Part shown: in pieces, positions 1 to 54,386 of the stretch
Layout: the number at the start of each line of letters is the position of its first letter
How positions within the stretch are numbered: the first letter of the stretch is position 1
NCBI RefSeq assembly: GCF_007993045.1
Contig: NZ_VOOR01000035.1
Coordinates: 1 to 54,386 of the forward strand
DNA length: 54,386 nt
Direction: 5' to 3'
DNA from: Phaeodactylibacter luteus
Lineage (GTDB): Bacteria > Bacteroidota > Bacteroidia > Chitinophagales > Saprospiraceae
Position numbers and translations under genes: made by a program
Notes under the pieces: model-generated
What the model saw: the letters and a program-made list of their open reading frames with translations, nothing else
Database searches by the model: none
Told to the model about the DNA's origin: nothing

Positions 1-1
1 T

Positions 2-3000
2 CTTTTTGACATCTGCTTTACTGCAATCAGCGGAGGGACCACGGATATAGACATCACCTCGGATATTGCGGCGATAGAGTTTTCGGATGTGGATGAGAAT
101 GTCATCCCTGCAGTGACGAACAGCGGCACCATCAATATTTCTGGCAATCCACCTGTGGATGGGCTGACGCTTACAATTGCAGACCAGACTATAGCACCTG
201 GAAGCCAGTTTTGTACTTCTGTGTCAGCCTTCAATTTTGATGATGTTGTAGGTATGTCTTTCACCATTACTTATGACCCTGCCCTGTTGCAGTTCAATCA
301 GGTTACAAACCTGACCTCCAACCTTCCTGCGTTCAATGCTGGAGCGAATATTGGTAATCCCAGCCCTGGCTTCATCACGGTCAACTGGTTTGAGCAGAGC
401 CTCATACCGACCTCTCTCCCTGATGGAGAAGTGGTTTTCGATATTTGTTTTACAGCGCTAGGTAGTGGCGTGAGCACAGACCTCGACTTCACGAGCGATG
501 TGGCTGCGATAGAGTTTTCGGATGCGAATGAGGATGTGATCCCATTCAATGGCGAATCTGGCACCATCAACATAACTGGAGACCCTTCCGGACTGACGGT
601 GAGCGCTGAATCCGTCACAGTTGGCACGGCCGAAAGCTTTTGTGTGCCGGTAACGGTTAGCAATTTTACAGGTATCGTGGGCATGTCCTTCACGATGAAT
701 TATGACGCAGGGCATGTGGCATATGATCAAGTCACCAATATCAACCCCGGGCTAACAGGCTTTTCAGTGGCCGCAAACGTGGGCAACCCTAGCCCTGGTT
801 TCATTACGGTCAACTGGTTCGAACAGAGCCTGATCCCTGTCAGCCTTCCCAATGACGCGGTCCTTTTTGAGGTCTGCTTCGATGCGGTAGGAACAGATGG
901 GACCTCCTCAGACCTAGCCTTTACAGGCGATGTAGCAGCTATCGAGTTTTCAGACGTCAACGAGAACGTCATCCCTGCTTTCTTTGAAGATGCGACCTTC
1001 AGTATTGAGGATAACGTGCCAGGGCAGGTCACCGCTACGATCAGCGATGCGGCTGTGGATCTAGATCAAAGCGTGTGTGTTCCCCTTACCGTCAGCAACT
1101 TTACGAATGTTACGGACTTTGGCTTTACAGTTGAGTATGATGCCAATATCTTACAGCTGGACCAAGTCACTGCACTGAATGCCATGGTTGCGGGCTTTGA
1201 TATGGCTGATATCGATATGGCCACACCTGGGCGTATTGCGGTATCTTGGAGCAATGGCAGCCCTGTGACCCTAGCGAATGGAGCCACGCTGTTTGAAATG
1301 TGCTTTACAGCTGTTGGAGGGGAAGACTCCTGTACTGACCTTGACATCACGGGCTCTTCGGAGCCGGTTAGCTTTACGAGCAGCGACCTAGGCACATTAG
1401 CCTTTCAGGGCAATTCAGGGACCATCTGTGTCAATTCAGCATTTGACGGCTTCCGGCTGACCATCGCAGATGAGACCGTCCAACCTGGCGATCAGTTTTG
1501 CCTGCCCGTCACTGTGCTGAACTTCAACGATGTAGTGGGCATTGCTTTTACTATTAGTTATGATCCTGCACAGCTACAGTTTCAAAGCGTAACCAACCTG
1601 AACCCCAACCTGTCTCAGTTTTCGGTTAATGCGAATTTCGGGTTGCCAGCCCAGATTGGGGCGGGCAATATTTCCGTCAACTGGTTCAATCAGAGCATTC
1701 AGCCTACCAACTTGCCCAATGGCGCAGTTTTGTTTGAGATGTGTTTTGTCGCGATCGGCAACGACGGGCAAGCTTCTGACCTGAACTTCAGCAGTGGTGT
1801 TACCCCAATTGAAGTATCGGACAGCAATGGAGAGGTCATCCCATTCTTTAGCCTTTCAGGTACCGTAAACATTTCTGCGGTACAGCCTCCTGCTATCGCT
1901 TTTGCTGATATTACGGATGTAGACTGCTTCGGGCAGTCTACCGGTGCTATCGCACTGACGGTAAACGGTGGCACAGGCGGGCCCTACACTTATAGCTGGA
2001 GCAATGGCATGTCAGGCAGCGAGATTACAAACCTGCCCGGTGGCAGCTATACCGTAACGGTAGCCGACCAAGGGTTAGGAGGGCTGACCACGACCGCTTC
2101 CTATACAGTGGACGCACCTGTCAGCGCGGTGAATGTTTCCGGCGGGGTTACTGCTCCTACTTGCAACGGAGGGACGAACGGCTCCATCCTGCTTTCTGTC
2201 GAAGGAGGTACTTCAGGCTATAATATCAGCTGGGATAATGGCATACAGGCGGGCACTATGAACCCTTCCAACCTGCCGGGCGGTACTTATTGTGTGACGG
2301 TGACCGATGCCAACGGCTGTGCAGCAGACCGCTGCTTCAATATCCCCAATGGTACAGGTGCTGGAGCCACTATCATGGAGACCGTAACGCCAGTTTCTTG
2401 CGCAGGGGAGGAGGATGGTTCAATCAGCCTGGCTCTTACTGGGGCTATTGGCGAAGCCACCTATTTCTGGAGCACCGCTCCTGGGCAGCCTTCTGTTTCT
2501 GGAACACTGAATAACCTGGCCCCTGGCAGCTACACTGTCACGGTAATCGATGGTGCTTCTTGTACCAGCACGGGCACATTCACTGTAGATGGCGCTATCT
2601 CAATCGAAATAGATGCAGAAGTATCCCCAATCGCCTGTGCAGATGAAGCCAATGGCTCCATTGAGCTTAGCGTAATTGGTGGCGCGGGAGGCTTTTCCTA
2701 CAGCTGGACGGGCCCTGACAACTTTACGGCATCGACGGCAGCCATCGATGGGCTGGCGGCAGGGACCTACCAAGTGTCAGCGACAGATGTTAATGACTGC
2801 ACAATAACGGCCACTTACGAGGTCAATGAGCCTGCTGATGCGCTTGCGTTCGCTGGCATAACCCCTCAGGACATTACCGCCTCTACACAGGGTGGCGTAG
2901 AATTGGACTTGACGGGGGGCACCATGCCTTATAACTACAGCTGGACAGGCCCTAACGGGTTCACTTCCAGCAGTGCAGATTTGACTGGGCTGACCCTTCA

Positions 3001-5266
3001 AGGCGAATACTGCGTTACCGTCACGGATGCGAATGGCTGTGAGGTCAGCTCTTGCGCAATCGTGGAAAGTGTATTGCGCGTAAATGGCGATATCACAGAT
3101 GCCTGTTTTGGCGAAGAAAATGGGTTTATTTCAGTGGTGCCTGATGGCGGGATGCCACCTTACGAGTACAGCTGGTCCAATTCGGCTTCTACAGGGGCCA
3201 ACCTCATCAACCTGGCTGCCGGAACTTACTCTGTAACGGTAATGGACAGTGCAGGGGATATGGTGACGATGACCTTTGTGGTGGAAGAATCACCGGAGAT
3301 TACCTTAGACCCAGTACTCGTTCCGGTTACCGGTGCGCCGGGCGATGCCAATGGCGCCATCACCCTGAATGCCGGTGGGGGCGTACTGCCTTTCACCTAC
3401 AGCTGGACGGGCCCTAACGGGTTTACAGCCACTACGCCTAATATTTCGGGCTTAGTACAGGGCACCTATTGTGTTACCATCACGGATAGCAATTTTGGGA
3501 ATGGTTGTAGCCGAGATACCTGCTTTGATGTATTCTTTGTAGCTCCGCTTGGGCAGCCGGTTGTCAATGTGACCAACACTTCCTGCTCCTATACAGAAGA
3601 TGGCATTTTGAACATTCAGATAAGCGGTGGGGTGCCCATCTTTATGATTGAAATCACTACTGCAGAAGGGGACGTCATTACCGGTACTTCAACCAACAAT
3701 GCCTTTAGCCAGGCCGGGCTCCCCGCTGGCTCGACGAGCATCGTCATCACAGATGCACAGGGCAATGCTGTCAACGAAACGGTCATTATCGAAAGCCCCG
3801 CGCCTCTTGTCGTAGCCGACCCAGACTACCGGCATGCTACGGAGGGCAACTGCAATGGCCAGATCACCCTCAACATAACAGGGGGCACGCCGGGCTACAA
3901 TGTCACTTGGAACAACGGTGCTCCCGACGGGCCAGCGATCACTGGCTTGTGCAGTGGGCTGACCTACACGCCAACCGTAACAGATGCGAACGGCTGTGAG
4001 GTAGAAGTGCCTGCTGTCGCCATCAACAACTTTGATGTAACGGTCACTTCAGTCACTGGCACAAGCTGCCCGGAAGACGCGAACGGGGCTATCGAAATAG
4101 ATGTAGTAGGAGGCGACCCCGGCTACACTTACATCTGGAATAACGGACAAGGGCAGCAGGTTTCTGATGAAGAAGACCCCCAAGGCTTGATGCCGGGTAC
4201 TTATATGCTCATCATCACAGAGCCCTCGGGCAATACCCTGACGCGTATGGTGGTCGTAGAGACAGAATCTGCGCTACAAGTTGCGCTGCAGGCTGAATCT
4301 GAGTACAACGGTTTTGAGGTGAGCTGTTATGATGCGGCAGATGGCGCGGTCAGCGCGGCAGCTTCCGGGAGTACAGGCTACCTGTACGAATGGACTCGCC
4401 TGGAAGACGAAATGCTGGTTGGCACAGGTACGAACCTGAACAATCTTCAGCCAGGCACTTACCAGGTCATGGTATCTGATGAATTTGGCTGCACCATGAC
4501 GCAGCAGATCGAGCTCTCCGCGCCAGATACACTACAGGTAGCGGGCATTATTCAGGATATTACCTGCCACGATGGCAAAGACGCCATCATTACAGCGACT
4601 ACACAAGGTGGCGTAGAACCGTTTGACTTTTTCTGGAGCAACGAGCGTGAGGGCAACCGCATTGCTTTCCTTGAAGCTGGCGATTACAACGTGACTGTGT
4701 TTGATGCCAACAATTGCCAACAGGTAGGGCGTTTCACGGTCGAAAACCCCGATCCGATTACCATCAGTTTTGAAGTGGAGCCGGATACCGAGGCTTGCAA
4801 TGGCGCGGTATTCGCTACGGCAGAAGGCGGTACAGAACCATACAAGTACAATTGGGCTACCCTCAATACTGATGCCCCTCAAGTGCCTAATCTGTGTACT
4901 GGAGAGTACCTCCTGCAAGTCTCAGACCTTAACGGGTGCCTTTCCGAGCTGACTACAGTCGTAGTAGAAAACCGGCGCTTCCCATGCTTGGAAGAAGCGG
5001 TTATCTTAACACCTGATGGGAACGGCGCCAACGAGGAGTTTGTCATCTTCTGTGTGTCAGATTACCCGGACAACCGCCTGGAAATTTACAACCGCTGGGG
5101 CGAACCCGTGTTTGAGGCGGACAACTACAGCAACGATTGGAACGGCCGGCACATGAACGGCAGTCAGTTGCCGGAAGGGCCGTACTATTACGTCTTCACT
5201 TATACCGACCCAGATGGAAACGCCCAGCAGCAGAAAGGCTCATTGACTATCCTGCGCGAACAGTAA
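2..5266 (+). CDS. Giant T9SS type B cargo protein with cohesin-like units and SprB-type repeats (5' end missing)
   Basis: The reading frame is open from base 2, so the gene begins outside the window; about 1,754 residues are visible. Counting from the GTG at base 89, residues about 24-590 hold four cohesin-like beta-sandwich units (for example SFTITYDPALLQFNQVTNL), and the end of a fifth is visible at the left edge. Residues about 600-1640 hold 13 SprB-type units of about 75-80 residues with the pattern GG-x-P-Y-x-Y-x-W-(S/T)-N-G, then G-x-Y-x-V-T-V-x-D-x-x-G-C. The last 90 residues (ILTPDGNGANEEF, LEIYNRWGEPVFE, DWNGRHMNG, GPYYYVFTY) are a type B T9SS sorting domain (CHU_C/gliding family). 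The protein is therefore predicted to be exported by T9SS and held at the cell surface, probably as an adhesin; the adhesin role is inferred from SprB-like proteins. A PorP/SprF gene follows, the usual partner of type B cargo. Cohesin units 1 and 2 are very alike at DNA level, suggesting recent internal duplication. Confidence 0.93.
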   Translation, partial: LFDICFTAISGGTTDIDITSDIAAIEFSDVDENVIPAVTNSGTINISGNPPVDGLTLTIADQTIAPGSQFCTSVSAFNFDDVVGMSFTITYDPALLQFNQVTNLTSNLPAFNAGANIGNPSPGFITVNWFEQSLIPTSLPDGEVVFDICFTALGSGVSTDLDFTSDVAAIEFSDANEDVIPFNGESGTINITGDPSGLTVSAESVTVGTAESFCVPVTVSNFTGIVGMSFTMNYDAGHVAYDQVTNINPGLTGFSVAANVGNPSPGFITVNWFEQSLIPVSLPNDAVLFEVCFDAVGTDGTSSDLAFTGDVAAIEFSDVNENVIPAFFEDATFSIEDNVPGQVTATISDAAVDLDQSVCVPLTVSNFTNVTDFGFTVEYDANILQLDQVTALNAMVAGFDMADIDMATPGRIAVSWSNGSPVTLANGATLFEMCFTAVGGEDSCTDLDITGSSEPVSFTSSDLGTLAFQGNSGTICVNSAFDGFRLTIADETVQPGDQFCLPVTVLNFNDVVGIAFTISYDPAQLQFQSVTNLNPNLSQFSVNANFGLPAQIGAGNISVNWFNQSIQPTNLPNGAVLFEMCFVAIGNDGQASDLNFSSGVTPIEVSDSNGEVIPFFSLSGTVNISAVQPPAIAFADITDVDCFGQSTGAIALTVNGGTGGPYTYSWSNGMSGSEITNLPGGSYTVTVADQGLGGLTTTASYTVDAPVSAVNVSGGVTAPTCNGGTNGSILLSVEGGTSGYNISWDNGIQAGTMNPSNLPGGTYCVTVTDANGCAADRCFNIPNGTGAGATIMETVTPVSCAGEEDGSISLALTGAIGEATYFWSTAPGQPSVSGTLNNLAPGSYTVTVIDGASCTSTGTFTVDGAISIEIDAEVSPIACADEANGSIELSVIGGAGGFSYSWTGPDNFTASTAAIDGLAAGTYQVSATDVNDCTITATYEVNEPADALAFAGITPQDITASTQGGVELDLTGGTMPYNYSWTGPNGFTSSSADLTGLTLQGEYCVTVTDANGCEVSSCAIVESVLRVNGDITDACFGEENGFISVVPDGGMPPYEYSWSNSASTGANLINLAAGTYSVTVMDSAGDMVTMTFVVEESPEITLDPVLVPVTGAPGDANGAITLNAGGGVLPFTYSWTGPNGFTATTPNISGLVQGTYCVTITDSNFGNGCSRDTCFDVFFVAPLGQPVVNVTNTSCSYTEDGILNIQISGGVPIFMIEITTAEGDVITGTSTNNAFSQAGLPAGSTSIVITDAQGNAVNETVIIESPAPLVVADPDYRHATEGNCNGQITLNITGGTPGYNVTWNNGAPDGPAITGLCSGLTYTPTVTDANGCEVEVPAVAINNFDVTVTSVTGTSCPEDANGAIEIDVVGGDPGYTYIWNNGQGQQVSDEEDPQGLMPGTYMLIITEPSGNTLTRMVVVETESALQVALQAESEYNGFEVSCYDAADGAVSAAASGSTGYLYEWTRLEDEMLVGTGTNLNNLQPGTYQVMVSDEFGCTMTQQIELSAPDTLQVAGIIQDITCHDGKDAIITATTQGGVEPFDFFWSNEREGNRIAFLEAGDYNVTVFDANNCQQVGRFTVENPDPITISFEVEPDTEACNGAVFATAEGGTEPYKYNWATLNTDAPQVPNLCTGEYLLQVSDLNGCLSELTTVVVENRRFPCLEEAVILTPDGNGANEEFVIFCVSDYPDNRLEIYNRWGEPVFEADNYSNDWNGRHMNGSQLPEGPYYYVFTYTDPDGNAQQQKGSLTILREQ

Positions 5267-5272
5267 AACCGG

Positions 5273-5305
5273 GCGGCCTGTACTGTCCCAAAAGGTACAG
5301 GCCGC
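5273..5305 (+). terminator. Hairpin between the SprB-like gene and porP/sprF
   Basis: A perfect 11-bp stem (GCGGCCTGTAC pairing with GTACAGGCCGC) has an 11-base loop and lies seven bases after the stop codon. It is followed by TCTTA and not by a clear T-run, so it may be a partial terminator or an mRNA-stabilising hairpin between cotranscribed genes. Confidence 0.55.
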
Positions 5306-5342
5306 TCTTACCCATCTTCATACCCACAACCGATTTAATCCT

Positions 5343-6254
5343 ATGAAAAAATTACTTCTACTCACGCTTGCTTTGGCTATAGGGCAGCTGGCTTTTGCTC
5401 AAGACGGAGCGATTTTCTCCCACTACAACATTACCCCGGTACTGATCAACCCTAGTGCGGCGGGTTTCGATGAAGACTATCAGCTTCAGCTAAATGCACG
5501 TGCGCAGTGGTCTGGCTTTACGGATGCCCCGACCACTTACGCGGCGCAGTTCAATGGCCCCCTTGGCGACAACTTTGCCATTGGGCTCGGCGTGCTTTCG
5601 GAATCAGCAGCACAGCTGAACCGGCTGCGTGCACACCTCAATTATGCGTTCCGCTTCCAGGTGAGCGACAAGGTGAAGCTTGCGGCAGGCTTTCAGACAG
5701 AGTACCAGCAAATTACGCTGGACAACGGGGTGCTCAACAACAGCTTTGTCGATCTCAACGACCAAGTTGTAGAAGACTTTATGAACGGGAAAGGCGTTTT
5801 TGATGCAGCTCTTGGCGTATACAGTTCATTTGGGGAGCATACCCGCGTGGGGCTGTCCTTTTCCAACCTCGTTCGGTCCAGACTTTCAGAGGAAGAACAG
5901 GATGAGTCGATCCTGAAGTACTATACCTTTTTTGCCAGCCATAAACTCATAGTGGAAGACCTCAACTTTTCGCTCGAGCCCTCCGTTATGGTCCGCAATA
6001 TCCGAGATGTGCCTTCGCAGATTGATGTCAACCTCATGGCTCGTTTTTTGGAAGAGCAGTTTACTTCTGGCCTTTCTTACCGCTCTACCGGAGCATTAGG
6101 GCTGCTGCTCGGTACTAAGCTGTCTAAGTTTGAACTGTATTACAGCTACGACATTTTTTTCCAAGAGTTCCAGAGCTACAACAACGGTTCGCATGAGGTG
6201 ACCCTCATGGTCAGTTTTGACCGGAAGAAGAGCACCTCCGCCCGCCGCCGATAG
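5343..6254 (+). CDS. PorP/SprF family type IX secretion membrane protein
   Basis: This 303-residue protein has a signal peptide (MKKLLLLTLALAIGQLAFA, cut before QDG). It then has the typical PorP/SprF opening (FSHYNITPVLINPSAAGF) and repeated amphipathic beta-strands of an outer-membrane barrel. In the family, each SprF-like protein helps deliver one type B T9SS cargo to the cell surface. This gene starts 76 bp after the giant SprB-like gene on the same strand, the classic cargo-partner arrangement, so the two are probably cotranscribed. Length and motifs are normal for the family (about 300-340 residues). The start codon is the first ATG and is followed directly by the signal peptide. The family assignment is firm; the pairing with the upstream protein is inferred from position. 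Confidence 0.93.
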   Translation: MKKLLLLTLALAIGQLAFAQDGAIFSHYNITPVLINPSAAGFDEDYQLQLNARAQWSGFTDAPTTYAAQFNGPLGDNFAIGLGVLSESAAQLNRLRAHLNYAFRFQVSDKVKLAAGFQTEYQQITLDNGVLNNSFVDLNDQVVEDFMNGKGVFDAALGVYSSFGEHTRVGLSFSNLVRSRLSEEEQDESILKYYTFFASHKLIVEDLNFSLEPSVMVRNIRDVPSQIDVNLMARFLEEQFTSGLSYRSTGALGLLLGTKLSKFELYYSYDIFFQEFQSYNNGSHEVTLMVSFDRKKSTSARRR

Positions 6255-7904
6255 CCCCTGTAGGTAGTTTGGATATTGGTTAGAACAGGCCAACTGTTTT
6301 TGGCAAGGTAATTGCTATATACACTGAGGAGCCCTGAACGCGGGCTGCATCTTTATTAGTGAAACACTTAGAAAAACAGCAGGCTCTGCCCATTGAAGGA
6401 AAGTGCCCTGCATGCAGCTGAATGCAGCTGCCTTAAATCATTTTGATGTAGTTATTTGCGCCTGCATGCAGTAGGTCTAAGCAACCTGCTGCACCTCCCC
6501 CGTCCGGTTTTTGAACGCAAAAGCCGGAGGGGGAGGGGGTAGGTTTTGGGCTCCGCTAAATGGTAGGGGCACAAATTGCAACTTTCTACATTTATTACCG
6601 TAAAATGCCTGTGTAGCTCCTGCGGGAGCAGAATACAAAGGCGATTGGATTGTATGTTTTAACCAGCAACTGGTTTCTAAGATTTTACTTAAATCGGTTT
6701 TTGGGATGGCCTCTCTTCCGGACTCGGAAGGGGGGCTTTTTGTTTGCGGCCCTTTTGCCGACCTTCATTTTTGGCACGCTTTTCGCAGTACATATGGTGT
6801 GCCGGTAAGGGCGCTGACCGATGAGCGGGCAGCGATTTTCCGAAGCCGGCTGCGCGAAAAGATGGCCCAGCCTACGCTGGCCGCAACAGCGGGGGCTTGC
6901 CAGGAGCTGGCTTTTGCTGTACATACAGCCATTATCAACCCCAGCCGGAGGCATGATGAGGGAAACCCTCAAAATGGGCTAAGGTCAATTTTTTGGCTGG
7001 CAGAGCATGGGAAAGTACCGGCGGGCAGCCTAAAATGGGCTGCGCCAGCGGTTTTAAGCCAGGCTTGCCACAAAGGGCATCCTTATGGAAGGGCGAAATT
7101 TGATTTGCTCGATCACACGGCACTGTTTAGGGTGCATTGCTGCCGCGTATCCATTTTTGGCATTGCATTTGCAATAGGTACAGTATTGGGCAGCACGTAG
7201 ATTTGTTCCATAGAAGAGGGGTAGCCCTTTTCGAGGGGTAACTGTGCCCGGGACAGATGATGCCTGCCCCCACAAATGTGCTTTGTGAAATAGGTTTACA
7301 TTGTTTACGGTGTCAGGAAAGTGCGCTGCGCTGTACGGATATCGTATGCATCAGATGATTTAGGATAAAACCGGACAAGCTGAACGGCAAGAGGGCGGAA
7401 TCTAGCGCCAAGGCAGTTTAGGCTGTGTGCCGGTCCAACGGCCTGCCAGGGCGTGTGGAAACCTCGGCAGGGACTGTACCCTTATGCCCTTTAGGCAAAA
7501 TGGTACGCCAGGAATGACAACAAACAAACAGATTGGAAAAGTGCGCACTGCGCGCGCTACCCCGCTGCAGCTATGATGCTGTATGCCGGTGCTCCGCTCA
7601 AAGTGGGGTATGCGCAGCAGAGCAGCTTGCATAGTGCAACTATGTACTTACTTGAGAAAGCGTGCCTGCCGGCCTCTTCGCTAGAGGGCAGTCTGCACAC
7701 TTGGCTCATGCAGAGTGCATAGGTTTTGCTGTACCCCGTGCTGTATATAGGCCGCTCTCTTGAGCGCGCACAGCTATAAGCCGGGTAAAGAGACATAGCC
7801 ACATATAAAGCAGGCATGCCATGAACAGCTCATGGCAGCCCTGGCGCAGCTATGCTCTGAATGAGCTACGGAAACTTTTTTATTGTTCATAAACTACATC
7901 GAAA
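6255..7904. other. 1.65-kb intergenic stretch without a convincing gene
   Basis: Open frames here are short, rich in Cys, His and Trp, and show no family motif, signal peptide or conserved repeat, so I do not call a gene. The stretch holds a strong inverted repeat at 6495-6535, clustered GCATGCAG-like words at 6410-6470, two copies of AAAATGGGCT at about 6972 and 7032, and an imperfect palindrome around GCCATGAACAGCTCATGGC near 7818. It could be decayed coding sequence or a long untranslated leader for the downstream secreted protein. Neither can be shown from the sequence. Confidence 0.5.
6495..6535. repeat. Long GC-rich inverted repeat
   Basis: CTCCCCC, G, TCCGG on the left pairs with CCGGA, GGGGGAG on the right (12 bp with one bulged G). 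The loop is bounded by a T-run and an A-run that could extend the stem. No T-run follows the hairpin, so it is not a standard terminator. It lies 240 bp after porP/sprF. Confidence 0.6.
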
Positions 7905-10900
7905 ATGAAATTTCAAACTTCCAACAACGCCGGGCAAAGGGCATTTACAGCCCCCTGGCAACGGCTTTTGAAAGCCGCCCTCGCAGTGATGCTTACACTG
8001 CTAATGGGCATGCCCCTGCAGGCACAGTGCGACTTGGCCTGCAACGGCGGCAACCCTGATGTCCCGCTTTTGATCCCAGTAGATGAAAACTGCCAGGTAT
8101 CCCTCACGCCAGAAGACGTCCTCGAAGTGCCCATTACCTGCCCCGGCGACAAAGTGCTCACGGTAAGGGATGAGTTCAACAACCTCATTGTCGAAGGGGT
8201 GAATATGGTTGTTTTTGACCCTATCCCCTATACAGGGCAGACCCTGTCGGTGATGACAACAGACGTGGTCGAAGGGATTTTTTGCAACAGCTTCATCCGT
8301 GCTGTAGATGTTACCCCTCCGGTCATCGAATGTGTCAATGATACCATCAGCTGTATCGCAGATACCAGTGTGGCCGTGCTTGGGCTGCCGGCCGTATCAG
8401 ACAACTGCTCTTCTGACCTATCTATAGCCTACTTTGATAATTACAACGACTTCACTTGCGTCAACTCTTTTGCGGCGTTTATTGAGCGGCTTATTACCGC
8501 AGAAGACGAGCAGGGCAACCAGTCCAGCTGTTCCCAGCTTATTTTCTTAGACCGCCCAGACCTCAACGATGTGGAGTTCCCTCAGGATACCGTGCTCAAT
8601 TGCGGTGTTACTGACCTCAGCCCCGCAGTGACCAATCAGCCTCGTTTGGAGGGCATGATTATCGAGCAGACCAACCGCTGCGATTTATCGGTCACTTTCA
8701 GAGATGATACCCTTTTGCTGTGCGGGAATATTGAGTTTCAAATCCAGCGCACCTGGACCGTGACAGAAGCCTGTACCCAGACAATGGCTACGGATATACA
8801 GCTCATCAATGTTGTAGATACCATTGCGCCCCAGATCATCTGCCCGGGCCCCATCACCGTAAACACCAATACCGGTGCTTGTTATGCTACGGTCAACCTG
8901 CCTTCTCCAAGTGTGGTAGACAACTGCGATGCAGAGGCATCCTTCGTGGTCAGTACCACTTACGGAGCAGTGGGGACCGGGCCTCACCCATTTGTGCCAG
9001 TTGGCACTCACACCCTACAGTACACAGCTCGCGATCAGTGCAATAATTCCCGCACTTGTACCACCACCTTGAATGTAGTGGACCAAGAACCGCCCACGGC
9101 TGTCTGTGAAGAAACGCTGATTGTCAGTGTGTCTTCCGGTGGAGTAGGTATTGTGGATGCCATTTCGTTCGATGGTGGCAGCAACGACAACTGCGCCCCA
9201 GAGCTGTTCTTCAAAGCACGGCGCATGGTGACAGGAGCTTGCGGCGGCCTCAATGGCGATGATTCCGACGCCATCGCAGGATATCAGGAGTGGTTTGATG
9301 ATGAAGTGCGCTTCTGCTGCGATGAATTGGACGCCCAAGATTTGCAGGTCATCATGAGGGTTTATGAAGTAGACCCTGGCAATGGCCCGGTACAGCCGGT
9401 CCGGGAGTTGCCAAATGGCGACTTGTTCGGCCGCTACACAGAATGTATGGTCAATGTGGAAGTACAGGACAAAGTTGCACCCGATGTGGCTTGCCCGCAA
9501 AATATGACCATTGACTGCCGGGAGGATTATTCAGACCTCAGCATCTTCGGGGAAGCTATGGCTATGGACAACTGCTCCGCAGAACTGTCCCTGGAAGAAG
9601 AAATACAAGTAGACGATTGTGGCACGGGCACCATCACCAGGACTTACACCGCCATCGACCCCTCCGGCAATATTGGGGGCTGTATTCAGACCATCACCAT
9701 CGTGAATGAATCGCCCTTCAGCCTGTCGAATATCGATTTCCCAGACGATATCACCATTGAAATCTGTGGTGCGGCTACCGACCCGGACGACCTCCCCGAT
9801 GGCTTTGACCGCCCCGTCCTCTCTGATGTCGGCTGTGCCAGCATCGGCATCAACTACAGCGATGAGTTCTTTGATATCTCCTTCCCAGCCTGTTACAAAA
9901 TCTTACGCGAATGGGTGATCCTCGACTGGTGCCAGTACGATCCTGAAGACCCTAACACAGAAGGGCGGTTCTCGGATGTCCAAGTTATAAAGGTAGAAGA
10001 CAACACCAAGCCCATACTCTCCTGCCCAGAGGATGTGGTGGTCGGCCTAGGGCCAGATTGTAATGCTTCACAGGTTAACCTCCTGCCAGTAATGGCGGAA
10101 GATTGTAGTTCAAATGTACTGATCACCAACAATTCTCCCTTTGCGGATGTGGCAGGGGCGAACGCGAGCGGGGAGTACCCCTCCGGCACTACACTAGTCA
10201 CTTTTGTAGCTTCAGACCGTTGCGGCAATACAGCAAGCTGCCAGGTATCTGTCACTGTAGAAGACATGACGCCGCCACAGCCGGTCTGTATTGTAGGCCT
10301 CTCCGTAAATTTGGCGATGATGAACGGCGAGCCCATGGCGATGATCAACGCGCCTGCGTTCAACGGCGGGTCTTCTGACAACTGCACCGATGCCAACTTG
10401 CTGAAGTATTCCATCCGCCGTGCAGGCACCGGCTTGCCTGGGGTGCGCCCAACGACAACACAGCTCACTTTCACCTGCGAGGATGCAGGTGGGCAGCCCA
10501 TCGAGTTCTGGGCAGAGGACAACGCAGGCAACAGCAGTTTCTGTGTGACCGTAATCGCTGTGCAGGACAATAACAACATCTGCCCTGCGGCGGCTAGCGG
10601 AATGATTGCAGGCGAGATCTCCACTGAGATGGGGGAGTACGTTGAAGGGGTAATGGTAGAGGTGGTCTCAGATGACCCACTGGCCGCATTTACCGGAGAC
10701 AATGGCTTCTTCGAGCTTTTAGGGGTGCCTTTCGGCAACAACTATACCTTGCGCCCTTACCGGGACGAGGATGTGCTGAACGGCGTTTCCACCCTCGACC
10801 TGCTGCTGATCAGCCGGCACATCCTTGGCGTAGCGCCACTCAATACCCCCTACAAGATGATCGCAGCTGATGTCAACCGCTCCGGCGCTATTTCTACCTT

Positions 10901-11861
10901 AGACCTGATCGCGCTACGAAAGCTCATCCTGGGCATTGAGGTCAACCTGCCAAACGGCAATACCTCTTGGCGGTTTGTGGATGCCAACCACCTCTTCCTC
11001 AACCCCAATAACCCGTTTGCGACACCATTCCCGGAAATGGTCAATATCAATGGCTTTGAGCAAGATCATATGGACGCCAACTTTGTAGCCATCAAGGTAG
11101 GAGATGTCGACGTCTCAGCTAGCGCCAACGACTACGGCATGGTTGAAGAGCGCGACCCTCAGGGCTCTATGGTGCTCAATGTGCCAGACGTGAGCGTGCA
11201 GGCCGGACAGGAATTCACCCTCCCCTTCACCACCGCTGGGCTCAATGAAATCCTTGGTTATCAGTTTACGCTCCGCTACAATACGGAATTGCTCGAGTAT
11301 GTTGAGCTTACACCTGGCGCAGTGCCCAATATGTCAGAGGGCAATTACAATCTGCTCCGGACACAGGATGGCTGGATCACCACCAGCTGGAATGTCATGG
11401 ACATTGTGCCCCAAGCGGAAATGACAGAACTCTTTGCTGTGACTTTCCGCGCCCGGGAAGATATCGAGTCGCTCGAAGAGCTGCTGAGCGTAACCAGCGT
11501 CCCTACCCGTGAAGAAGCCTACAATATGGAGGGCGATGTCCTCGATATAACGCTCAACTTCGGGCAGGCCATCACGGCAACAGGATCGGTACGGGTAGAA
11601 GGTTACGAGCTCTATCAAAACCGGCCCAACCCATTCAGCGCGCACACCGTCATAGGGTTCAAGCTCCCTATCGCAGGAGAAGCCAAAATCACGGTTTACG
11701 ATATGGCGGGGCAGGTGCTCTACAACCAGGAAGGGTACTACGCTGCCGGCACGCACGAAATCGTCATCAAAGGTACAGACCTGTCTGCTTCAGGCTTGCT
11801 TTACTATCAGCTGCGCACAGCCAACTACGCAGCAACTAAAAAAATGATCCTGATGGAATAA
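7905..11861 (+). CDS. Secreted HYR-repeat protein with dockerin and cohesin domains and a T9SS type A sorting domain
   Basis: This protein of 1,318 residues has an N-terminal signal sequence (hydrophobic core LKAALAVMLTLLMGMPLQAQ). Residues about 100-920 contain several HYR-type Ig-like units, recognisable from repeated D-x-x-x-P-x-I-x-C-P motifs and V-x-D-N-C-S/D motifs. Residues about 955-1015 form a type I dockerin-like pair of calcium loops (GVSTLDLLLISRHILGV and DVNRSGAISTLDLIALRKLI). Residues about 1085-1222 resemble a cohesin domain (GYQFTLRYNTELLEYVEL). The last 90 residues (YELYQNRPNPFSAHTVIGF, ITVYDMAGQVLY, LLYYQLRTANY) are a type A T9SS sorting domain. The protein is predicted to be exported through T9SS and anchored outside the cell. 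Having both cohesin and dockerin in one chain allows self-association, which is inference. A perfect terminator follows 10 bp after the stop. Confidence 0.9.
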   Translation: MKFQTSNNAGQRAFTAPWQRLLKAALAVMLTLLMGMPLQAQCDLACNGGNPDVPLLIPVDENCQVSLTPEDVLEVPITCPGDKVLTVRDEFNNLIVEGVNMVVFDPIPYTGQTLSVMTTDVVEGIFCNSFIRAVDVTPPVIECVNDTISCIADTSVAVLGLPAVSDNCSSDLSIAYFDNYNDFTCVNSFAAFIERLITAEDEQGNQSSCSQLIFLDRPDLNDVEFPQDTVLNCGVTDLSPAVTNQPRLEGMIIEQTNRCDLSVTFRDDTLLLCGNIEFQIQRTWTVTEACTQTMATDIQLINVVDTIAPQIICPGPITVNTNTGACYATVNLPSPSVVDNCDAEASFVVSTTYGAVGTGPHPFVPVGTHTLQYTARDQCNNSRTCTTTLNVVDQEPPTAVCEETLIVSVSSGGVGIVDAISFDGGSNDNCAPELFFKARRMVTGACGGLNGDDSDAIAGYQEWFDDEVRFCCDELDAQDLQVIMRVYEVDPGNGPVQPVRELPNGDLFGRYTECMVNVEVQDKVAPDVACPQNMTIDCREDYSDLSIFGEAMAMDNCSAELSLEEEIQVDDCGTGTITRTYTAIDPSGNIGGCIQTITIVNESPFSLSNIDFPDDITIEICGAATDPDDLPDGFDRPVLSDVGCASIGINYSDEFFDISFPACYKILREWVILDWCQYDPEDPNTEGRFSDVQVIKVEDNTKPILSCPEDVVVGLGPDCNASQVNLLPVMAEDCSSNVLITNNSPFADVAGANASGEYPSGTTLVTFVASDRCGNTASCQVSVTVEDMTPPQPVCIVGLSVNLAMMNGEPMAMINAPAFNGGSSDNCTDANLLKYSIRRAGTGLPGVRPTTTQLTFTCEDAGGQPIEFWAEDNAGNSSFCVTVIAVQDNNNICPAAASGMIAGEISTEMGEYVEGVMVEVVSDDPLAAFTGDNGFFELLGVPFGNNYTLRPYRDEDVLNGVSTLDLLLISRHILGVAPLNTPYKMIAADVNRSGAISTLDLIALRKLILGIEVNLPNGNTSWRFVDANHLFLNPNNPFATPFPEMVNINGFEQDHMDANFVAIKVGDVDVSASANDYGMVEERDPQGSMVLNVPDVSVQAGQEFTLPFTTAGLNEILGYQFTLRYNTELLEYVELTPGAVPNMSEGNYNLLRTQDGWITTSWNVMDIVPQAEMTELFAVTFRAREDIESLEELLSVTSVPTREEAYNMEGDVLDITLNFGQAITATGSVRVEGYELYQNRPNPFSAHTVIGFKLPIAGEAKITVYDMAGQVLYNQEGYYAAGTHEIVIKGTDLSASGLLYYQLRTANYAATKKMILME

Positions 11862-11871
11862 GCTCCATCTT

Positions 11872-11903
11872 GCCCGGGCGCTTTCCCAACGCCCGGGCTT
11901 TTT
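11872..11903 (+). terminator. Rho-independent terminator of the HYR/cohesin gene
   Basis: A perfect 9-bp stem GCCCGGGCG / CGCCCGGGC with a 9-base loop is followed directly by TTTTT. It begins 10 bp after the stop codon. Confidence 0.9.
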
Positions 11904-12038
11904 CCCAAAAAAATCCCCAAGGGGCCCTTTCCATTTGTGCAGCCGGAAGATAGCAGGCATTCCCAAGCCCTATTGCAAAGCGGGCTTCACAAACCGGAAA
12001 GGCAATCGGCCCCGGTTTGACAACTTCCCATAGTTTCT

Positions 12039-12072
12039 ATGCCTCCGTTGATAAACAGCGGGGGCATTTTTT
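12039..12072 (+). terminator. Second hairpin with T-run downstream of the HYR/cohesin gene
   Basis: The arms ATGCC-t-CCG and CGG-g-GGCAT pair around a 12-base loop and are followed by six T. It lies 170 bp after the first terminator with no gene between, so it is either a backup terminator or the end of a small unannotated transcript. Confidence 0.6.
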
Positions 12073-12217
12073 GCAGGGCTAAATGTAAATGTCTATCTTG
12101 CGTCAAAATCATCCCCCCATTATTTTGGAGGAACGCTGAATGCTTTGGACCCCCCTCCGGCATTTATTTTCTCCGAGAGCTTTGAGAGGCTAGGTTACTA
12201 GCCGACAAAAACGCGGA

Positions 12218-12245
12218 GGCAGCAGGCGAAAGTTTGCTGCCTTTT
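12218..12245 (+). terminator. Third hairpin in the 11.9-12.8 kb intergenic region
   Basis: GGCAGCA pairs with TGCTGCC and is followed by TTTT. A separate 6-bp hairpin (GGCTAG, GTTA, CTAGCC) lies just upstream at 12188-12203. No gene lies between these hairpins and the preceding terminators. A TAGCTTTG box matching the Bacteroidota -7 consensus TAnnTTTG follows at 12252-12259, without a clear -33 partner. Confidence 0.45.
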
Positions 12246-12370
12246 GCATTTTAGCTTTGCCCGCTCCGCTTCTGCCCCTCGGCCCTAACCCTTCAGCCCT
12301 CTTCCACAACATTATGATAAGCAGTAGGCTTGTTGGTTGTTTAAAGTATATACAAGGCTATGGGGCTTCC

Positions 12371-12418
12371 CCTTGCCCGTGGGCAGGCTCAAAAAAACGA
12401 AAGCTGGTTTGCGCCCGT
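12371..12418 (+). repeat. Truncated right end of the dispersed intergenic element
   Basis: Only the right-hand part is present: a GCCCGTGGGC-type hairpin remnant, then an A-run, then GCTGGTTTGCGCCC. This matches the right terminus of the full copies. It lies about 55 bp left of a complete copy in the same orientation, consistent with one element landing beside an older, decayed one. Confidence 0.6.
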
Positions 12419-12472
12419 GTGATGAGGCCGGTTGGCTCATCTTGGGTAGAGATGAAGAAGGGCATGGCAGGG

Positions 12473-12656
12473 GCGTGAACCAAAATGTCGCGGGCGTTTG
12501 TACTTTTCGGGCTTTATAGCCTGGCATCGGCCTAGCGCTGCGAAGGGGTGGCAAGCCCGATAGGGCCGAGCGGACAGCGAGCCCCGTAGCATAGCGGCAC
12601 CTGCCTGCTGGCAGGGGCAGGCCCCATCAAAAAAAACGACAATCTGGTTTGCGCCC
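12473..12656 (+). repeat. MITE-like dispersed element, copy A (complete)
   Basis: The left terminus GGGGCGTGAACCAAAATGTCG and the right terminus (reverse complement GGGGCGCAAACCAGATTGTCG) form imperfect terminal inverted repeats. The core contains GCCTAGCGCTGCG, a GCCCGATAGGGC hairpin, GAGCGGACAGCGAGCCCC, and a CCTGCC...GGCAGG hairpin. The same order of blocks recurs in six other places in this window. There is no coding capacity. Possible flanking duplication is limited to TGGCAG. Confidence 0.85.
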
Positions 12657-12840
12657 CGTGGCAGTTCCTGTTTTTTGCAGCGGCCCAGCAGCTCCTCTGA
12701 GGCGTTGTATGCCATTTCCCCTAGTGCGGCAGTAAAATTAATGCCCTGGTTTATACCACAAATGCTACATTGCCCGTTTCTTTGCGCAACGTTTCAGGGC
12801 TCGCCCTGGAAAAGCGATTTTGTGATCAAAACAATTGTCC

Positions 12841-14529
12841 ATGTCAGCATTACGACCCACGCAGCGCTCCCGGGCACAGGAGTCCCGGGCCGCCATACAG
12901 CGGCTATATATTGCTATGCGCCACCTTTTTATCCGAGGAAGCTATAAGCCGCTGGGGGTTTCCGGCGAAGCCATGATTGAAGCCCTGACACAGCTCAGGC
13001 CAGAGATCTACGGCTCTATCAATGACCCCGAACGGGTGGAGCTCGATGGGCTGCTGTACATTTTCCAGCGCCTGCCTAGGGGCATAGAAGAGTGCCGCTA
13101 CATCAAGCTCATCTCCCGGGAAGGCTTTGAGGACAGCGATTTTGAGCCCATCATCCCAAGCAAGCGCCGCCGCAACTCTTACCGGATCGATCAGGAGCAG
13201 ATGTATATCGAAATGACAAGGGGGAGGAGCGATATCTATGACATTCTCACCCACCTGACTTTCCTGTACATCGAGGCAGAGAAGATCCGCCGGAACAGTG
13301 AAGACCATAAGGCCCGCAAGCGGCGGGAATGGGTTATGCTCGAAGACATCGTCAACCGGGAAGCCCGGGGCGAGGAGTACAACCAAGAGATCGCCTATAC
13401 TTATCTGAGCACATTGCTTGGGCGCACCTACGAAGAGACAGTACAAGCTTGCAGGCGCTTCGAACGGGCTACCGATGTCAATAGCATCTTCCACATCACT
13501 TATTGGTTGGGGAGGCTGGCTTCTGAAGAGGCGCATGAAGGGAATGACCGGGAGATCAGCTTCTCTTCTGCTTTGCGCGAAAAAATCGGGCACCATTATT
13601 ACGGCGAGCTCTGGGCCCGCAATATCAAGCAATACCTTAAAGATAATGGGCTGCTGGGCCGCCCCCTGCACATTATCAGCGCCAACCTCCACAGCGTTAT
13701 GAACACCCTGTACGCCGGGGCCGCTTTAGAGCAGGAAAATGAACTGGAGGACCTCGCCCGGGAGCTGAGCATAGAGGCCAACGAAGGCTTGAGGGATAAA
13801 GTAAAGCGCTACGCCATCCAAAACGGCATGGCTCAGCTGGATGATACAAGCGGGACCAATATCTCCGTACAGATTTTCGATACGGCAGCTATCCCTGCCC
13901 GGCATTTCCCCCGGGAGCTACATTGGGACACAGCCGTTGTCAGTGAGCACAAGCCGGTCATCATAGTGATGGACTATGCCTTTGGAGAGCAGGCTTATGA
14001 AACCATGGACGAACTCCTCAAGCCCTACGAAGCAGAAGGGGAGAAGTACCCTTTGAATGTGGCTTCGGTGAACATCATGGGCAAAGCTGGCATCCTGCAA
14101 GGCGGCAAGGGCGACATCATGGTGCCCAATGCCCATGTTTTTGAAGGCACAGCGGACAATTATCCTTTTGAGAATGACCTTACGGTGGAAGATTTTGAAG
14201 GGCACGGCCTCCGGGTGGTAGATGGCCCCATGATCTCTGTGCTTGGGACTTCCCTACAGAACAAGGACATCTTGCACTACTTCTTGAAATCTTCCTGGCA
14301 CGCAGCCGGGCTCGAAATGGAAGGCGCCCACTATCAGAAGGCCATTCAGGCTGCTTCCAAAATCCGGAAGAGCATACAAGAAGGGGTGGTGCTGCGTTAT
14401 GCCTATTATGCTTCTGACAACCCCCTCATTTCTGGGCAGACCCTGGCCTCCGGTAGCCTTGGGGCCGATGGGGTGCGCCCTACCTATCTTATTACGGTGA
14501 AGTTCCTCAACCGTATCGTTGGCAGGTAA
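12841..14529 (+). CDS. Conserved cytoplasmic protein with nucleoside-phosphorylase-like C-terminus (DUF6909-like)
   Basis: This protein of 562 residues has no signal peptide or membrane segment. The N-terminal half is charged and helical. The C-terminal part contains the run MISVLGTSLQNKDILHYF, followed by AGLEMEGAHYQKAI. The E-M-E-G motif resembles the substrate-binding segment of the nucleoside phosphorylase/AMP nucleosidase superfamily. I believe it belongs to an uncharacterised Bacteroidota family (DUF6909), but this is from memory and unconfirmed. ATG 12841 is used; a TTG six bases earlier and an ATG at 12916 are alternatives, and no Shine-Dalgarno sequence helps to decide. It is convergent with the amino-acid permease, with only 9 bp between the stop codons. 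No reaction can be assigned. Confidence 0.75.
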   Translation: MSALRPTQRSRAQESRAAIQRLYIAMRHLFIRGSYKPLGVSGEAMIEALTQLRPEIYGSINDPERVELDGLLYIFQRLPRGIEECRYIKLISREGFEDSDFEPIIPSKRRRNSYRIDQEQMYIEMTRGRSDIYDILTHLTFLYIEAEKIRRNSEDHKARKRREWVMLEDIVNREARGEEYNQEIAYTYLSTLLGRTYEETVQACRRFERATDVNSIFHITYWLGRLASEEAHEGNDREISFSSALREKIGHHYYGELWARNIKQYLKDNGLLGRPLHIISANLHSVMNTLYAGAALEQENELEDLARELSIEANEGLRDKVKRYAIQNGMAQLDDTSGTNISVQIFDTAAIPARHFPRELHWDTAVVSEHKPVIIVMDYAFGEQAYETMDELLKPYEAEGEKYPLNVASVNIMGKAGILQGGKGDIMVPNAHVFEGTADNYPFENDLTVEDFEGHGLRVVDGPMISVLGTSLQNKDILHYFLKSSWHAAGLEMEGAHYQKAIQAASKIRKSIQEGVVLRYAYYASDNPLISGQTLASGSLGADGVRPTYLITVKFLNRIVGR

Positions 14530-14538
14530 GTGTTGGCC

Positions 14539-15840
14539 TTAGCCGGATGAGCCCCGGAAGCGGCGGCTCCAAAAGTAAGAAACCGCCCCGACACCGAGGT
14601 TGGCGAGCCCCATCAGGCTCTCCCTCGGCTGATCGTAAAGCAGCACCCCCAGCATCCATACGCTGAGGGCAAGGAAGGCCAGTTGTACCCAAGGGTAGCC
14701 CGGGCTGCGGTAGCCAGAAGGAGGCCCATGCCTTAGGCGCAGCAGTATGACCCCGGCTACTGCAAGGGTCGTGAACAGTTGCAGCACAAACCCACTGTAC
14801 AGGAATACTTCGTCGAAGTGGCTGGCCGTTACCATGAACAAGCTGATGGCCCCTTGCAGCCAAACTGCCCGCACCGGGATGCCGCGCGCATTGTCTCGGG
14901 CGAGAAAGCCCCAGATCCTGAAATCGTCGGCCATAGCCCGTACTACCCTTGGCCCTACCCATATACTCGCACTGATGCTGGAGACCAGGAAAAGGGCAAT
15001 GCAAACGGCAATGGCTTTGCTGCCAGCAGTCCCAAAAACCTCGGCCCCTACGAGCTGCCCAATATCAATGCGCCCCCGCAGGGCCTCCGGGCTTACCTGG
15101 TACAAGAAACCGGCCTGCAGCAGCACATAAAGAAGGCTGACGGCAATGGTGCCGGCGAGTAAAGCCTTGGGCAGGCTGCGTTGGGGAGCCCGTATCTCTT
15201 CTACAATGTATGCGGCCGCGTTCCAGCCAGAGAAGGCATAGGCCACATAAACCAAGCCTACCATAAAAGCGGGGCTCCAGGGCGATATGCTGCTGAGCGG
15301 CGCCTTCAGGGCTGAGTCTGAGGCGCCAGGCGAACTGAAACAGGCCCCGATGAACAGAGCCAGCAAGCCCAGTTTGATCAGCGTGGCCGTATTTTGGAAA
15401 ACACTGCTCTGCTTAATGCTCACGGAGTGGAGTAGGGAAATCCCAATGATGGCCCCCATGGCCATAGGCTGCTGAGGGATACCTGTGACCGGCTCCAGAT
15501 AAGCGCCAAGAGCTAATGCGGCCAGCGCGACCGATGCAGAAAACCCAACCGTGAGAGAAACCCAACCTGCCAAGTACCCCCAGAAAGGGCCATAGATCCG
15601 TTGGATAAAGTGGTATTCCCCCCCGGAGCGGGGGAGGCGGGTGCCGAGCTCTGCATAGCTAAGGGCTCCGAGCAAGGCAAATATGCCGCCCAAAAGCCAG
15701 AGCAGCAGTATGGTCCAGCCATCGGAAAGGTGCGACAACTGAAGGCCCAGACTGGTAAACACCCCTGTGCCGATCATATTGGCTACCACGATAGCGGCAG
15801 CGCTCCACCAGCTTATCTTTCTTAGCTGCTCTTGCGGCAT
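14539..15840 (-). CDS. APC family amino acid permease
   Basis: This 433-residue protein is very hydrophobic, with about 12 membrane segments. It begins MPQEQLRKISWWSAAAIVV, where VANMIGTGVFTSLG is the conserved TM1 break of the APC superfamily (G-S/T-G-I/V-F motif). Further on it has GALSYAELGTRLPRSGGEY, the conserved segment after TM2. It should move amino acids or polyamines across the inner membrane; the substrate cannot be read from the sequence. I chose the ATG at 15840 over one 72 bp upstream because it places the usual short cytoplasmic tail before TM1. Its 3' end nearly abuts the convergent DUF6909-like gene. Confidence 0.88.
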   Translation of the reverse strand: MPQEQLRKISWWSAAAIVVANMIGTGVFTSLGLQLSHLSDGWTILLLWLLGGIFALLGALSYAELGTRLPRSGGEYHFIQRIYGPFWGYLAGWVSLTVGFSASVALAALALGAYLEPVTGIPQQPMAMGAIIGISLLHSVSIKQSSVFQNTATLIKLGLLALFIGACFSSPGASDSALKAPLSSISPWSPAFMVGLVYVAYAFSGWNAAAYIVEEIRAPQRSLPKALLAGTIAVSLLYVLLQAGFLYQVSPEALRGRIDIGQLVGAEVFGTAGSKAIAVCIALFLVSSISASIWVGPRVVRAMADDFRIWGFLARDNARGIPVRAVWLQGAISLFMVTASHFDEVFLYSGFVLQLFTTLAVAGVILLRLRHGPPSGYRSPGYPWVQLAFLALSVWMLGVLLYDQPRESLMGLANLGVGAVSYFWSRRFRGSSG

Positions 15841-16048
15841 TGGCAATAGGTTAGGGAAAGGTGCGGTACAGGGTGCTGTGGCCATGCCACAGTGCACGCA
15901 TGGCCACGACAACGCGCTTAAGGTAACGATTTACGTGCAGTTGGGCCCTTGCCCGGCAGCCTGCTAACGAAACCCTAACACTTTTTTGGGCAGCCTGGCT
16001 GGCATCAGAGCACGCAAGCGCCTTTTTCTTCAGCCGGGCGCAGCTCCT

Positions 16049-17056
16049 TTAAAAAGTACCATTATGCTCCCGGTAAAGAATGGCCAGCATCACCTGCCCG
16101 ACTGCCCGCAAAGTGCGGACATCGATAATGTCCATATCGTCTTCATGAGTGTGCCAGTGCTCGCCAAACCCCGTTTGCGTGCCCGGCGCGCGGTTGATGA
16201 TGTCGATCATCGGGATACGGGCAATGGTGTTGACGTAGTAGTGGTCATCGGTAATGGCACCGCCCTGCTCGTCTACAAAATAATTGCCATAGCCCATGTT
16301 CTGCGCAAGTTTCCAGACCTTGTCCACCAGGCCCGGTGCAAACTGCATCGAAAAATACTCTCTGGGGAAGCGTGCGCCCTTGGCACCGACCATATCAAGT
16401 AGGATGCCGTACCGGGCTTGCTGGCCGTCGTTGAAGTGAAGGTTGCGCGACCAGTACTGAGAGCCCAGAGCATAAGTGTCCGGGTTTTCCCCTCCACTTT
16501 CCCCGTAATCTTCTGCATCGAAGAGCACAATATCTACGCCAATGCTGATGGGGCTGGCTTGCAGCTGCCGGGCAACTTCGAGGAGCACCGCTACGCCACT
16601 GCCGCCATCGTCGGCGCCCAAGATGGCTTCGTCCCGCCTTTCTTCATTGATGGGGGAGTCGGCAAAGGGCCTGCTGTCCCAGTGTGCAGCGAGCACAATG
16701 CGGCTTTTTGCCCCGGGGTTGTAGCGGGCAATGATGTTGGTGGCTTTCAGCACTTCTCCCGTATAGGCTTCGGCTTCAAAGTCTTGGGCGATCACATCTG
16801 CCCCAAACCGTTCGAAAGTAGACAGCAGCCACTGTTTGCATTGCTGATGGGCTTCTGAGTTGGGCACCCTTGGCCCAAAACTCACTTGCCTGGCCACATA
16901 GGTATAGGCAGAGTCGCGCTCAAATTTGGGGACCTGTACTGCCGCTGGCTGTGGTGGCGGAGGAAGGCTTTCATTGCCGGAGCCGCTGCCGCAACTGCTC
17001 AGCCCAAGTGCCAACAGCGCTATGAGCCCTGCTGGGAGAAAAGTCTTGATGATCAT
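16049..17056 (-). CDS. M28 family zinc peptidase / glutaminyl-peptide cyclotransferase-like lipoprotein
   Basis: This protein of 335 residues has a lipoprotein signal (LGLSSC, Cys22) and a proline-rich linker. The catalytic domain has AAHWDSRPFAD (His125, Asp127), LGADDGGSGVAVLLE (Asp149/150), LFDAEDYGE (acidic residues 182-183) and EHWHTHEDDMD. This is the metal-binding layout of the M28 family, closest in pattern to glutaminyl-peptide cyclotransferases, which turn N-terminal Gln into pyroglutamate. An aminopeptidase role cannot be excluded. It should sit in the cell envelope as a lipoprotein. The start is 18 bp after the thiL stop on the same strand, so the two are probably cotranscribed, although no shared function is obvious. 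Confidence 0.88.
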   Translation of the reverse strand: MIIKTFLPAGLIALLALGLSSCGSGSGNESLPPPPQPAAVQVPKFERDSAYTYVARQVSFGPRVPNSEAHQQCKQWLLSTFERFGADVIAQDFEAEAYTGEVLKATNIIARYNPGAKSRIVLAAHWDSRPFADSPINEERRDEAILGADDGGSGVAVLLEVARQLQASPISIGVDIVLFDAEDYGESGGENPDTYALGSQYWSRNLHFNDGQQARYGILLDMVGAKGARFPREYFSMQFAPGLVDKVWKLAQNMGYGNYFVDEQGGAITDDHYYVNTIARIPMIDIINRAPGTQTGFGEHWHTHEDDMDIIDVRTLRAVGQVMLAILYREHNGTF

Positions 17057-17074
17057 GATGTAAGCGGAGTCTGT

Positions 17075-18133
17075 TTATGCGTTAGGTTTGAAATGCACCC
17101 ACCCTTGGGCTGTAATCTCGTGGAGCTTGCCCCCTTTGGAGTTGAGCTTGAGCCCATCATCGGCTGGGGTAACTTCTCCAGCGATATAAAGGTCGGGCAT
17201 GTACTTTACCTTGTCCACATCTTTGGGGTCTATGGTAAATAGGAGCTCATAGTCTTCCCCGCCACTGAGCGCGACCGTGATCGGATCGAGGTTGAAGTCG
17301 ATAGCCTGGAACTGTGCATCCTGATGAATGGGCACACCGCTTTCTTCCAAAAGCACACCTACGCCCGACTGCTGACAAATGTGGTGCAGCTCGGAGGCCA
17401 GCCCGTCAGATATGTCGATCATAGCGGTAGGGAGCAGGCCTGCTTTTGCAAACGCCTCGATCATGTCCCTGCGGGCCTCAGGTTTGAGCTGCCGCTCAAT
17501 GAGGTAATCATGCCCTTCCAAGTTGGGCTGAATATTGGGGTCTGAAAGGTAGATCTGCTTTTCGCGCTCCAAAATCTGCAGCCCCATATAAGCCGCACCG
17601 AGGTTGCCGGTGATGCAAAGCAGGTCGCCGGGGCGTGCCCCGCTACGGTAAACCAGCTGTTCCTTTTTGGCTTGCCCGATGGCGGTCACGCTGATGACCA
17701 GCCCTCGTGGAGAGGAGGTGGTATCGCCGCCAACCAGGTCTACCCCATAAATTTCACAGGCTTTGTGTATACCGGCATAAATCTCTTCCATCGCTTCTAC
17801 CGAAAAACGGTTAGAAAGGGCAACGGAGACCGTAATCTGCCGGGGCTGTGCATTCATAGCATAGATGTCCGAGAGGTTGACGATGACCGACTTGTAGCCG
17901 AGGTGCCGCAGTGGGGTGTAGCCCAAGTCAAAGTGGATCCCTTCCACCAGCATATCAGTGGAGACTACAGTTTGCAGCCCCCGGTTGTCAATGACCGCAG
18001 CATCATCTCCTACTCCTTTTATGGTGGAGGCGTTCCGGATAGGGAAAGCCTTGGTAAGGTGGTGGATGAGCCCAAATTCGCCCAAGGTGTTGACATCTGT
18101 CCGCCCGGGCTGTCCTTCTTGTGTATTTGGCAT
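17075..18133 (-). CDS. thiL: Thiamine-monophosphate kinase
   Basis: This 352-residue protein phosphorylates thiamine monophosphate to thiamine diphosphate, the last step of vitamin B1 synthesis, in the cytoplasm. Family motifs are clear: FGLIHHLTKAFP near the N-terminus, KGVGDDAAVI (Mg-ATP binding), TDMLVEGIHFDL, GYKSVIVNLSDIYAMNAQP, DLVGGDTTSSPRGLVISVTAIG and TGNLGAAYMGLQIL. Length is normal for ThiL (about 330-350). No TPP riboswitch is evident upstream. The M28 lipoprotein gene follows 18 bp downstream, and no other thiamine gene is in the window. Confidence 0.93.
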   Translation of the reverse strand: MPNTQEGQPGRTDVNTLGEFGLIHHLTKAFPIRNASTIKGVGDDAAVIDNRGLQTVVSTDMLVEGIHFDLGYTPLRHLGYKSVIVNLSDIYAMNAQPRQITVSVALSNRFSVEAMEEIYAGIHKACEIYGVDLVGGDTTSSPRGLVISVTAIGQAKKEQLVYRSGARPGDLLCITGNLGAAYMGLQILEREKQIYLSDPNIQPNLEGHDYLIERQLKPEARRDMIEAFAKAGLLPTAMIDISDGLASELHHICQQSGVGVLLEESGVPIHQDAQFQAIDFNLDPITVALSGGEDYELLFTIDPKDVDKVKYMPDLYIAGEVTPADDGLKLNSKGGKLHEITAQGWVHFKPNA

Positions 18134-18344
18134 AAAAAAAAGCCTTCTGATACGAGCTTGTTTGGAGCAGTTGCGTAATGAAAATCAAGAATCTATACCC
18201 GCCTGCTGTGTCCTGGCGAAGCCGCTGAACTTGAGTTTAGCGGGCTAAACGAAAATAGAGCAAGGAAGCCAGGTTCATCAAGCGTTGATCCGTAATAGGA
18301 GCCATCTCCAAACACATGCTCCAAGGGGGCAGGCCCCTTATCTC

Positions 18345-19508
18345 TTATAATTGGTTGATCTTTTCGAGCAGCTTTTCGGTTTCGGAAGGGTCCTCCCCGT
18401 TGGCTTTAGCTAAGGCTATCGCATGCTTCGCAGCCATTTTTGCGCTGTGTTTGATACCGAGCTTGTAGTAGAGGGCAGCGAGGGTGTCGTTGTTGTAGAA
18501 CGCATCTTCCAGTGCTACCGACTGCTTGGCCCAGGTGACGGCTTTCATCAGCATGTCTTTGTCCTCTACATTTTCATAGAATGCCCACGCTATACTGTTC
18601 AGCTCTTGCGCATTTTCCGACCCATACTCACTGAGGTAGGCGGCAGCAGCTTCTGCATAGGCCTCCATTTGCCCGGACATCCTGTAGAAGTTCATCTTGA
18701 AGTTGGCAAACAGGGATGGCGCTTGTTCGCCATAGGCCTTTTTGAACATCCCATTGGCCTGTTCGAGCATGGCATCCGGACCTTTCGAGTTGTCCAGTGC
18801 ATTGATGATGCCCCTTTGGATGATAGCGTTCACGTAGCGGGCGTTGAGTGCTTCTTCAAATGTGGTGCGGTGCTCCAGCAGGTAACCGAAGAAAGGCTCT
18901 TGCCCAGATTGTGCAGCTTCCATGACCAGCTCCATATCAGCTGTGCTGCTCCAGTCATCTTGCGTGTTAAGATAAGCCGCTGCTATCTCGCCTGCTGCGG
19001 GGTCCATGGCTTGAGATGCGGCCTGTGCATAGTTTTTTAGGAAAGCAGGGCTGCGCTCCCCAGCTTCATACTTGCGCTGTAGGGCGCCGATTTGACGCTC
19101 GGGGTCCATCGCATCTTTGCCCAGAGCGAGGAAGGCTTCCGCATCGTGATAGCCTACAGCCCGGTGCATCAGCTCCCCTTTCCCGTTGATGAAGAGCAGG
19201 GTAGGGTAGGCCCGGATTTGGTACTGCTCAGCGAGGCCTACACCTTCGCCTTTTTCCATGTCAATTTTGGCATTGACAAACTGTGCGTTGTAGGATTTGG
19301 CGACGCCGGCGTCGGTAAAGACATCGCGGGACATCATTTTGCACGGGCCGCACCATTCTGCATAAGCATCAAGGAAGATCAGTTTGTCTTCGCGTTCTGC
19401 CCGCTCCAAGATTTCGGCCCAAGGCTTCTGCTCGAACTGAATGCCAGCTTGGGCGGAAAGATTAATGACGGCAAACAGCGCCAGAACAGGGATTGGGAAA
19501 TACTTCAT
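18345..19508 (-). CDS. Secreted thioredoxin-like protein with helical C-terminus (paralog 1)
   Basis: This protein of 387 residues has a signal peptide (MKYFPIPVLALFAVINLSAQ). The thioredoxin domain has the redox motif WCGPC (residues 52-56) and the cis-proline site AYPTLLFI. The remaining 250 residues are alpha-helical, with TPR-like segments near the C-terminus (LAALYYKLGIKHSAKMAAKH). It is probably a periplasmic disulfide oxidoreductase. The start codon directly follows the stop codon of the preceding paralog, with no base between, so the two are translated from one mRNA. The layout (DKLIFLDAYAEWCGPCKMMSR) is nearly the same in both, showing tandem duplication. Confidence 0.88.
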   Translation of the reverse strand: MKYFPIPVLALFAVINLSAQAGIQFEQKPWAEILERAEREDKLIFLDAYAEWCGPCKMMSRDVFTDAGVAKSYNAQFVNAKIDMEKGEGVGLAEQYQIRAYPTLLFINGKGELMHRAVGYHDAEAFLALGKDAMDPERQIGALQRKYEAGERSPAFLKNYAQAASQAMDPAAGEIAAAYLNTQDDWSSTADMELVMEAAQSGQEPFFGYLLEHRTTFEEALNARYVNAIIQRGIINALDNSKGPDAMLEQANGMFKKAYGEQAPSLFANFKMNFYRMSGQMEAYAEAAAAYLSEYGSENAQELNSIAWAFYENVEDKDMLMKAVTWAKQSVALEDAFYNNDTLAALYYKLGIKHSAKMAAKHAIALAKANGEDPSETEKLLEKINQL

Positions 19509-20717
19509 TTAAGATTGTATTTGTTTGATGTAAAGCTCAACGGTGCGCACTGCGAGCGGGCTTTCGGACCGGGCCAGTTCCAGCGCCTTTTGGGCGGCAG
19601 CCAGGGCTTCCTCCTTCTTGCCGTTGAGCAGTAAGGTTTTAGAATGCAACAATTGGTATTGGTAGTTTCCGGGGGCTAAGGCTGCGGCTTCTCCCGCAAT
19701 AGCCGTGGCCTCGTCCAGCACATCGCTGTCGGCATTGAACCGCTTGATCATATCGGTGGCCAGCTGACTGAGCGGCTCTGCCTGCCCGTCCAGAATTTTG
19801 CGGGCATATTTTTTGCAGGTTTTGGCGTAAGCCTTGGTATCTCCTACAGCAGCAAGGAACTGCATACTGCTTTCGTATTCAAATGCTTCTGCCCCGGCAG
19901 CTGCGTGCGCTTTCATTTTCTCCTGTGCTTCTTCGAGCAAGCTTTCCGATTTGAACTCCGCAGCTTTGGCCGCTGTCGCTTCACAGGCGGAGCGGATCTG
20001 CCGCGCTACTTCAGCGGCCCCGACAAGCTTTTCCAGCTCCGGGCGGTACCGTATCAGCGTACCGAACAAACGGGAGTCGGCTTCGGTCACCGAGGCTAGC
20101 AGGATACGCTGATTGATGGCATTGCCCATATCGGGTTTTTCATCGAAGTAGAGGTTGGCAGGGCGAAGGCTGGATTTGCCCGCCCGGTTGAGGGCTTTGA
20201 TGTACTTCAGCATAAACTCGGGGCTGCGCTCGCCCGCTTCGTATTGGGCGGTGTACTCCTCGCTGCGGTCGGTTTTTTCCAATATGCGCTGCCCGATATC
20301 GAGCAGCCCTTGAGGCTGCTGTGCGCCTTTCACCTGCTGTACGATTTCCCCCTTCGCATCAATGAAGAAAAGGGTGGGGTAGGCTGATACCGGGTACTTT
20401 TTGGCAAAGTCGAGCCCCATGCCTTTCTCCATGTCAATTTTCATATTGACAAAGTGGCGGTTGAAAAAGCCGCCTACGTCCTCGCGGGGGAAGACTTCCC
20501 GGGCCATGCGTTTGCAAGGGCCGCACCATTCGGCAAAAGCATCTACAAAAATGACTTTCTCTTCAGCGGCGGCTTTTTCCAGCGCTTCTTCCCAAGTGCC
20601 ATGGAAAAACTCAATGCCCTGCCCGCTGAGCGGCCCAATAGCCATGAGGGCGGCCGTAAAAGTAAGTAGTCGTAAAAGCCAGTGCATAGTCGGTACTGTT
20701 TTTTGTTGGCAGGTCAT
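19509..20717 (-). CDS. Secreted thioredoxin-like protein with helical C-terminus (paralog 2)
   Basis: The 402-residue form starts at an ATG that overlaps the preceding stop codon (ATGA), which suggests translational coupling. A start at the ATG at 20687 (MHWLLRLLTFTAALMAIG) would give a more standard signal peptide and is also possible. The thioredoxin domain has WCGPC at residues 64-68 and AYPTLFFIDAKGE. The C-terminal part is helical and ends with TPR-like repeats (LLHSKTLLLNGKKEEALAAAQ). It is a paralog of the gene immediately downstream and should act in the periplasm on thiols. The partner or substrate is unknown. Confidence 0.87.
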   Translation of the reverse strand: MTCQQKTVPTMHWLLRLLTFTAALMAIGPLSGQGIEFFHGTWEEALEKAAAEEKVIFVDAFAEWCGPCKRMAREVFPREDVGGFFNRHFVNMKIDMEKGMGLDFAKKYPVSAYPTLFFIDAKGEIVQQVKGAQQPQGLLDIGQRILEKTDRSEEYTAQYEAGERSPEFMLKYIKALNRAGKSSLRPANLYFDEKPDMGNAINQRILLASVTEADSRLFGTLIRYRPELEKLVGAAEVARQIRSACEATAAKAAEFKSESLLEEAQEKMKAHAAAGAEAFEYESSMQFLAAVGDTKAYAKTCKKYARKILDGQAEPLSQLATDMIKRFNADSDVLDEATAIAGEAAALAPGNYQYQLLHSKTLLLNGKKEEALAAAQKALELARSESPLAVRTVELYIKQIQS

Positions 20718-21262
20718 TGCGGGCGGTTCTGAAACTCGCGTATGACCTCCTCGGGCGTTTTGCCCGTCTTGATGATTTCAAGCAGCATCCTTGCGTCTCC
20801 TGCTATTGGGTGTTTGGGGTGCTGCTCCAGGAAAAATTCGTAATACTTTCTTGCCCGGCTGGTATCTCGCAGGTCATTGTCATAAGTGAAAGCCTGGAAG
20901 AAAATGGATTCGGGCGCTTTTTCGTAATCAGGGTAGTCCATCGAGATATGCCCCCAAGTCTCTACAGCCTGTTGGAAATCGCCCATGCCCCTTGCGACAG
21001 CCGCAGCTTCAAATAAAAATCGGGGCGTCAGGGAGTCCTTAGGGAAACGCTCGCCGTAGGCGATAGATTGTGCTACCAGGGCCTGAGCGGTAGCGGTGTC
21101 GAGGGTAGGGCTGTCCATCTGCTTTTTCAGGGTGGCGGACAGGGCCAGGATGGATTCGCTGAGCTGATCCTGATCCATACTGTCGGTGCCCTCCGCAGGT
21201 GTATCGCTCTGGCAGCTGGTAAAGGCCAAGGCGAAGAGATAAAGGAGCCAAATCTTTTTCAT
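20714..21262 (-). CDS. TPR-containing lipoprotein
   Basis: This 182-residue protein starts MKKIWLLYLFALAFTSC, a lipoprotein signal with Cys17. The rest is helical with TPR-like repeats (GDFQQAVETWGHISMDYPDYEKAPES; ARKYYEFFLEQHPKHPIAGDARM), in the general style of BamD/YbgF periplasmic scaffolds but shorter. I chose ATG 21262 over an ATG 42 bp upstream because the lipobox then falls at the right place. It is the first gene of a three-gene operon with the two thioredoxin-like proteins, joined by an ATGA overlap. That suggests a shared envelope role, but no function is known. Confidence 0.8.
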   Translation of the reverse strand: MKKIWLLYLFALAFTSCQSDTPAEGTDSMDQDQLSESILALSATLKKQMDSPTLDTATAQALVAQSIAYGERFPKDSLTPRFLFEAAAVARGMGDFQQAVETWGHISMDYPDYEKAPESIFFQAFTYDNDLRDTSRARKYYEFFLEQHPKHPIAGDARMLLEIIKTGKTPEEVIREFQNRPQ

Positions 21263-21363
21263 AGCATGAATCTTTGGATTGAAATGGTTGGGAAAGATAC
21301 GCAAAATTCAAGGGAAGCCGGTAACAGCTGTAGTAAATGTAAGCTATGGCAAGCCACTGCCTG

Positions 21364-22161
21364 CTACCCGGTATACCACCTCAGCAGGCGCTCGAACCAG
21401 CTGCCGGGCAGTACCCGCTTCAATATCAAGGAGAGCCTTTGCAGCGGTTTGCCAACGGAGTAGAAGGGGTGCAGGTAAGGGCGTTCGATCAGCCGGGCGA
21501 TCTCCCGGGCAACCTCGGCGGCAGGCATCCCTTCTTCTACCTCCCGGTCTATCATCGCATAGGTGCGCTCAAAAGGGCCAGCATAGGGGCCGTCCGGGCG
21601 GTAGGTCTTGATCCGGTGGGCGTTGATATTGGTCCGGACATCTCCAGCGTGTATGCCGGCTACTTGGATGCCAAAAGGCCGGGCTTCGGGCCTGAGCGAC
21701 TCTGTGATCAGGTCTACCGCAGCCTTGCTGCTGCAGTAGATGCTCCGGTAAGGCAGCCCGACCCGAGAGCCGATAGAGCTGATGGTGAAAATCCGGCCGC
21801 CCCTTTGGCGGCGCATATGCGGCAAGACCGCTTTGCAGACCCGCACAACGCCAAAAACATTAGTATCGAAAACCCGGCGGGCTTCCTCCAAATCTACTTC
21901 CTCAACGGGCCCGGCAATCCCTATGCCAGCATTGTTGATGAGTACGTCTAACCGCCCGGCTTCTTCTACAAGGGCCTGTACGGCTTGCTGCACACTTTGG
22001 CTATCGCAGACGTCCATCTGCAGCATCCGCACCCCGCCTGCCCATTCGCTTTTGGGGGAGCGGCTTGTGCCAAATACCCGATAGCCAGCAGCTTGCAGAT
22101 GCTGAGCGAGTGCCCGCCCAAGGCCGGAGGATGCACCGGTAATAAGAATGGTTTGGGTCAT
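21364..22161 (-). CDS. Short-chain dehydrogenase/reductase
   Basis: This 265-residue protein is a classical SDR. It has the Rossmann glycine motif TGASSGLG at residues 8-15, the NNAG motif, a catalytic Ser segment (IFTISSIGSR) and the catalytic Y-x-x-x-K (YCSSK). It should be an NAD(P)H-dependent oxidoreductase in the cytoplasm; the substrate cannot be told. I chose the ATG at 22161 because the Rossmann strand (MTQTILITG) begins there; an upstream ATG adds 11 residues without conservation. It stands alone between the TPR/thioredoxin operon and a dispersed element. Confidence 0.9.
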   Translation of the reverse strand: MTQTILITGASSGLGRALAQHLQAAGYRVFGTSRSPKSEWAGGVRMLQMDVCDSQSVQQAVQALVEEAGRLDVLINNAGIGIAGPVEEVDLEEARRVFDTNVFGVVRVCKAVLPHMRRQRGGRIFTISSIGSRVGLPYRSIYCSSKAAVDLITESLRPEARPFGIQVAGIHAGDVRTNINAHRIKTYRPDGPYAGPFERTYAMIDREVEEGMPAAEVAREIARLIERPYLHPFYSVGKPLQRLSLILKRVLPGSWFERLLRWYTG

Positions 22162-22371
22162 ATACGTAGCGCTAATGGGGCGTTTCGGAGGCAATCAGCC
22201 GGGGCAGCTTGTCTGCTTAGGTTTAAAACAGGCTAACTCTTGATCAGCCTTCCTGTAAGTTGGGCTAGGTGTGCCGGCCTGCCAATCTTGTAAAGTAACC
22301 TTTGGGCAGCACGTTCGGTTTGAAAGCCTCTGGCTTCACGTCAAATTTGTATACAAAAGGGCAGGGGATTG

Positions 22372-22548
22372 AACCAAATTGTCGCAGGCGTTTATGCCAT
22401 ACCGGCATCAGGGTGGCACCGGACTAGCGCTGCGGAGGGGTATTAGCCCGATAGGGCCGAGCGGACAGCGAGCCCCGCAGCATAGCGGCGCCTGCCCTCA
22501 GGCAGGGGCAGGCCCCCATCCAAAAAAACGACAATCTGGTTTGCGCCC
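22372..22548 (+). repeat. MITE-like dispersed element, copy B, with 15-bp flanking direct repeats
   Basis: The left end AACCAAATTGTCG and the right end CGACAATCTGGTTTGCGCCC are inverted repeats. The core blocks match the other copies (CTAGCGCTGCG, GCCCGATAGGGC, GAGCGGACAGCGAGCCCC, CCTGCC-CTCA-GGCAGG). The exact 15-mer AAGGGCAGGGGATTG is present on both sides (22357-22371 and 22549-22563), as expected of a target-site duplication. It lies between the SDR and Hsp20 genes, just beyond the Hsp20 terminator. Confidence 0.88.
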
Positions 22549-22571
22549 AAGGGCAGGGGATTGCAGCGAAT

Positions 22572-22604
22572 AAAAAAGCCGGCACGGTAGATTCCCGTGC
22601 CGGC
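22572..22604 (-). terminator. Rho-independent terminator of the Hsp20 operon
   Basis: Read on the minus strand, GCCGGCACGG pairs with CCGTGCCGGC and is followed by six T. It lies 70 bp after the Hsp20 stop codon. Confidence 0.85.
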
Positions 22605-22673
22605 TGCTAATTAAACACCTAAAACCCTATTAAAACTCATGAAAAGAATGGCTCTTGTCTGATGCCTCGGGCA

Positions 22674-23102
22674 CTAGCCTATCTCTATTTTCTTAACGGC
22701 AGCTTCCTCCTTGGCCACTTTGGGCAGCGCAATGCGCAGCACGCCGTTCTCGTACTTGGCGGCAATTTGGGAAGCTTCGATATTTTCAGGCAGCTGAAAA
22801 CTGCGGCTGAAACTGGAGAAGCTGAACTCCCTCCGCATTATTTTCTCTTCTTTAACCTCTTCTTTGGCAGAATGTTCACCCTTGATGGTCAGCCGCCCTT
22901 TATCTGCTTGAATATCAAAGTCTTCTTTGTTGAAGCCGGGGGCTGCCACCTCTATGGTGAACTGCGCTTTGTCTTCCAAGACATTGATGGCTGGCTGAGA
23001 CAAGCTGTAGTCGCTACCAAAGACATCGGTAATGCTGTGGTTGAAAAAATCATCAAAGAACTTGGTCAGGCCCATTGGGCTATGATTTGCTACACTTTTC
23101 AT
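22674..23102 (-). CDS. Hsp20/alpha-crystallin small heat shock protein (paralog 1)
   Basis: The 142-residue protein has the alpha-crystallin core (AQFTIEVAAPGFNKEDFDIQ; GRLTIKGE) and the conserved G-V-L motif (YENGVLRIALPK) near the C-terminus. It should be an ATP-independent holdase that binds unfolded proteins in the cytoplasm. A second Hsp20 gene lies 71 bp upstream on the same strand, so the two probably form one operon ending at the terminator at 22572. The N-terminal segment (TKFFDDFFNHSITDVFGSD) is typical of Bacteroidota members. Confidence 0.92.
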   Translation of the reverse strand: MKSVANHSPMGLTKFFDDFFNHSITDVFGSDYSLSQPAINVLEDKAQFTIEVAAPGFNKEDFDIQADKGRLTIKGEHSAKEEVKEEKIMRREFSFSSFSRSFQLPENIEASQIAAKYENGVLRIALPKVAKEEAAVKKIEIG

Positions 23103-23173
23103 AGTGCTTACATTTTGATTAACAAATGATTAGATAAAGTTATGAGGGCAGGCTGTCATAAGACAGTCATGTT

Positions 23174-23617
23174 TTAGCCAATAGCGATTTTCCGGGCGGG
23201 CTTCGGCTGTGCAGCTGCGGTTTTGGGCAGGCTGACCGTCAGTATGCCCTGCTCGTAGACAGCGGTGATGTTGGCCTCATCTATTTCTTTCCCCAAGCGG
23301 AAGGAGCGCTTTAGCTGATAAGCCCCAAAGCCCTGCCTGTGTAAAGTGCAGCCTTCTGCTGTCGATGCATCGCGCTGTGCTACAATCTGCAGCACTCCCT
23401 TTTCTACTGAAAGCTCGAAGTCTTTTCGTTCAAGCCCGGGGGCAGCGACCTGCAGGGTGAACTGCCTTTCGTGCTCCATCACATTTACTGCAGGGCGGAA
23501 TACAGGGGCTGTGGGGGCGGCAGCGCGCAGGCTGTTGAACACCTGCCCCAGATCATTGAATGGGGCGCGGGCGGTATATCGGCTGCGGGCGGCTGGTTTT
23601 ACGGTTACAAAAGCCAT
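23174..23617 (-). CDS. Hsp20/alpha-crystallin small heat shock protein (paralog 2)
   Basis: The 147-residue protein has the alpha-crystallin core (RQFTLQVAAPGLERKDFELS) and the G-I-L motif (YEQGILTVSLPK). It is clearly related to the next gene downstream but diverged in the N-terminal arm, which is usual for sHSP pairs that form mixed or separate oligomers. Two operator-like quasi-palindromes lie 121-164 bp upstream of the start codon (23738-23781), so the operon may be stress-controlled through them. A small CTGTC-ATAA-GACAG hairpin without T-run lies between the two genes. Confidence 0.9.
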   Translation of the reverse strand: MAFVTVKPAARSRYTARAPFNDLGQVFNSLRAAAPTAPVFRPAVNVMEHERQFTLQVAAPGLERKDFELSVEKGVLQIVAQRDASTAEGCTLHRQGFGAYQLKRSFRLGKEIDEANITAVYEQGILTVSLPKTAAAQPKPARKIAIG

Positions 23618-23737
23618 GGTTATGTTTTTTTAGTCTTTTTTGAAGAATCCCGTTCTGAACGGTTACAACTACCCTTGTACAATTGGCGTACCAACTGCTC
23701 AGAGCTGACGTTCTTTCCGAGGCAAATGAAATGAGGG

Positions 23738-23781
23738 TGTCAAAATGGCATTAACCTGTGATTTTAGATGCCAAAATGACA
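23738..23781 (-). promoter_or_regulatory. Paired operator-like quasi-palindromes upstream of the Hsp20 operon
   Basis: Two 13-base sites, TGTCAAAATGGCA (23738-23750) and TGCCAAAATGACA (23769-23781), are reverse-complement-like variants of TGnCA-AAA-TGnCA. They are spaced 31 bp start to start, about three helical turns. They lie 121-164 bp upstream of the Hsp20 start on the minus strand. The position suggests a stress regulator site; the regulator is unknown. Confidence 0.45.
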
Positions 23782-23798
23782 TTTTTGGAGCGTAAGCC

Positions 23799-23840
23799 AA
23801 AAAAAAACGGGCACACAGCAGTAAAGCTGTATGCCCGTTT
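23799..23840 (-). terminator. Rho-independent terminator of fabI
   Basis: On the minus strand, ACGGGCATACAGC pairs with GCTGTGTGCCCGT and is followed by nine T. It lies 26 bp after the fabI stop codon. Confidence 0.93.
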
Positions 23841-23865
23841 CGCGGCAGGAAGAGCAGGTCTCTGC

Positions 23866-24669
23866 CTACCCTTCAATCAGTTTTGGGCTCATGCCCATAT
23901 TGGAGAACCCGCCATCGTGGTAGAGGTTCTGCATAGTGACCATGCGGCTAAGGTCGGAAAAGAGCAGCACGCAGTAGTCGGCGCAGGCTTCTGCCGAGGC
24001 GTTCCCCAGTGGCGACATTTTATCGGCATAGTCGAAGAACTCCTGAAACCCTTTGATGCCCTTGCCGGCCGTAGTCATAGTAGGCGACTGTGAAATGGTG
24101 TTGACCCGCACCTTGTTCTTTTCGGCAAAATGGTAGCCAAAGCTGCGGGCGAATGATTCGAGCAGGGCTTTGGATTCTGCCATCTCGCTATAGTCAGGGA
24201 AGGTACGCTGTGCAGCTATATAGGACAGGCCCACGATAGAGCCCCAGTCGCTCATCGCATCCATTTGGTAGAGCGTCTGCATGACCTTGTGGAAGGAGAT
24301 CGCAGAGATATCGAAGGTCTTCTGCATCCAGTCGTACTTAAGGTCGGTATACCCACGGTTTTTACGGACGTTAAGCGACATACCGATGGCGTGCAAGACG
24401 AAGTCGATTTTGCCGCCAAGCGCTTCCATGGATTTGGAAAACAAGTTTTCCAGGTCTTCCAAGCTAGTCGCATCTGCGGGGATGACTTCAGCGTTGAGCT
24501 TTTCGCCCAGCTTTTGTACACCGCCGAAGCGCATCGCGACCGGAGCATTGGTCAGTGTGATTTTAGCGCCTTGCGCGACACACTGCTCGGCTACTTTCCA
24601 CGCGATGGAGTCTTCATCGAGGGCTCCGAAAATGACGCCCCGCTTTCCTGCTAATAAGTTGTTACTCAT
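23866..24669 (-). CDS. fabI: Enoyl-[acyl-carrier-protein] reductase (NADH)
   Basis: The 267-residue protein reduces trans-2-enoyl-ACP in the last step of each fatty-acid elongation cycle, in the cytoplasm. Hallmarks are the divergent nucleotide motif (GKRGVIFGALDEDSIAW), the segment FVLHAIGMSLNVRKN, the active-site region (YIAAQRTFPDYSEMAESKALL, with Tyr and Lys in the FabI spacing) and the conserved PMTT-like stretch (SQSPTMTTAGKGIKGF). Length is normal for FabI. It is a single gene with its own strong terminator, 36 bp downstream of recN on the same strand, so cotranscription with recN is possible. Confidence 0.95.
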   Translation of the reverse strand: MSNNLLAGKRGVIFGALDEDSIAWKVAEQCVAQGAKITLTNAPVAMRFGGVQKLGEKLNAEVIPADATSLEDLENLFSKSMEALGGKIDFVLHAIGMSLNVRKNRGYTDLKYDWMQKTFDISAISFHKVMQTLYQMDAMSDWGSIVGLSYIAAQRTFPDYSEMAESKALLESFARSFGYHFAEKNKVRVNTISQSPTMTTAGKGIKGFQEFFDYADKMSPLGNASAEACADYCVLLFSDLSRMVTMQNLYHDGGFSNMGMSPKLIEG

Positions 24670-24705
24670 GTTTTATTCTGCTTGTTATGATACGAATGGC
24701 CGGAG

Positions 24706-26364
24706 TCAGGCTTTTTGCAATAGTTCCTTAGCATTGCTGATGGCAGACTCGCTCGGCGGGTCTTGGCTCAGCATCGTTGCGATGGCGTAAATGCGCCCTT
24801 CGGTATCAAGGGCCCGCACTTCTGTCACTGTGCGGTCGGCCTTATCCTTTTTATAAACAAAATAGTGGGCATTAGCCCGGGAGGCGATCTGAGGGGAGTG
24901 CGTGATGGAGACCACCTGGTGCTCATTGCTCAGCTCGCGCAGTATGCTGCCCATTTTCAGGGCGACATCTCCGGAAATGCCAGTGTCGATTTCATCAAAA
25001 ATGAGCGTAGGCAGCGGGATCGCACTGGCCACTAGCGACTTGACCACGAGGGTGAGGCGGGAGAGCTCTCCCCCTGAAGCCACATCCTTGATGAGCTGCA
25101 AGCGCCCGCCCTTATTGGCTGCAAATAGGAAGTTGACCTCATCGAAACCGGTGCTGTTGAGCTTTTCGAGGCGGGAGATATCTACTTTCAGTTTAGCATT
25201 GCCCATAGAGAGCTGTGCGAGCATCTGTTCTACTTGGTTCTCAAACCCGGCCACGACATGGTGGCGGCGGGTACTGAGCTCCTCAGCCATGCCTTCGAGC
25301 TGCTGCACCTGCTGTGCAGTTTGGCGCTCAAGCTGTTCGATCTCCTGGCTAAGGTCGCCAATGCCATCGAGCTGCTGCTGCAGGCTGTGCTGTATGTCGA
25401 GCAGGGCCTTGATGTCTGCAGCCTGATGCTTGTTCTGCAAGCGGTATATCAGGTCGAGCCGCTCCTGTACTTCCTGAGCCCGTTCGGGGTCATGCTCCGT
25501 ATCTTCTGCTATGGCTTCAAATTCTTGCGCCATATCACGCAGCTCCTCTACCAGCCCATTGAAGCGGTGGTATAAGGGCTCTAGCCTGCGGTCAAAGCTT
25601 TTCACCTGTTTGAGGGCAGTGCTCAGCTCTTCCACTTGGCCGACCACCGAGACCTCGCTTTCGCTCAATTGTTGGAAGGCCCCGGCCATAGTCCGTTTGA
25701 TGTCCTCAGCGTTGGTCAGCCGGTTGAGCTCGTCCTCCAGGGTATCCTGTTCTTGTTCCTCTAGGGCAGCCGCCTGCAGCTCATCCAGTTGGAAACGGAT
25801 GAAATCCAGCTCTTTGCTGGCATTGGCCTGCCGCTCGTTCAGCTGGCCAAGCTTGCGCAGGTTTTGTTGGTAAGCCGAAAAAAGGGCTTGGTAGCGCCCC
25901 AGCAAGGGCCGGTTCTCCGCCAAGGCATCGAGCAGCCTCAGCTGAAAAGAGACCTTGTGGATATCGAGGTTGTCAAACTGCTGGTGCAGATCGATAAGCG
26001 CTGAGCTGAGGTCCTGAAGGACCGGCAAGGTGGCCGGGGTATCATTGATGAAAGCCCTCGATTTCCCGGAAGGGGTGATCTCCCTACGGATGACGAGGTG
26101 GTCGTCGTAGTCGAGGTCGTGCGCTTCGAAGAAAGGCTGCAAAGCGTACTTGCCAATGTGGAAGTGGGCTTCGATGGTACATTTGTCCTCAAGGTTGTAC
26201 AGCGACTTGATGTCTGCCCGCCTGCCCATAATGAGGCCCAATGCGCCCAGCAGTATAGACTTGCCCGCGCCGGTCTCGCCCGTGATAATAGTCAGCCCCT
26301 TCGAGAAGTCAATGGTCAGCTCCTCTATAATGGCGTAGTTGCGTATCTGAAGACTTTCAATCAT
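24706..26364 (-). CDS. recN: DNA repair ATPase RecN
   Basis: The 552-residue protein is an SMC-like ATPase that acts early in double-strand break repair. It has Walker A GETGAGKS (residues 29-36), a long coiled-coil centre (residues about 160-370, rich in Gln/Glu/Leu heptads), the ABC signature ASGGELSRL and Walker B LPTLIFDEIDTGISG. It starts at the first ATG (MIESLQIRNYAII), which is the normal RecN N-terminus. Divergent from the small lipoprotein gene at 26593. Confidence 0.96.
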   Translation of the reverse strand: MIESLQIRNYAIIEELTIDFSKGLTIITGETGAGKSILLGALGLIMGRRADIKSLYNLEDKCTIEAHFHIGKYALQPFFEAHDLDYDDHLVIRREITPSGKSRAFINDTPATLPVLQDLSSALIDLHQQFDNLDIHKVSFQLRLLDALAENRPLLGRYQALFSAYQQNLRKLGQLNERQANASKELDFIRFQLDELQAAALEEQEQDTLEDELNRLTNAEDIKRTMAGAFQQLSESEVSVVGQVEELSTALKQVKSFDRRLEPLYHRFNGLVEELRDMAQEFEAIAEDTEHDPERAQEVQERLDLIYRLQNKHQAADIKALLDIQHSLQQQLDGIGDLSQEIEQLERQTAQQVQQLEGMAEELSTRRHHVVAGFENQVEQMLAQLSMGNAKLKVDISRLEKLNSTGFDEVNFLFAANKGGRLQLIKDVASGGELSRLTLVVKSLVASAIPLPTLIFDEIDTGISGDVALKMGSILRELSNEHQVVSITHSPQIASRANAHYFVYKKDKADRTVTEVRALDTEGRIYAIATMLSQDPPSESAISNAKELLQKA

Positions 26365-26592
26365 AGCGGTATTCAGAAATTCTGGGCAAAGTTAACCCTT
26401 TTACCCCAGACCACGAGCGCCTTTTCGTATTGTGGCCCGGGCAGCCCGAATTTGGGCAATTGCCCGCGTTTATCAAAGCGGCCCCGCTATATTTTCAGCT
26501 TAATTCTGTTATTTTTGGCCCCACCCCGGGTGCTTGCCCTTAGGCAGGGCTCCCCAGGCCCCGGATATTCTTGCACCTGTTAAGACGAACAT

Positions 26593-27078
26593 ATGAGAAC
26601 GATTCTTTTTAGCATAACACTACTGTTGTTGCTGGGCAGCTGTCAGAGCAGCCCTACTGCCGATCTGTCCCCTAAGGACCTGATGCCCTACGGCATACCG
26701 GTTACCGTTTTGGCACCGGATAGCGTAGCTGTGAAGTCGACCGACCTAGGCGGCATCATCAAGGATGTGACCCTCAAGGGCGAAGATGGGCGATACGACC
26801 TGCAGGTCATGGCGTCTTCCGCTACTTCCAACGACTTGGCCCGTGTCAAAGCAGAGCAGCTGGCCAGTGTCAAAGGCAGCCGGTATTTTTCCAAACTGAT
26901 CAAAGAGGAGGTCAACGGGTTCCTCTACGAAATGGCGCTGGACAGCACCACGCTGAACTATGGCTTCCGGTATATTGTGCTGCAGGGCGATCAGGAGATT
27001 GTCTTCCAGTCTGGCATGGCGAGCACGCTTGCGCTGCAGGAGGCAGAGCGGATGTACGAGGCGGTCAAGCAGCAATGA
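26593..27078 (+). CDS. Small lipoprotein of unknown function
   Basis: The 161-residue protein begins MRTILFSITLLLLLGSC, a clear lipoprotein signal with Cys17. The mature part (about 145 residues) has alternating beta-strands (KDVTLKGEDGRYDLQVMASS; FLYEMALDSTTLNYGFRYIV) and a helix near the C-terminus (ALQEAERMYEAVK). I do not recognise the family. A TATTTTTG box resembling the Bacteroidota -7 element lies 76 bp upstream (26510-26517). A truncated dispersed element lies just downstream. Confidence 0.78.
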   Translation: MRTILFSITLLLLLGSCQSSPTADLSPKDLMPYGIPVTVLAPDSVAVKSTDLGGIIKDVTLKGEDGRYDLQVMASSATSNDLARVKAEQLASVKGSRYFSKLIKEEVNGFLYEMALDSTTLNYGFRYIVLQGDQEIVFQSGMASTLALQEAERMYEAVKQQ

Positions 27079-27139
27079 TCTTGCCCGGCTAATGAAGGTT
27101 TCAGCCTTGTGATAGGGCTGAATACGGGGTGAGGGCCAG

Positions 27140-27265
27140 CCATGCAGATCGTTTTCAGGGGCCTGCCCCTGCCTGACGGCAGGTGCCGCTATGCTCCGGG
27201 GCTCGCTGTCCGCTCGGCCCTATCGGGCTTATACCCCTACGCAGCGCTAGGCCGGTGCCATCTTG
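27140..27265 (-). repeat. MITE-like dispersed element, copy C (truncated)
   Basis: On the minus strand this copy carries the core blocks in order: GTGGCACC-like left segment, CTAGCGCTGCG, AAGCCCGATAGGGCC, GAGCGGACAGCGAGCCCC, GGCACCTGCC and GGCAGGGGCAGG, ending near GAAAACGATCTGC. The far left terminus is not recognisable, so this copy looks decayed. It begins about 60 bp after the stop codon of the small lipoprotein. Confidence 0.75.
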
Positions 27266-27397
27266 AAGCTGCTGAGGCCTGAGGCTTCCTGCGCCTTGGC
27301 TCACGCCCGCGCCGGTGCGGATCAGCCTGCTGCGCAAGCCCATTCGGGCTTAGGGGCCATTATGAACAAAACAGGATTGAGTTGGGGGAGTGTGGTG

Positions 27398-27422
27398 GGC
27401 AAAGGCAGAAGCTGCCTTTGCC
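27398..27422. repeat. Perfect 10-bp hairpin without T-run
   Basis: GGCAAAGGCA and TGCCTTTGCC flank a 5-base loop. It lies 40 bp beyond the 3' end of the small membrane-protein gene (minus strand). With no T-run on either strand, its role is unclear. Confidence 0.6.
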
Positions 27423-27462
27423 ACAACCGGTTTTCGTACATTACTCATAAAGGGGAGGCAGC

Positions 27463-27678
27463 TTAGAAAGCCTCTTTGACGAGGTCGAAGTTGAAAACCA
27501 CCAGGATGAGTAACAAAATGCTCAGAATGATCATGGGAAAAAATTTGAATGAAAAAACAGGCTCTAAATTGCTCTTTTCCCGGTAGCCTTCTACCGGGGG
27601 GATGTCTTGAAAGTTGGATTTTGCAGTATGGGAAGGAGCATTTTTGGGCAGCGCTTTGAGCGCTTGCCGTTTTCTCAT
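27463..27678 (-). CDS. Small single-pass membrane protein (hypothetical)
   Basis: This predicted 71-residue protein has a basic, proline-containing N-terminal half (MRKRQALKALPKNAPSHTAK). One strong membrane segment follows near the C-terminus (FFPMIILSILLLILVVFNF), with a short tail (DLVKEAF). The segment is clean and the gene fits between a hairpin and the superoxide dismutase terminator, which supports it being real. No family is recognised and there is no coupling to a neighbour. It could be a small envelope-stress or regulatory peptide, but nothing shows this. Confidence 0.5.
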   Translation of the reverse strand: MRKRQALKALPKNAPSHTAKSNFQDIPPVEGYREKSNLEPVFSFKFFPMIILSILLLILVVFNFDLVKEAF

Positions 27679-27752
27679 TCGGTATGATCTTCTCCAAAGA
27701 TAAGGGAATTATCCGTGCGGCGCAACGGCCGCTCCGTAGGCGCTGTAAATGA

Positions 27753-27786
27753 CAAAAGGCTGACGGGAGCCCCCGTCAGCCTTTTG
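27753..27786 (-). terminator. Terminator of the superoxide dismutase gene
   Basis: AAAAGGCTGACGGG pairs with CCCGTCAGCCTTTT around a 4-5 base loop. It lies about 30 bp after the superoxide dismutase stop codon and can work in both directions because of the A and T runs on its two sides. Confidence 0.88.
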
Positions 27787-27817
27787 CGGTAAAAGCTTGG
27801 CTCAGCCGAGCCTTGCG

Positions 27818-28450
27818 TTAGAAGGAGGATGCCCCTTCGTTGGCGTCGTTATAGTTCTCGCTCACCTTGCCCCAGTCAATGACATTGAAGAACGCCTCAA
27901 TGTAATCCGGGCGACGGTTTTGGTAGTTCAGGTAGTAAGCGTGCTCCCACACATCCAAGCCGAGGATAGGCGTGCCTTCCGCCTCTACCACGTCCATCAG
28001 GGGGTTATCTTGGTTAGGGGTAGCAGTGACGAAAAGCTTGTCGTCCTTGTCCACGCAGAGCCATGCCCAGCCCGAGCCGAACTGTGTCGCCGCAGCTTGT
28101 GCGAACTCGTCCTTGAATTGCTCGAAAGACCCGAAATCGCGCATGATAGCTTTGTGGATGTTCATGCGCTCAGAAGGCGCGCCGCCGCCATCTGCCGACA
28201 TGACTTCCCAGAAGAGCTTGTGGTTGTAGTAGCCGCCGCCGTTGTTGCGCACTCCTGCACCGTGCTTGGATACTTCAGCGAGGATGTGCTTGATGCTTTT
28301 GTTTTCCAGCTCGGTACCTTCAATAGCGGCATTGAGCTTTACCGTATAACCGGCGTGGTGCTTAGTATGATGGATTTCCATGGTGCGCGCGTCAATGTGT
28401 GGTTCGAGCGCATCGTAGGCGTAAGGGAGTTTGGGCAGTTTGAAAGCCAT
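27818..28450 (-). CDS. Superoxide dismutase (Mn/Fe type)
   Basis: The 210-residue protein converts superoxide to oxygen and hydrogen peroxide. It starts [20 protein letters not shown], the family N-terminus. Metal ligands are visible: His27 ([10 protein letters not shown]), a His in [15 protein letters not shown], and Asp/His in [14 protein letters not shown]. The metal (Mn or Fe) is not decided here. The ATG at 28450 is chosen; upstream in-frame sequence lacks the family pattern. No signal peptide, so cytoplasmic. It is divergent from fumC across a 331-bp gap. Confidence 0.95.
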
Positions 28451-28781
28451 ATTGTTTTGGAATTTTTGGTGATGGAATATTTCGTTTTGCCGGCGCTGCA
28501 AGCGCCTTACACCCAAAAGAACGCTGCCCTGTTCGATAAGTTTACGCAAGCCCGTGCAAAGGCAGGTCAACGCCTGATTTTTCTTCGTTTGTGCCATCGG
28601 CAGGCACTGATTTTAGGCCTTTAGCCTTACCTTTGCCACGCTTTTGGCCACCTTTTGAAACCAAAAGGCTTGATGTATCACAGGCCGGCACAGGCCAGCA
28701 CTTGGCAAACGCCCACAAACCATTTGGGGCAGCTGCAGTAGGGCCTGGCCGCTTCAAGCCTGAACAAACCAAATACCAACT
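28451..28781. other. Divergent promoter region of superoxide dismutase and fumC
   Basis: The 331-bp gap holds a TACCTTTG box (28628-28635, plus strand), matching the Bacteroidota -7 pattern TAnnTTTG without a good -33 box. A perfect hairpin (CCTTTTG-AAAC-CAAAAGG) at 28651-28668 follows. The hairpin could be an operator or the start of the fumC leader. No gene is seen. Confidence 0.4.
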
Positions 28782-30164
28782 ATGGAGTACAGAAAGGAAA
28801 AAGACAGCATAGGCTATGTAGATGTGCCTGCAGACAAATATTGGGCGGCACAGACGCAGCGCTCTTCCGAGAACTTCCGCATTGGGGGCAACCTAATGCC
28901 CAAGGAGGTCATCCGTGCATTTGCCATACTCAAAAAAGCTGCAGCCCGCGCCAACCAGGAAGCAGGGGTGCTGCCAGCAGACAAAGCGGACGCCATAGCA
29001 GCAGTATGCGACGAAATCCTGGCTGGCCAGCTCGATGATCAGTTCCCGCTTGTGGTCTGGCAGACGGGCTCCGGCACACAGAGCAACATGAATGTCAATG
29101 AGGTGATCGCCAACCGGGCTCATGTGCTGAAAGGCGGTAAGCTTGACGACGAGCAGAAGTTCCTCCACCCCAATGACGACGTGAACAAGTCGCAGTCTTC
29201 TAACGATACCTTCCCCACAGCCATGCACATTGCAGCTTACCAGGCTTTGGCGGAGGTAACCCTGCCGGGCATCGAAAAACTGCGCGACACCCTGCAAGAG
29301 AAGTCGGAGGCATTTATGGATGTGGTGAAAATTGGCCGTACCCACTTTATGGATGCGACCCCGGTAACCGTCGGGCAGGAGCTTTCCGGCTATGTAGCCC
29401 AGCTCAACCACGCCCTGCGCGCCATCCGCAATACCCTCCCACACTTGTCGGAGCTGGCTTTGGGGGGCACTGCCGTAGGCACGGGCCTGAACACCCCGGA
29501 AGGCTATGCGGAAAATGTAGCCCGCCACATCGCGGAGCTGTCCGGGCTGCCTTTCGTCACCGCGCCCAATAAATTCGAAGCCCTTGCTGCACACGATGCT
29601 ATAGTGGAGGCTCATGGCGCATTGAAGACGGCAGCCGTTTCCCTAATGAAAATCGGCAACGATATACGGATGCTGGCCTCCGGGCCGCGCTGCGGCATAG
29701 GGGAGCTCATCATCCCTGCCAACGAGCCGGGCTCTTCTATCATGCCGGGCAAGGTCAACCCTACCCAATCAGAAGCCCTCACCATGGCCATGGCACAGGT
29801 AATGGGCAACGATGTAGCCATCAATATAGGCGGCAGCACCGGCCATTTCGAGCTCAATGTGTTCAAGCCGATGATGATATTCAATTTCCTGAACTCCGCC
29901 CGCCTCATCGGCGACGCCTGCGCTAGCTTTAATGACCACTGCGCAGTTGGCATCACCCCCAACCACAGCCGCATCAAGGAGAACCTGAACAACTCGCTCA
30001 TGCTCGTCACTGCGCTGAATACGCATATCGGGTATGACAACGCAGCGGCGATAGCCAAGAAAGCGCACAAAGAGGACAAAACCCTCAAAGAGGCTGCTGT
30101 AGCGCTCGGCCTGCTGACCGCAGAGCAGTTCGACGAATGGGTGCGCCCTGAAAATATGATCTAG
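28782..30164 (+). CDS. fumC: Fumarate hydratase, class II
   Basis: The 460-residue protein interconverts fumarate and malate in the citric acid cycle, without an iron-sulfur cluster. Hallmarks are the N-terminal segment ([21 protein letters not shown]), [15 protein letters not shown], the histidine-containing segment [16 protein letters not shown] and the family signature [11 protein letters not shown] at about residue 316. Length is normal. It stands alone on the plus strand; a hairpin with seven T at 30486 may end its transcript after a dispersed element. Confidence 0.96.
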
Positions 30165-30287
30165 CACACCGTTCAGGCTAGTGGCTTGAGCCGTAAATTT
30201 TTGACCATTAAAGGCCTCGGCCAGAACACGCTCTAAGCGTGGAAGTACAGTCAAATAATCCAGCCTAGCCGCACTAGCCATATTGGG

Positions 30288-30463
30288 CATAAACCAAAAT
30301 GCTGCCTGCGGTTATGCTTTTCGGGCTTTAGGCTGGCATGGCCTAGCGCTGCGAAGGGGTGATAAGCCCGCTAGGGCCGAGCGGACAGCGAGCCCCGGAG
30401 CATAGCGGCACCTGCCCGCTGGCAGGGGCAGGCCCCAAAAAAAACGGCAACTTGGTTTGCACT
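30288..30463 (+). repeat. MITE-like dispersed element, copy D (complete)
   Basis: The left end AAACCAAAATGCTGCC and the right end GGCAACTTGGTTTG are inverted repeats. The core has GCCTAGCGCTGCG, the GCCCGCTAGGGC hairpin (loop differs from other copies, stem kept), GAGCGGACAGCGAGCCCC and CCTGCC-CGCT-GGCAGG. Imperfect flanking repeats, CACTAGCCATATT and CACTCGCCACATT, surround it. It begins about 125 bp after the fumC stop. Confidence 0.85.
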
Positions 30464-30485
30464 CGCCACATTAGCGCTGATCATC

Positions 30486-30523
30486 AATGCGCTGTCCCAA
30501 GCACTGGGGCAGCGCATTTTTTT
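30486..30523 (+). terminator. Rho-independent terminator downstream of fumC
   Basis: AATGCGCTG pairs with CAGCGCATT around a G/C-rich loop and is followed by seven T in total. On the plus strand it can end the fumC transcript after it crosses dispersed element copy D. Confidence 0.85.
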
Positions 30524-30533
30524 AGCATAAAAA

Positions 30534-31610
30534 TCAGAGCTCGCTCAGCCCGTATTCTGCCAGCATAGCCCGCCAGCTATTCTGCTCTAAGAGGCACGGC
30601 AGTATGGGGTCGAGCTCGTCAGACAGGGGGCTGCCCTTAGGCAGGCCAAAGCTGTAGTATTGGATGTTAAACCGGTAGGGGAGGACCTGCAAGGCTGTTT
30701 CCCCTTTTTCCTGCAGCGCATACTTTAGGATAGGCTCGCCGTATGCCAGGGCGTCTATCTCATCCGCGTGCAGCGCGGCTATGCCTGTCCCAAGGTCGGT
30801 ATAGCCTCTTGCTGCTATGTTCCGGCCGGAAAGGAAGCCCTGTGTGGCAGAGCCTGCTACCGTCCCAACCTCGTATTGTTTCAGTTCTTCCAGGCTGTTG
30901 ATGTCCCCGCTCAGCTGATTGACCGTAAGGGAAGAAGCAATGCTGGCCGTGAGGCCCGAAATAATGATAATGGCGGTGAACATCCACACCAGGGCCACCA
31001 CGCTCCCGCCAGCAGAACGGGGCGATTTATCGCCGTACCCTACCGTGGTCATCGTCACAGCAGGCCACCATATCCCCTCCCATAGCCCTTTCCAACCTCC
31101 GGGGAACTCCTCCGGGTTGTGCCGCCGCTCAAAGAGCCAAGTGGTGAGCCCAAAGATGAAAATGACGACAAAAAGCACAGGTTCCGCTTTGAGCAAATCG
31201 GAGGAGGAGAATTTCTTCACAAAAGAAAAAGCGGAGCGTATGCCAGATGAGCGGCGTGTGGCTCTGGCAGATGCCGAGACAAAGAATGGCTGTGTAAAGT
31301 CAACTTCTTCTATGCGCCTGCTCGTCACCGTGAGGGGGGGTCAGGTATCAAGTTATTGTTTTTCAAGCTTTTAAAGGAGGTTTTTCAGCGTAGCTTGGGT
31401 GTGCTCGCATTCGTAGCCGGCTACCTCCGACAGGCCCTCCCACAGCCATTGGCTGATGCCGCTATAGCGGCCGTCTGTGGATTGTATGAGGAAAGGCGGG
31501 GCGGGTTTGACGCCGGCCTTGAGCACCTTGGGGTGATTTATTTGTGAATTAATTGGGCTAAAATTCATTAAAAAAAATAAAAGCAGGATTAATGAGTGAT
31601 TTTTTGACAT
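30534..31610 (-). pseudogene. Glutamate-receptor-like ligand-gated K+ channel, interrupted by a frame disruption
   Basis: The pieces read as one gene in the same frame. A signal peptide (MSKNHSLILLLFFLMNFSPINSQ) and the first lobe of a solute-binding domain run to TLKNLL (31371). The rest runs from PLTVTSRRIEEVDFTQPFFVS: a membrane segment (LFVVIFIFGLTTWLF), a pore with the K+ filter TTVGYGD, a third membrane segment and the second binding lobe to the end (GLSEL). This is the layout of bacterial GluR0-type channels. Between them, three in-frame stops (TAA, TAA, TGA) occur in a 45-base segment. That segment is open in another frame and would read KSLKNNNLIPDP, about the length expected of the missing link. 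A lost base in the T-run and a gained base in the 7-base C-run would restore the gene. It is therefore a recent pseudogene, a programmed shift, or a sequencing error. Confidence 0.75.
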
Positions 31611-31734
31611 AAATTCATCAATTTTGTGCCCAAAATAGACAAAGCTTAACCTTTTACTCAAAGCTCAGAGGGTTATTATCCAAGTTTTCCCAGTTATACC
31701 CCTCCATTTTTTTAAACAAAACACGACTAGGTTT

Positions 31735-34700
31735 ATGAGATTACGTTTACGTGCTATACGTTATGTATTGGCATTGGCAGCTCTATTTGGCCTATCCCTT
31801 TCGGGGATGGCTCAGTCTGCACGTACCATCACCGGGATGGTTCAGGACACAGACGGCGAGCCGCTGATTGGCGCTAATGTCTATGTGAAAAAAACAGTCA
31901 AAGGGACGATCACTGACTTTGACGGGAAGTTTGAGCTTCAAGCCAGCCCTGAAGCAGAGGTGCTGGTCTTCTCTTATGTAGGTTATGCGACCAAAGAAGT
32001 CAGGCTGGAAGACGGCAAGGACAGCTACGATATCATCATGAGCTCAGAAATTGAGCTGGACGAGGTAGTGGTCACAGCCTTGGGCATTGAGCGCTCAGAA
32101 AAAGCCTTAGGCTACTCTGTACAAAAGCTGGGCGCGGAGCAGATTGCTACGGTCAAGCCCACCAACGTGACAAATGCGCTCGCCGGCAAGGCCGCAGGGG
32201 TCTACGTTACCGGAAGCGCTGCCGGGCCTACGGCATCTGCCAATATCAACATCCGTGGCGCTGCTTCCCTCTTGGGCAACAATCAGCCTTTGTTTGTGGT
32301 GAACGGCATCCCGATCACCAACGACCTGTACAGCTTTGACGACGGGCTCAATGGCTCCACAACGATTGACTTTGGCAACGCTGCTCAGATTGTCAACCCG
32401 GACGATATCGCCTCTATCAATGTGCTGAAAGGCCCTGCCGCATCTGCATTGTACGGCTCCCGGGCCGCCAACGGTGTTATCCTCATCGAGACCAAAAACG
32501 GCACGGGTGCAAAAGGCTGGGGCGTGGAAGTCAACTCCACTACGACGTTCAACACCATCCTCAAGCTGCCCAACTATCAGAACGAGTACGGCTTTGGCGG
32601 CGGTGGAAAATACAGCTACCTCGATGGCACCAACTATATTGGCGACAAGCAGTACTACGAAGCCTACGGCGAGAATTGGGGCCCGCGCATGAACGGGCAG
32701 CTCATCAAGCAGTTCAATTCTGATGGGGAAGCTGTGCCTTTTACACCGGCACCGGACAATATCCGCAACTTCTTCCGCACCGGCATCACGAGCATCAACA
32801 ACTTCGCCATCAACAACAACAGCGAAGGCGGCGATTTCCGCCTGTCTTACACCAATACGGGCAGCCGGGGCATTGTGCCCAATTCCAATCTCCGACGGAA
32901 CACCTTTCAGACGAGCATCGGACGGTCTATGCTGGATGACCGCCTTAAGGTCCGGCTGAATGCCATGTATGTGCGCTCAGGTTCTGACAACGTGCCCAAT
33001 ACCGGCTATGACGAATCTTCCGCCATCATGTACGGATGGCTGTGGTACCCTCGTCAGGTCGCTATCGATGACCTGCGCGACTACTGGGAGCCGGGCCTCG
33101 AAGGCGTACAGCAGCGCTATGTGGAGGACCTCTGGGTGAACAACCCTTGGTTTATTGCCAACGAGAACACCAACAGCTTTCAGAGCAACCGTGTCATCGG
33201 CAATTTCCAGCTGAACTACAAGCTCAACGACAACTTTGACATCCGTCTGCGCTACGGGGCAGATGTGGTGGACGATCAGCGCCAATACCGCCGGGCGCCT
33301 TCTACCAAAGCCGTCCTTAGGGGCAGCTACCGCGAAGATGAGATCTCTTTTTCAGAAACCAACGCGGAGGCCATCATTGGCTACCATACCGACCGCACGA
33401 GCAACTCGCGTTTTGCGCTTGACGTAAAGCTGGGGGGCAACATCATGCGGCAAAATGCCAACTTCCTGATCGCGAACAACCCGGAGCTGAAATTCTTTGG
33501 GACGGACGAAAGCATTTACACCCTGACCAACAGCCGCTCCGGCGTGCTTGTAGAGTCGCAGAAAACACAGGTGGGCATCAACAGCCTGTTCGGTACGGCT
33601 ACCCTGTCTTTCGACAACTTCCTCTACCTGGACGCAGCCCTGCGCCAAGACTGGAGCAGTACGCTGGTCAACCCGGTTTCCGGGCTCGAAGATTCAGACT
33701 TCAGCTTCGCTTACCCCTCGGTATCGCTCAGTGCTATCCTTTCGGAAAAACTCAACCTGAGCGCCAACTCGCCGCTCTCGTTCTTGAAACTGAAAGGCTC
33801 ATACGCTGAGGTTGGCAACGGTGCCCCGGCTTATGCTTTTGGCACCACCTTCACCCCGCAGCCTGCCTTTGGCAGCAGTTCTGTGTTCAGCACCAACCGT
33901 ACGATTGCAGAGGCCAACCTGCGCAACGAGCGTACCCGTGCAATCGAGCTGGGCGTGGATGCGAGGTTCCTGAACGACCGTTTCCGCATTGACGCGACCT
34001 ACTACAATATGCTGAGCTTCGATCAGATCATCTTCCTGCCGGTAGCATCGGCCTCCGGCTATGATTTCCGGCTCACGAACGGTGGTGAGATCAGCAACAA
34101 AGGGGTGGAAGTGATGCTGAGCGCTACGCCCGTGAAAAACAAGCGCTTCAGCTGGGATATTGCCCTCAACCTGGGGCACAACCGCGCCATCGTAGAAAGC
34201 CTGCCTGACGTGATCAGCGGTGGGCGTTACTCCATAATCGCCGATGTGTTCCCTGGAGACGAAGGGGGCTCCGACCTCGAGCTGGTCGCCGAAGAAGGCG
34301 AGCTGCTCGGGCAGCTGTACGGCCTCGGTTTTCAGCGGGTGCAGGAAGGGCCTTTTGCCGGGCAGATCATCCACGAGGATGGGCTGCCGCTCCTGACCGA
34401 GGAGAAAGTGTCTGCCGGATCTTATCAGCCTGACCTCCGGGCGGGCATTTACAATACGCTCAACGTTGGCAACTTCAGCCTTGGCATTCTGTTCGATGGG
34501 CAGTTTGGTGGAAAGATCTACTCCCGCACCCATGCCCTTATGGCGACTGGTGGGACCATCACTAATGAAGATGACCCTAACCTGCCGATCAAGACGACAG
34601 ACGGGCGCACCGTCTACTCCGTTTCTTATGATGGCAACGGAGACCCTGTGTACAACCTGGAAGAAATGGGCGGTATTGTCGGCCCTGGCGTGAAAAACAT

Positions 34701-35082
34701 CGGCACAGACGAGAACCCTGAATATGTGCCCAATGATGTAGCTGTCGAGCCGGGCGGCGCAGGGTATACCGGTTATTTCTACACCTACTATGGCAACGGT
34801 TTCAACCGGGACAACATCGAAGCCGCTACCTACGATGCTACTTACGTAAAACTGCGCGAAGTCAGCCTGAGCTACCGCTTGCCTTCAAGCCTGATCAAAA
34901 ATACAGGCCTGCAGTCTGCCCGCATCGCGTTGGTCGGCCGCAACCTGCTCTTGTTCACACAAGTGCCGTCAATCGACCCGGAGACTTACTCCATCCGCAA
35001 CGGCTTGTTTGTGAATGGGTTTGAAAGCACACAGATGCCTTCCACCCGCAGCTTTGGCATCTCGCTGAACCTTGGCTTCTAG
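31735..35082 (+). CDS. SusC/RagA family TonB-linked outer-membrane receptor
   Basis: The 1,115-residue protein has a signal peptide (MRLRLRAIRYVLALAALFGLSLSGMAQS). A carboxypeptidase-regulatory-like domain follows (TITGMVQDTDGEPLIGANVYV), then the TonB box region, plug domain (VTALGIERSEKALGYSVQKL; NIRGAASLLGNNQPLFVVNG) and a long 22-strand barrel ending SFGISLNLGF. SusC proteins import oligosaccharides or peptides using TonB energy, together with a SusD lipoprotein. The SusD gene follows 110 bp downstream. No glycoside hydrolase or other enzyme is next to the pair, so the substrate is unknown. Confidence 0.95.
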   Translation: MRLRLRAIRYVLALAALFGLSLSGMAQSARTITGMVQDTDGEPLIGANVYVKKTVKGTITDFDGKFELQASPEAEVLVFSYVGYATKEVRLEDGKDSYDIIMSSEIELDEVVVTALGIERSEKALGYSVQKLGAEQIATVKPTNVTNALAGKAAGVYVTGSAAGPTASANINIRGAASLLGNNQPLFVVNGIPITNDLYSFDDGLNGSTTIDFGNAAQIVNPDDIASINVLKGPAASALYGSRAANGVILIETKNGTGAKGWGVEVNSTTTFNTILKLPNYQNEYGFGGGGKYSYLDGTNYIGDKQYYEAYGENWGPRMNGQLIKQFNSDGEAVPFTPAPDNIRNFFRTGITSINNFAINNNSEGGDFRLSYTNTGSRGIVPNSNLRRNTFQTSIGRSMLDDRLKVRLNAMYVRSGSDNVPNTGYDESSAIMYGWLWYPRQVAIDDLRDYWEPGLEGVQQRYVEDLWVNNPWFIANENTNSFQSNRVIGNFQLNYKLNDNFDIRLRYGADVVDDQRQYRRAPSTKAVLRGSYREDEISFSETNAEAIIGYHTDRTSNSRFALDVKLGGNIMRQNANFLIANNPELKFFGTDESIYTLTNSRSGVLVESQKTQVGINSLFGTATLSFDNFLYLDAALRQDWSSTLVNPVSGLEDSDFSFAYPSVSLSAILSEKLNLSANSPLSFLKLKGSYAEVGNGAPAYAFGTTFTPQPAFGSSSVFSTNRTIAEANLRNERTRAIELGVDARFLNDRFRIDATYYNMLSFDQIIFLPVASASGYDFRLTNGGEISNKGVEVMLSATPVKNKRFSWDIALNLGHNRAIVESLPDVISGGRYSIIADVFPGDEGGSDLELVAEEGELLGQLYGLGFQRVQEGPFAGQIIHEDGLPLLTEEKVSAGSYQPDLRAGIYNTLNVGNFSLGILFDGQFGGKIYSRTHALMATGGTITNEDDPNLPIKTTDGRTVYSVSYDGNGDPVYNLEEMGGIVGPGVKNIGTDENPEYVPNDVAVEPGGAGYTGYFYTYYGNGFNRDNIEAATYDATYVKLREVSLSYRLPSSLIKNTGLQSARIALVGRNLLLFTQVPSIDPETYSIRNGLFVNGFESTQMPSTRSFGISLNLGF

Positions 35083-35098
35083 AGCGGTACAGCAATTG

Positions 35099-35127
35099 GG
35101 CAGAGGGGCATAGCGTGCCCCTCTGCC
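35099..35127 (+). promoter_or_regulatory. Intercistronic hairpin between susC- and susD-like genes
   Basis: A perfect 12-bp stem GGCAGAGGGGCA / TGCCCCTCTGCC with a 5-base loop and no T-run lies in the 110-bp gap. It could protect the susC mRNA or cause partial termination, giving different SusC and SusD levels; this is inference. Confidence 0.6.
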
Positions 35128-35192
35128 ATGCCTTTAGTTGTGAGGGCGGTTGGCCGCCCAGCATATTTTTTGATTTAAACATCGTATCTAAT

Positions 35193-36686
35193 ATGATTTC
35201 TATAAAACCACTTTCACTGGTGGCGCTCCTGGCAACCGTCTTGCTTGTTTCCTGCGAGCAGTTTGATGAATTCAATGCCAACCCTAACGAGCCGACAGAG
35301 GTTTCTGCTGACGTGCTCATGACTGCAGCCCTGCGCAGCAGTGTCAATACCATGGTCACGGAGTCTTTCCTGCTAGGCAACAACGCTGCACAGCTGACCG
35401 CCAAGACCCTCCGTACCGAGGTGGATGCGTACAACTGGAACGCTTTCCCTACCGTATGGGAAGGCTTGTACGAAAGCCTGACAGACGTGAATGCTGTAGA
35501 GCGCATTGCCTTGGAGCAGGGCAATGAGAAAATGCAGGGTGCAGCCATGGTCGTGCGCGCCTGGGTTTTTTCTACACTGACGAATGCCTACGGTGACATC
35601 CCCTATTTTGAAGCCATAAAAGGCGGTACAGAGAGCAATTTCACTCCGGCCTACGATGAGCAGGCGGTCATTTATGCCGACCTGCTGGATCAGCTGGCAC
35701 AAGCTGATGCCCTATTGGCCCCGGAGGCCGCCGGCAGCATCTCTGGCGATATCATTTACAACGGCAGCGCCGCGCAGTGGCGAAAGCTGGCCAATTCCCT
35801 TCGCCTGCGCCTCCTGATGGCCGCCAACAATCAGCTGGCCGATACCGGCGCTCAGTTTGCTGAGGTTGTGGAAGCCGGCAATATCATGGAGAGCAATGAG
35901 GACAACGCTGCCCTTGTTTACTTGGACGGCTTCCCCAATCAGTTCCCGCTCATCCCACTGAAAACAGGCGACTTCGATGCGGTGGCCATCAGCCAAAACG
36001 CTGTAAACCTGCTGAGCAGCTACGACGACCCCCGCCTCTTCCGTTATGCCCGCCCCGACAACGGCATCTACGGCCCCGATGGCACCTTCGATGGAGCGGA
36101 GAACGGCGCAGGGGCTGGCTCATGTGACAAAATCGGCTCCCGCCTCGGCCCTGCCTACTTTGTAGATGGGGCGCAGACGACTGCGGATCAGCTGGGCATA
36201 GAGCTGGGTAAGGGCATCATCATGACTTATGCGGAGCTGGAGTTCCTTCTAGCTGAAGCAGCGGAAAAAGGCTGGATAGGCGATGACGTAGAAAGCCATT
36301 ACCGTGCAGGCATAGCTGCTTCTATGGGCTATCATCAGGTCAGCCTCGATGATACGCAGTGGGATAGCTTTGATGATTTTTACGCCAACTCCGGAGTAGC
36401 TTACACGGCTGCCGTCGATATCTGGGAGCAGAAGTGGGTGGCCCTGTTTTTCCATGGGCTGGAGCCGTACTTCGAGCTGCGCCGCTGGTATTTTGAAAGC
36501 GGCAATGACTGGGCTGGCCTGCCTTTTGTCTCTCCTCCTTGTGCCAACGTCAATGACGATATGCTGCCGATGCGGTTTTTGTACCCCGGAGAGGAGCAGA
36601 GCCTGAACTCGGACAACTACAGTGCAGCAGTACAGCGCCTAGGCGGCTCAAATTCTCAGAATGCAGCCATCTGGCTGGTAAAATAA
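35193..36686 (+). CDS. SusD/RagB family nutrient-binding outer-membrane lipoprotein
   Basis: The 497-residue protein starts MISIKPLSLVALLATVLLVSC, a lipoprotein signal with Cys21. It then has the SusD-type opening (NANPNEPTEVSADVLMTAALR) and helical TPR-like scaffold (VWEGLYESLTDVNAVERI; MVVRAWVFSTLTNAYGDIPYFEA). The C-terminal half has KGIIMTYAELEFLLAEAAEKG and EQKWVALFFHGLEPYFELRRW, matching the SusD_2-type subfamily. It sits on the SusC barrel as its lid. The ATG at 35193 is chosen over one 78 bp upstream because it sets the lipobox correctly. Co-transcription with the susC-like gene is likely. Confidence 0.93.
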   Translation: MISIKPLSLVALLATVLLVSCEQFDEFNANPNEPTEVSADVLMTAALRSSVNTMVTESFLLGNNAAQLTAKTLRTEVDAYNWNAFPTVWEGLYESLTDVNAVERIALEQGNEKMQGAAMVVRAWVFSTLTNAYGDIPYFEAIKGGTESNFTPAYDEQAVIYADLLDQLAQADALLAPEAAGSISGDIIYNGSAAQWRKLANSLRLRLLMAANNQLADTGAQFAEVVEAGNIMESNEDNAALVYLDGFPNQFPLIPLKTGDFDAVAISQNAVNLLSSYDDPRLFRYARPDNGIYGPDGTFDGAENGAGAGSCDKIGSRLGPAYFVDGAQTTADQLGIELGKGIIMTYAELEFLLAEAAEKGWIGDDVESHYRAGIAASMGYHQVSLDDTQWDSFDDFYANSGVAYTAAVDIWEQKWVALFFHGLEPYFELRRWYFESGNDWAGLPFVSPPCANVNDDMLPMRFLYPGEEQSLNSDNYSAAVQRLGGSNSQNAAIWLVK

Positions 36687-36768
36687 GTGGCCCGCTCCGC
36701 AGTGCGGAGGCAAATTGCGCACTACCGGCGGGCATAGTGTTGCCTGCTGGCGCACAAAAATGAAGCAG

Positions 36769-36800
36769 ATGTGCTACCTGCCGTGAGGGAGGTAGCACAT
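36769..36800 (+). terminator. Terminator after the susC/susD-like operon
   Basis: A perfect 11-bp stem ATGTGCTACCT / AGGTAGCACAT with a 10-base loop is followed by TGCGTTTT. It ends the SusC/SusD transcript before the BCCT gene. Confidence 0.8.
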
Positions 36801-36847
36801 TGCGTTTTGCCCTTGAGGCGATTGGACACGTTGATCAATAGAGCATA

Positions 36848-38452
36848 ATGAAGAACAAATACTTCGATATACATGCCCCGGTTTTTTACCCTTCCGCGGT
36901 GATCATCCTGCTTTTTATAGGGCTGACGCTGGCCATTGGCAAGCCGATGGAGGAGGTGTTCAGCCGCACCACAGATGGGATCACGACCAATGCCGGTTGG
37001 CTGTTGGTCATGGCGGTCAATATTTTCTTGGCTTTCTCGCTTTATTTCGCTTTTAGCAAAATGGGGCGCATCCGCCTTGGCGGGCCCAATGCCAAGCCAG
37101 ACTTCAGCACTTTCGCCTGGTTTGCGATGCTGTTCTCAGCAGGCATGGGCATTGGGCTGTTGTTTTTTAGCGTGGCGGAGCCCATTATGCATTATTCCAA
37201 TCCGCCAAGGGGCGCAACCGACCCTGTCGTGGCAGCACAGGACGCCATGAAGTTCACCTTTCTGCATTACGGCCTGCACGCATGGGCTATCTACGCCATC
37301 GTGGGCATGTCGCTGGCTTTTTTTACCTTCAATAAAAAACTGCCCCTCACCTTGCGGTCTGTTTTTTACCCCTTGCTGGGCGACCGTATACACGGCACCC
37401 TGGGCAATATCATCGATGTGGTGGCCGTAGTGGCCACTTTGTTCGGCCTGGCGACCTCTCTGGGCTTCGGCGTACAGCAGGTCTCAGCAGGGCTGGCCCA
37501 CCTTTTCGGCACCCCGGATACCATAACCGTACAGGTATTGCTGATTGCAGGGATTACCGGTATGGCCACGATTTCCGTTGTCCTCGGGCTCGATAAGGGC
37601 GTCCGGGTATTGAGCGAGCTCAACATGCGGCTGGGGCTGGTTTTCCTGATCGCCATGTTGATATTGGGGCCCACGGTATTCCTGCTGGACTCCTTCATGC
37701 AAAATACAGGCGCTTATATGCAGGAACTGATCTCCCTTGGGGCTTGGACAGAAACCTATGCACAGACCAATTGGCAGAACGACTGGTCTGCGTTCTACTG
37801 GGCGTGGTGGATATCCTGGTCGCCTTTCGTAGGGATGTTCATCGCCCGGGTGTCAAAAGGACGGACTGTCCGGGAGTTTTTCTTGGGCGTATTGCTGGTC
37901 CCTTCCCTGCTGACCTTCCTCTGGATGTCCGTATTTGGAGGCTCCGCGCTATACTTGGAGCTGAACGGGGTGGGCAATATTTCAGAAGCGGTGAACGACA
38001 ACATCGCCACCGCCCTGTTCGTCCTGTTGGAGGAGTACCCGCTAGGCTTCATCACCTCTATCGCAGGCATATTATTGGTGACGAGCTTCTTTGTCACTTC
38101 CTCTGATAGCGGTTCCCTGGTGATAGACAGCATCACCTCAGGCGGCAAGCTTGATGCGCCGGTCGGGCAACGCATTTTCTGGGCCTTGTCGGAAGGTGCT
38201 GTAGCAGCAACCCTCCTATTGGGCGGCGGCCTGAAAGCCCTTCAGACAGCGGCTATTTCTACAGGGCTCCCTTTTACCCTGCTCCTGCTGATTATGTGTT
38301 ACAGCTTGTACAAGGCCCTAACCGAAGAATACGAAGAGCTAATGGCCCAAAAGGAAAAAAAGGAGCGGGAGTCTTACCGGAAAGTATTAGAAGGGCTCAT
38401 ACAGAAACGGCAGCAAAGGGCAGGCTCCTCTGCCGGGCAAAAGAAGGAGTGA
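36848..38452 (+). CDS. BCCT family betaine/choline/carnitine transporter
   Basis: The 534-residue protein has about 12 membrane segments. The family substrate-site run is seen as WAWWISWSPFVGMFIARVSKG, with the tryptophan box of BCCT carriers. FSAGMGIGLLFFSVAEPIMHY is the conserved TM3 glycine stretch. It should take up a trimethylammonium compound such as glycine betaine, coupled to Na+ or H+. This fits a salt-exposed marine cell. The charged C-terminal tail (ALTEEYEELMAQKEKKERESYRK) could sense ionic strength as in BetP, which is inference. A dispersed element begins 42 bp after the stop. Confidence 0.95.
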   Translation: MKNKYFDIHAPVFYPSAVIILLFIGLTLAIGKPMEEVFSRTTDGITTNAGWLLVMAVNIFLAFSLYFAFSKMGRIRLGGPNAKPDFSTFAWFAMLFSAGMGIGLLFFSVAEPIMHYSNPPRGATDPVVAAQDAMKFTFLHYGLHAWAIYAIVGMSLAFFTFNKKLPLTLRSVFYPLLGDRIHGTLGNIIDVVAVVATLFGLATSLGFGVQQVSAGLAHLFGTPDTITVQVLLIAGITGMATISVVLGLDKGVRVLSELNMRLGLVFLIAMLILGPTVFLLDSFMQNTGAYMQELISLGAWTETYAQTNWQNDWSAFYWAWWISWSPFVGMFIARVSKGRTVREFFLGVLLVPSLLTFLWMSVFGGSALYLELNGVGNISEAVNDNIATALFVLLEEYPLGFITSIAGILLVTSFFVTSSDSGSLVIDSITSGGKLDAPVGQRIFWALSEGAVAATLLLGGGLKALQTAAISTGLPFTLLLLIMCYSLYKALTEEYEELMAQKEKKERESYRKVLEGLIQKRQQRAGSSAGQKKE

Positions 38453-38493
38453 GCCAGTATTGGCAGCCTGTATGCGCAGGGCAATCTGCCCGG

Positions 38494-38726
38494 GCGAAAC
38501 CAAAATGCCACGGGCGTTTATGCTTTTCGGGCTTTATAGCTTGGCATCGGCCTAGCGCTGCGAAGGGGTGGCCGAAGGCCAGACCCGACGCCTGTAGGGC
38601 GAGGGGCCGAGCGGACAGCGAGCCCCGTAGCATAGCGGCACCTGCCGGCTGCCCCCTCCTTGCGGCAGGGGCAGGCCCCTATCCTTGCGGAGGGGGCAGG
38701 CAAAAAAAGCCATCTGGTTTGTGCCC
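38494..38726 (+). repeat. MITE-like dispersed element, copy E (long form), with 10-bp flanking direct repeats
   Basis: The exact 10-mer ATCTGCCCGG flanks the copy (38484-38493 and 38727-38736). The ends GCGAAACCAAAATGCC and GCCATCTGGTTTGTGCCC are inverted repeats. The core carries GCCTAGCGCTGCG, GAGCGGACAGCGAGCCCC and GGCACCTGCC. Compared with other copies it has an expanded first hairpin and an extended second hairpin (CCCCCTCC-TTGC-GG type), plus an additional GGAGGGGGCAGG block. This makes it the longest copy in the window. It lies 42 bp after the BCCT stop codon. Confidence 0.9.
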
Positions 38727-38800
38727 ATCTGCCCGGACATAGGTAAGGGCGCTGCATCAAGCCTATTTAAAACCATGATACTAAACGAGATTTTCCTACT

Positions 38801-39673
38801 ATGAAAACATACACCCGGATACTTGTTGCCTTAGACCTCACGAATATGGACCAGGTCATGATCCGTTACGCAGCCCACTTGTGCCGTGCCATGCCGGGCA
38901 TTGAAAAGGCATACTTTGTGCACAACATCCGCTTTGATTACCCGGAAGAAGCTGAGGCGTTGATGGCTGGGCTAGAACGCCCACTGGGAGAGCTTATCGG
39001 GGAAGAGGCCACAGAGCAGGTAGAGGAGCACTTCAGCGGGAGCGTGCCGGAAGGCGTTTCCTGGGAAGTCTTGGTGGCAGAGGGCGCATCAACTGCTCAG
39101 GAACTGGCCCGCATGAGCAATGAGGTTGGTGCAGAGCTTGTCCTTGCCGGCAAAAAGCTCTCTTACCGGGGCTCTGGCGCAGTAGCGGAAAAGCTGCTGA
39201 GGCAAAGCGGTTTTAAAGCTGACCTGATGGCGGTGCCGGAAACAGCCCCCCACCGGCTTGAGCGCGTGCTGGTGCCCATTGATTTCTCGCAGGCCTCTTC
39301 GCGTGCGCTCAAAAAAGCCCATCAGCTCGCAGCCGTGGTATCCTGCCAGCACATATACAAAATCCCCAACCACTATTTCCCTTTTATCCCTGTGCAGGGC
39401 TTCCGCAAGTCGATGGAAGAAGAGGCCAAAGAGCAATACAAGCGTTTCCGGAAGGCTTTGCCCAAGGAGGTACAGGATACCCCTTGCCAGTTTATTTATG
39501 CAGAGGACCGCACTGTGGCACAATCGGTGTACGACTATGCCATCAGCCAGGGGAAGGATCTGATTGTGCTTGGCGCAAAAGGGAAGAGCGCAGTGCCGGC
39601 CATCCTGCTCGGCGGCACTGCCGCGCAGCTGCTGAAGTTCGATTTTCACGTGCCCGTGCTGATTGTGAGGTGA
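38801..39673 (+). CDS. Universal stress protein with two UspA-like domains
   Basis: The 290-residue protein has two tandem domains of the Usp fold. The first begins MKTYTRILVALDLTNMDQVM and the second begins RVLVPIDFSQASSRALKKAH at about residue 150. The second ends with DLIVLGAKGKSAVPAILLGG and VPVLIVR, the G-x-x-G-type nucleotide-binding motif of ATP-binding Usp proteins. Function is general stress tolerance; the trigger is not shown. It is convergent with the zinc-ribbon channel gene, only 7 bp apart at the 3' ends. Tandem-domain Usp proteins are common in Bacteroidota. Confidence 0.92.
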   Translation: MKTYTRILVALDLTNMDQVMIRYAAHLCRAMPGIEKAYFVHNIRFDYPEEAEALMAGLERPLGELIGEEATEQVEEHFSGSVPEGVSWEVLVAEGASTAQELARMSNEVGAELVLAGKKLSYRGSGAVAEKLLRQSGFKADLMAVPETAPHRLERVLVPIDFSQASSRALKKAHQLAAVVSCQHIYKIPNHYFPFIPVQGFRKSMEEEAKEQYKRFRKALPKEVQDTPCQFIYAEDRTVAQSVYDYAISQGKDLIVLGAKGKSAVPAILLGGTAAQLLKFDFHVPVLIVR

Positions 39674-39680
39674 ACGGGAA

Positions 39681-40508
39681 TTAAGGGTTGAGCTGCTCGC
39701 CGCAATATTTGCAGTAGATGGCATCGTGCTCGTGCCCTTCACGGCCACAGTAGCGGCAATTTTGGGTGCTGACTTTCTGGCCGTAGTACTCGCTTACAAA
39801 CTCAGCCGACACTATCCCGGTAGGCACGGCAATGATGGCGTAGCCTAAGATCATGACAGCCCCGGATATGAAGCGCCCGACGTCTGTAGTGGGCGTGATG
39901 TCACCGTAGCCCACCGTCGTCAAAGTGACGATGGCCCAGTAGACCGATCTGGGTATGCTGGAAAAACCAGGGTTGGAGCCCCCTTCAATCAGGTACATCA
40001 AAGCGCCAATGATCAGGACGAGCAGGCTGACAAAAGTGAGGAATACAATGATCTTCGCCCGGCTGGCTTTCAGCGCCTGTACAATGACCTCCCCTTCTTT
40101 CAGGAAATGCCCTAGCTTGAAGACCCGGAAAATCCGGATCAGCCGGAAGGCACGGATGATCAGGAAATACTGAGAAGCTGGCAGTATCAGCGCCAGGTAG
40201 GAAGGCAGAATGGCCAGAAGATCGATCACCCCAAAAAAGCTGGCAGCATATTTCAACGGCCGGTAGACGCAGTACAGGCGCAGCAGATACTCTGCTGTGA
40301 AAACCAAGGTGAAGCCCCATTCAACAAGCGTGAACAGCTGCGCATATTCCGCTTGCAGCGGCTCAATGCTCTCCAACATAACGGTGATGACGCTGGCTGC
40401 GATAAAAATCAGCAGCAGGACGTCAAATACTTTGCCCGCAGGGGTGTCGGCTTCAAAAATGATCTCGTGCAGGCGTTCGCGGCCAGGGCTAAAAGATGGT
40501 TCCTCCAT
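39681..40508 (-). CDS. Voltage-gated potassium channel-like ion transporter with C-terminal zinc ribbon
   Basis: The 275-residue protein has a six-helix ion channel layout: S1 about residues 27-45, S4 with regularly spaced arginines (RAFRLIRIFRVFKLGHF, about 119-135), pore helix and filter TTVGYGD (about 197-203), and S6 to about residue 240. The cytoplasmic tail ends with four cysteines at 251, 254, 266 and 269 (CRYCG, then CKYCG), a rubredoxin-like zinc ribbon. It should carry K+ across the inner membrane and open with voltage. The metal knuckle is an unusual tail that may bind Zn2+ and assemble or regulate the tetramer. It starts at the first ATG and is divergent from the response regulator at 40973. 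Confidence 0.9.
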   Translation of the reverse strand: MEEPSFSPGRERLHEIIFEADTPAGKVFDVLLLIFIAASVITVMLESIEPLQAEYAQLFTLVEWGFTLVFTAEYLLRLYCVYRPLKYAASFFGVIDLLAILPSYLALILPASQYFLIIRAFRLIRIFRVFKLGHFLKEGEVIVQALKASRAKIIVFLTFVSLLVLIIGALMYLIEGGSNPGFSSIPRSVYWAIVTLTTVGYGDITPTTDVGRFISGAVMILGYAIIAVPTGIVSAEFVSEYYGQKVSTQNCRYCGREGHEHDAIYCKYCGEQLNP

Positions 40509-40972
40509 AGTTTGAGTTGTAAAGGCAGCTGCCTTGCTCTAATCGGCTTGATGTGCTGTGGGGTATCGCAGGATTGAAATGGCGCTTTCCGGCCCGCGCT
40601 ATGCCTTTTTCAGTCACTTCGTTGAGGCTAAGCTCTTAAAAAAAGCCGGCGCGTGGTTGAAAATAGCTCATTTTTTCCACTACACGGGCCCGAGGCATCA
40701 AGGCTAATGTAAAAAAAAGTGGGCAAGGCGGCTGAAAGGCTCAGAAGGGAACCGGCACGGATGCCCTGTCACAAAGATTGCGCTGCCAGGCATAGGTTAG
40801 TTGAGGATTCTTTTGATATTGTATAGGCGCAAATACGTAATTGCCGGGCAGCCTGTGCCTAGAGTTCATTGAAATCCCTTATCTTTGAGCAACAACATCT
40901 TTTTACACAACAGCGGATGTAGTGCTCCGGGCGACAGCCCGCCGCTGCGGAAGCTTGGTAAAACCTTAGCCT
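40509..40972. other. 464-bp gap between channel and response regulator genes
   Basis: No gene, hairpin with T-run or repeat element is seen. A TATCTTTG box at 40880-40887 matches the -7 consensus of Bacteroidota promoters exactly (TAnnTTTG) and lies 86 bp before the response regulator. A good -33 TTTG is missing at the right distance. Confidence 0.4.
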
Positions 40973-41734
40973 GTGATCAAAACGGTCATTATTGAAGATG
41001 AGATCAATGGCCTCAATAACCTCAAGAATATGCTCCGGGAGCATTGCCCGGGCGTTGAGGTGATTGGTGCAGCCCAAAGCCTCGAAGAGGCAGAATCGCT
41101 TTTTAAGCTGACCACGCCAGACCTTGCGTTCCTCGATATCAGCCTGCCAGACGGCTTGATCTTTCAGTTGCTGAACCGCATCCGGCCCGTCCATTTTGAG
41201 ATCATCTTTGTCACGGCTTACCAAAAGTACGCCATCAAGGCTTGTGAGTACAGTTCTATTGGCTACGTGATGAAGCCCATCGACCCCGATCAGCTCAAGG
41301 AGGCCGTAGCTAGGGTAGACCTCCGCCGGAAACCGGAAACGGACAAAAGGCTGGAGCTGTTCAATGCTTACCAGAAAAACCCGAACGCCTTCAATAAGCT
41401 GGGCATTTCAGCCCTTGACGGGATCTACTTCGTGCACATCACCGATATCGTGCGCTGTGAAGCTGAAGACAATTATACCCACATCTTCCTCAAAGAAGGG
41501 AAAAAGATTACCGCTTCGAAGACCATCAAAGCGTTTGAAGATATGCTCACCCCTTTCAATTTCTACCGGGTGCACAAGAGCCATGTCATCAACCTGAATT
41601 ATATGCATAAGTTCGTCAAAGGTGATGGGGGGTACCTTATCATGGACGACAATATACAGATTGAAGTTTCCCGCCGCCGCCGGGCTGCTTTTATGGAGCA
41701 AATTAAGCGGTATCAGGAGGGGATGGCGCTGTGA
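40973..41734 (+). CDS. LytTR family response regulator
   Basis: The 253-residue protein has a receiver domain (residues 1-120) with acidic pocket Glu8/Asp9/Glu10, phospho-acceptor Asp55 (DLAFLDISLPDG), Thr81 and Lys101 (VMKPID). A LytTR DNA-binding domain follows (residues about 145-250; YFVHITDIVRCEAEDNYTHI, FYRVHKSHVINLNY). It should bind DNA after phosphorylation by a LytS-type kinase, and the soluble TPR kinase 620 bp downstream is the obvious partner. It starts at GTG 40973, which aligns with the usual receiver N-terminus. The hairpin at 41865-41903 ends its transcript before the peptide gene. Confidence 0.92.
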   Translation: MIKTVIIEDEINGLNNLKNMLREHCPGVEVIGAAQSLEEAESLFKLTTPDLAFLDISLPDGLIFQLLNRIRPVHFEIIFVTAYQKYAIKACEYSSIGYVMKPIDPDQLKEAVARVDLRRKPETDKRLELFNAYQKNPNAFNKLGISALDGIYFVHITDIVRCEAEDNYTHIFLKEGKKITASKTIKAFEDMLTPFNFYRVHKSHVINLNYMHKFVKGDGGYLIMDDNIQIEVSRRRRAAFMEQIKRYQEGMAL

Positions 41735-42131
41735 AAGCCTGCTAGGCCGCTTCAGCGCACAGCCCTATATGTAGATAAGTTTCCAGTCAAAACAGTCAGT
41801 GAAAGCCCTTGCAAGAGCGCATTTTCCATGCCTTCCGGTAAGCAAACAGCACTGACACGCACAAGCCGGCCGCTTGTGATATGACAACACGCCGGCCTAT
41901 TTTACGCACAAACAGATTTGCACATTTCAAGTATGGCTTTGGGGCGGTACAGTCGTTGCCCCAAGCGCTCAAGGAGCTTGCTTGTATGTTTCAACTATCT
42001 ATTTGTGAATAAAATATGTTTAGCAAAAAGGGTTCCCGTTACCATTCCGCTGAATGTTTTGTTACTTTTACAGCAGGTACGTGGTAGAGATCCCGAAAAC
42101 ACTTTACACTTCGTGCACAAAATTATCTACT
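41735..42131. other. 397-bp gap between response regulator and GG-peptide gene
   Basis: The gap holds the terminator at 41865-41903 and the leader of the peptide gene. CGTTAC and TGTTAC, in the stretch from about 42033 to 42068, are two similar words 23 bp apart. They resemble the paired repeats bound by LytTR proteins, which are usually about 21 bp apart. TACTTTTA next to the second word could be a -7 box. These sites are suggestive only. Confidence 0.35.
41865..41903 (+). terminator. Terminator of the LytTR regulator gene
   Basis: Two GCCGGC arms, with an inner TTGT / ACAA pair, form a stem-loop followed by CTATTTT. It lies 130 bp after the regulator stop codon and separates it from the peptide gene. 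Confidence 0.7.
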
Positions 42132-42269
42132 ATGGGAAAATCAAAAAAGAACCTGGCAGACCTCAAAAAGGAGATCAAAACCATCAAGAAGTCTGATCAG
42201 AACAAAATCGTCGGAGGTAAGGGTAAAAAGAACTATAACAACGGCTGCAGCGATATTGTACCGCAGTAG
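42132..42269 (+). CDS. 45-residue double-glycine leader peptide, candidate signal or RiPP-like precursor
   Basis: The peptide is lysine-rich at the front (MGKSKKNLADLKKEIKTIKK, then SDQNKIVGG) and has Gly-Gly at residues 28-29. Cutting after Gly29 would leave a 16-residue core, KGKKNYNNGCSDIVPQ, with one cysteine at residue 39. Double-glycine leaders are normally removed and exported by peptidase-containing ABC transporters. None is in this window, and no modifying enzyme is near. It sits between a LytTR regulator and a soluble TPR histidine kinase, is followed by its own terminator, and is far shorter than nearby genes. ATG 42132 gives the usual charged leader; an upstream in-frame start would add 26 residues without this pattern. 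Function as a signal is inference. Confidence 0.72.
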   Translation: MGKSKKNLADLKKEIKTIKKSDQNKIVGGKGKKNYNNGCSDIVPQ

Positions 42270-42305
42270 CTGGCTCTGAACCCCCCACACGAGTAAAGCA
42301 AAAAC

Positions 42306-42342
42306 AAAGGCTGTCCTTGCATAAGCAAGTATAGCCTTTTTT
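42306..42342 (+). terminator. Terminator between the GG-peptide gene and the TPR kinase
   Basis: AAAGGCT pairs with AGCCTTT, and an inner CTTGC-ATAA-GCAAG stem stacks inside; a run of six T follows. It ends 15 bp before the kinase start codon. Partial read-through would give high peptide and low kinase levels from one promoter. Confidence 0.85.
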
Positions 42343-42357
42343 AATATATTAGAGGTT

Positions 42358-44289
42358 ATGTTTTATGACAACCCCAACCCGGACGAGCTGCAGCCCTTAG
42401 CGCTGGAGGAAAAGCTGAAGCAGCAGGCTGACAGCCGGCAGCGCTTGCTTTTGCTCGATAAGCTCCTTTCCCGGTATGCCTATACCAACGTCAAGCGTGC
42501 CGAGGAGCTGCTGGAAGAGCTGGGCGGTATTTTGGAGGGGGAGTCCAATAAAGACATCCTGGTCAATTATCACCTTTTGGCGTCTACGGTAGCCAATCAG
42601 CTCAACAAGTACGAGGAGGCTCAGGAGCACATCCTTCAGGCCATCAAGCTGGTGGAGGAGCGGGGCACCGCCCGCGAACAGATAGACGCTTATATCGACT
42701 TTGTAGGGGTGTGCATCAACCTCAGGGACATGGGGCGCGCCATTGATTACATCCAAAAGGCGGAGGCCCTGCTCAAAAGCTTCCCGGATTCAAGGCTGGA
42801 GTCGCGCCTGATGTGCAGAGAAGGGTTCGTCAGGCTTTACTCCCGCGATCATTCCGGGGCGGTCGAAGCCCTGCTCCGGGCTGATCAGCTCCTCAATAGC
42901 TTTGGGGAGCTGGCTCTGAAAGACTACTACTTCCTCTCTTTGATACAAGCCGGCCTTGGGCGGGTGTATGAGCTCAGCGGCGAACGGGAAAAGAGCGCTG
43001 CGGCTTACGGCAGGGTAGTAGCTATTTGTGAAAACAAAGCGCTACATGCACGCCTTTCTTGGCACTACGTCAATGCTGGCAATGGCTACATGAGCCTCAA
43101 TGATCAGGAAACTGCTGAAGCTTACTTCCGCCGGGCCATTGAAATTTCGGACGACAGCAGCGAGATCGCCCGTGCTTTCGCTTATTCCAACCTCGGGTAC
43201 TGCGCCATGGAAAAAGGCGACTATGGCGACGCCCTCAGCCTTTTTGACCGGGCAGAGCAGACTTACCGGCAGCGGGAGGAGGATATGGCGGAGAACCAGA
43301 TGAAAATCGATCTTTGGCGGAGCCAGATTTACACGGAGCTAAAGCAGTATGCAAAGGCAGAAGAGGCACTGAGGATCGCCCTGCAGCATGCACAGGCGGA
43401 GCAGAACCCAGAGTACCTGGCTACCGTTCACAAAAGCACGGCGGCTTATTTTGCGGACCGGGGCGACTTCGAAAAGGCTTATTCCCATTTTGCGCACTAC
43501 GACCGGTACCGCGAGGAGCAGATAGCCAACTCTGATCAGGACCGCCAAAGGGAGATCGAGGCCAAGTACGAGGCAGAAAAGAAACGGCAGGAAGCCGAAA
43601 TGCTGCAGCTGCAGGCGACCGGGCTTCAGCTCAAAGCGCTGAACGCTCAGATGAACCCTCACTTCATGTACAACGCCCTCAATTCCATCCAAAACTATAT
43701 CACCTCCCACGATGTCAACCTCGCTACCAAGTACCTGGCCAAGTTTGCACAGCTTATGCGGCAGAGCCTAGAGTACTCCAATCAAGAGGTCATCTCGCTA
43801 GAAGAGGAAATCCAATTCCTCGAGCAGTACCTTTATATCAATGAAAAGCTCCGTTTCAACGACCGCCTCGACCACGAAATCATCATTGATGAGGAAATAG
43901 AAGAAGATATACTGGGGGTCCCTACCATGATCATTCAGCCCTATGTGGAAAATGCCATTGAGCATGGGCTCAGCACTCGCAGCGATGGCATGATCAAAAT
44001 CCTCTTCCTGCTCTATGACGAGGAGACCATCCTTTGCAGGGTGGAGGACAACGGCATAGGCTTCAATAAAGCCCGGCAATTGAAGCTCAATGACCCCCGG
44101 TACCAAAACCACCGCTCGCGGGGCACTTCCATTACAGAGGAACGGCTGCGTATCTTACGTAAAGCACGGGGGCACGAGCAATCTGTCCGCACCATTGACC
44201 TGGCTGAAGAGAGCGGGGGCAAGGAGCAGGGGACACGGGTGGAAATCCTCATCCCGATACGCGAGATCAACCTGGGCAAAATATCCTGA
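42358..44289 (+). CDS. Soluble TPR-LytS-type sensor histidine kinase
   Basis: The 643-residue protein has no signal peptide and no membrane segment. Residues about 25-390 are TPR repeats (RAFAYSNLGYCAMEKGDYGD and similar). A short coiled coil follows (about 393-425), then the His_kinase domain with the phospho-accepting His435 in MNPHFMYNALNSIQNYI. The ATP-binding domain has PTMIIQPYVENAIEHGL (about 525-540) and VEDNGIGFNKA. LytS-type kinases in Bacteroidota often have a membrane segment between TPR and kinase; this one lacks it and should sense in the cytoplasm. TPR domains bind short peptides in other regulators. Its neighbours, a LytTR regulator and a double-glycine peptide, make it the likely centre of a peptide-signalling unit. 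A dispersed element begins within 10 bp of the stop. Confidence 0.93.
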   Translation: MFYDNPNPDELQPLALEEKLKQQADSRQRLLLLDKLLSRYAYTNVKRAEELLEELGGILEGESNKDILVNYHLLASTVANQLNKYEEAQEHILQAIKLVEERGTAREQIDAYIDFVGVCINLRDMGRAIDYIQKAEALLKSFPDSRLESRLMCREGFVRLYSRDHSGAVEALLRADQLLNSFGELALKDYYFLSLIQAGLGRVYELSGEREKSAAAYGRVVAICENKALHARLSWHYVNAGNGYMSLNDQETAEAYFRRAIEISDDSSEIARAFAYSNLGYCAMEKGDYGDALSLFDRAEQTYRQREEDMAENQMKIDLWRSQIYTELKQYAKAEEALRIALQHAQAEQNPEYLATVHKSTAAYFADRGDFEKAYSHFAHYDRYREEQIANSDQDRQREIEAKYEAEKKRQEAEMLQLQATGLQLKALNAQMNPHFMYNALNSIQNYITSHDVNLATKYLAKFAQLMRQSLEYSNQEVISLEEEIQFLEQYLYINEKLRFNDRLDHEIIIDEEIEEDILGVPTMIIQPYVENAIEHGLSTRSDGMIKILFLLYDEETILCRVEDNGIGFNKARQLKLNDPRYQNHRSRGTSITEERLRILRKARGHEQSVRTIDLAEESGGKEQGTRVEILIPIREINLGKIS

Positions 44290-44297
44290 CTTTGCAA

Positions 44298-44459
44298 AGG
44301 GGATAAACTAAAATGTCGCAGGCGTTTGTGCTGGCCTAGCGCTGCGTAGGGGTGGTAAGCCCGTTAGGGCCGAGCGAAGAGCGAGCCCCGGAGCATAGCG
44401 GCACCTGCTCGCGGGCAGGTGCAGGCCCCCTTAAAAGAACGGCCACTTGGTTTGCGCTG
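44298..44459 (+). repeat. MITE-like dispersed element, copy F, with 8-bp flanking direct repeats
   Basis: The exact 8-mer CTTTGCAA flanks the copy (44290-44297 and 44460-44467); the left repeat starts at the base following the kinase stop codon. The left end AAACTAAAATGTCG and the right end CGGCCACTTGGTTTGCGC form imperfect inverted repeats. Core blocks are all present, with small changes (GAGCGAAGAGCGAGCCCC; loop GTTA in GCCCGTTAGGGC). It is the shortest of the complete copies. Confidence 0.87.
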
Positions 44460-44556
44460 CTTTGCAAGTACCGTTTGTTCAACCATTCCTGCCGTTTACT
44501 CCTGCACCTCCACCGTAAGCAGAATGGGCAGTGCAGCTCCCGGTTGAATGTATTAT

Positions 44557-44623
44557 TTTGTTCAAAGTTTTCTCATAGTATGTTTGTTTGAACCTCCTGC
44601 ACCTATCCCGGTGCAGGTTTTTT
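44557..44623 (+). ncRNA. Candidate tiny RNA or terminator unit 1
   Basis: A promoter-like pair (TTTG at 44557-44560; TATGTTTG at 44579-44586, an exact TAnnTTTG; spacer 18) leads straight into the hairpin CCTGCACC / GGTGCAGG (44596-44617) with six T. Any transcript would be only about 30-40 nt. A 19-base segment, AGTTTTCTCATAGTATGTT, is identical to that in unit 2, 190 bp away. Confidence 0.4.
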
Positions 44624-44747
44624 GATTTTTAGGCCTGCCTTTATTTCCTGCCATTCACATTTACCTTTTTCTACTTTGTTTCCGCCACAATGCTGCCCCA
44701 CCCACCCGTTTCCTAACTTGGCGCGAATGGCAAGTGCTGCCGGGTTA

Positions 44748-44825
44748 TCTTTGAGCGTGTAGTTTTCTCATAGTATGTTAGTGCTCCTACATCTGATTCA
44801 ACCTCCCCTGATGTAGGAGTTTTTT
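44748..44825 (+). ncRNA. Candidate tiny RNA or terminator unit 2
   Basis: Same design as unit 1: TTTG at 44748-44751, TATGTTAG at 44772-44779 (spacer 20), then the perfect 10-bp hairpin CTCCTACATC / GATGTAGGAG (44782-44817) and eight T. The loop contains CAACCTCCCCT; unit 1 has AACCTCC at its 5' side. It also contains a 13-codon mini-ORF starting at the ATG inside the shared 19-mer (MLVLLHLIQPPLM), which may be chance. Confidence 0.42.
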
Positions 44826-44875
44826 TTGCCTTCACTTCCCATCCTGTCCTCTTGTTGGGGCTTTAGTAATCGGTC

Positions 44876-44955
44876 TATCCCGCTAGACAGCGGGACACTT
44901 TTTCGCTCATACTTTACCCCGAAAATCCTTCCCGCTTTTGTGCATAAAAAGCGGG
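44876..44955. repeat. Two adjacent hairpins with the same arm
   Basis: TCCCGCT-AGAC-AGCGGGA (near 44878-44895) is followed by CACTTTTT, so it can terminate on the plus strand. TCCCGCTTTT and AAAAGCGGGA (near 44929-44954) form a second, longer hairpin. All four arms share TCCCGCT or its complement, so alternative pairings are possible. They lie just downstream of the PBP1C gene (minus strand). Confidence 0.55.
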
Positions 44956-45051
44956 ACTTGGCTAAACTCCGGTTTTCGGCTAGAAGGCCAACATCCCAAC
45001 ATCTCTTAGGGAGGCTCAGCAGCTTATCCGGCCTTGCGCATGGATAGGCGC

Positions 45052-47409
45052 TCACTCAAGCACAAAGAAAGGCTGCTGCAGCGTTTGCCCGCCCTCATCT
45101 ACAAGGGTGAGCAGATGATGGCCCGGGCTTGGCGACAGTTCCATGCTGTGGAAGGTGGTAGTCGCCCCCAGGTAGGTTTCGTCAAGGTGCCAATATACCG
45201 TCTGCCCGGGGAAGCGGTGTGCGGCAGAGAAAATCACCTTTGATGGCTGCCCGTCCAAATCTACAGGCACTTTTACCCTTGCGGGGTGCTGCGGGTAGAT
45301 CAAAGCCATGTTATCGTCCTGTCCGTCTTTGCAGCCCGGGGCCCATGTAGGAGGAGGGGCATAAGCTGGATTGCGCTTTTGGTAAAAATAGGCTGCTGCA
45401 GGGGGGAGCAAAAACCAAGGCTCCGGTATCAGCATACTTGCAGGGGCGCATCCGGCATGAGCCCTGAGCCTGCTATCCCGCTCCAGGTGCAGCACTTGAT
45501 GGTAAGGGCAGGCACCTGTCTTCAAGAGAGGCGCCGCTGCCCAGGCCGTATCCACAGGGCAGTGTGGCGAAGGCGCATACCCGCTTTGCCTGCAGGCTTG
45601 CACCGGGTGGAGGGCGTCCCACGGTGGCGGGAACCAACCCTCAGCAGCTGGCAGCCGGTTGAACACCTCAAAAAGCAAAGGGGCTGCTGCACGCACCCCC
45701 ACAAGGCCCGGCCGCCCCTCCCCATCGGCATTGCCCACCCAAACGCCAACCGTATACCGGGGTGAGGCCCCTATTGCCCAGGCATCCCGGAAGCCGAAAC
45801 TCGTGCCTGTCTTCCAGGCAATCTTCCGGCTGGAAGAAAAAGCCTCCCACTGCCCCTCTGCCCCAGGGCGTTCCAAGTGCTGCATCGCTTCAAAGGCGAG
45901 CCAGGCGGCCCCTGCGCTCATTGGGGCAGGCTCCTGCTGAAGCGGCCTTTCTGGCAGGGGGGCAGGCTCGAAAACTGCAGGCCGGAAATCGGAGGGCGTG
46001 TACCAGCCGTTGTGCGCATATTGATGGAGCAGGGTGCGCCCCATGCTGGCATAGATGCCTGTCAGCTCCCATAGGGAGGCTTCCGCCCCGCCCAAGACAA
46101 GGGGCAGGCCATAGTGCCTGGCAGGGTAGCGGATGTGCCCGAGCCCGAGCTGCCTCAGCCGCAGGTGGAACTTTTCCAGCCCATAATCCTGCAGCAGCCT
46201 TACCATGGGCACGTTTAAGGACCGGGCCAAGGCCCGTTCTGCAGAGACAGCGCCATCGTAGTCTTCATGGAAGTTTTCAGGCTGGTAGCCGCTCAACCGG
46301 GTAGGGATGTCGAGCAGCAAGGTGGAGGGCAGGATAAGGCCTTCCTGTAGGCTGTACGCGTACAGAAGAGGCTTTAGTATGCTGCCGGTGCTGCGCGGGG
46401 CAGGGATGATGTCTACATCCTCGCTGTGCGGTTGCCCGGCATTGGGGGCGTTGCCGATGTAAGCCAGGGTTTCTCCTGTCTCGGTATCCAAAACCAGTAC
46501 AGCCAGGTTGTGCACCTGATTGGCCCGCATGACCGACTGATGGTGGGCGGCGAGCTCGGTAAGCTGCTGCTGCAAAACGGCATCTATGGTGCTTGTGATG
46601 CGCCCTTCCCTGCCATCGGCCTGTAGCCTGCTGAGGAGATGGGGGGCATATTGTGGCAACGGCCGGGGGGCTTCGGGCAGGGGCTCTTGCCGGAAAAGCT
46701 GCAGGTCGGCTTGGCTGAAGTAGCCAGCTTGGCACAGCCGCTCCAGCAGGCGGTCTCGTTTGGCGGCCAGGGCCGCCCGGTTGCGGCCGGGGTGGATCAG
46801 CCCGGGGCTATTGGGCAAAACAGCTAGCATAGCGCTCTCTGACCAAGTGAGGAGGGCAGGCGGCTTGCCAAAATACCGCCAAGCGGCAGCTTCCAGGCCT
46901 ACTACATTGCCTCCAAACGGGGCATGTGCTGCATACAGCTGCAGGATGTGCTGTTTGGAGTAGCTGAGCTCTAGCCGCGTGGCCAGGATGAGCTCCTGTA
47001 TTTTCCGGAGTACCGTCCTCGGCGGGTTGCCAAGCGACATGCGGATGACCTGCATGCTAAGGGTCGAGCCTCCACTGACGACCCGCCCAGCCTTCAGGTT
47101 TTGCCACAAAGCGCGCCCTAGGCCGATAGGGTCGATGCCCGGATGGCGGTAAAAACGCCGGTCTTCGAATTCAACCAATGCTGCGGTAAAGCTAGGCGGC
47201 AGCTCCTCCGGCACAGGAAAGCGCCATTGCCCATCTTTGGCTATGCGGGCGCCAAGCAGGGTGCCTGTCTGGCTTTCCAGTACCAGGGAGTACGGGGGGC
47301 GGAACAGCGGGCGTGGCAAAGAAAAGGCATACCAGCCCAGCAGCACGGCAAAAAAAAACAGCACCGTACGTGGGTGCCCCCGCAGCCATGATACCGCTCG
47401 CCCTTTCAT
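45052..47409 (-). CDS. pbpC: Penicillin-binding protein 1C (bifunctional transglycosylase/transpeptidase)
   Basis: The 785-residue protein is anchored by one N-terminal membrane segment (TVLFFFAVLLGWYAFSL). The glycosyltransferase domain has EFEDRRFYRHPGIDPIGLGR and SGGSTLSMQVIRM. The transpeptidase domain has the S-x-x-K region (STGSILKPLLYAYSLQEG), S-L-N (ARSLNVPMVRLL) and K-T-G (KTGTSFGFRDAWAIG). The C-terminal 90 residues are the PBP1C-specific domain. It makes peptidoglycan in the periplasm. PBP1C genes often neighbour an alpha-2-macroglobulin gene; none is here. The start codon overlaps the stop codon of the 159-residue gene upstream (TAATG), so the two are translationally coupled. Confidence 0.94.
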   Translation of the reverse strand: MKGRAVSWLRGHPRTVLFFFAVLLGWYAFSLPRPLFRPPYSLVLESQTGTLLGARIAKDGQWRFPVPEELPPSFTAALVEFEDRRFYRHPGIDPIGLGRALWQNLKAGRVVSGGSTLSMQVIRMSLGNPPRTVLRKIQELILATRLELSYSKQHILQLYAAHAPFGGNVVGLEAAAWRYFGKPPALLTWSESAMLAVLPNSPGLIHPGRNRAALAAKRDRLLERLCQAGYFSQADLQLFRQEPLPEAPRPLPQYAPHLLSRLQADGREGRITSTIDAVLQQQLTELAAHHQSVMRANQVHNLAVLVLDTETGETLAYIGNAPNAGQPHSEDVDIIPAPRSTGSILKPLLYAYSLQEGLILPSTLLLDIPTRLSGYQPENFHEDYDGAVSAERALARSLNVPMVRLLQDYGLEKFHLRLRQLGLGHIRYPARHYGLPLVLGGAEASLWELTGIYASMGRTLLHQYAHNGWYTPSDFRPAVFEPAPLPERPLQQEPAPMSAGAAWLAFEAMQHLERPGAEGQWEAFSSSRKIAWKTGTSFGFRDAWAIGASPRYTVGVWVGNADGEGRPGLVGVRAAAPLLFEVFNRLPAAEGWFPPPWDALHPVQACRQSGYAPSPHCPVDTAWAAAPLLKTGACPYHQVLHLERDSRLRAHAGCAPASMLIPEPWFLLPPAAAYFYQKRNPAYAPPPTWAPGCKDGQDDNMALIYPQHPARVKVPVDLDGQPSKVIFSAAHRFPGQTVYWHLDETYLGATTTFHSMELSPSPGHHLLTLVDEGGQTLQQPFFVLE

Positions 47410-47888
47410 TATCGGATACTGAACTGTTGTTGCTCAATGGCCCAGCTGCCACCGCTCTGGCGCAGCACGTAGCTGCCCAGCATCTGCTGACGCCCGCCCG
47501 GTAGGGTGGCAAAAAAATGCAGGGACAGCACATCGCCCCGGAATGTGCCCCCCAAGTCGATGATGCCCCAGTCTCTGGATTCTGCCGGCAGCTGGCTTTC
47601 CTCTCCTGGGAACAAAGGGTTGAAGGCCCGCCCTTGCGGTGTCTCCACATCCCCAGGCTGCAAAGCTGTAAAAGCTTGCGAAAAGCTGCTCTTGAGCCGG
47701 CTCTGCCCTTCGTCGGCACGGAGGTGGAAAGCGGTGCCTTCCGGCCAATAGGTTTGGAGGGCTTCTTCTACTTCCGGTTGGCCCAAAACAGACTGAAGGG
47801 CTTTTGCCAGGCTTTCAGCGCTTTGGCTGAACAAGGGGTGGGCTGTGCAAAACAAAAGCAGTAGGGGCAGAATGGAATTAACTTTCAT
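47409..47888 (-). CDS. Small secreted protein, coupled to PBP1C
   Basis: The 159-residue protein starts with a signal peptide (MKVNSILPLLLLFCTAHPLFS). The mature part is about 140 residues, with alternating beta-strands near the end (WGIIDLGGTFRGDVLSLHFFA; MLGSYVLRQSGGSWAIEQ), resembling a small NTF2/DUF4783-like fold. The family is not certain. Its stop overlaps the pbpC start by one base, so it may be a periplasmic partner of PBP1C. It is the first gene of the pair. Confidence 0.72.
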   Translation of the reverse strand: MKVNSILPLLLLFCTAHPLFSQSAESLAKALQSVLGQPEVEEALQTYWPEGTAFHLRADEGQSRLKSSFSQAFTALQPGDVETPQGRAFNPLFPGEESQLPAESRDWGIIDLGGTFRGDVLSLHFFATLPGGRQQMLGSYVLRQSGGSWAIEQQQFSIR

Positions 47889-48126
47889 GGTAGTCGCAGG
47901 GTATTATGGATGGTAATGTCAATTACGGGCTGAGCCAGCCCACTACAACAAGGTAACGCGAATTTGCCTTTCCTATGGTGTATCGGCTGACAATTTGCGC
48001 CTTCAAGCCCAGGAGGGCTGCCTGGCAAGGCGGGCAGCCGCTTTCGCGGAACAGCGGGGGCTATTATTTTCTCCCAGCAAACATCGATATTCGCCCCGAT
48101 GTTATAGGAATGGACAAACCAAGACC

Positions 48127-49662
48127 ATGGAAGAGACTGTAATGACTAAGAAAATCGAGCTGAGGAACCTCACGCTCGAAGATTATATCGGCCTTAAAGA
48201 GGCCATGATCCAAGCTTATTCCGGAGGGGGGGTGACGCACTGGAACCGGGACGCCATCAAAAAGCTGCTGGATATTTTCCCGGAAGGGCAGCTCTGTGTG
48301 GTCGTGGAAGGCCGGGTGGCGGCCTGTGCGCTTTCTATCATTGTCGATTACAACAAATACGGCGATAAACACACCTACTCCCTCATTACCGGGCAGGAGA
48401 CGTTCTCCACACACGATGCGGAGGGGGACGTGCTCTATGGGATAGAGCTTTTTGTGCACCCCGATTTCCGGGGCATGAGGCTGGGGCGGCGGCTGTACGA
48501 TGCCCGCAAAGAGCTCTGCGAGTCGCTCAACCTCCGTTCTATCATTGCCGGGGGGCGCATCCCCAAATACAGGGAGTATGCCAAAGAGCTGACGCCACGG
48601 CAGTATATCGATCAGGTGAAGCTCAAGGAGATTTATGACCCCACGCTCACCTTCCAGCTGTCGAACGATTTTCACGTCCGTAAGATTTTGAAAAACTATC
48701 TTCCAGAAGATAAAGCCTCAAAAGAGTACGCCACCCTGCTCGAGTGGAACAACATCTACTACCAAGAGGAGGAAAAACTGATCAACGCTACGAAGACGAC
48801 CATACGGGTGGGGATCGTGCAGTGGCAAATGCGCTTGTTCCCCAACTTCGATGCGCTCATCCGGCAGGTCGAGTACTTCGTGGATGCCGTCAGCGATTAC
48901 CAGTCTGATTTCATCCTGTTCCCGGAGTTTTTCGAAGCCCCGCTCATGGCTGATTACAACCATTTGGGGGAGGCCCGCGCTATCCGCGAACTGGCCGGGT
49001 ATACCAATGCCCTGCGCGAGAAGTTCACGGAGTTTGCGGTAAGCTATAACGTGAACATCATCACCGGCAGCATGCCCAAGGTGGAGGAAGATGGGCACCT
49101 CTACAATGTTTCCTACCTTTGCCGCCGGGATGGCACTTGGGAGAAATACCAGAAAGTCCACATCACCCCTTCAGAAAGGGACGCCTGGGGGATGAAAGGC
49201 GGCAGCCGGCTCAAAGTGTTCGATACCGATTGTGGGAAAGTGGGCATCCTGATCTGCTACGATGTGGAATTCCCCGAACTGGCAAGGGTATATGCAGACC
49301 AAGGCATGCAGATCCTGTTCGTCCCTTTCCTGACCGATACCCAAAACGGGTACAACCGGGTGCGGCTGTGCGCGCAGGCCCGCGCTATAGAAAACGAGTG
49401 CTATGTGGTTATTGCCGGGGCTGTGGGCAACTTGCCCAGGGTGAATAATATGGACATCAATTACGCCCAATCTGCCATATTCACGCCATCTGATTTCGCC
49501 TTCCCTACCAATGCAGTGCGGGCTGAAGCCACCCCCAACACTGAGATGACAGTCATTGCCGACGTGAACCTAGAGCTGCTCAAGGAGCTCCACGAGTATG
49601 GCAGCGTCAATACCTTGAAGGACCGCAGGAAAGATCTATATGAAGTAAAACTGAAGCGGTAA
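48127..49662 (+). CDS. GNAT N-acetyltransferase fused to carbon-nitrogen hydrolase (nitrilase superfamily)
   Basis: The 511-residue protein has two domains. Residues about 10-200 are a GNAT fold (ELFVHPDFRGMRLGRRLYD, the acetyl-CoA loop). Residues about 215-500 are a nitrilase-type amidohydrolase with the catalytic triad: Glu in FILFPEFFEAP, Lys in KYQKVHITPSE, Cys in VGILICYDVEFPE. The same fusion occurs widely in Bacteroidota, but its substrate is not established. A reaction releasing an acid and then acetylating (or the reverse order) is plausible. ATG 48127 is chosen over upstream TTG/GTG codons and over the ATG five codons later. A dispersed element copy (G) starts 10 bp after the stop. 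Confidence 0.93.
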   Translation: MEETVMTKKIELRNLTLEDYIGLKEAMIQAYSGGGVTHWNRDAIKKLLDIFPEGQLCVVVEGRVAACALSIIVDYNKYGDKHTYSLITGQETFSTHDAEGDVLYGIELFVHPDFRGMRLGRRLYDARKELCESLNLRSIIAGGRIPKYREYAKELTPRQYIDQVKLKEIYDPTLTFQLSNDFHVRKILKNYLPEDKASKEYATLLEWNNIYYQEEEKLINATKTTIRVGIVQWQMRLFPNFDALIRQVEYFVDAVSDYQSDFILFPEFFEAPLMADYNHLGEARAIRELAGYTNALREKFTEFAVSYNVNIITGSMPKVEEDGHLYNVSYLCRRDGTWEKYQKVHITPSERDAWGMKGGSRLKVFDTDCGKVGILICYDVEFPELARVYADQGMQILFVPFLTDTQNGYNRVRLCAQARAIENECYVVIAGAVGNLPRVNNMDINYAQSAIFTPSDFAFPTNAVRAEATPNTEMTVIADVNLELLKELHEYGSVNTLKDRRKDLYEVKLKR

Positions 49663-49671
49663 GGGCAAGTT

Positions 49672-49887
49672 GTGGGCGCTAGCCAGGCTGTCCGTTTTTT
49701 GGGCCTGCCCCTACATAGTGTGTGGGGCCTGCCCCTGCCGCAAGGAGGGGGCAGCGGGCAGGTGCCGCTATGCTACGGGGCTCGCTTTCCGCTCGGCCCT
49801 ATCGGGCTTACCACCCCTGCGCAGCGCTAGGCCAATGCCAGCCCAAAGCCCGGAAAGCATAAGCCATCTTTTAGTTTGGGCCCGAGC
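49672..49887 (-). repeat. MITE-like dispersed element, copy G (complete, inverted orientation)
   Basis: On the minus strand it starts GGGCCCAAACTAAAAGATGGC and has GCCTAGCGCTGCG, the GCCCGATAGGGC hairpin, GAGCGGAAAGCGAGCCCC, GGCACCTGCC, a long second hairpin (CCCCCTCC-TTGC form, as in copy E) and an end CGGACAGCCTGGCTAGCGCCC. Near-identical 9-mers, AGGGCAAGT and AGGGCGAGT, flank it (49662-49670 and 49888-49896). The first overlaps the GNAT-nitrilase stop codon. Confidence 0.87.
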
Positions 49888-49908
49888 AGGGCGAGTGCGC
49901 TCTTTGTT

Positions 49909-50889
49909 CTACAGCAAGCCAAAGAAGCGGGCGATCCAGTAGGTAGCGTAGAAATCTACATCTTTAGCGAAGGGGCCAGTTTCTCCGCCCTGCTGCTCCC
50001 CCTCTCCGGGGTCTACTGCCATGGCGTGCCCCAATCCTTCAATATCAAAGCGTACGACCCGCTCTTCCCCACCTGCTTCCTGGTAGCTCAGCCGGCGCAC
50101 AGCGGGGTTCCCGGCAAACGTGGTGTCTATCGCTGCCGGCGTACGGCCAGTTTGGTGCACTGCCCCCCATTGTTTGGCCAGTTCTTCTGCATTTTGCGCA
50201 TTCACGATGGCATCATCTGTACCGTGAAAGATCATAGCTTTGGGGTAAGCGCCCTCATAGCTGGGGTAGGCATTGGCAACGGCTTCCTGCCAAGCCTCGG
50301 GCGACTTGGACACTTGCCCCTGCATGGCCTGAAAGCCAGCGGCCAGGTCAAAAGCAGCGCCATAAGGCACGCCAGACTGTACGGCGCCTGCGCTGAAGAC
50401 GTCAGGATAAGCGGCCATAAGGGCGCTGCTCATTGCGCCACCGGCCGACATGCCGGTGAGGTAGATCCGCTTGGGGGCTATATTGTAGTTGCTCAGCATA
50501 TAGGAGACCATCTGCCAAATCGATTGGCTCTCGCCATTGCTGCGGGTGATGTCTTGTTGTTGAAACCAGTTGAAGCAATTTTGTATGTTGTTCGAGGCCT
50601 GTTGCTCTGGGTAGAGCACGGCAAACCCCTGCTGCGCAGCGAGGGCGTTCCAGCCGGTTAGGCGGGCCATCTCGGCTGCGTTTTGGCCACAGCCGTGAAG
50701 CACAACCACTAGGGCTGCTTGTTCCGGCAGGCCCTCCGGCAGGTATTGCCAGGCTTTCAGTTGGCCGGGGTTGTCTCCAAAATCAGTTATTTCCTGCATA
50801 TCGCCAGAGGCGGGGGTTGGGGCATTTTCGGCCGGGCTGCAAGTAGCAACGGTAGCGGCCAATAATAAGATGGTAGTCAGGAGTTTCAT
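49909..50889 (-). CDS. PHB-depolymerase-like esterase lipoprotein (alpha/beta hydrolase)
   Basis: The 326-residue protein has a lipoprotein signal (MKLLTTILLLAATVATC, Cys17). The alpha/beta hydrolase domain has the oxyanion segment LVVVLHGCGQNAAEMA, the nucleophile elbow GMSAGGAMS and the catalytic acid region FHGTDDAIV, with a late histidine (DIEGLGHAMAVD). This matches extracellular polyhydroxybutyrate depolymerase/feruloyl esterase-like families (LpqC type). It should hydrolyse an ester outside the cytoplasm; the substrate is not known. The ATG at 50889 is used because the upstream extension breaks the signal. It lies 203 bp from the end of the NOS gene on the same strand. Confidence 0.87.
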   Translation of the reverse strand: MKLLTTILLLAATVATCSPAENAPTPASGDMQEITDFGDNPGQLKAWQYLPEGLPEQAALVVVLHGCGQNAAEMARLTGWNALAAQQGFAVLYPEQQASNNIQNCFNWFQQQDITRSNGESQSIWQMVSYMLSNYNIAPKRIYLTGMSAGGAMSSALMAAYPDVFSAGAVQSGVPYGAAFDLAAGFQAMQGQVSKSPEAWQEAVANAYPSYEGAYPKAMIFHGTDDAIVNAQNAEELAKQWGAVHQTGRTPAAIDTTFAGNPAVRRLSYQEAGGEERVVRFDIEGLGHAMAVDPGEGEQQGGETGPFAKDVDFYATYWIARFFGLL

Positions 50890-51092
50890 GCCTTGCGTGG
50901 TATTTGGTGATGGCTTCTGCAGGCAGAAAATACACAATCCTTCCTGCTGTAGCCCTAGTTGGAGGGCTGCCAATGCTCAAATCGCGTGGATGAAAGGGGT
51001 GGACTTAAGGTGTTGTTTTTTAAAGTAAAGTGGCTATGCCGAAGGCAGCCCCTTTTTATTTAGGGGTTTGGGGATAGCTGGGGTGTAGGGTT

Positions 51093-52232
51093 TTACCCCA
51101 TTGACCAAGGGCAGCCACGGGCTTCTTTTTCGGGGTAGAAAAAATTGGGCTTGAGCACTGTAGCATCATATTCCTTGTGGAAAATAGAGGTAGCGGCGGG
51201 GGACATAGGGGGGATCAGCCAAGCCCATTCGCCGGTTACTTTCCGCCCGTGGCGGCATTCGATGCGCTCAAAGTGCTCATGCTGCTCGGCGGCAGTATGG
51301 TGGTCGACCATTTTCACCCCATTTTCCCGGAAGGAATGTAGCACTGCCGTATTGAGCTCCAACAGTGCCCGGTCTTTCCAGAGGGTAAAGTGGTGAGCCG
51401 TATCCAGGCCCAAGGCTGCTGCCACCTTGGGCAGCATATCGTAGCGCCCAGCATCCGCCAGGTTGCGCGCGCCCACCTCGGTGCCCATGTACCAGCCATT
51501 GAACGGGGCTGCCGGGTAACTGATGCCGCCTATTTCCAGCCGCATATCTGAGATCACAGGCACCGCATACCACTTCATGCCAAGGGCAGTGATGCCCGGC
51601 TCGGTAGGGTGCTCTATGGGGACTTCCAAAGTGATCGCTTCCGGCCATTCGAACCAGGCCGGGGGGTGTCCAGCTGTTTCCACCACGAGCGGCAGGATGT
51701 CGTGCGCCGTGCCATTCCCTTTCCAGCCCAATGCTTCACAAAACCGGGTAAAGCCTACGCTGGCCGGATCGCCAATGACGAGCCCCGTGGCGTCGTCCTT
51801 ATAGCCAGCATAACGGATCAGCTGATGGTTGTGGATGGTGACAGGGGCCTTGCCCCGGCGGGCTTCCGGGAAGATGGAAATGGCAGAGCGGATGTTGCCC
51901 CCGTTGGTGGCGAAGGACAAATGTTCGCAGAGGGCTTCAAAAACGCCTTCTGCAGTAGTGGTTTCCCGGCGGTCGAACACATGCAGGCTTTTCCAGTACA
52001 GCCTGCCGATGCAGCGCGTAGCGTTGCGCCAAGCTACGCGAGCCCCGAAGGCCAGCTCTTCGGTAGTGAGCCGGTAAGCACCTGTTTCGTCTAGCTCTTC
52101 TGCTACATTGGCCAGGCGTTGACCGAGCCAATGCTCCGTATGCTGCTGCTCTTTTGCGAACAAGCGGAGGAACTTGCTGGCTTCTGCCATGCATTTTTGG
52201 TGCGGTTCTGGCAAGGGTGTCGATAAATGCAT
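51093..52232 (-). CDS. nos: Bacterial nitric oxide synthase oxygenase
   Basis: The 379-residue protein is the heme oxygenase domain of NOS without a reductase domain, which makes nitric oxide from L-arginine with electrons from a separate partner. The heme-ligand cysteine is Cys74 in AWRNATRCIGRLYW. Substrate and pterin features include GWYMGTEVGARNLAD (arginine-binding Glu), DRALLELNTAVLHSF and VDHHTAAEQHEHFER. The family's usual length (about 360-380) is kept, so the gene looks whole. The start is the ATG at 52232, 232 bp from the divergent FTCD gene. Bacterial NOS is best known in Bacillales and Deinococcus and is uncommon in Bacteroidota. No dedicated reductase is next to it. Confidence 0.95.
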   Translation of the reverse strand: MHLSTPLPEPHQKCMAEASKFLRLFAKEQQHTEHWLGQRLANVAEELDETGAYRLTTEELAFGARVAWRNATRCIGRLYWKSLHVFDRRETTTAEGVFEALCEHLSFATNGGNIRSAISIFPEARRGKAPVTIHNHQLIRYAGYKDDATGLVIGDPASVGFTRFCEALGWKGNGTAHDILPLVVETAGHPPAWFEWPEAITLEVPIEHPTEPGITALGMKWYAVPVISDMRLEIGGISYPAAPFNGWYMGTEVGARNLADAGRYDMLPKVAAALGLDTAHHFTLWKDRALLELNTAVLHSFRENGVKMVDHHTAAEQHEHFERIECRHGRKVTGEWAWLIPPMSPAATSIFHKEYDATVLKPNFFYPEKEARGCPWSMG

Positions 52233-52261
52233 AGTTTTTGTGCTGTACTTTCGATAGGGCT

Positions 52262-52331
52262 AGCGGAGGGGCTGCACCGCTGCATCTGCTGCCTTTTGGG
52301 TAATATTATCCCCAAAATAATAGCCCTCCGC
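52262..52331. promoter_or_regulatory. Nested inverted repeats in the NOS-FTCD divergent region
   Basis: Outer arms AGCGGAGGGGCT (52262-52273) and AGCCCTCCGC (52322-52331) surround inner arms TTTTGGG (52294-52300) and CCCAAAA (52311-52317). The inner loop contains the palindrome TAATATTA. It is 30-99 bp from the NOS start and 134-203 bp from the FTCD start, so it may be a shared operator. Confidence 0.45.
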
Positions 52332-52464
52332 CCTGAAAAGTTTATTTTTCGGCCTCATCAAATGGCCATATTGGCCAATTGTGTGCCAAGGCTAAGGGGC
52401 AGCAGCGGCTGCCCGCCGGCTACCACATTGAATAGCCCTATTCCAGCAATTCAAAACTAAAACC

Positions 52465-54156
52465 ATGCAGAACCAAGCATTGATCGAGTGTGTGCCCAAT
52501 TTTAGCGAGGGGCGCGACCCAGCCGTCATCAAAGAGATTACCAGCGTCATAGCGCAAGTGGAAGGCGTTAAGCTGCTTGATGTAGACCCCGGCAAGGCCA
52601 CCAACCGTACGGTAGTGACTTTTGTAGGCGGCCCGGAAGCTGTCGTTGAGGCTGCTTTCCAGGCGATACGCCGCGCGGCCGAAGTGATAGACATGAGCAA
52701 GCACGAAGGGGAGCACCCTCGAATGGGCGCTACCGATGTCTGCCCGCTCATCCCTATTTCTGGCATTACCATGGAAGAGGTAGCGGGTTGGGCGCACCGC
52801 CTGGCAGAGCGGGTAGGGCAGGAGCTCTCTATACCGGTTTACCTTTACGAAAATGCAGCTACCCGCCCGGAGCGCCGCAACCTGGCCACCGTCCGGGCGG
52901 GCGAATACGAGGCTTTGCCCGATAAACTGGGCAAGCCCGAATGGAAGCCGGATTATGGGCCTGCTGTTTTCCATGCCCGTGCAGGGGCTACCGCCATCGG
53001 TGCCCGGGATTTTCTGATCGCCTACAACGTCAACCTCAATACGACCTCGGTACGCCGAGCCAATTCCGTTGCCTTTGATGTGCGGGAAAAAGGCCGCATA
53101 AAGCGCGAAGGCGGAAAAGTCAATGGGGCAATTGTAAAGGACAAGCAGGGCAATCCGGTAAGGGAGCCGGGGCGCTGCAAAGCCGTGAAGGCCATCGGCT
53201 GGTTCATTGAGGAGTATGGCGTAGCCCAGATTTCCATGAACCTGACTGATATACGGGCAACGCCCTTCCATATGGCCTACGAGGCCTGTTACGAAAGCGC
53301 AAACGAGCGGGGGCTCCGTGTGACAGGCTCCGAACTCGTGGGGCTGGTCCCTTTGCAGGTCATGCTAGACGCTGGCTACTATTTTCTGCGCAAGCAGCGC
53401 CGCTCCCTGGGCATACCAGAATCTGAGGTCATCAAAATCGCGGTCAAGTCTATGGGCTTGGACGAGCTCGGCCCTTTCGACCCACAGCAAAAGATCATTG
53501 AGTATCAGCTCGCTGCTGACCGGCCTACGCCCCTTTTGGATATGCGGCTGAGCCAATTTTCTGAGGAGACAGCCTCCGAGAGCGTTGCGCCCGGAGGAGG
53601 CTCTGTTTCAGCTTATGTGGGAGCACTTGGGGCATCGCTTGGCACTATGGTCGCCAATCTTTCTGCTCATCGCCGGGTATGGGACGACCGCTGGGAGGAG
53701 TTCAGTGGTTATGCAGAGGAAGGGCAGCGCATACGCCGCGCCCTGCTTGACCTGGTGGAGGAGGATACCCGCTCTTTCAATGCGATCATTGATGCTGTAC
53801 GCTTGCCTAAAGGTACAGAAGAAGAGAAGGCTGCTCGTCGGGAAGCTATGCAGGCGGCTACGAAATATGCTACAGAAGTCCCTTTCCGGACGATGGAGCA
53901 GGCGTTGGCTTGCTTTTCTCTATGCAAGGCTATGGCTGAGGCCGGCAACCCCAATTCTGCCAGCGATGCAGGCGTAGGTGCCCTTTGTGCACGGGCCGCC
54001 GTGCACGGTGCCTGGCTCAATGTGCGCATCAATGCCGGCGATATCGAGGACAAAGCTTGGGTGGAGGCAAAACTGAAGGCTGCAGCGGATATGGCCCGGC
54101 AAGCGGATGCCCTTGAGCAGGAGGTGATTGCGTTGGTGGAACGGCATGTGGCGTGA
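52465..54156 (+). CDS. ftcD: Bifunctional glutamate formimidoyltransferase / formimidoyltetrahydrofolate cyclodeaminase
   Basis: The 563-residue protein joins two enzymes of histidine degradation. Residues about 1-325 are the formimidoyltransferase (IECVPNFSEGRDPAVI, KHEGEHPRMGATDVCP, NVNLNTTSVRRANSVAFDV). They pass the formimino group from formiminoglutamate to tetrahydrofolate. Residues about 350-560 are the cyclodeaminase (SVAPGGGSVSAYVGALGASL, a conserved glycine loop; AGVGALCARAAVHGAWLNV). The fusion is as in the animal enzyme. No other hut gene is visible, though they may lie to the right. It is convergent with the T9SS cargo gene at the right edge. Confidence 0.94.
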   Translation: MQNQALIECVPNFSEGRDPAVIKEITSVIAQVEGVKLLDVDPGKATNRTVVTFVGGPEAVVEAAFQAIRRAAEVIDMSKHEGEHPRMGATDVCPLIPISGITMEEVAGWAHRLAERVGQELSIPVYLYENAATRPERRNLATVRAGEYEALPDKLGKPEWKPDYGPAVFHARAGATAIGARDFLIAYNVNLNTTSVRRANSVAFDVREKGRIKREGGKVNGAIVKDKQGNPVREPGRCKAVKAIGWFIEEYGVAQISMNLTDIRATPFHMAYEACYESANERGLRVTGSELVGLVPLQVMLDAGYYFLRKQRRSLGIPESEVIKIAVKSMGLDELGPFDPQQKIIEYQLAADRPTPLLDMRLSQFSEETASESVAPGGGSVSAYVGALGASLGTMVANLSAHRRVWDDRWEEFSGYAEEGQRIRRALLDLVEEDTRSFNAIIDAVRLPKGTEEEKAARREAMQAATKYATEVPFRTMEQALACFSLCKAMAEAGNPNSASDAGVGALCARAAVHGAWLNVRINAGDIEDKAWVEAKLKAAADMARQADALEQEVIALVERHVA

Positions 54157-54169
54157 TGGGGCGCTGCCC

Positions 54170-54386
54170 TCACTCCACCTTCACAAACCGCTCCACCGCC
54201 CTGAGCTGCCCGCCTTCCAGGTACTGCACCACATACGCGCCCGCTGCCCAATCGTGCACGGGCACCACTACCGTGCCCGGGGCCTCCCGTGCCGGGATGC
54301 TTTGCAAAAGCCGCCCCTGTGCATCCAGGATACGGAAAATTCCATCGGGGGCAGGGCGGGCACCGCGCAGCTCAAAGTTGATAAAG
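54170..54386 (-). CDS. C-terminal end of a T9SS type A cargo protein (5' part outside window)
   Basis: The minus-strand frame from the right edge to the TGA at 54170-54172 reads 71 residues, including FRILDAQGRLLQSIPA and VVVPVHDWAAGAYVVQYLEG, ending RAVERFVKVE. This is the C-terminal beta-sandwich of type A T9SS sorting signals, related to the one at the end of the protein at 7905. The N-terminal part, and so the enzyme or adhesin it carries, is outside the window. Confidence 0.85.
   Translation of the reverse strand, partial: FINFELRGARPAPDGIFRILDAQGRLLQSIPAREAPGTVVVPVHDWAAGAYVVQYLEGGQLRAVERFVKVE

Follow-up and report, generated by a model that had tools for sequence, protein, structure and literature searches.

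Peptide pheromone signalling has been described mainly in Gram-positive bacteria. In streptococci, the ComCDE and BlpC-H-R systems pair the gene of a double-glycine (GG) peptide with those of a histidine kinase and a LytTR regulator. A C39 ABC transporter exports the peptide, which is bound outside the cell by the kinase, a polytopic receptor in the membrane. In the RRNPP systems (Rap-Phr, NprR-NprX, Rgg-SHP), a cytoplasmic TPR receptor is encoded next to a small propeptide. None of these receptors is a kinase; they act as phosphatases, anti-activators or DNA-binding proteins. To our knowledge, their propeptides generally do not belong to the C39 substrates with GG leaders. A locus of Phaeodactylibacter luteus, from the Bacteroidota, makes a further question testable: can an exported peptide be read by a soluble kinase in a Gram-negative cell?

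The window, i.e., the whole stretch of 54,386 nucleotides that was analysed, carries the genes of a LytTR response regulator, a GG peptide precursor and a TPR histidine kinase (Table 1). The first-pass annotation had placed the three at these positions on one strand and had read in the peptide a GG at residues 28-29, followed by a core of 16 residues with a single cysteine; the window sequence agrees on all these points. In the regulator, Pfam recognizes Response_reg (PF00072, E 3.4e-15) and LytTR (PF04397, E 1.5e-19). The five window neighbours scanned match BCCT, Usp, ion channel, penicillin-binding protein and, weakly, SnoaL-like families, and no modification, immunity or peptide-transport gene was found by Pfam among them.

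Table 1. Features of the locus (positions in the window)
Feature	Position	Strand	Details and basis
LytTR response regulator	40973..41734	+	253 aa, GTG start; Pfam Response_reg + LytTR
Candidate LytTR activator site: conserved element above the peptide promoter	42000..42022	+	second intergenic motif
Promoter box of the peptide gene, TTTTGTTACTTTTA	42057..42070	+	motif search in relatives
Double-glycine peptide precursor	42132..42269	+	45 aa
Leader of the peptide	42132-42218	+	29 aa
Predicted core of the peptide	42219-42266	+	16 aa
Stop codon of the peptide gene	42267-42269	+	
Hairpin and T run resembling a terminator, in the peptide-kinase gap	~42304..42343	+	-18.1 kcal/mol, folding
Soluble TPR histidine kinase	42358..44289	+	643 aa; Pfam, hydropathy, AlphaFold2 model, fold matches

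Computation establishes the small ORF as a real gene, conserved, linked to its neighbours and endowed with a GG leader. Among 64 genomes selected through the kinase, with at most six candidates scored per genome, a GG-leader ORF lies upstream of the kinase in 51, within 512 nt in 50 of them and at 3.2 kb in G083; seven others (G020, G038, G056, G086, G098, G106, and G111) keep the peptide behind the LytTR gene, with the kinase elsewhere. Conservation of the small ORF, on which the first-pass annotation had made its proposal depend in advance, is found in 51 plus 7 of the 64 genomes, and all 38 aligned relatives, themselves collected by similarity, have the GG unchanged. Within the gap between the LytTR and kinase genes, a GG-leader ORF is present in 63 of 65 loci, vs. 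0.7 in shuffles and one on the opposite strand. This count is free of any filter on the C-terminal ending; most of the 65 loci were found via the peptide, and the 64 kinase-selected genomes are the fairer denominator. Six loci with neither orthologue (L115, L123-L127) were excluded from the linkage tally, and a GG ORF of 109 aa in L069, which looks like an ordinary protein, was left out of the count. A LytTR orthologue (60-73% identity) accompanies 33 of 38 peptide loci. In seven kinase-bearing genomes the peptide gave no similarity match; the upstream DNA yielded a GG ORF in three of them (G064, G066, and G115), and a fourth (G084) keeps the C-terminal end of the peptide with GG absent. In G033, where kinase and C39 are present, the peptide was looked for and none was found. 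Across the phylum (395 genomes, E ≤ 0.001), only three matches were obtained: the peptide itself, one family member and one match to the leader only. Named carriers include Phaeodactylibacter xiamenensis KD52 and Flavilitoribacter nigricans DSM 23189. The LytTR regulator, GG peptide and TPR kinase are a conserved unit in one Saprospiria family.

Purifying selection on the peptide gene is strong and extends over its entire length (pN/pS of 0.056, ten pairs). Leaders cut by C39 peptidases follow a rule of hydrophobic residues at positions -4, -7, -12, and -15 before GG. Among 76 distinct peptides, chosen with a loose GG pattern and restricted to GG ORFs ending in P[QHLRSP], QP, NQ or QQ (a filter that rejected L035, L043, L129, L134, and L138), these positions are hydrophobic in 72, 64, 76, and 64, respectively; in the window peptide, -7 is occupied by Q. 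Cores are short, and their basic character shows in a median net charge of +4. The basic stretch right after GG is variable and the far C-terminal end is conserved, mostly as ...PQ, a count that is conditional because only GG ORFs with the listed endings were kept. Cysteine occurs in 56 of the 76 peptides, never more than once per core, and is absent from the other 20; it is not a fixed feature of the family. The window peptide matches no Pfam or NCBIfam model. At E ≤ 1, the 38 members of set A1 (L048 excluded) give weak matches to leader models, 15 to TIGR01847, 11 to TIGR04149 and one or two to ComC models, and the best of any member (TIGR04149, E 0.00019) belongs to a relative of the window peptide. 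The peptide is single-copy in each of the 39 genomes with a similarity match. Searched with profile A4, which includes the window peptide, the P. luteus genome returns that peptide at E 5.2e-15; the one further match, at E 1.09, is at chance level.

How could such a peptide leave the cell? The first-pass annotation had supposed that a transporter must lie elsewhere, and the genome does hold three C39 matches on other contigs than the trio: two complete C39-ABC and HlyD pairs and a third match cut by a contig end. No GG peptide appears among the ORFs listed around the two complete pairs. C39 presence tracks kinase presence, with C39 in 62 of 64 kinase-bearing vs. 13 of 55 kinase-lacking family members (shared ancestry uncorrected), and the two kinase-bearing genomes devoid of C39, G015 and G031, are devoid of the peptide as well. 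Leader and C39 co-occurrence together point to probable cleavage after GG and export, and the co-occurrence suggests the GG peptide as a substrate for orphan C39 exporters. For the return path, the P. luteus genome has SBP_bac_5 and PTR2 matches; SBP_bac_5 is found in 193 of 197 relatives and is near universal, so that importer co-occurrence is uninformative, and the survey of these two families identified no importer specific to the peptide system.

The putative receptor is, by computation, a soluble kinase with a TPR superhelix. Pfam detects TPR repeats, His_kinase (PF06580, E 9.5e-22) and HATPase_c (PF02518, E 3.9e-8), and the protein divides into a helical TPR region (~13-367), a long helix (371-448), the His_kinase (424-504) and the HATPase (525-635); the AlphaFold2 model has a mean pLDDT of 87.9. 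Its highest 19-residue hydropathy is 0.99, vs. 3.0 for the neighbouring ion channel, and the highest value across 75 orthologues is 1.71, which agrees with the earlier claim of a kinase free of membrane segments. The 50 fold matches listed for the TPR part have Rap and NprR as their top prokaryotic TPR entries, and the eukaryotic LGN and O-GlcNAc transferase rank above Rap; TPR folds are generic. R154, N278, N121, R232, and N80 of the kinase are conserved at 97-100%; these TPR residues could have a structural role. Kinase set A3 comprises 61 of the 75 orthologues plus the window kinase. Covariation between residue 156 (Gly/Ala) and the last peptide residue was considered and rejected: Ala156 is found in six of seven kinases paired with non-Gln-ending peptides, but Ala also accompanies PQ peptides (L079, L080, L085, and L148). 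The tree places the non-Gln-peptide lineages only loosely.

By computation too, the peptide gene has its own promoter box and terminator. A simple promoter and terminator scan missed both, which were found by the motifs of relatives and by folding. The motif search was run on LytTR-peptide intergenic DNA only, and its counts are uncorrected for shared ancestry. The promoter-box motif, which we take to resemble the Bacteroidota -7 box, reaches a log-likelihood of 121 vs. 42-49 in shuffles and starts 60-92 nt 5' of the ATG in 26 of 40 regions. The upstream element was called in 31 of the 40 regions, and in 14 of these 31 it stands 48-51 nt above the promoter box. We consider it a candidate activator site, possibly for the LytTR protein, and it contains no recognisable LytTR repeat. 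With at most three mismatches, it occurs in the P. luteus genome only at the peptide promoter. Its consensus form has no match in the window and misses even its own site, showing that such patterns are blunt and that further targets may be missed. A third intergenic motif was dropped, its log-likelihood of 55.3 being near the shuffle level. Downstream of the peptide gene, the hairpin and T run end ~15 nt before the kinase start, and folding finds terminator-like structures in 43 of 68 gaps vs. 3.0 expected from shuffles. The first-pass annotation had called the peptide unit terminator-bounded, and it is on the downstream side that this structure bears the description out. The kinase gene would probably be fed by read-through past the terminator.

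These features can be assembled into a three-component peptide signalling unit of the ComCDE kind in which a cytoplasmic TPR kinase serves as receptor, with export, re-import, TPR binding and LytTR output, a reading to which we give about an even chance. The cell would make the 45-residue precursor, and a C39-peptidase ABC exporter encoded elsewhere would cut off the 29-residue GG leader and release a short basic peptide whose C-terminus is conserved and mostly reads ...PQ. Re-entry into the cytoplasm, of the whole peptide or of a fragment, would most likely go through an oligopeptide importer of general kind, and the TPR superhelix of the kinase may hold the C-terminal part. Re-import and reading by the TPR domain are plausible given the superhelix, the Rap and NprR fold matches and the importer families. 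Binding would then alter phosphorylation of the LytTR regulator, which would tune the promoter of the peptide gene and, probably, further genes; we infer both the sign of this regulation and the target genes.

Two other readings need no return of the peptide from outside. The kinase might sense the uncleaved cytoplasmic precursor, which the C39 exporter removes, and thus report the balance between synthesis and export, with neither re-import nor cell-to-cell signalling. Kinase solubility, the conservation of both leader and C-terminal end, the co-occurrence of C39 with the kinase and the lack of an identified system-specific importer all agree with this, but the variable basic stretch after GG followed by a conserved far C-terminus fits a processed peptide better, and we hold this reading to be unlikely. 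The C-terminal end without GG in G084 is compatible with either view. Alternatively, the product may be a small basic protein that binds the kinase or DNA, with GG as a hinge and the C39 co-occurrence due to shared ancestry only. We find this quite improbable: purifying selection across the entire ORF, basic composition and a co-occurrence uncorrected for phylogeny are in its favour, against a hydrophobic pattern at -4, -7, -12, and -15 that fits the C39 leader rule and the absence of the peptide from the two genomes with kinase and no C39.

The peptide could also be an antimicrobial or a RiPP, the kinase and LytTR regulator merely controlling its production and the TPR domain sensing another signal. 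Weak matches of some members to bacteriocin and lantibiotic leader models, the short basic cores with their charge, and related leaders on lanthipeptide-like precursors speak for it. It nevertheless appears improbable, since the peptide is single-copy in each of the 39 genomes, the core end is conserved and the cores are not diversified, no modification, immunity or transport gene was seen among the window neighbours scanned, there is at most one cysteine per core and none in 20 of 76, and the genetic linkage is to a kinase and a regulator.

Under the preferred reading, that of a returning peptide sensed by the TPR kinase, the locus resembles ComCDE and BlpC-H-R in that GG peptide, histidine kinase and LytTR regulator are encoded together (63 of 65 gaps). 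It differs from them in a kinase that has TPR repeats and no membrane segment, in C39 transporters lying on other contigs, and in its Gram-negative Bacteroidota host. With RRNPP systems it shares a membrane-free TPR protein with a peptide gene adjoining in 51 of 64 genomes, and Rap and NprR lead the prokaryotic TPR matches listed; in contrast, the window kinase carries C-terminal His_kinase and HATPase_c domains. FimS of Porphyromonas is also a Bacteroidota TPR histidine kinase, and the window kinase matches its NCBIfam model NF053520 weakly (E 1.2e-6), at 27.1 bits far under the cut-off of 600 bits. FimS is membrane-bound, and we know of no GG peptide associated with it. As far as the accessible text of the two articles goes, the RRNPP_detector survey covered only complete Firmicutes genomes (PMC10075063), and, within Bacteroidota, RiPP clusters of the Bacteroidales bring GG-motif precursors together with C39 transporters, BGC5 also having histidine kinase and response regulator genes, with signalling suggested by the authors for BGC4, 5, 7, and 8 (PMC10352776). 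These clusters differ in being biosynthetic, several with modifying enzymes, and no soluble TPR kinase/LytTR unit is seen in the accessible part of that article (PMC10352776). The layout of GG peptide, soluble TPR kinase and LytTR regulator was not met among the literature matches listed, a set with no preprints and few subscription journals.

The trio would add a Bacteroidota case of peptide signalling, complete with named carrier strains and with predictions for both the ligand and the receptor domain. If experiments confirm it, it would be a new form of bacterial peptide signalling, in which a secreted-type peptide is read by an intracellular kinase. A Bacteroidota class of quorum sensing, in which an exported GG pheromone returns and is read by a soluble TPR kinase, joining ComCDE-type output to RRNPP-type sensing, is a tentative proposal with somewhat less than an even chance.

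Leaders of like type are found on GG peptides adjoining a C39-ABC gene in one relative (L127), and the lanthipeptide-like precursors with related leaders are those of L125 and L127. Finally, genus g36 has a second peptide, of the form GG...CGNIVP[QE], adjoining a TPR protein other than a kinase (L154, L170).

The LytTR response regulator, 45-residue peptide and TPR histidine kinase that the first-pass annotation proposed as a signaling unit are encoded on one strand, and Pfam confirms the domains. The kinase was said to have no membrane segment; indeed, its highest 19-residue hydropathy is 0.99, vs. 3.0 in the adjoining ion channel, and the highest value among 75 orthologues is 1.71. The five flanking genes scanned with Pfam (BCCT transporter, universal stress protein, the ion channel, penicillin-binding protein, and a weak SnoaL-like match) are ordinary.

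Coordinates of the trio (in the window) and of related features in relatives (L-numbers, loci)
Feature	Position	Strand or context	Domains or model
LytTR response regulator	40973-41734	same strand as peptide ORF and kinase	Pfam Response_reg + LytTR
45-residue ORF (peptide)	42132-42269	same strand as LytTR gene and kinase	
TPR histidine kinase	42358-44289	same strand as LytTR gene and peptide ORF	Pfam TPR repeats, His_kinase, HATPase_c
Second peptide + 469-aa TPR protein	L154 1955-2137, 2542-3951; L170 9701-11110, 11405-11587	two genomes, one genus	
Orphan GG peptides	L169 10341-10553; L159 4016-4225; L158 4360-4569	genus g41	
Cys-rich GG precursors	L125 2948-3627	three in tandem	NF038153
GG precursors	L124 5222-5823	tandem	

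Judged from its sequence, the small ORF is a real gene. Its pN/pS is 0.056 over ten relative pairs (126.5 synonymous and 29.5 non-synonymous differences). Used as a query against 197 relatives, the peptide matched 39 genomes including its own, in single copy each. At E<=0.1, a profile built from 38 of these 39 peptides had hits in 117 of 396 relatives, weak and leader-only hits included; in a phylum-wide draw of 395 genomes, just 3 gave a hit at E<=0.001. The peptide is therefore a family-level trait. The leader closes with a double glycine (GG), followed by the core. In GG ORFs taken from LytTR-kinase gaps regardless of their ending, the penultimate residue is Pro in 62 of 63 and the C-terminus is PQ in 55. 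A wider set of 76 distinct peptides, pre-filtered on the ending, has PQ in 65, a core of 16-20 residues in 66, one core Cys in 56 and two in none. The window core ends in GCSDIVPQ, a slight departure from the common GCGGI[VL]PQ. At L085, a tandem pair of GG peptides (ends ...FAPQ and ...GGIVPQ) separates LytTR and kinase.

As most loci had come via the peptide, the fair test of linkage starts from the kinase. At E<=1e-60, the kinase query retrieved 64 genomes among the same 197 relatives, all belonging to the window's family, and the sequence ahead of the kinase gene was inspected in each of them, window included. Synteny, the check named in the first-pass annotation, was borne out: a GG-leader ORF lies upstream of the kinase in 51 genomes, within 512 nt in 50 and at 3.2 kb in G083. 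In seven more (G020, G038, G056, G086, G098, G106, G111), the peptide lies behind the LytTR gene and the kinase is elsewhere. G045 and G068 have unlinked candidates only, that of G068 being weak. Similarity searches gave no peptide match in G015, G031, G033, G064, G066, G084, and G115; direct reading of the DNA revealed a GG ORF in G064 (end GMVPQ), G066, and G115, and a small GG-less relative ending in CGDLLPH in G084. Neither the profile nor reading the DNA before the kinase found a peptide in G015, G031, or G033. Where the LytTR and kinase genes are neighbors, the gap contains a GG-leader ORF in 63 of 65 cases, vs. 1 on the opposite strand and 0.7 in shuffles. Genus g41 has orphan GG peptides ending in ...GGTIP[QL], with no adjoining LytTR or kinase orthologue at L169, L159, or L158; the G045 kinase is on a different contig from its orphan peptide.

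The peptide was also proposed to form its own transcription unit, and candidate signals lie on both sides. Upstream, a box, TTTTGTACTTTTA, which we liken to the Bacteroidota -7 box, scores 121, vs. 42-49 in shuffles, over 40 LytTR-peptide intergenic regions, part of this conservation being ancestry because the regions come from related genomes. It starts 60-92 nt before the peptide ATG in 26 of the 40. A second, TATTTGTAATAAAAATATGTA-like element (score 86.9) is called in 31 regions, 48-51 nt above the box in 14 of them. Downstream, 43 of 68 gaps (3.0 expected) contain a terminator-like hairpin followed by a T run; that of the window (-18.1 kcal/mol) ends about 15 nt ahead of the kinase start. 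The kinase is therefore probably expressed via read-through, at a level below that of the peptide.

Substrates of C39 peptidase domains, which are expected to cut GG leaders in ABC exporters, carry hydrophobic residues at -4, -7, -12, and -15. Here, position -4 is I/V/L/F/M in 72 of 76 peptides, -7 is M/L/I in 64, -12 is L/I/V/M in all, and -15 is L/I/V/M/F in 64. Weak matches (E<=1) link 15 of the 38 profile members to TIGR01847, 11 to TIGR04149, and one or two to ComC models; the window peptide matches none of these. The transporter predicted to lie elsewhere does exist in the 6.0 Mb genome (G000): three C39 matches were found, two being complete C39-ABC + HlyD pairs and the third cut by a contig end. 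No GG peptide is among the ORFs listed around the two pairs. Within the family, C39 occurs in 62 of 64 kinase-bearing vs. 13 of 55 kinase-lacking members (Fisher p 3.5e-18, kinship ignored). The two exceptions, G015 (87% complete; L066) and G031 (L068), retain the kinase and are among the three peptide-less genomes (p 0.0015, kinship ignored); G033, with C39 and kinase but no peptide, is a counter-case. Only 18 nt separate the LytTR and kinase matches in G015, possibly a re-purposed two-component pair. Related leaders are found on lanthipeptide-like precursors in relatives (L125 and L127, a C39-ABC gene adjoining in L127). Those of L125 match NF038153, the leader model of class I lanthipeptides. 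At L124, the precursors end in ...DNDIIIVDMDEI and ...DNNIIIVDEDML and look graspetide-like by eye; the one scanned matched no NCBIfam family.

We class the trio as a proposed variant form of peptide two-component signaling. ComCDE/Blp systems combine a GG peptide, a kinase, and LytTR with a membrane receptor, and RRNPP receptors are cytoplasmic TPR proteins. The trio shares the circuit of the former but lacks its membrane receptor; it shares the cytoplasmic TPR of the latter but not its output. No description of this layout was found among the literature matches listed. According to its available text, a survey of Bacteroidales RiPPs includes one cluster with GG precursors, kinase, and response regulator, for which signaling was suggested (PMC10352776); the RRNPP_detector survey, as far as its available text goes, covers complete Firmicutes genomes only (PMC10075063). 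A review on quorum sensing through two-component systems contains neither TPR nor tetratricopeptide in its available text (PMC8895600). For a Gram-negative, Nostoc, one proposal is that HetC is a C39 transporter and possibly exports a signaling peptide (PMC10986499).

The peptide would be made from its own promoter, trimmed and exported by an unlinked C39 transporter, and brought back into the cytoplasm, where the TPR kinase would read its conserved C-terminal end and signal through the LytTR regulator. Support for export comes from the leader and C39 co-occurrence; we infer import, binding to the kinase, the sign of regulation, and the targets. Oligopeptide-binding and PTR2 proteins are present in the genome, the former having no discriminating power since 193 of 197 relatives possess them. 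It is also possible that the kinase senses export flux from within the cell, or that the peptide is a bacteriocin under kinase control.

Under the signaling reading, the TPR part is the candidate receptor. The AlphaFold2 model, built with 62 sequences (mean pLDDT 87.9), comprises a TPR superhelix, a long helix, and the kinase core. Among the 50 PDB matches listed for the TPR part, the best are eukaryotic (LGN, O-GlcNAc transferase); the top-ranked prokaryotic TPR proteins are RapI, a phage Rap with its peptide, pLS20 Rap, RapF, and NprR, a likeness that is support rather than proof because TPR folds are generic. R154, N278, N121, R232, and N80, 97-100% conserved among 62 kinases, sit in the model within, or at one end of, the repeats' first helices, and the repeat register suggests that they line a peptide groove. 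A further pairing of a peptide with a TPR protein is found in one genus (L154, L170), where a second GG...CGNIVP[QE] peptide gene is flanked by a BrkB-family gene and by that of a 469-aa non-kinase protein, whose TPR assignment comes from a domain scan of the L123 copy.
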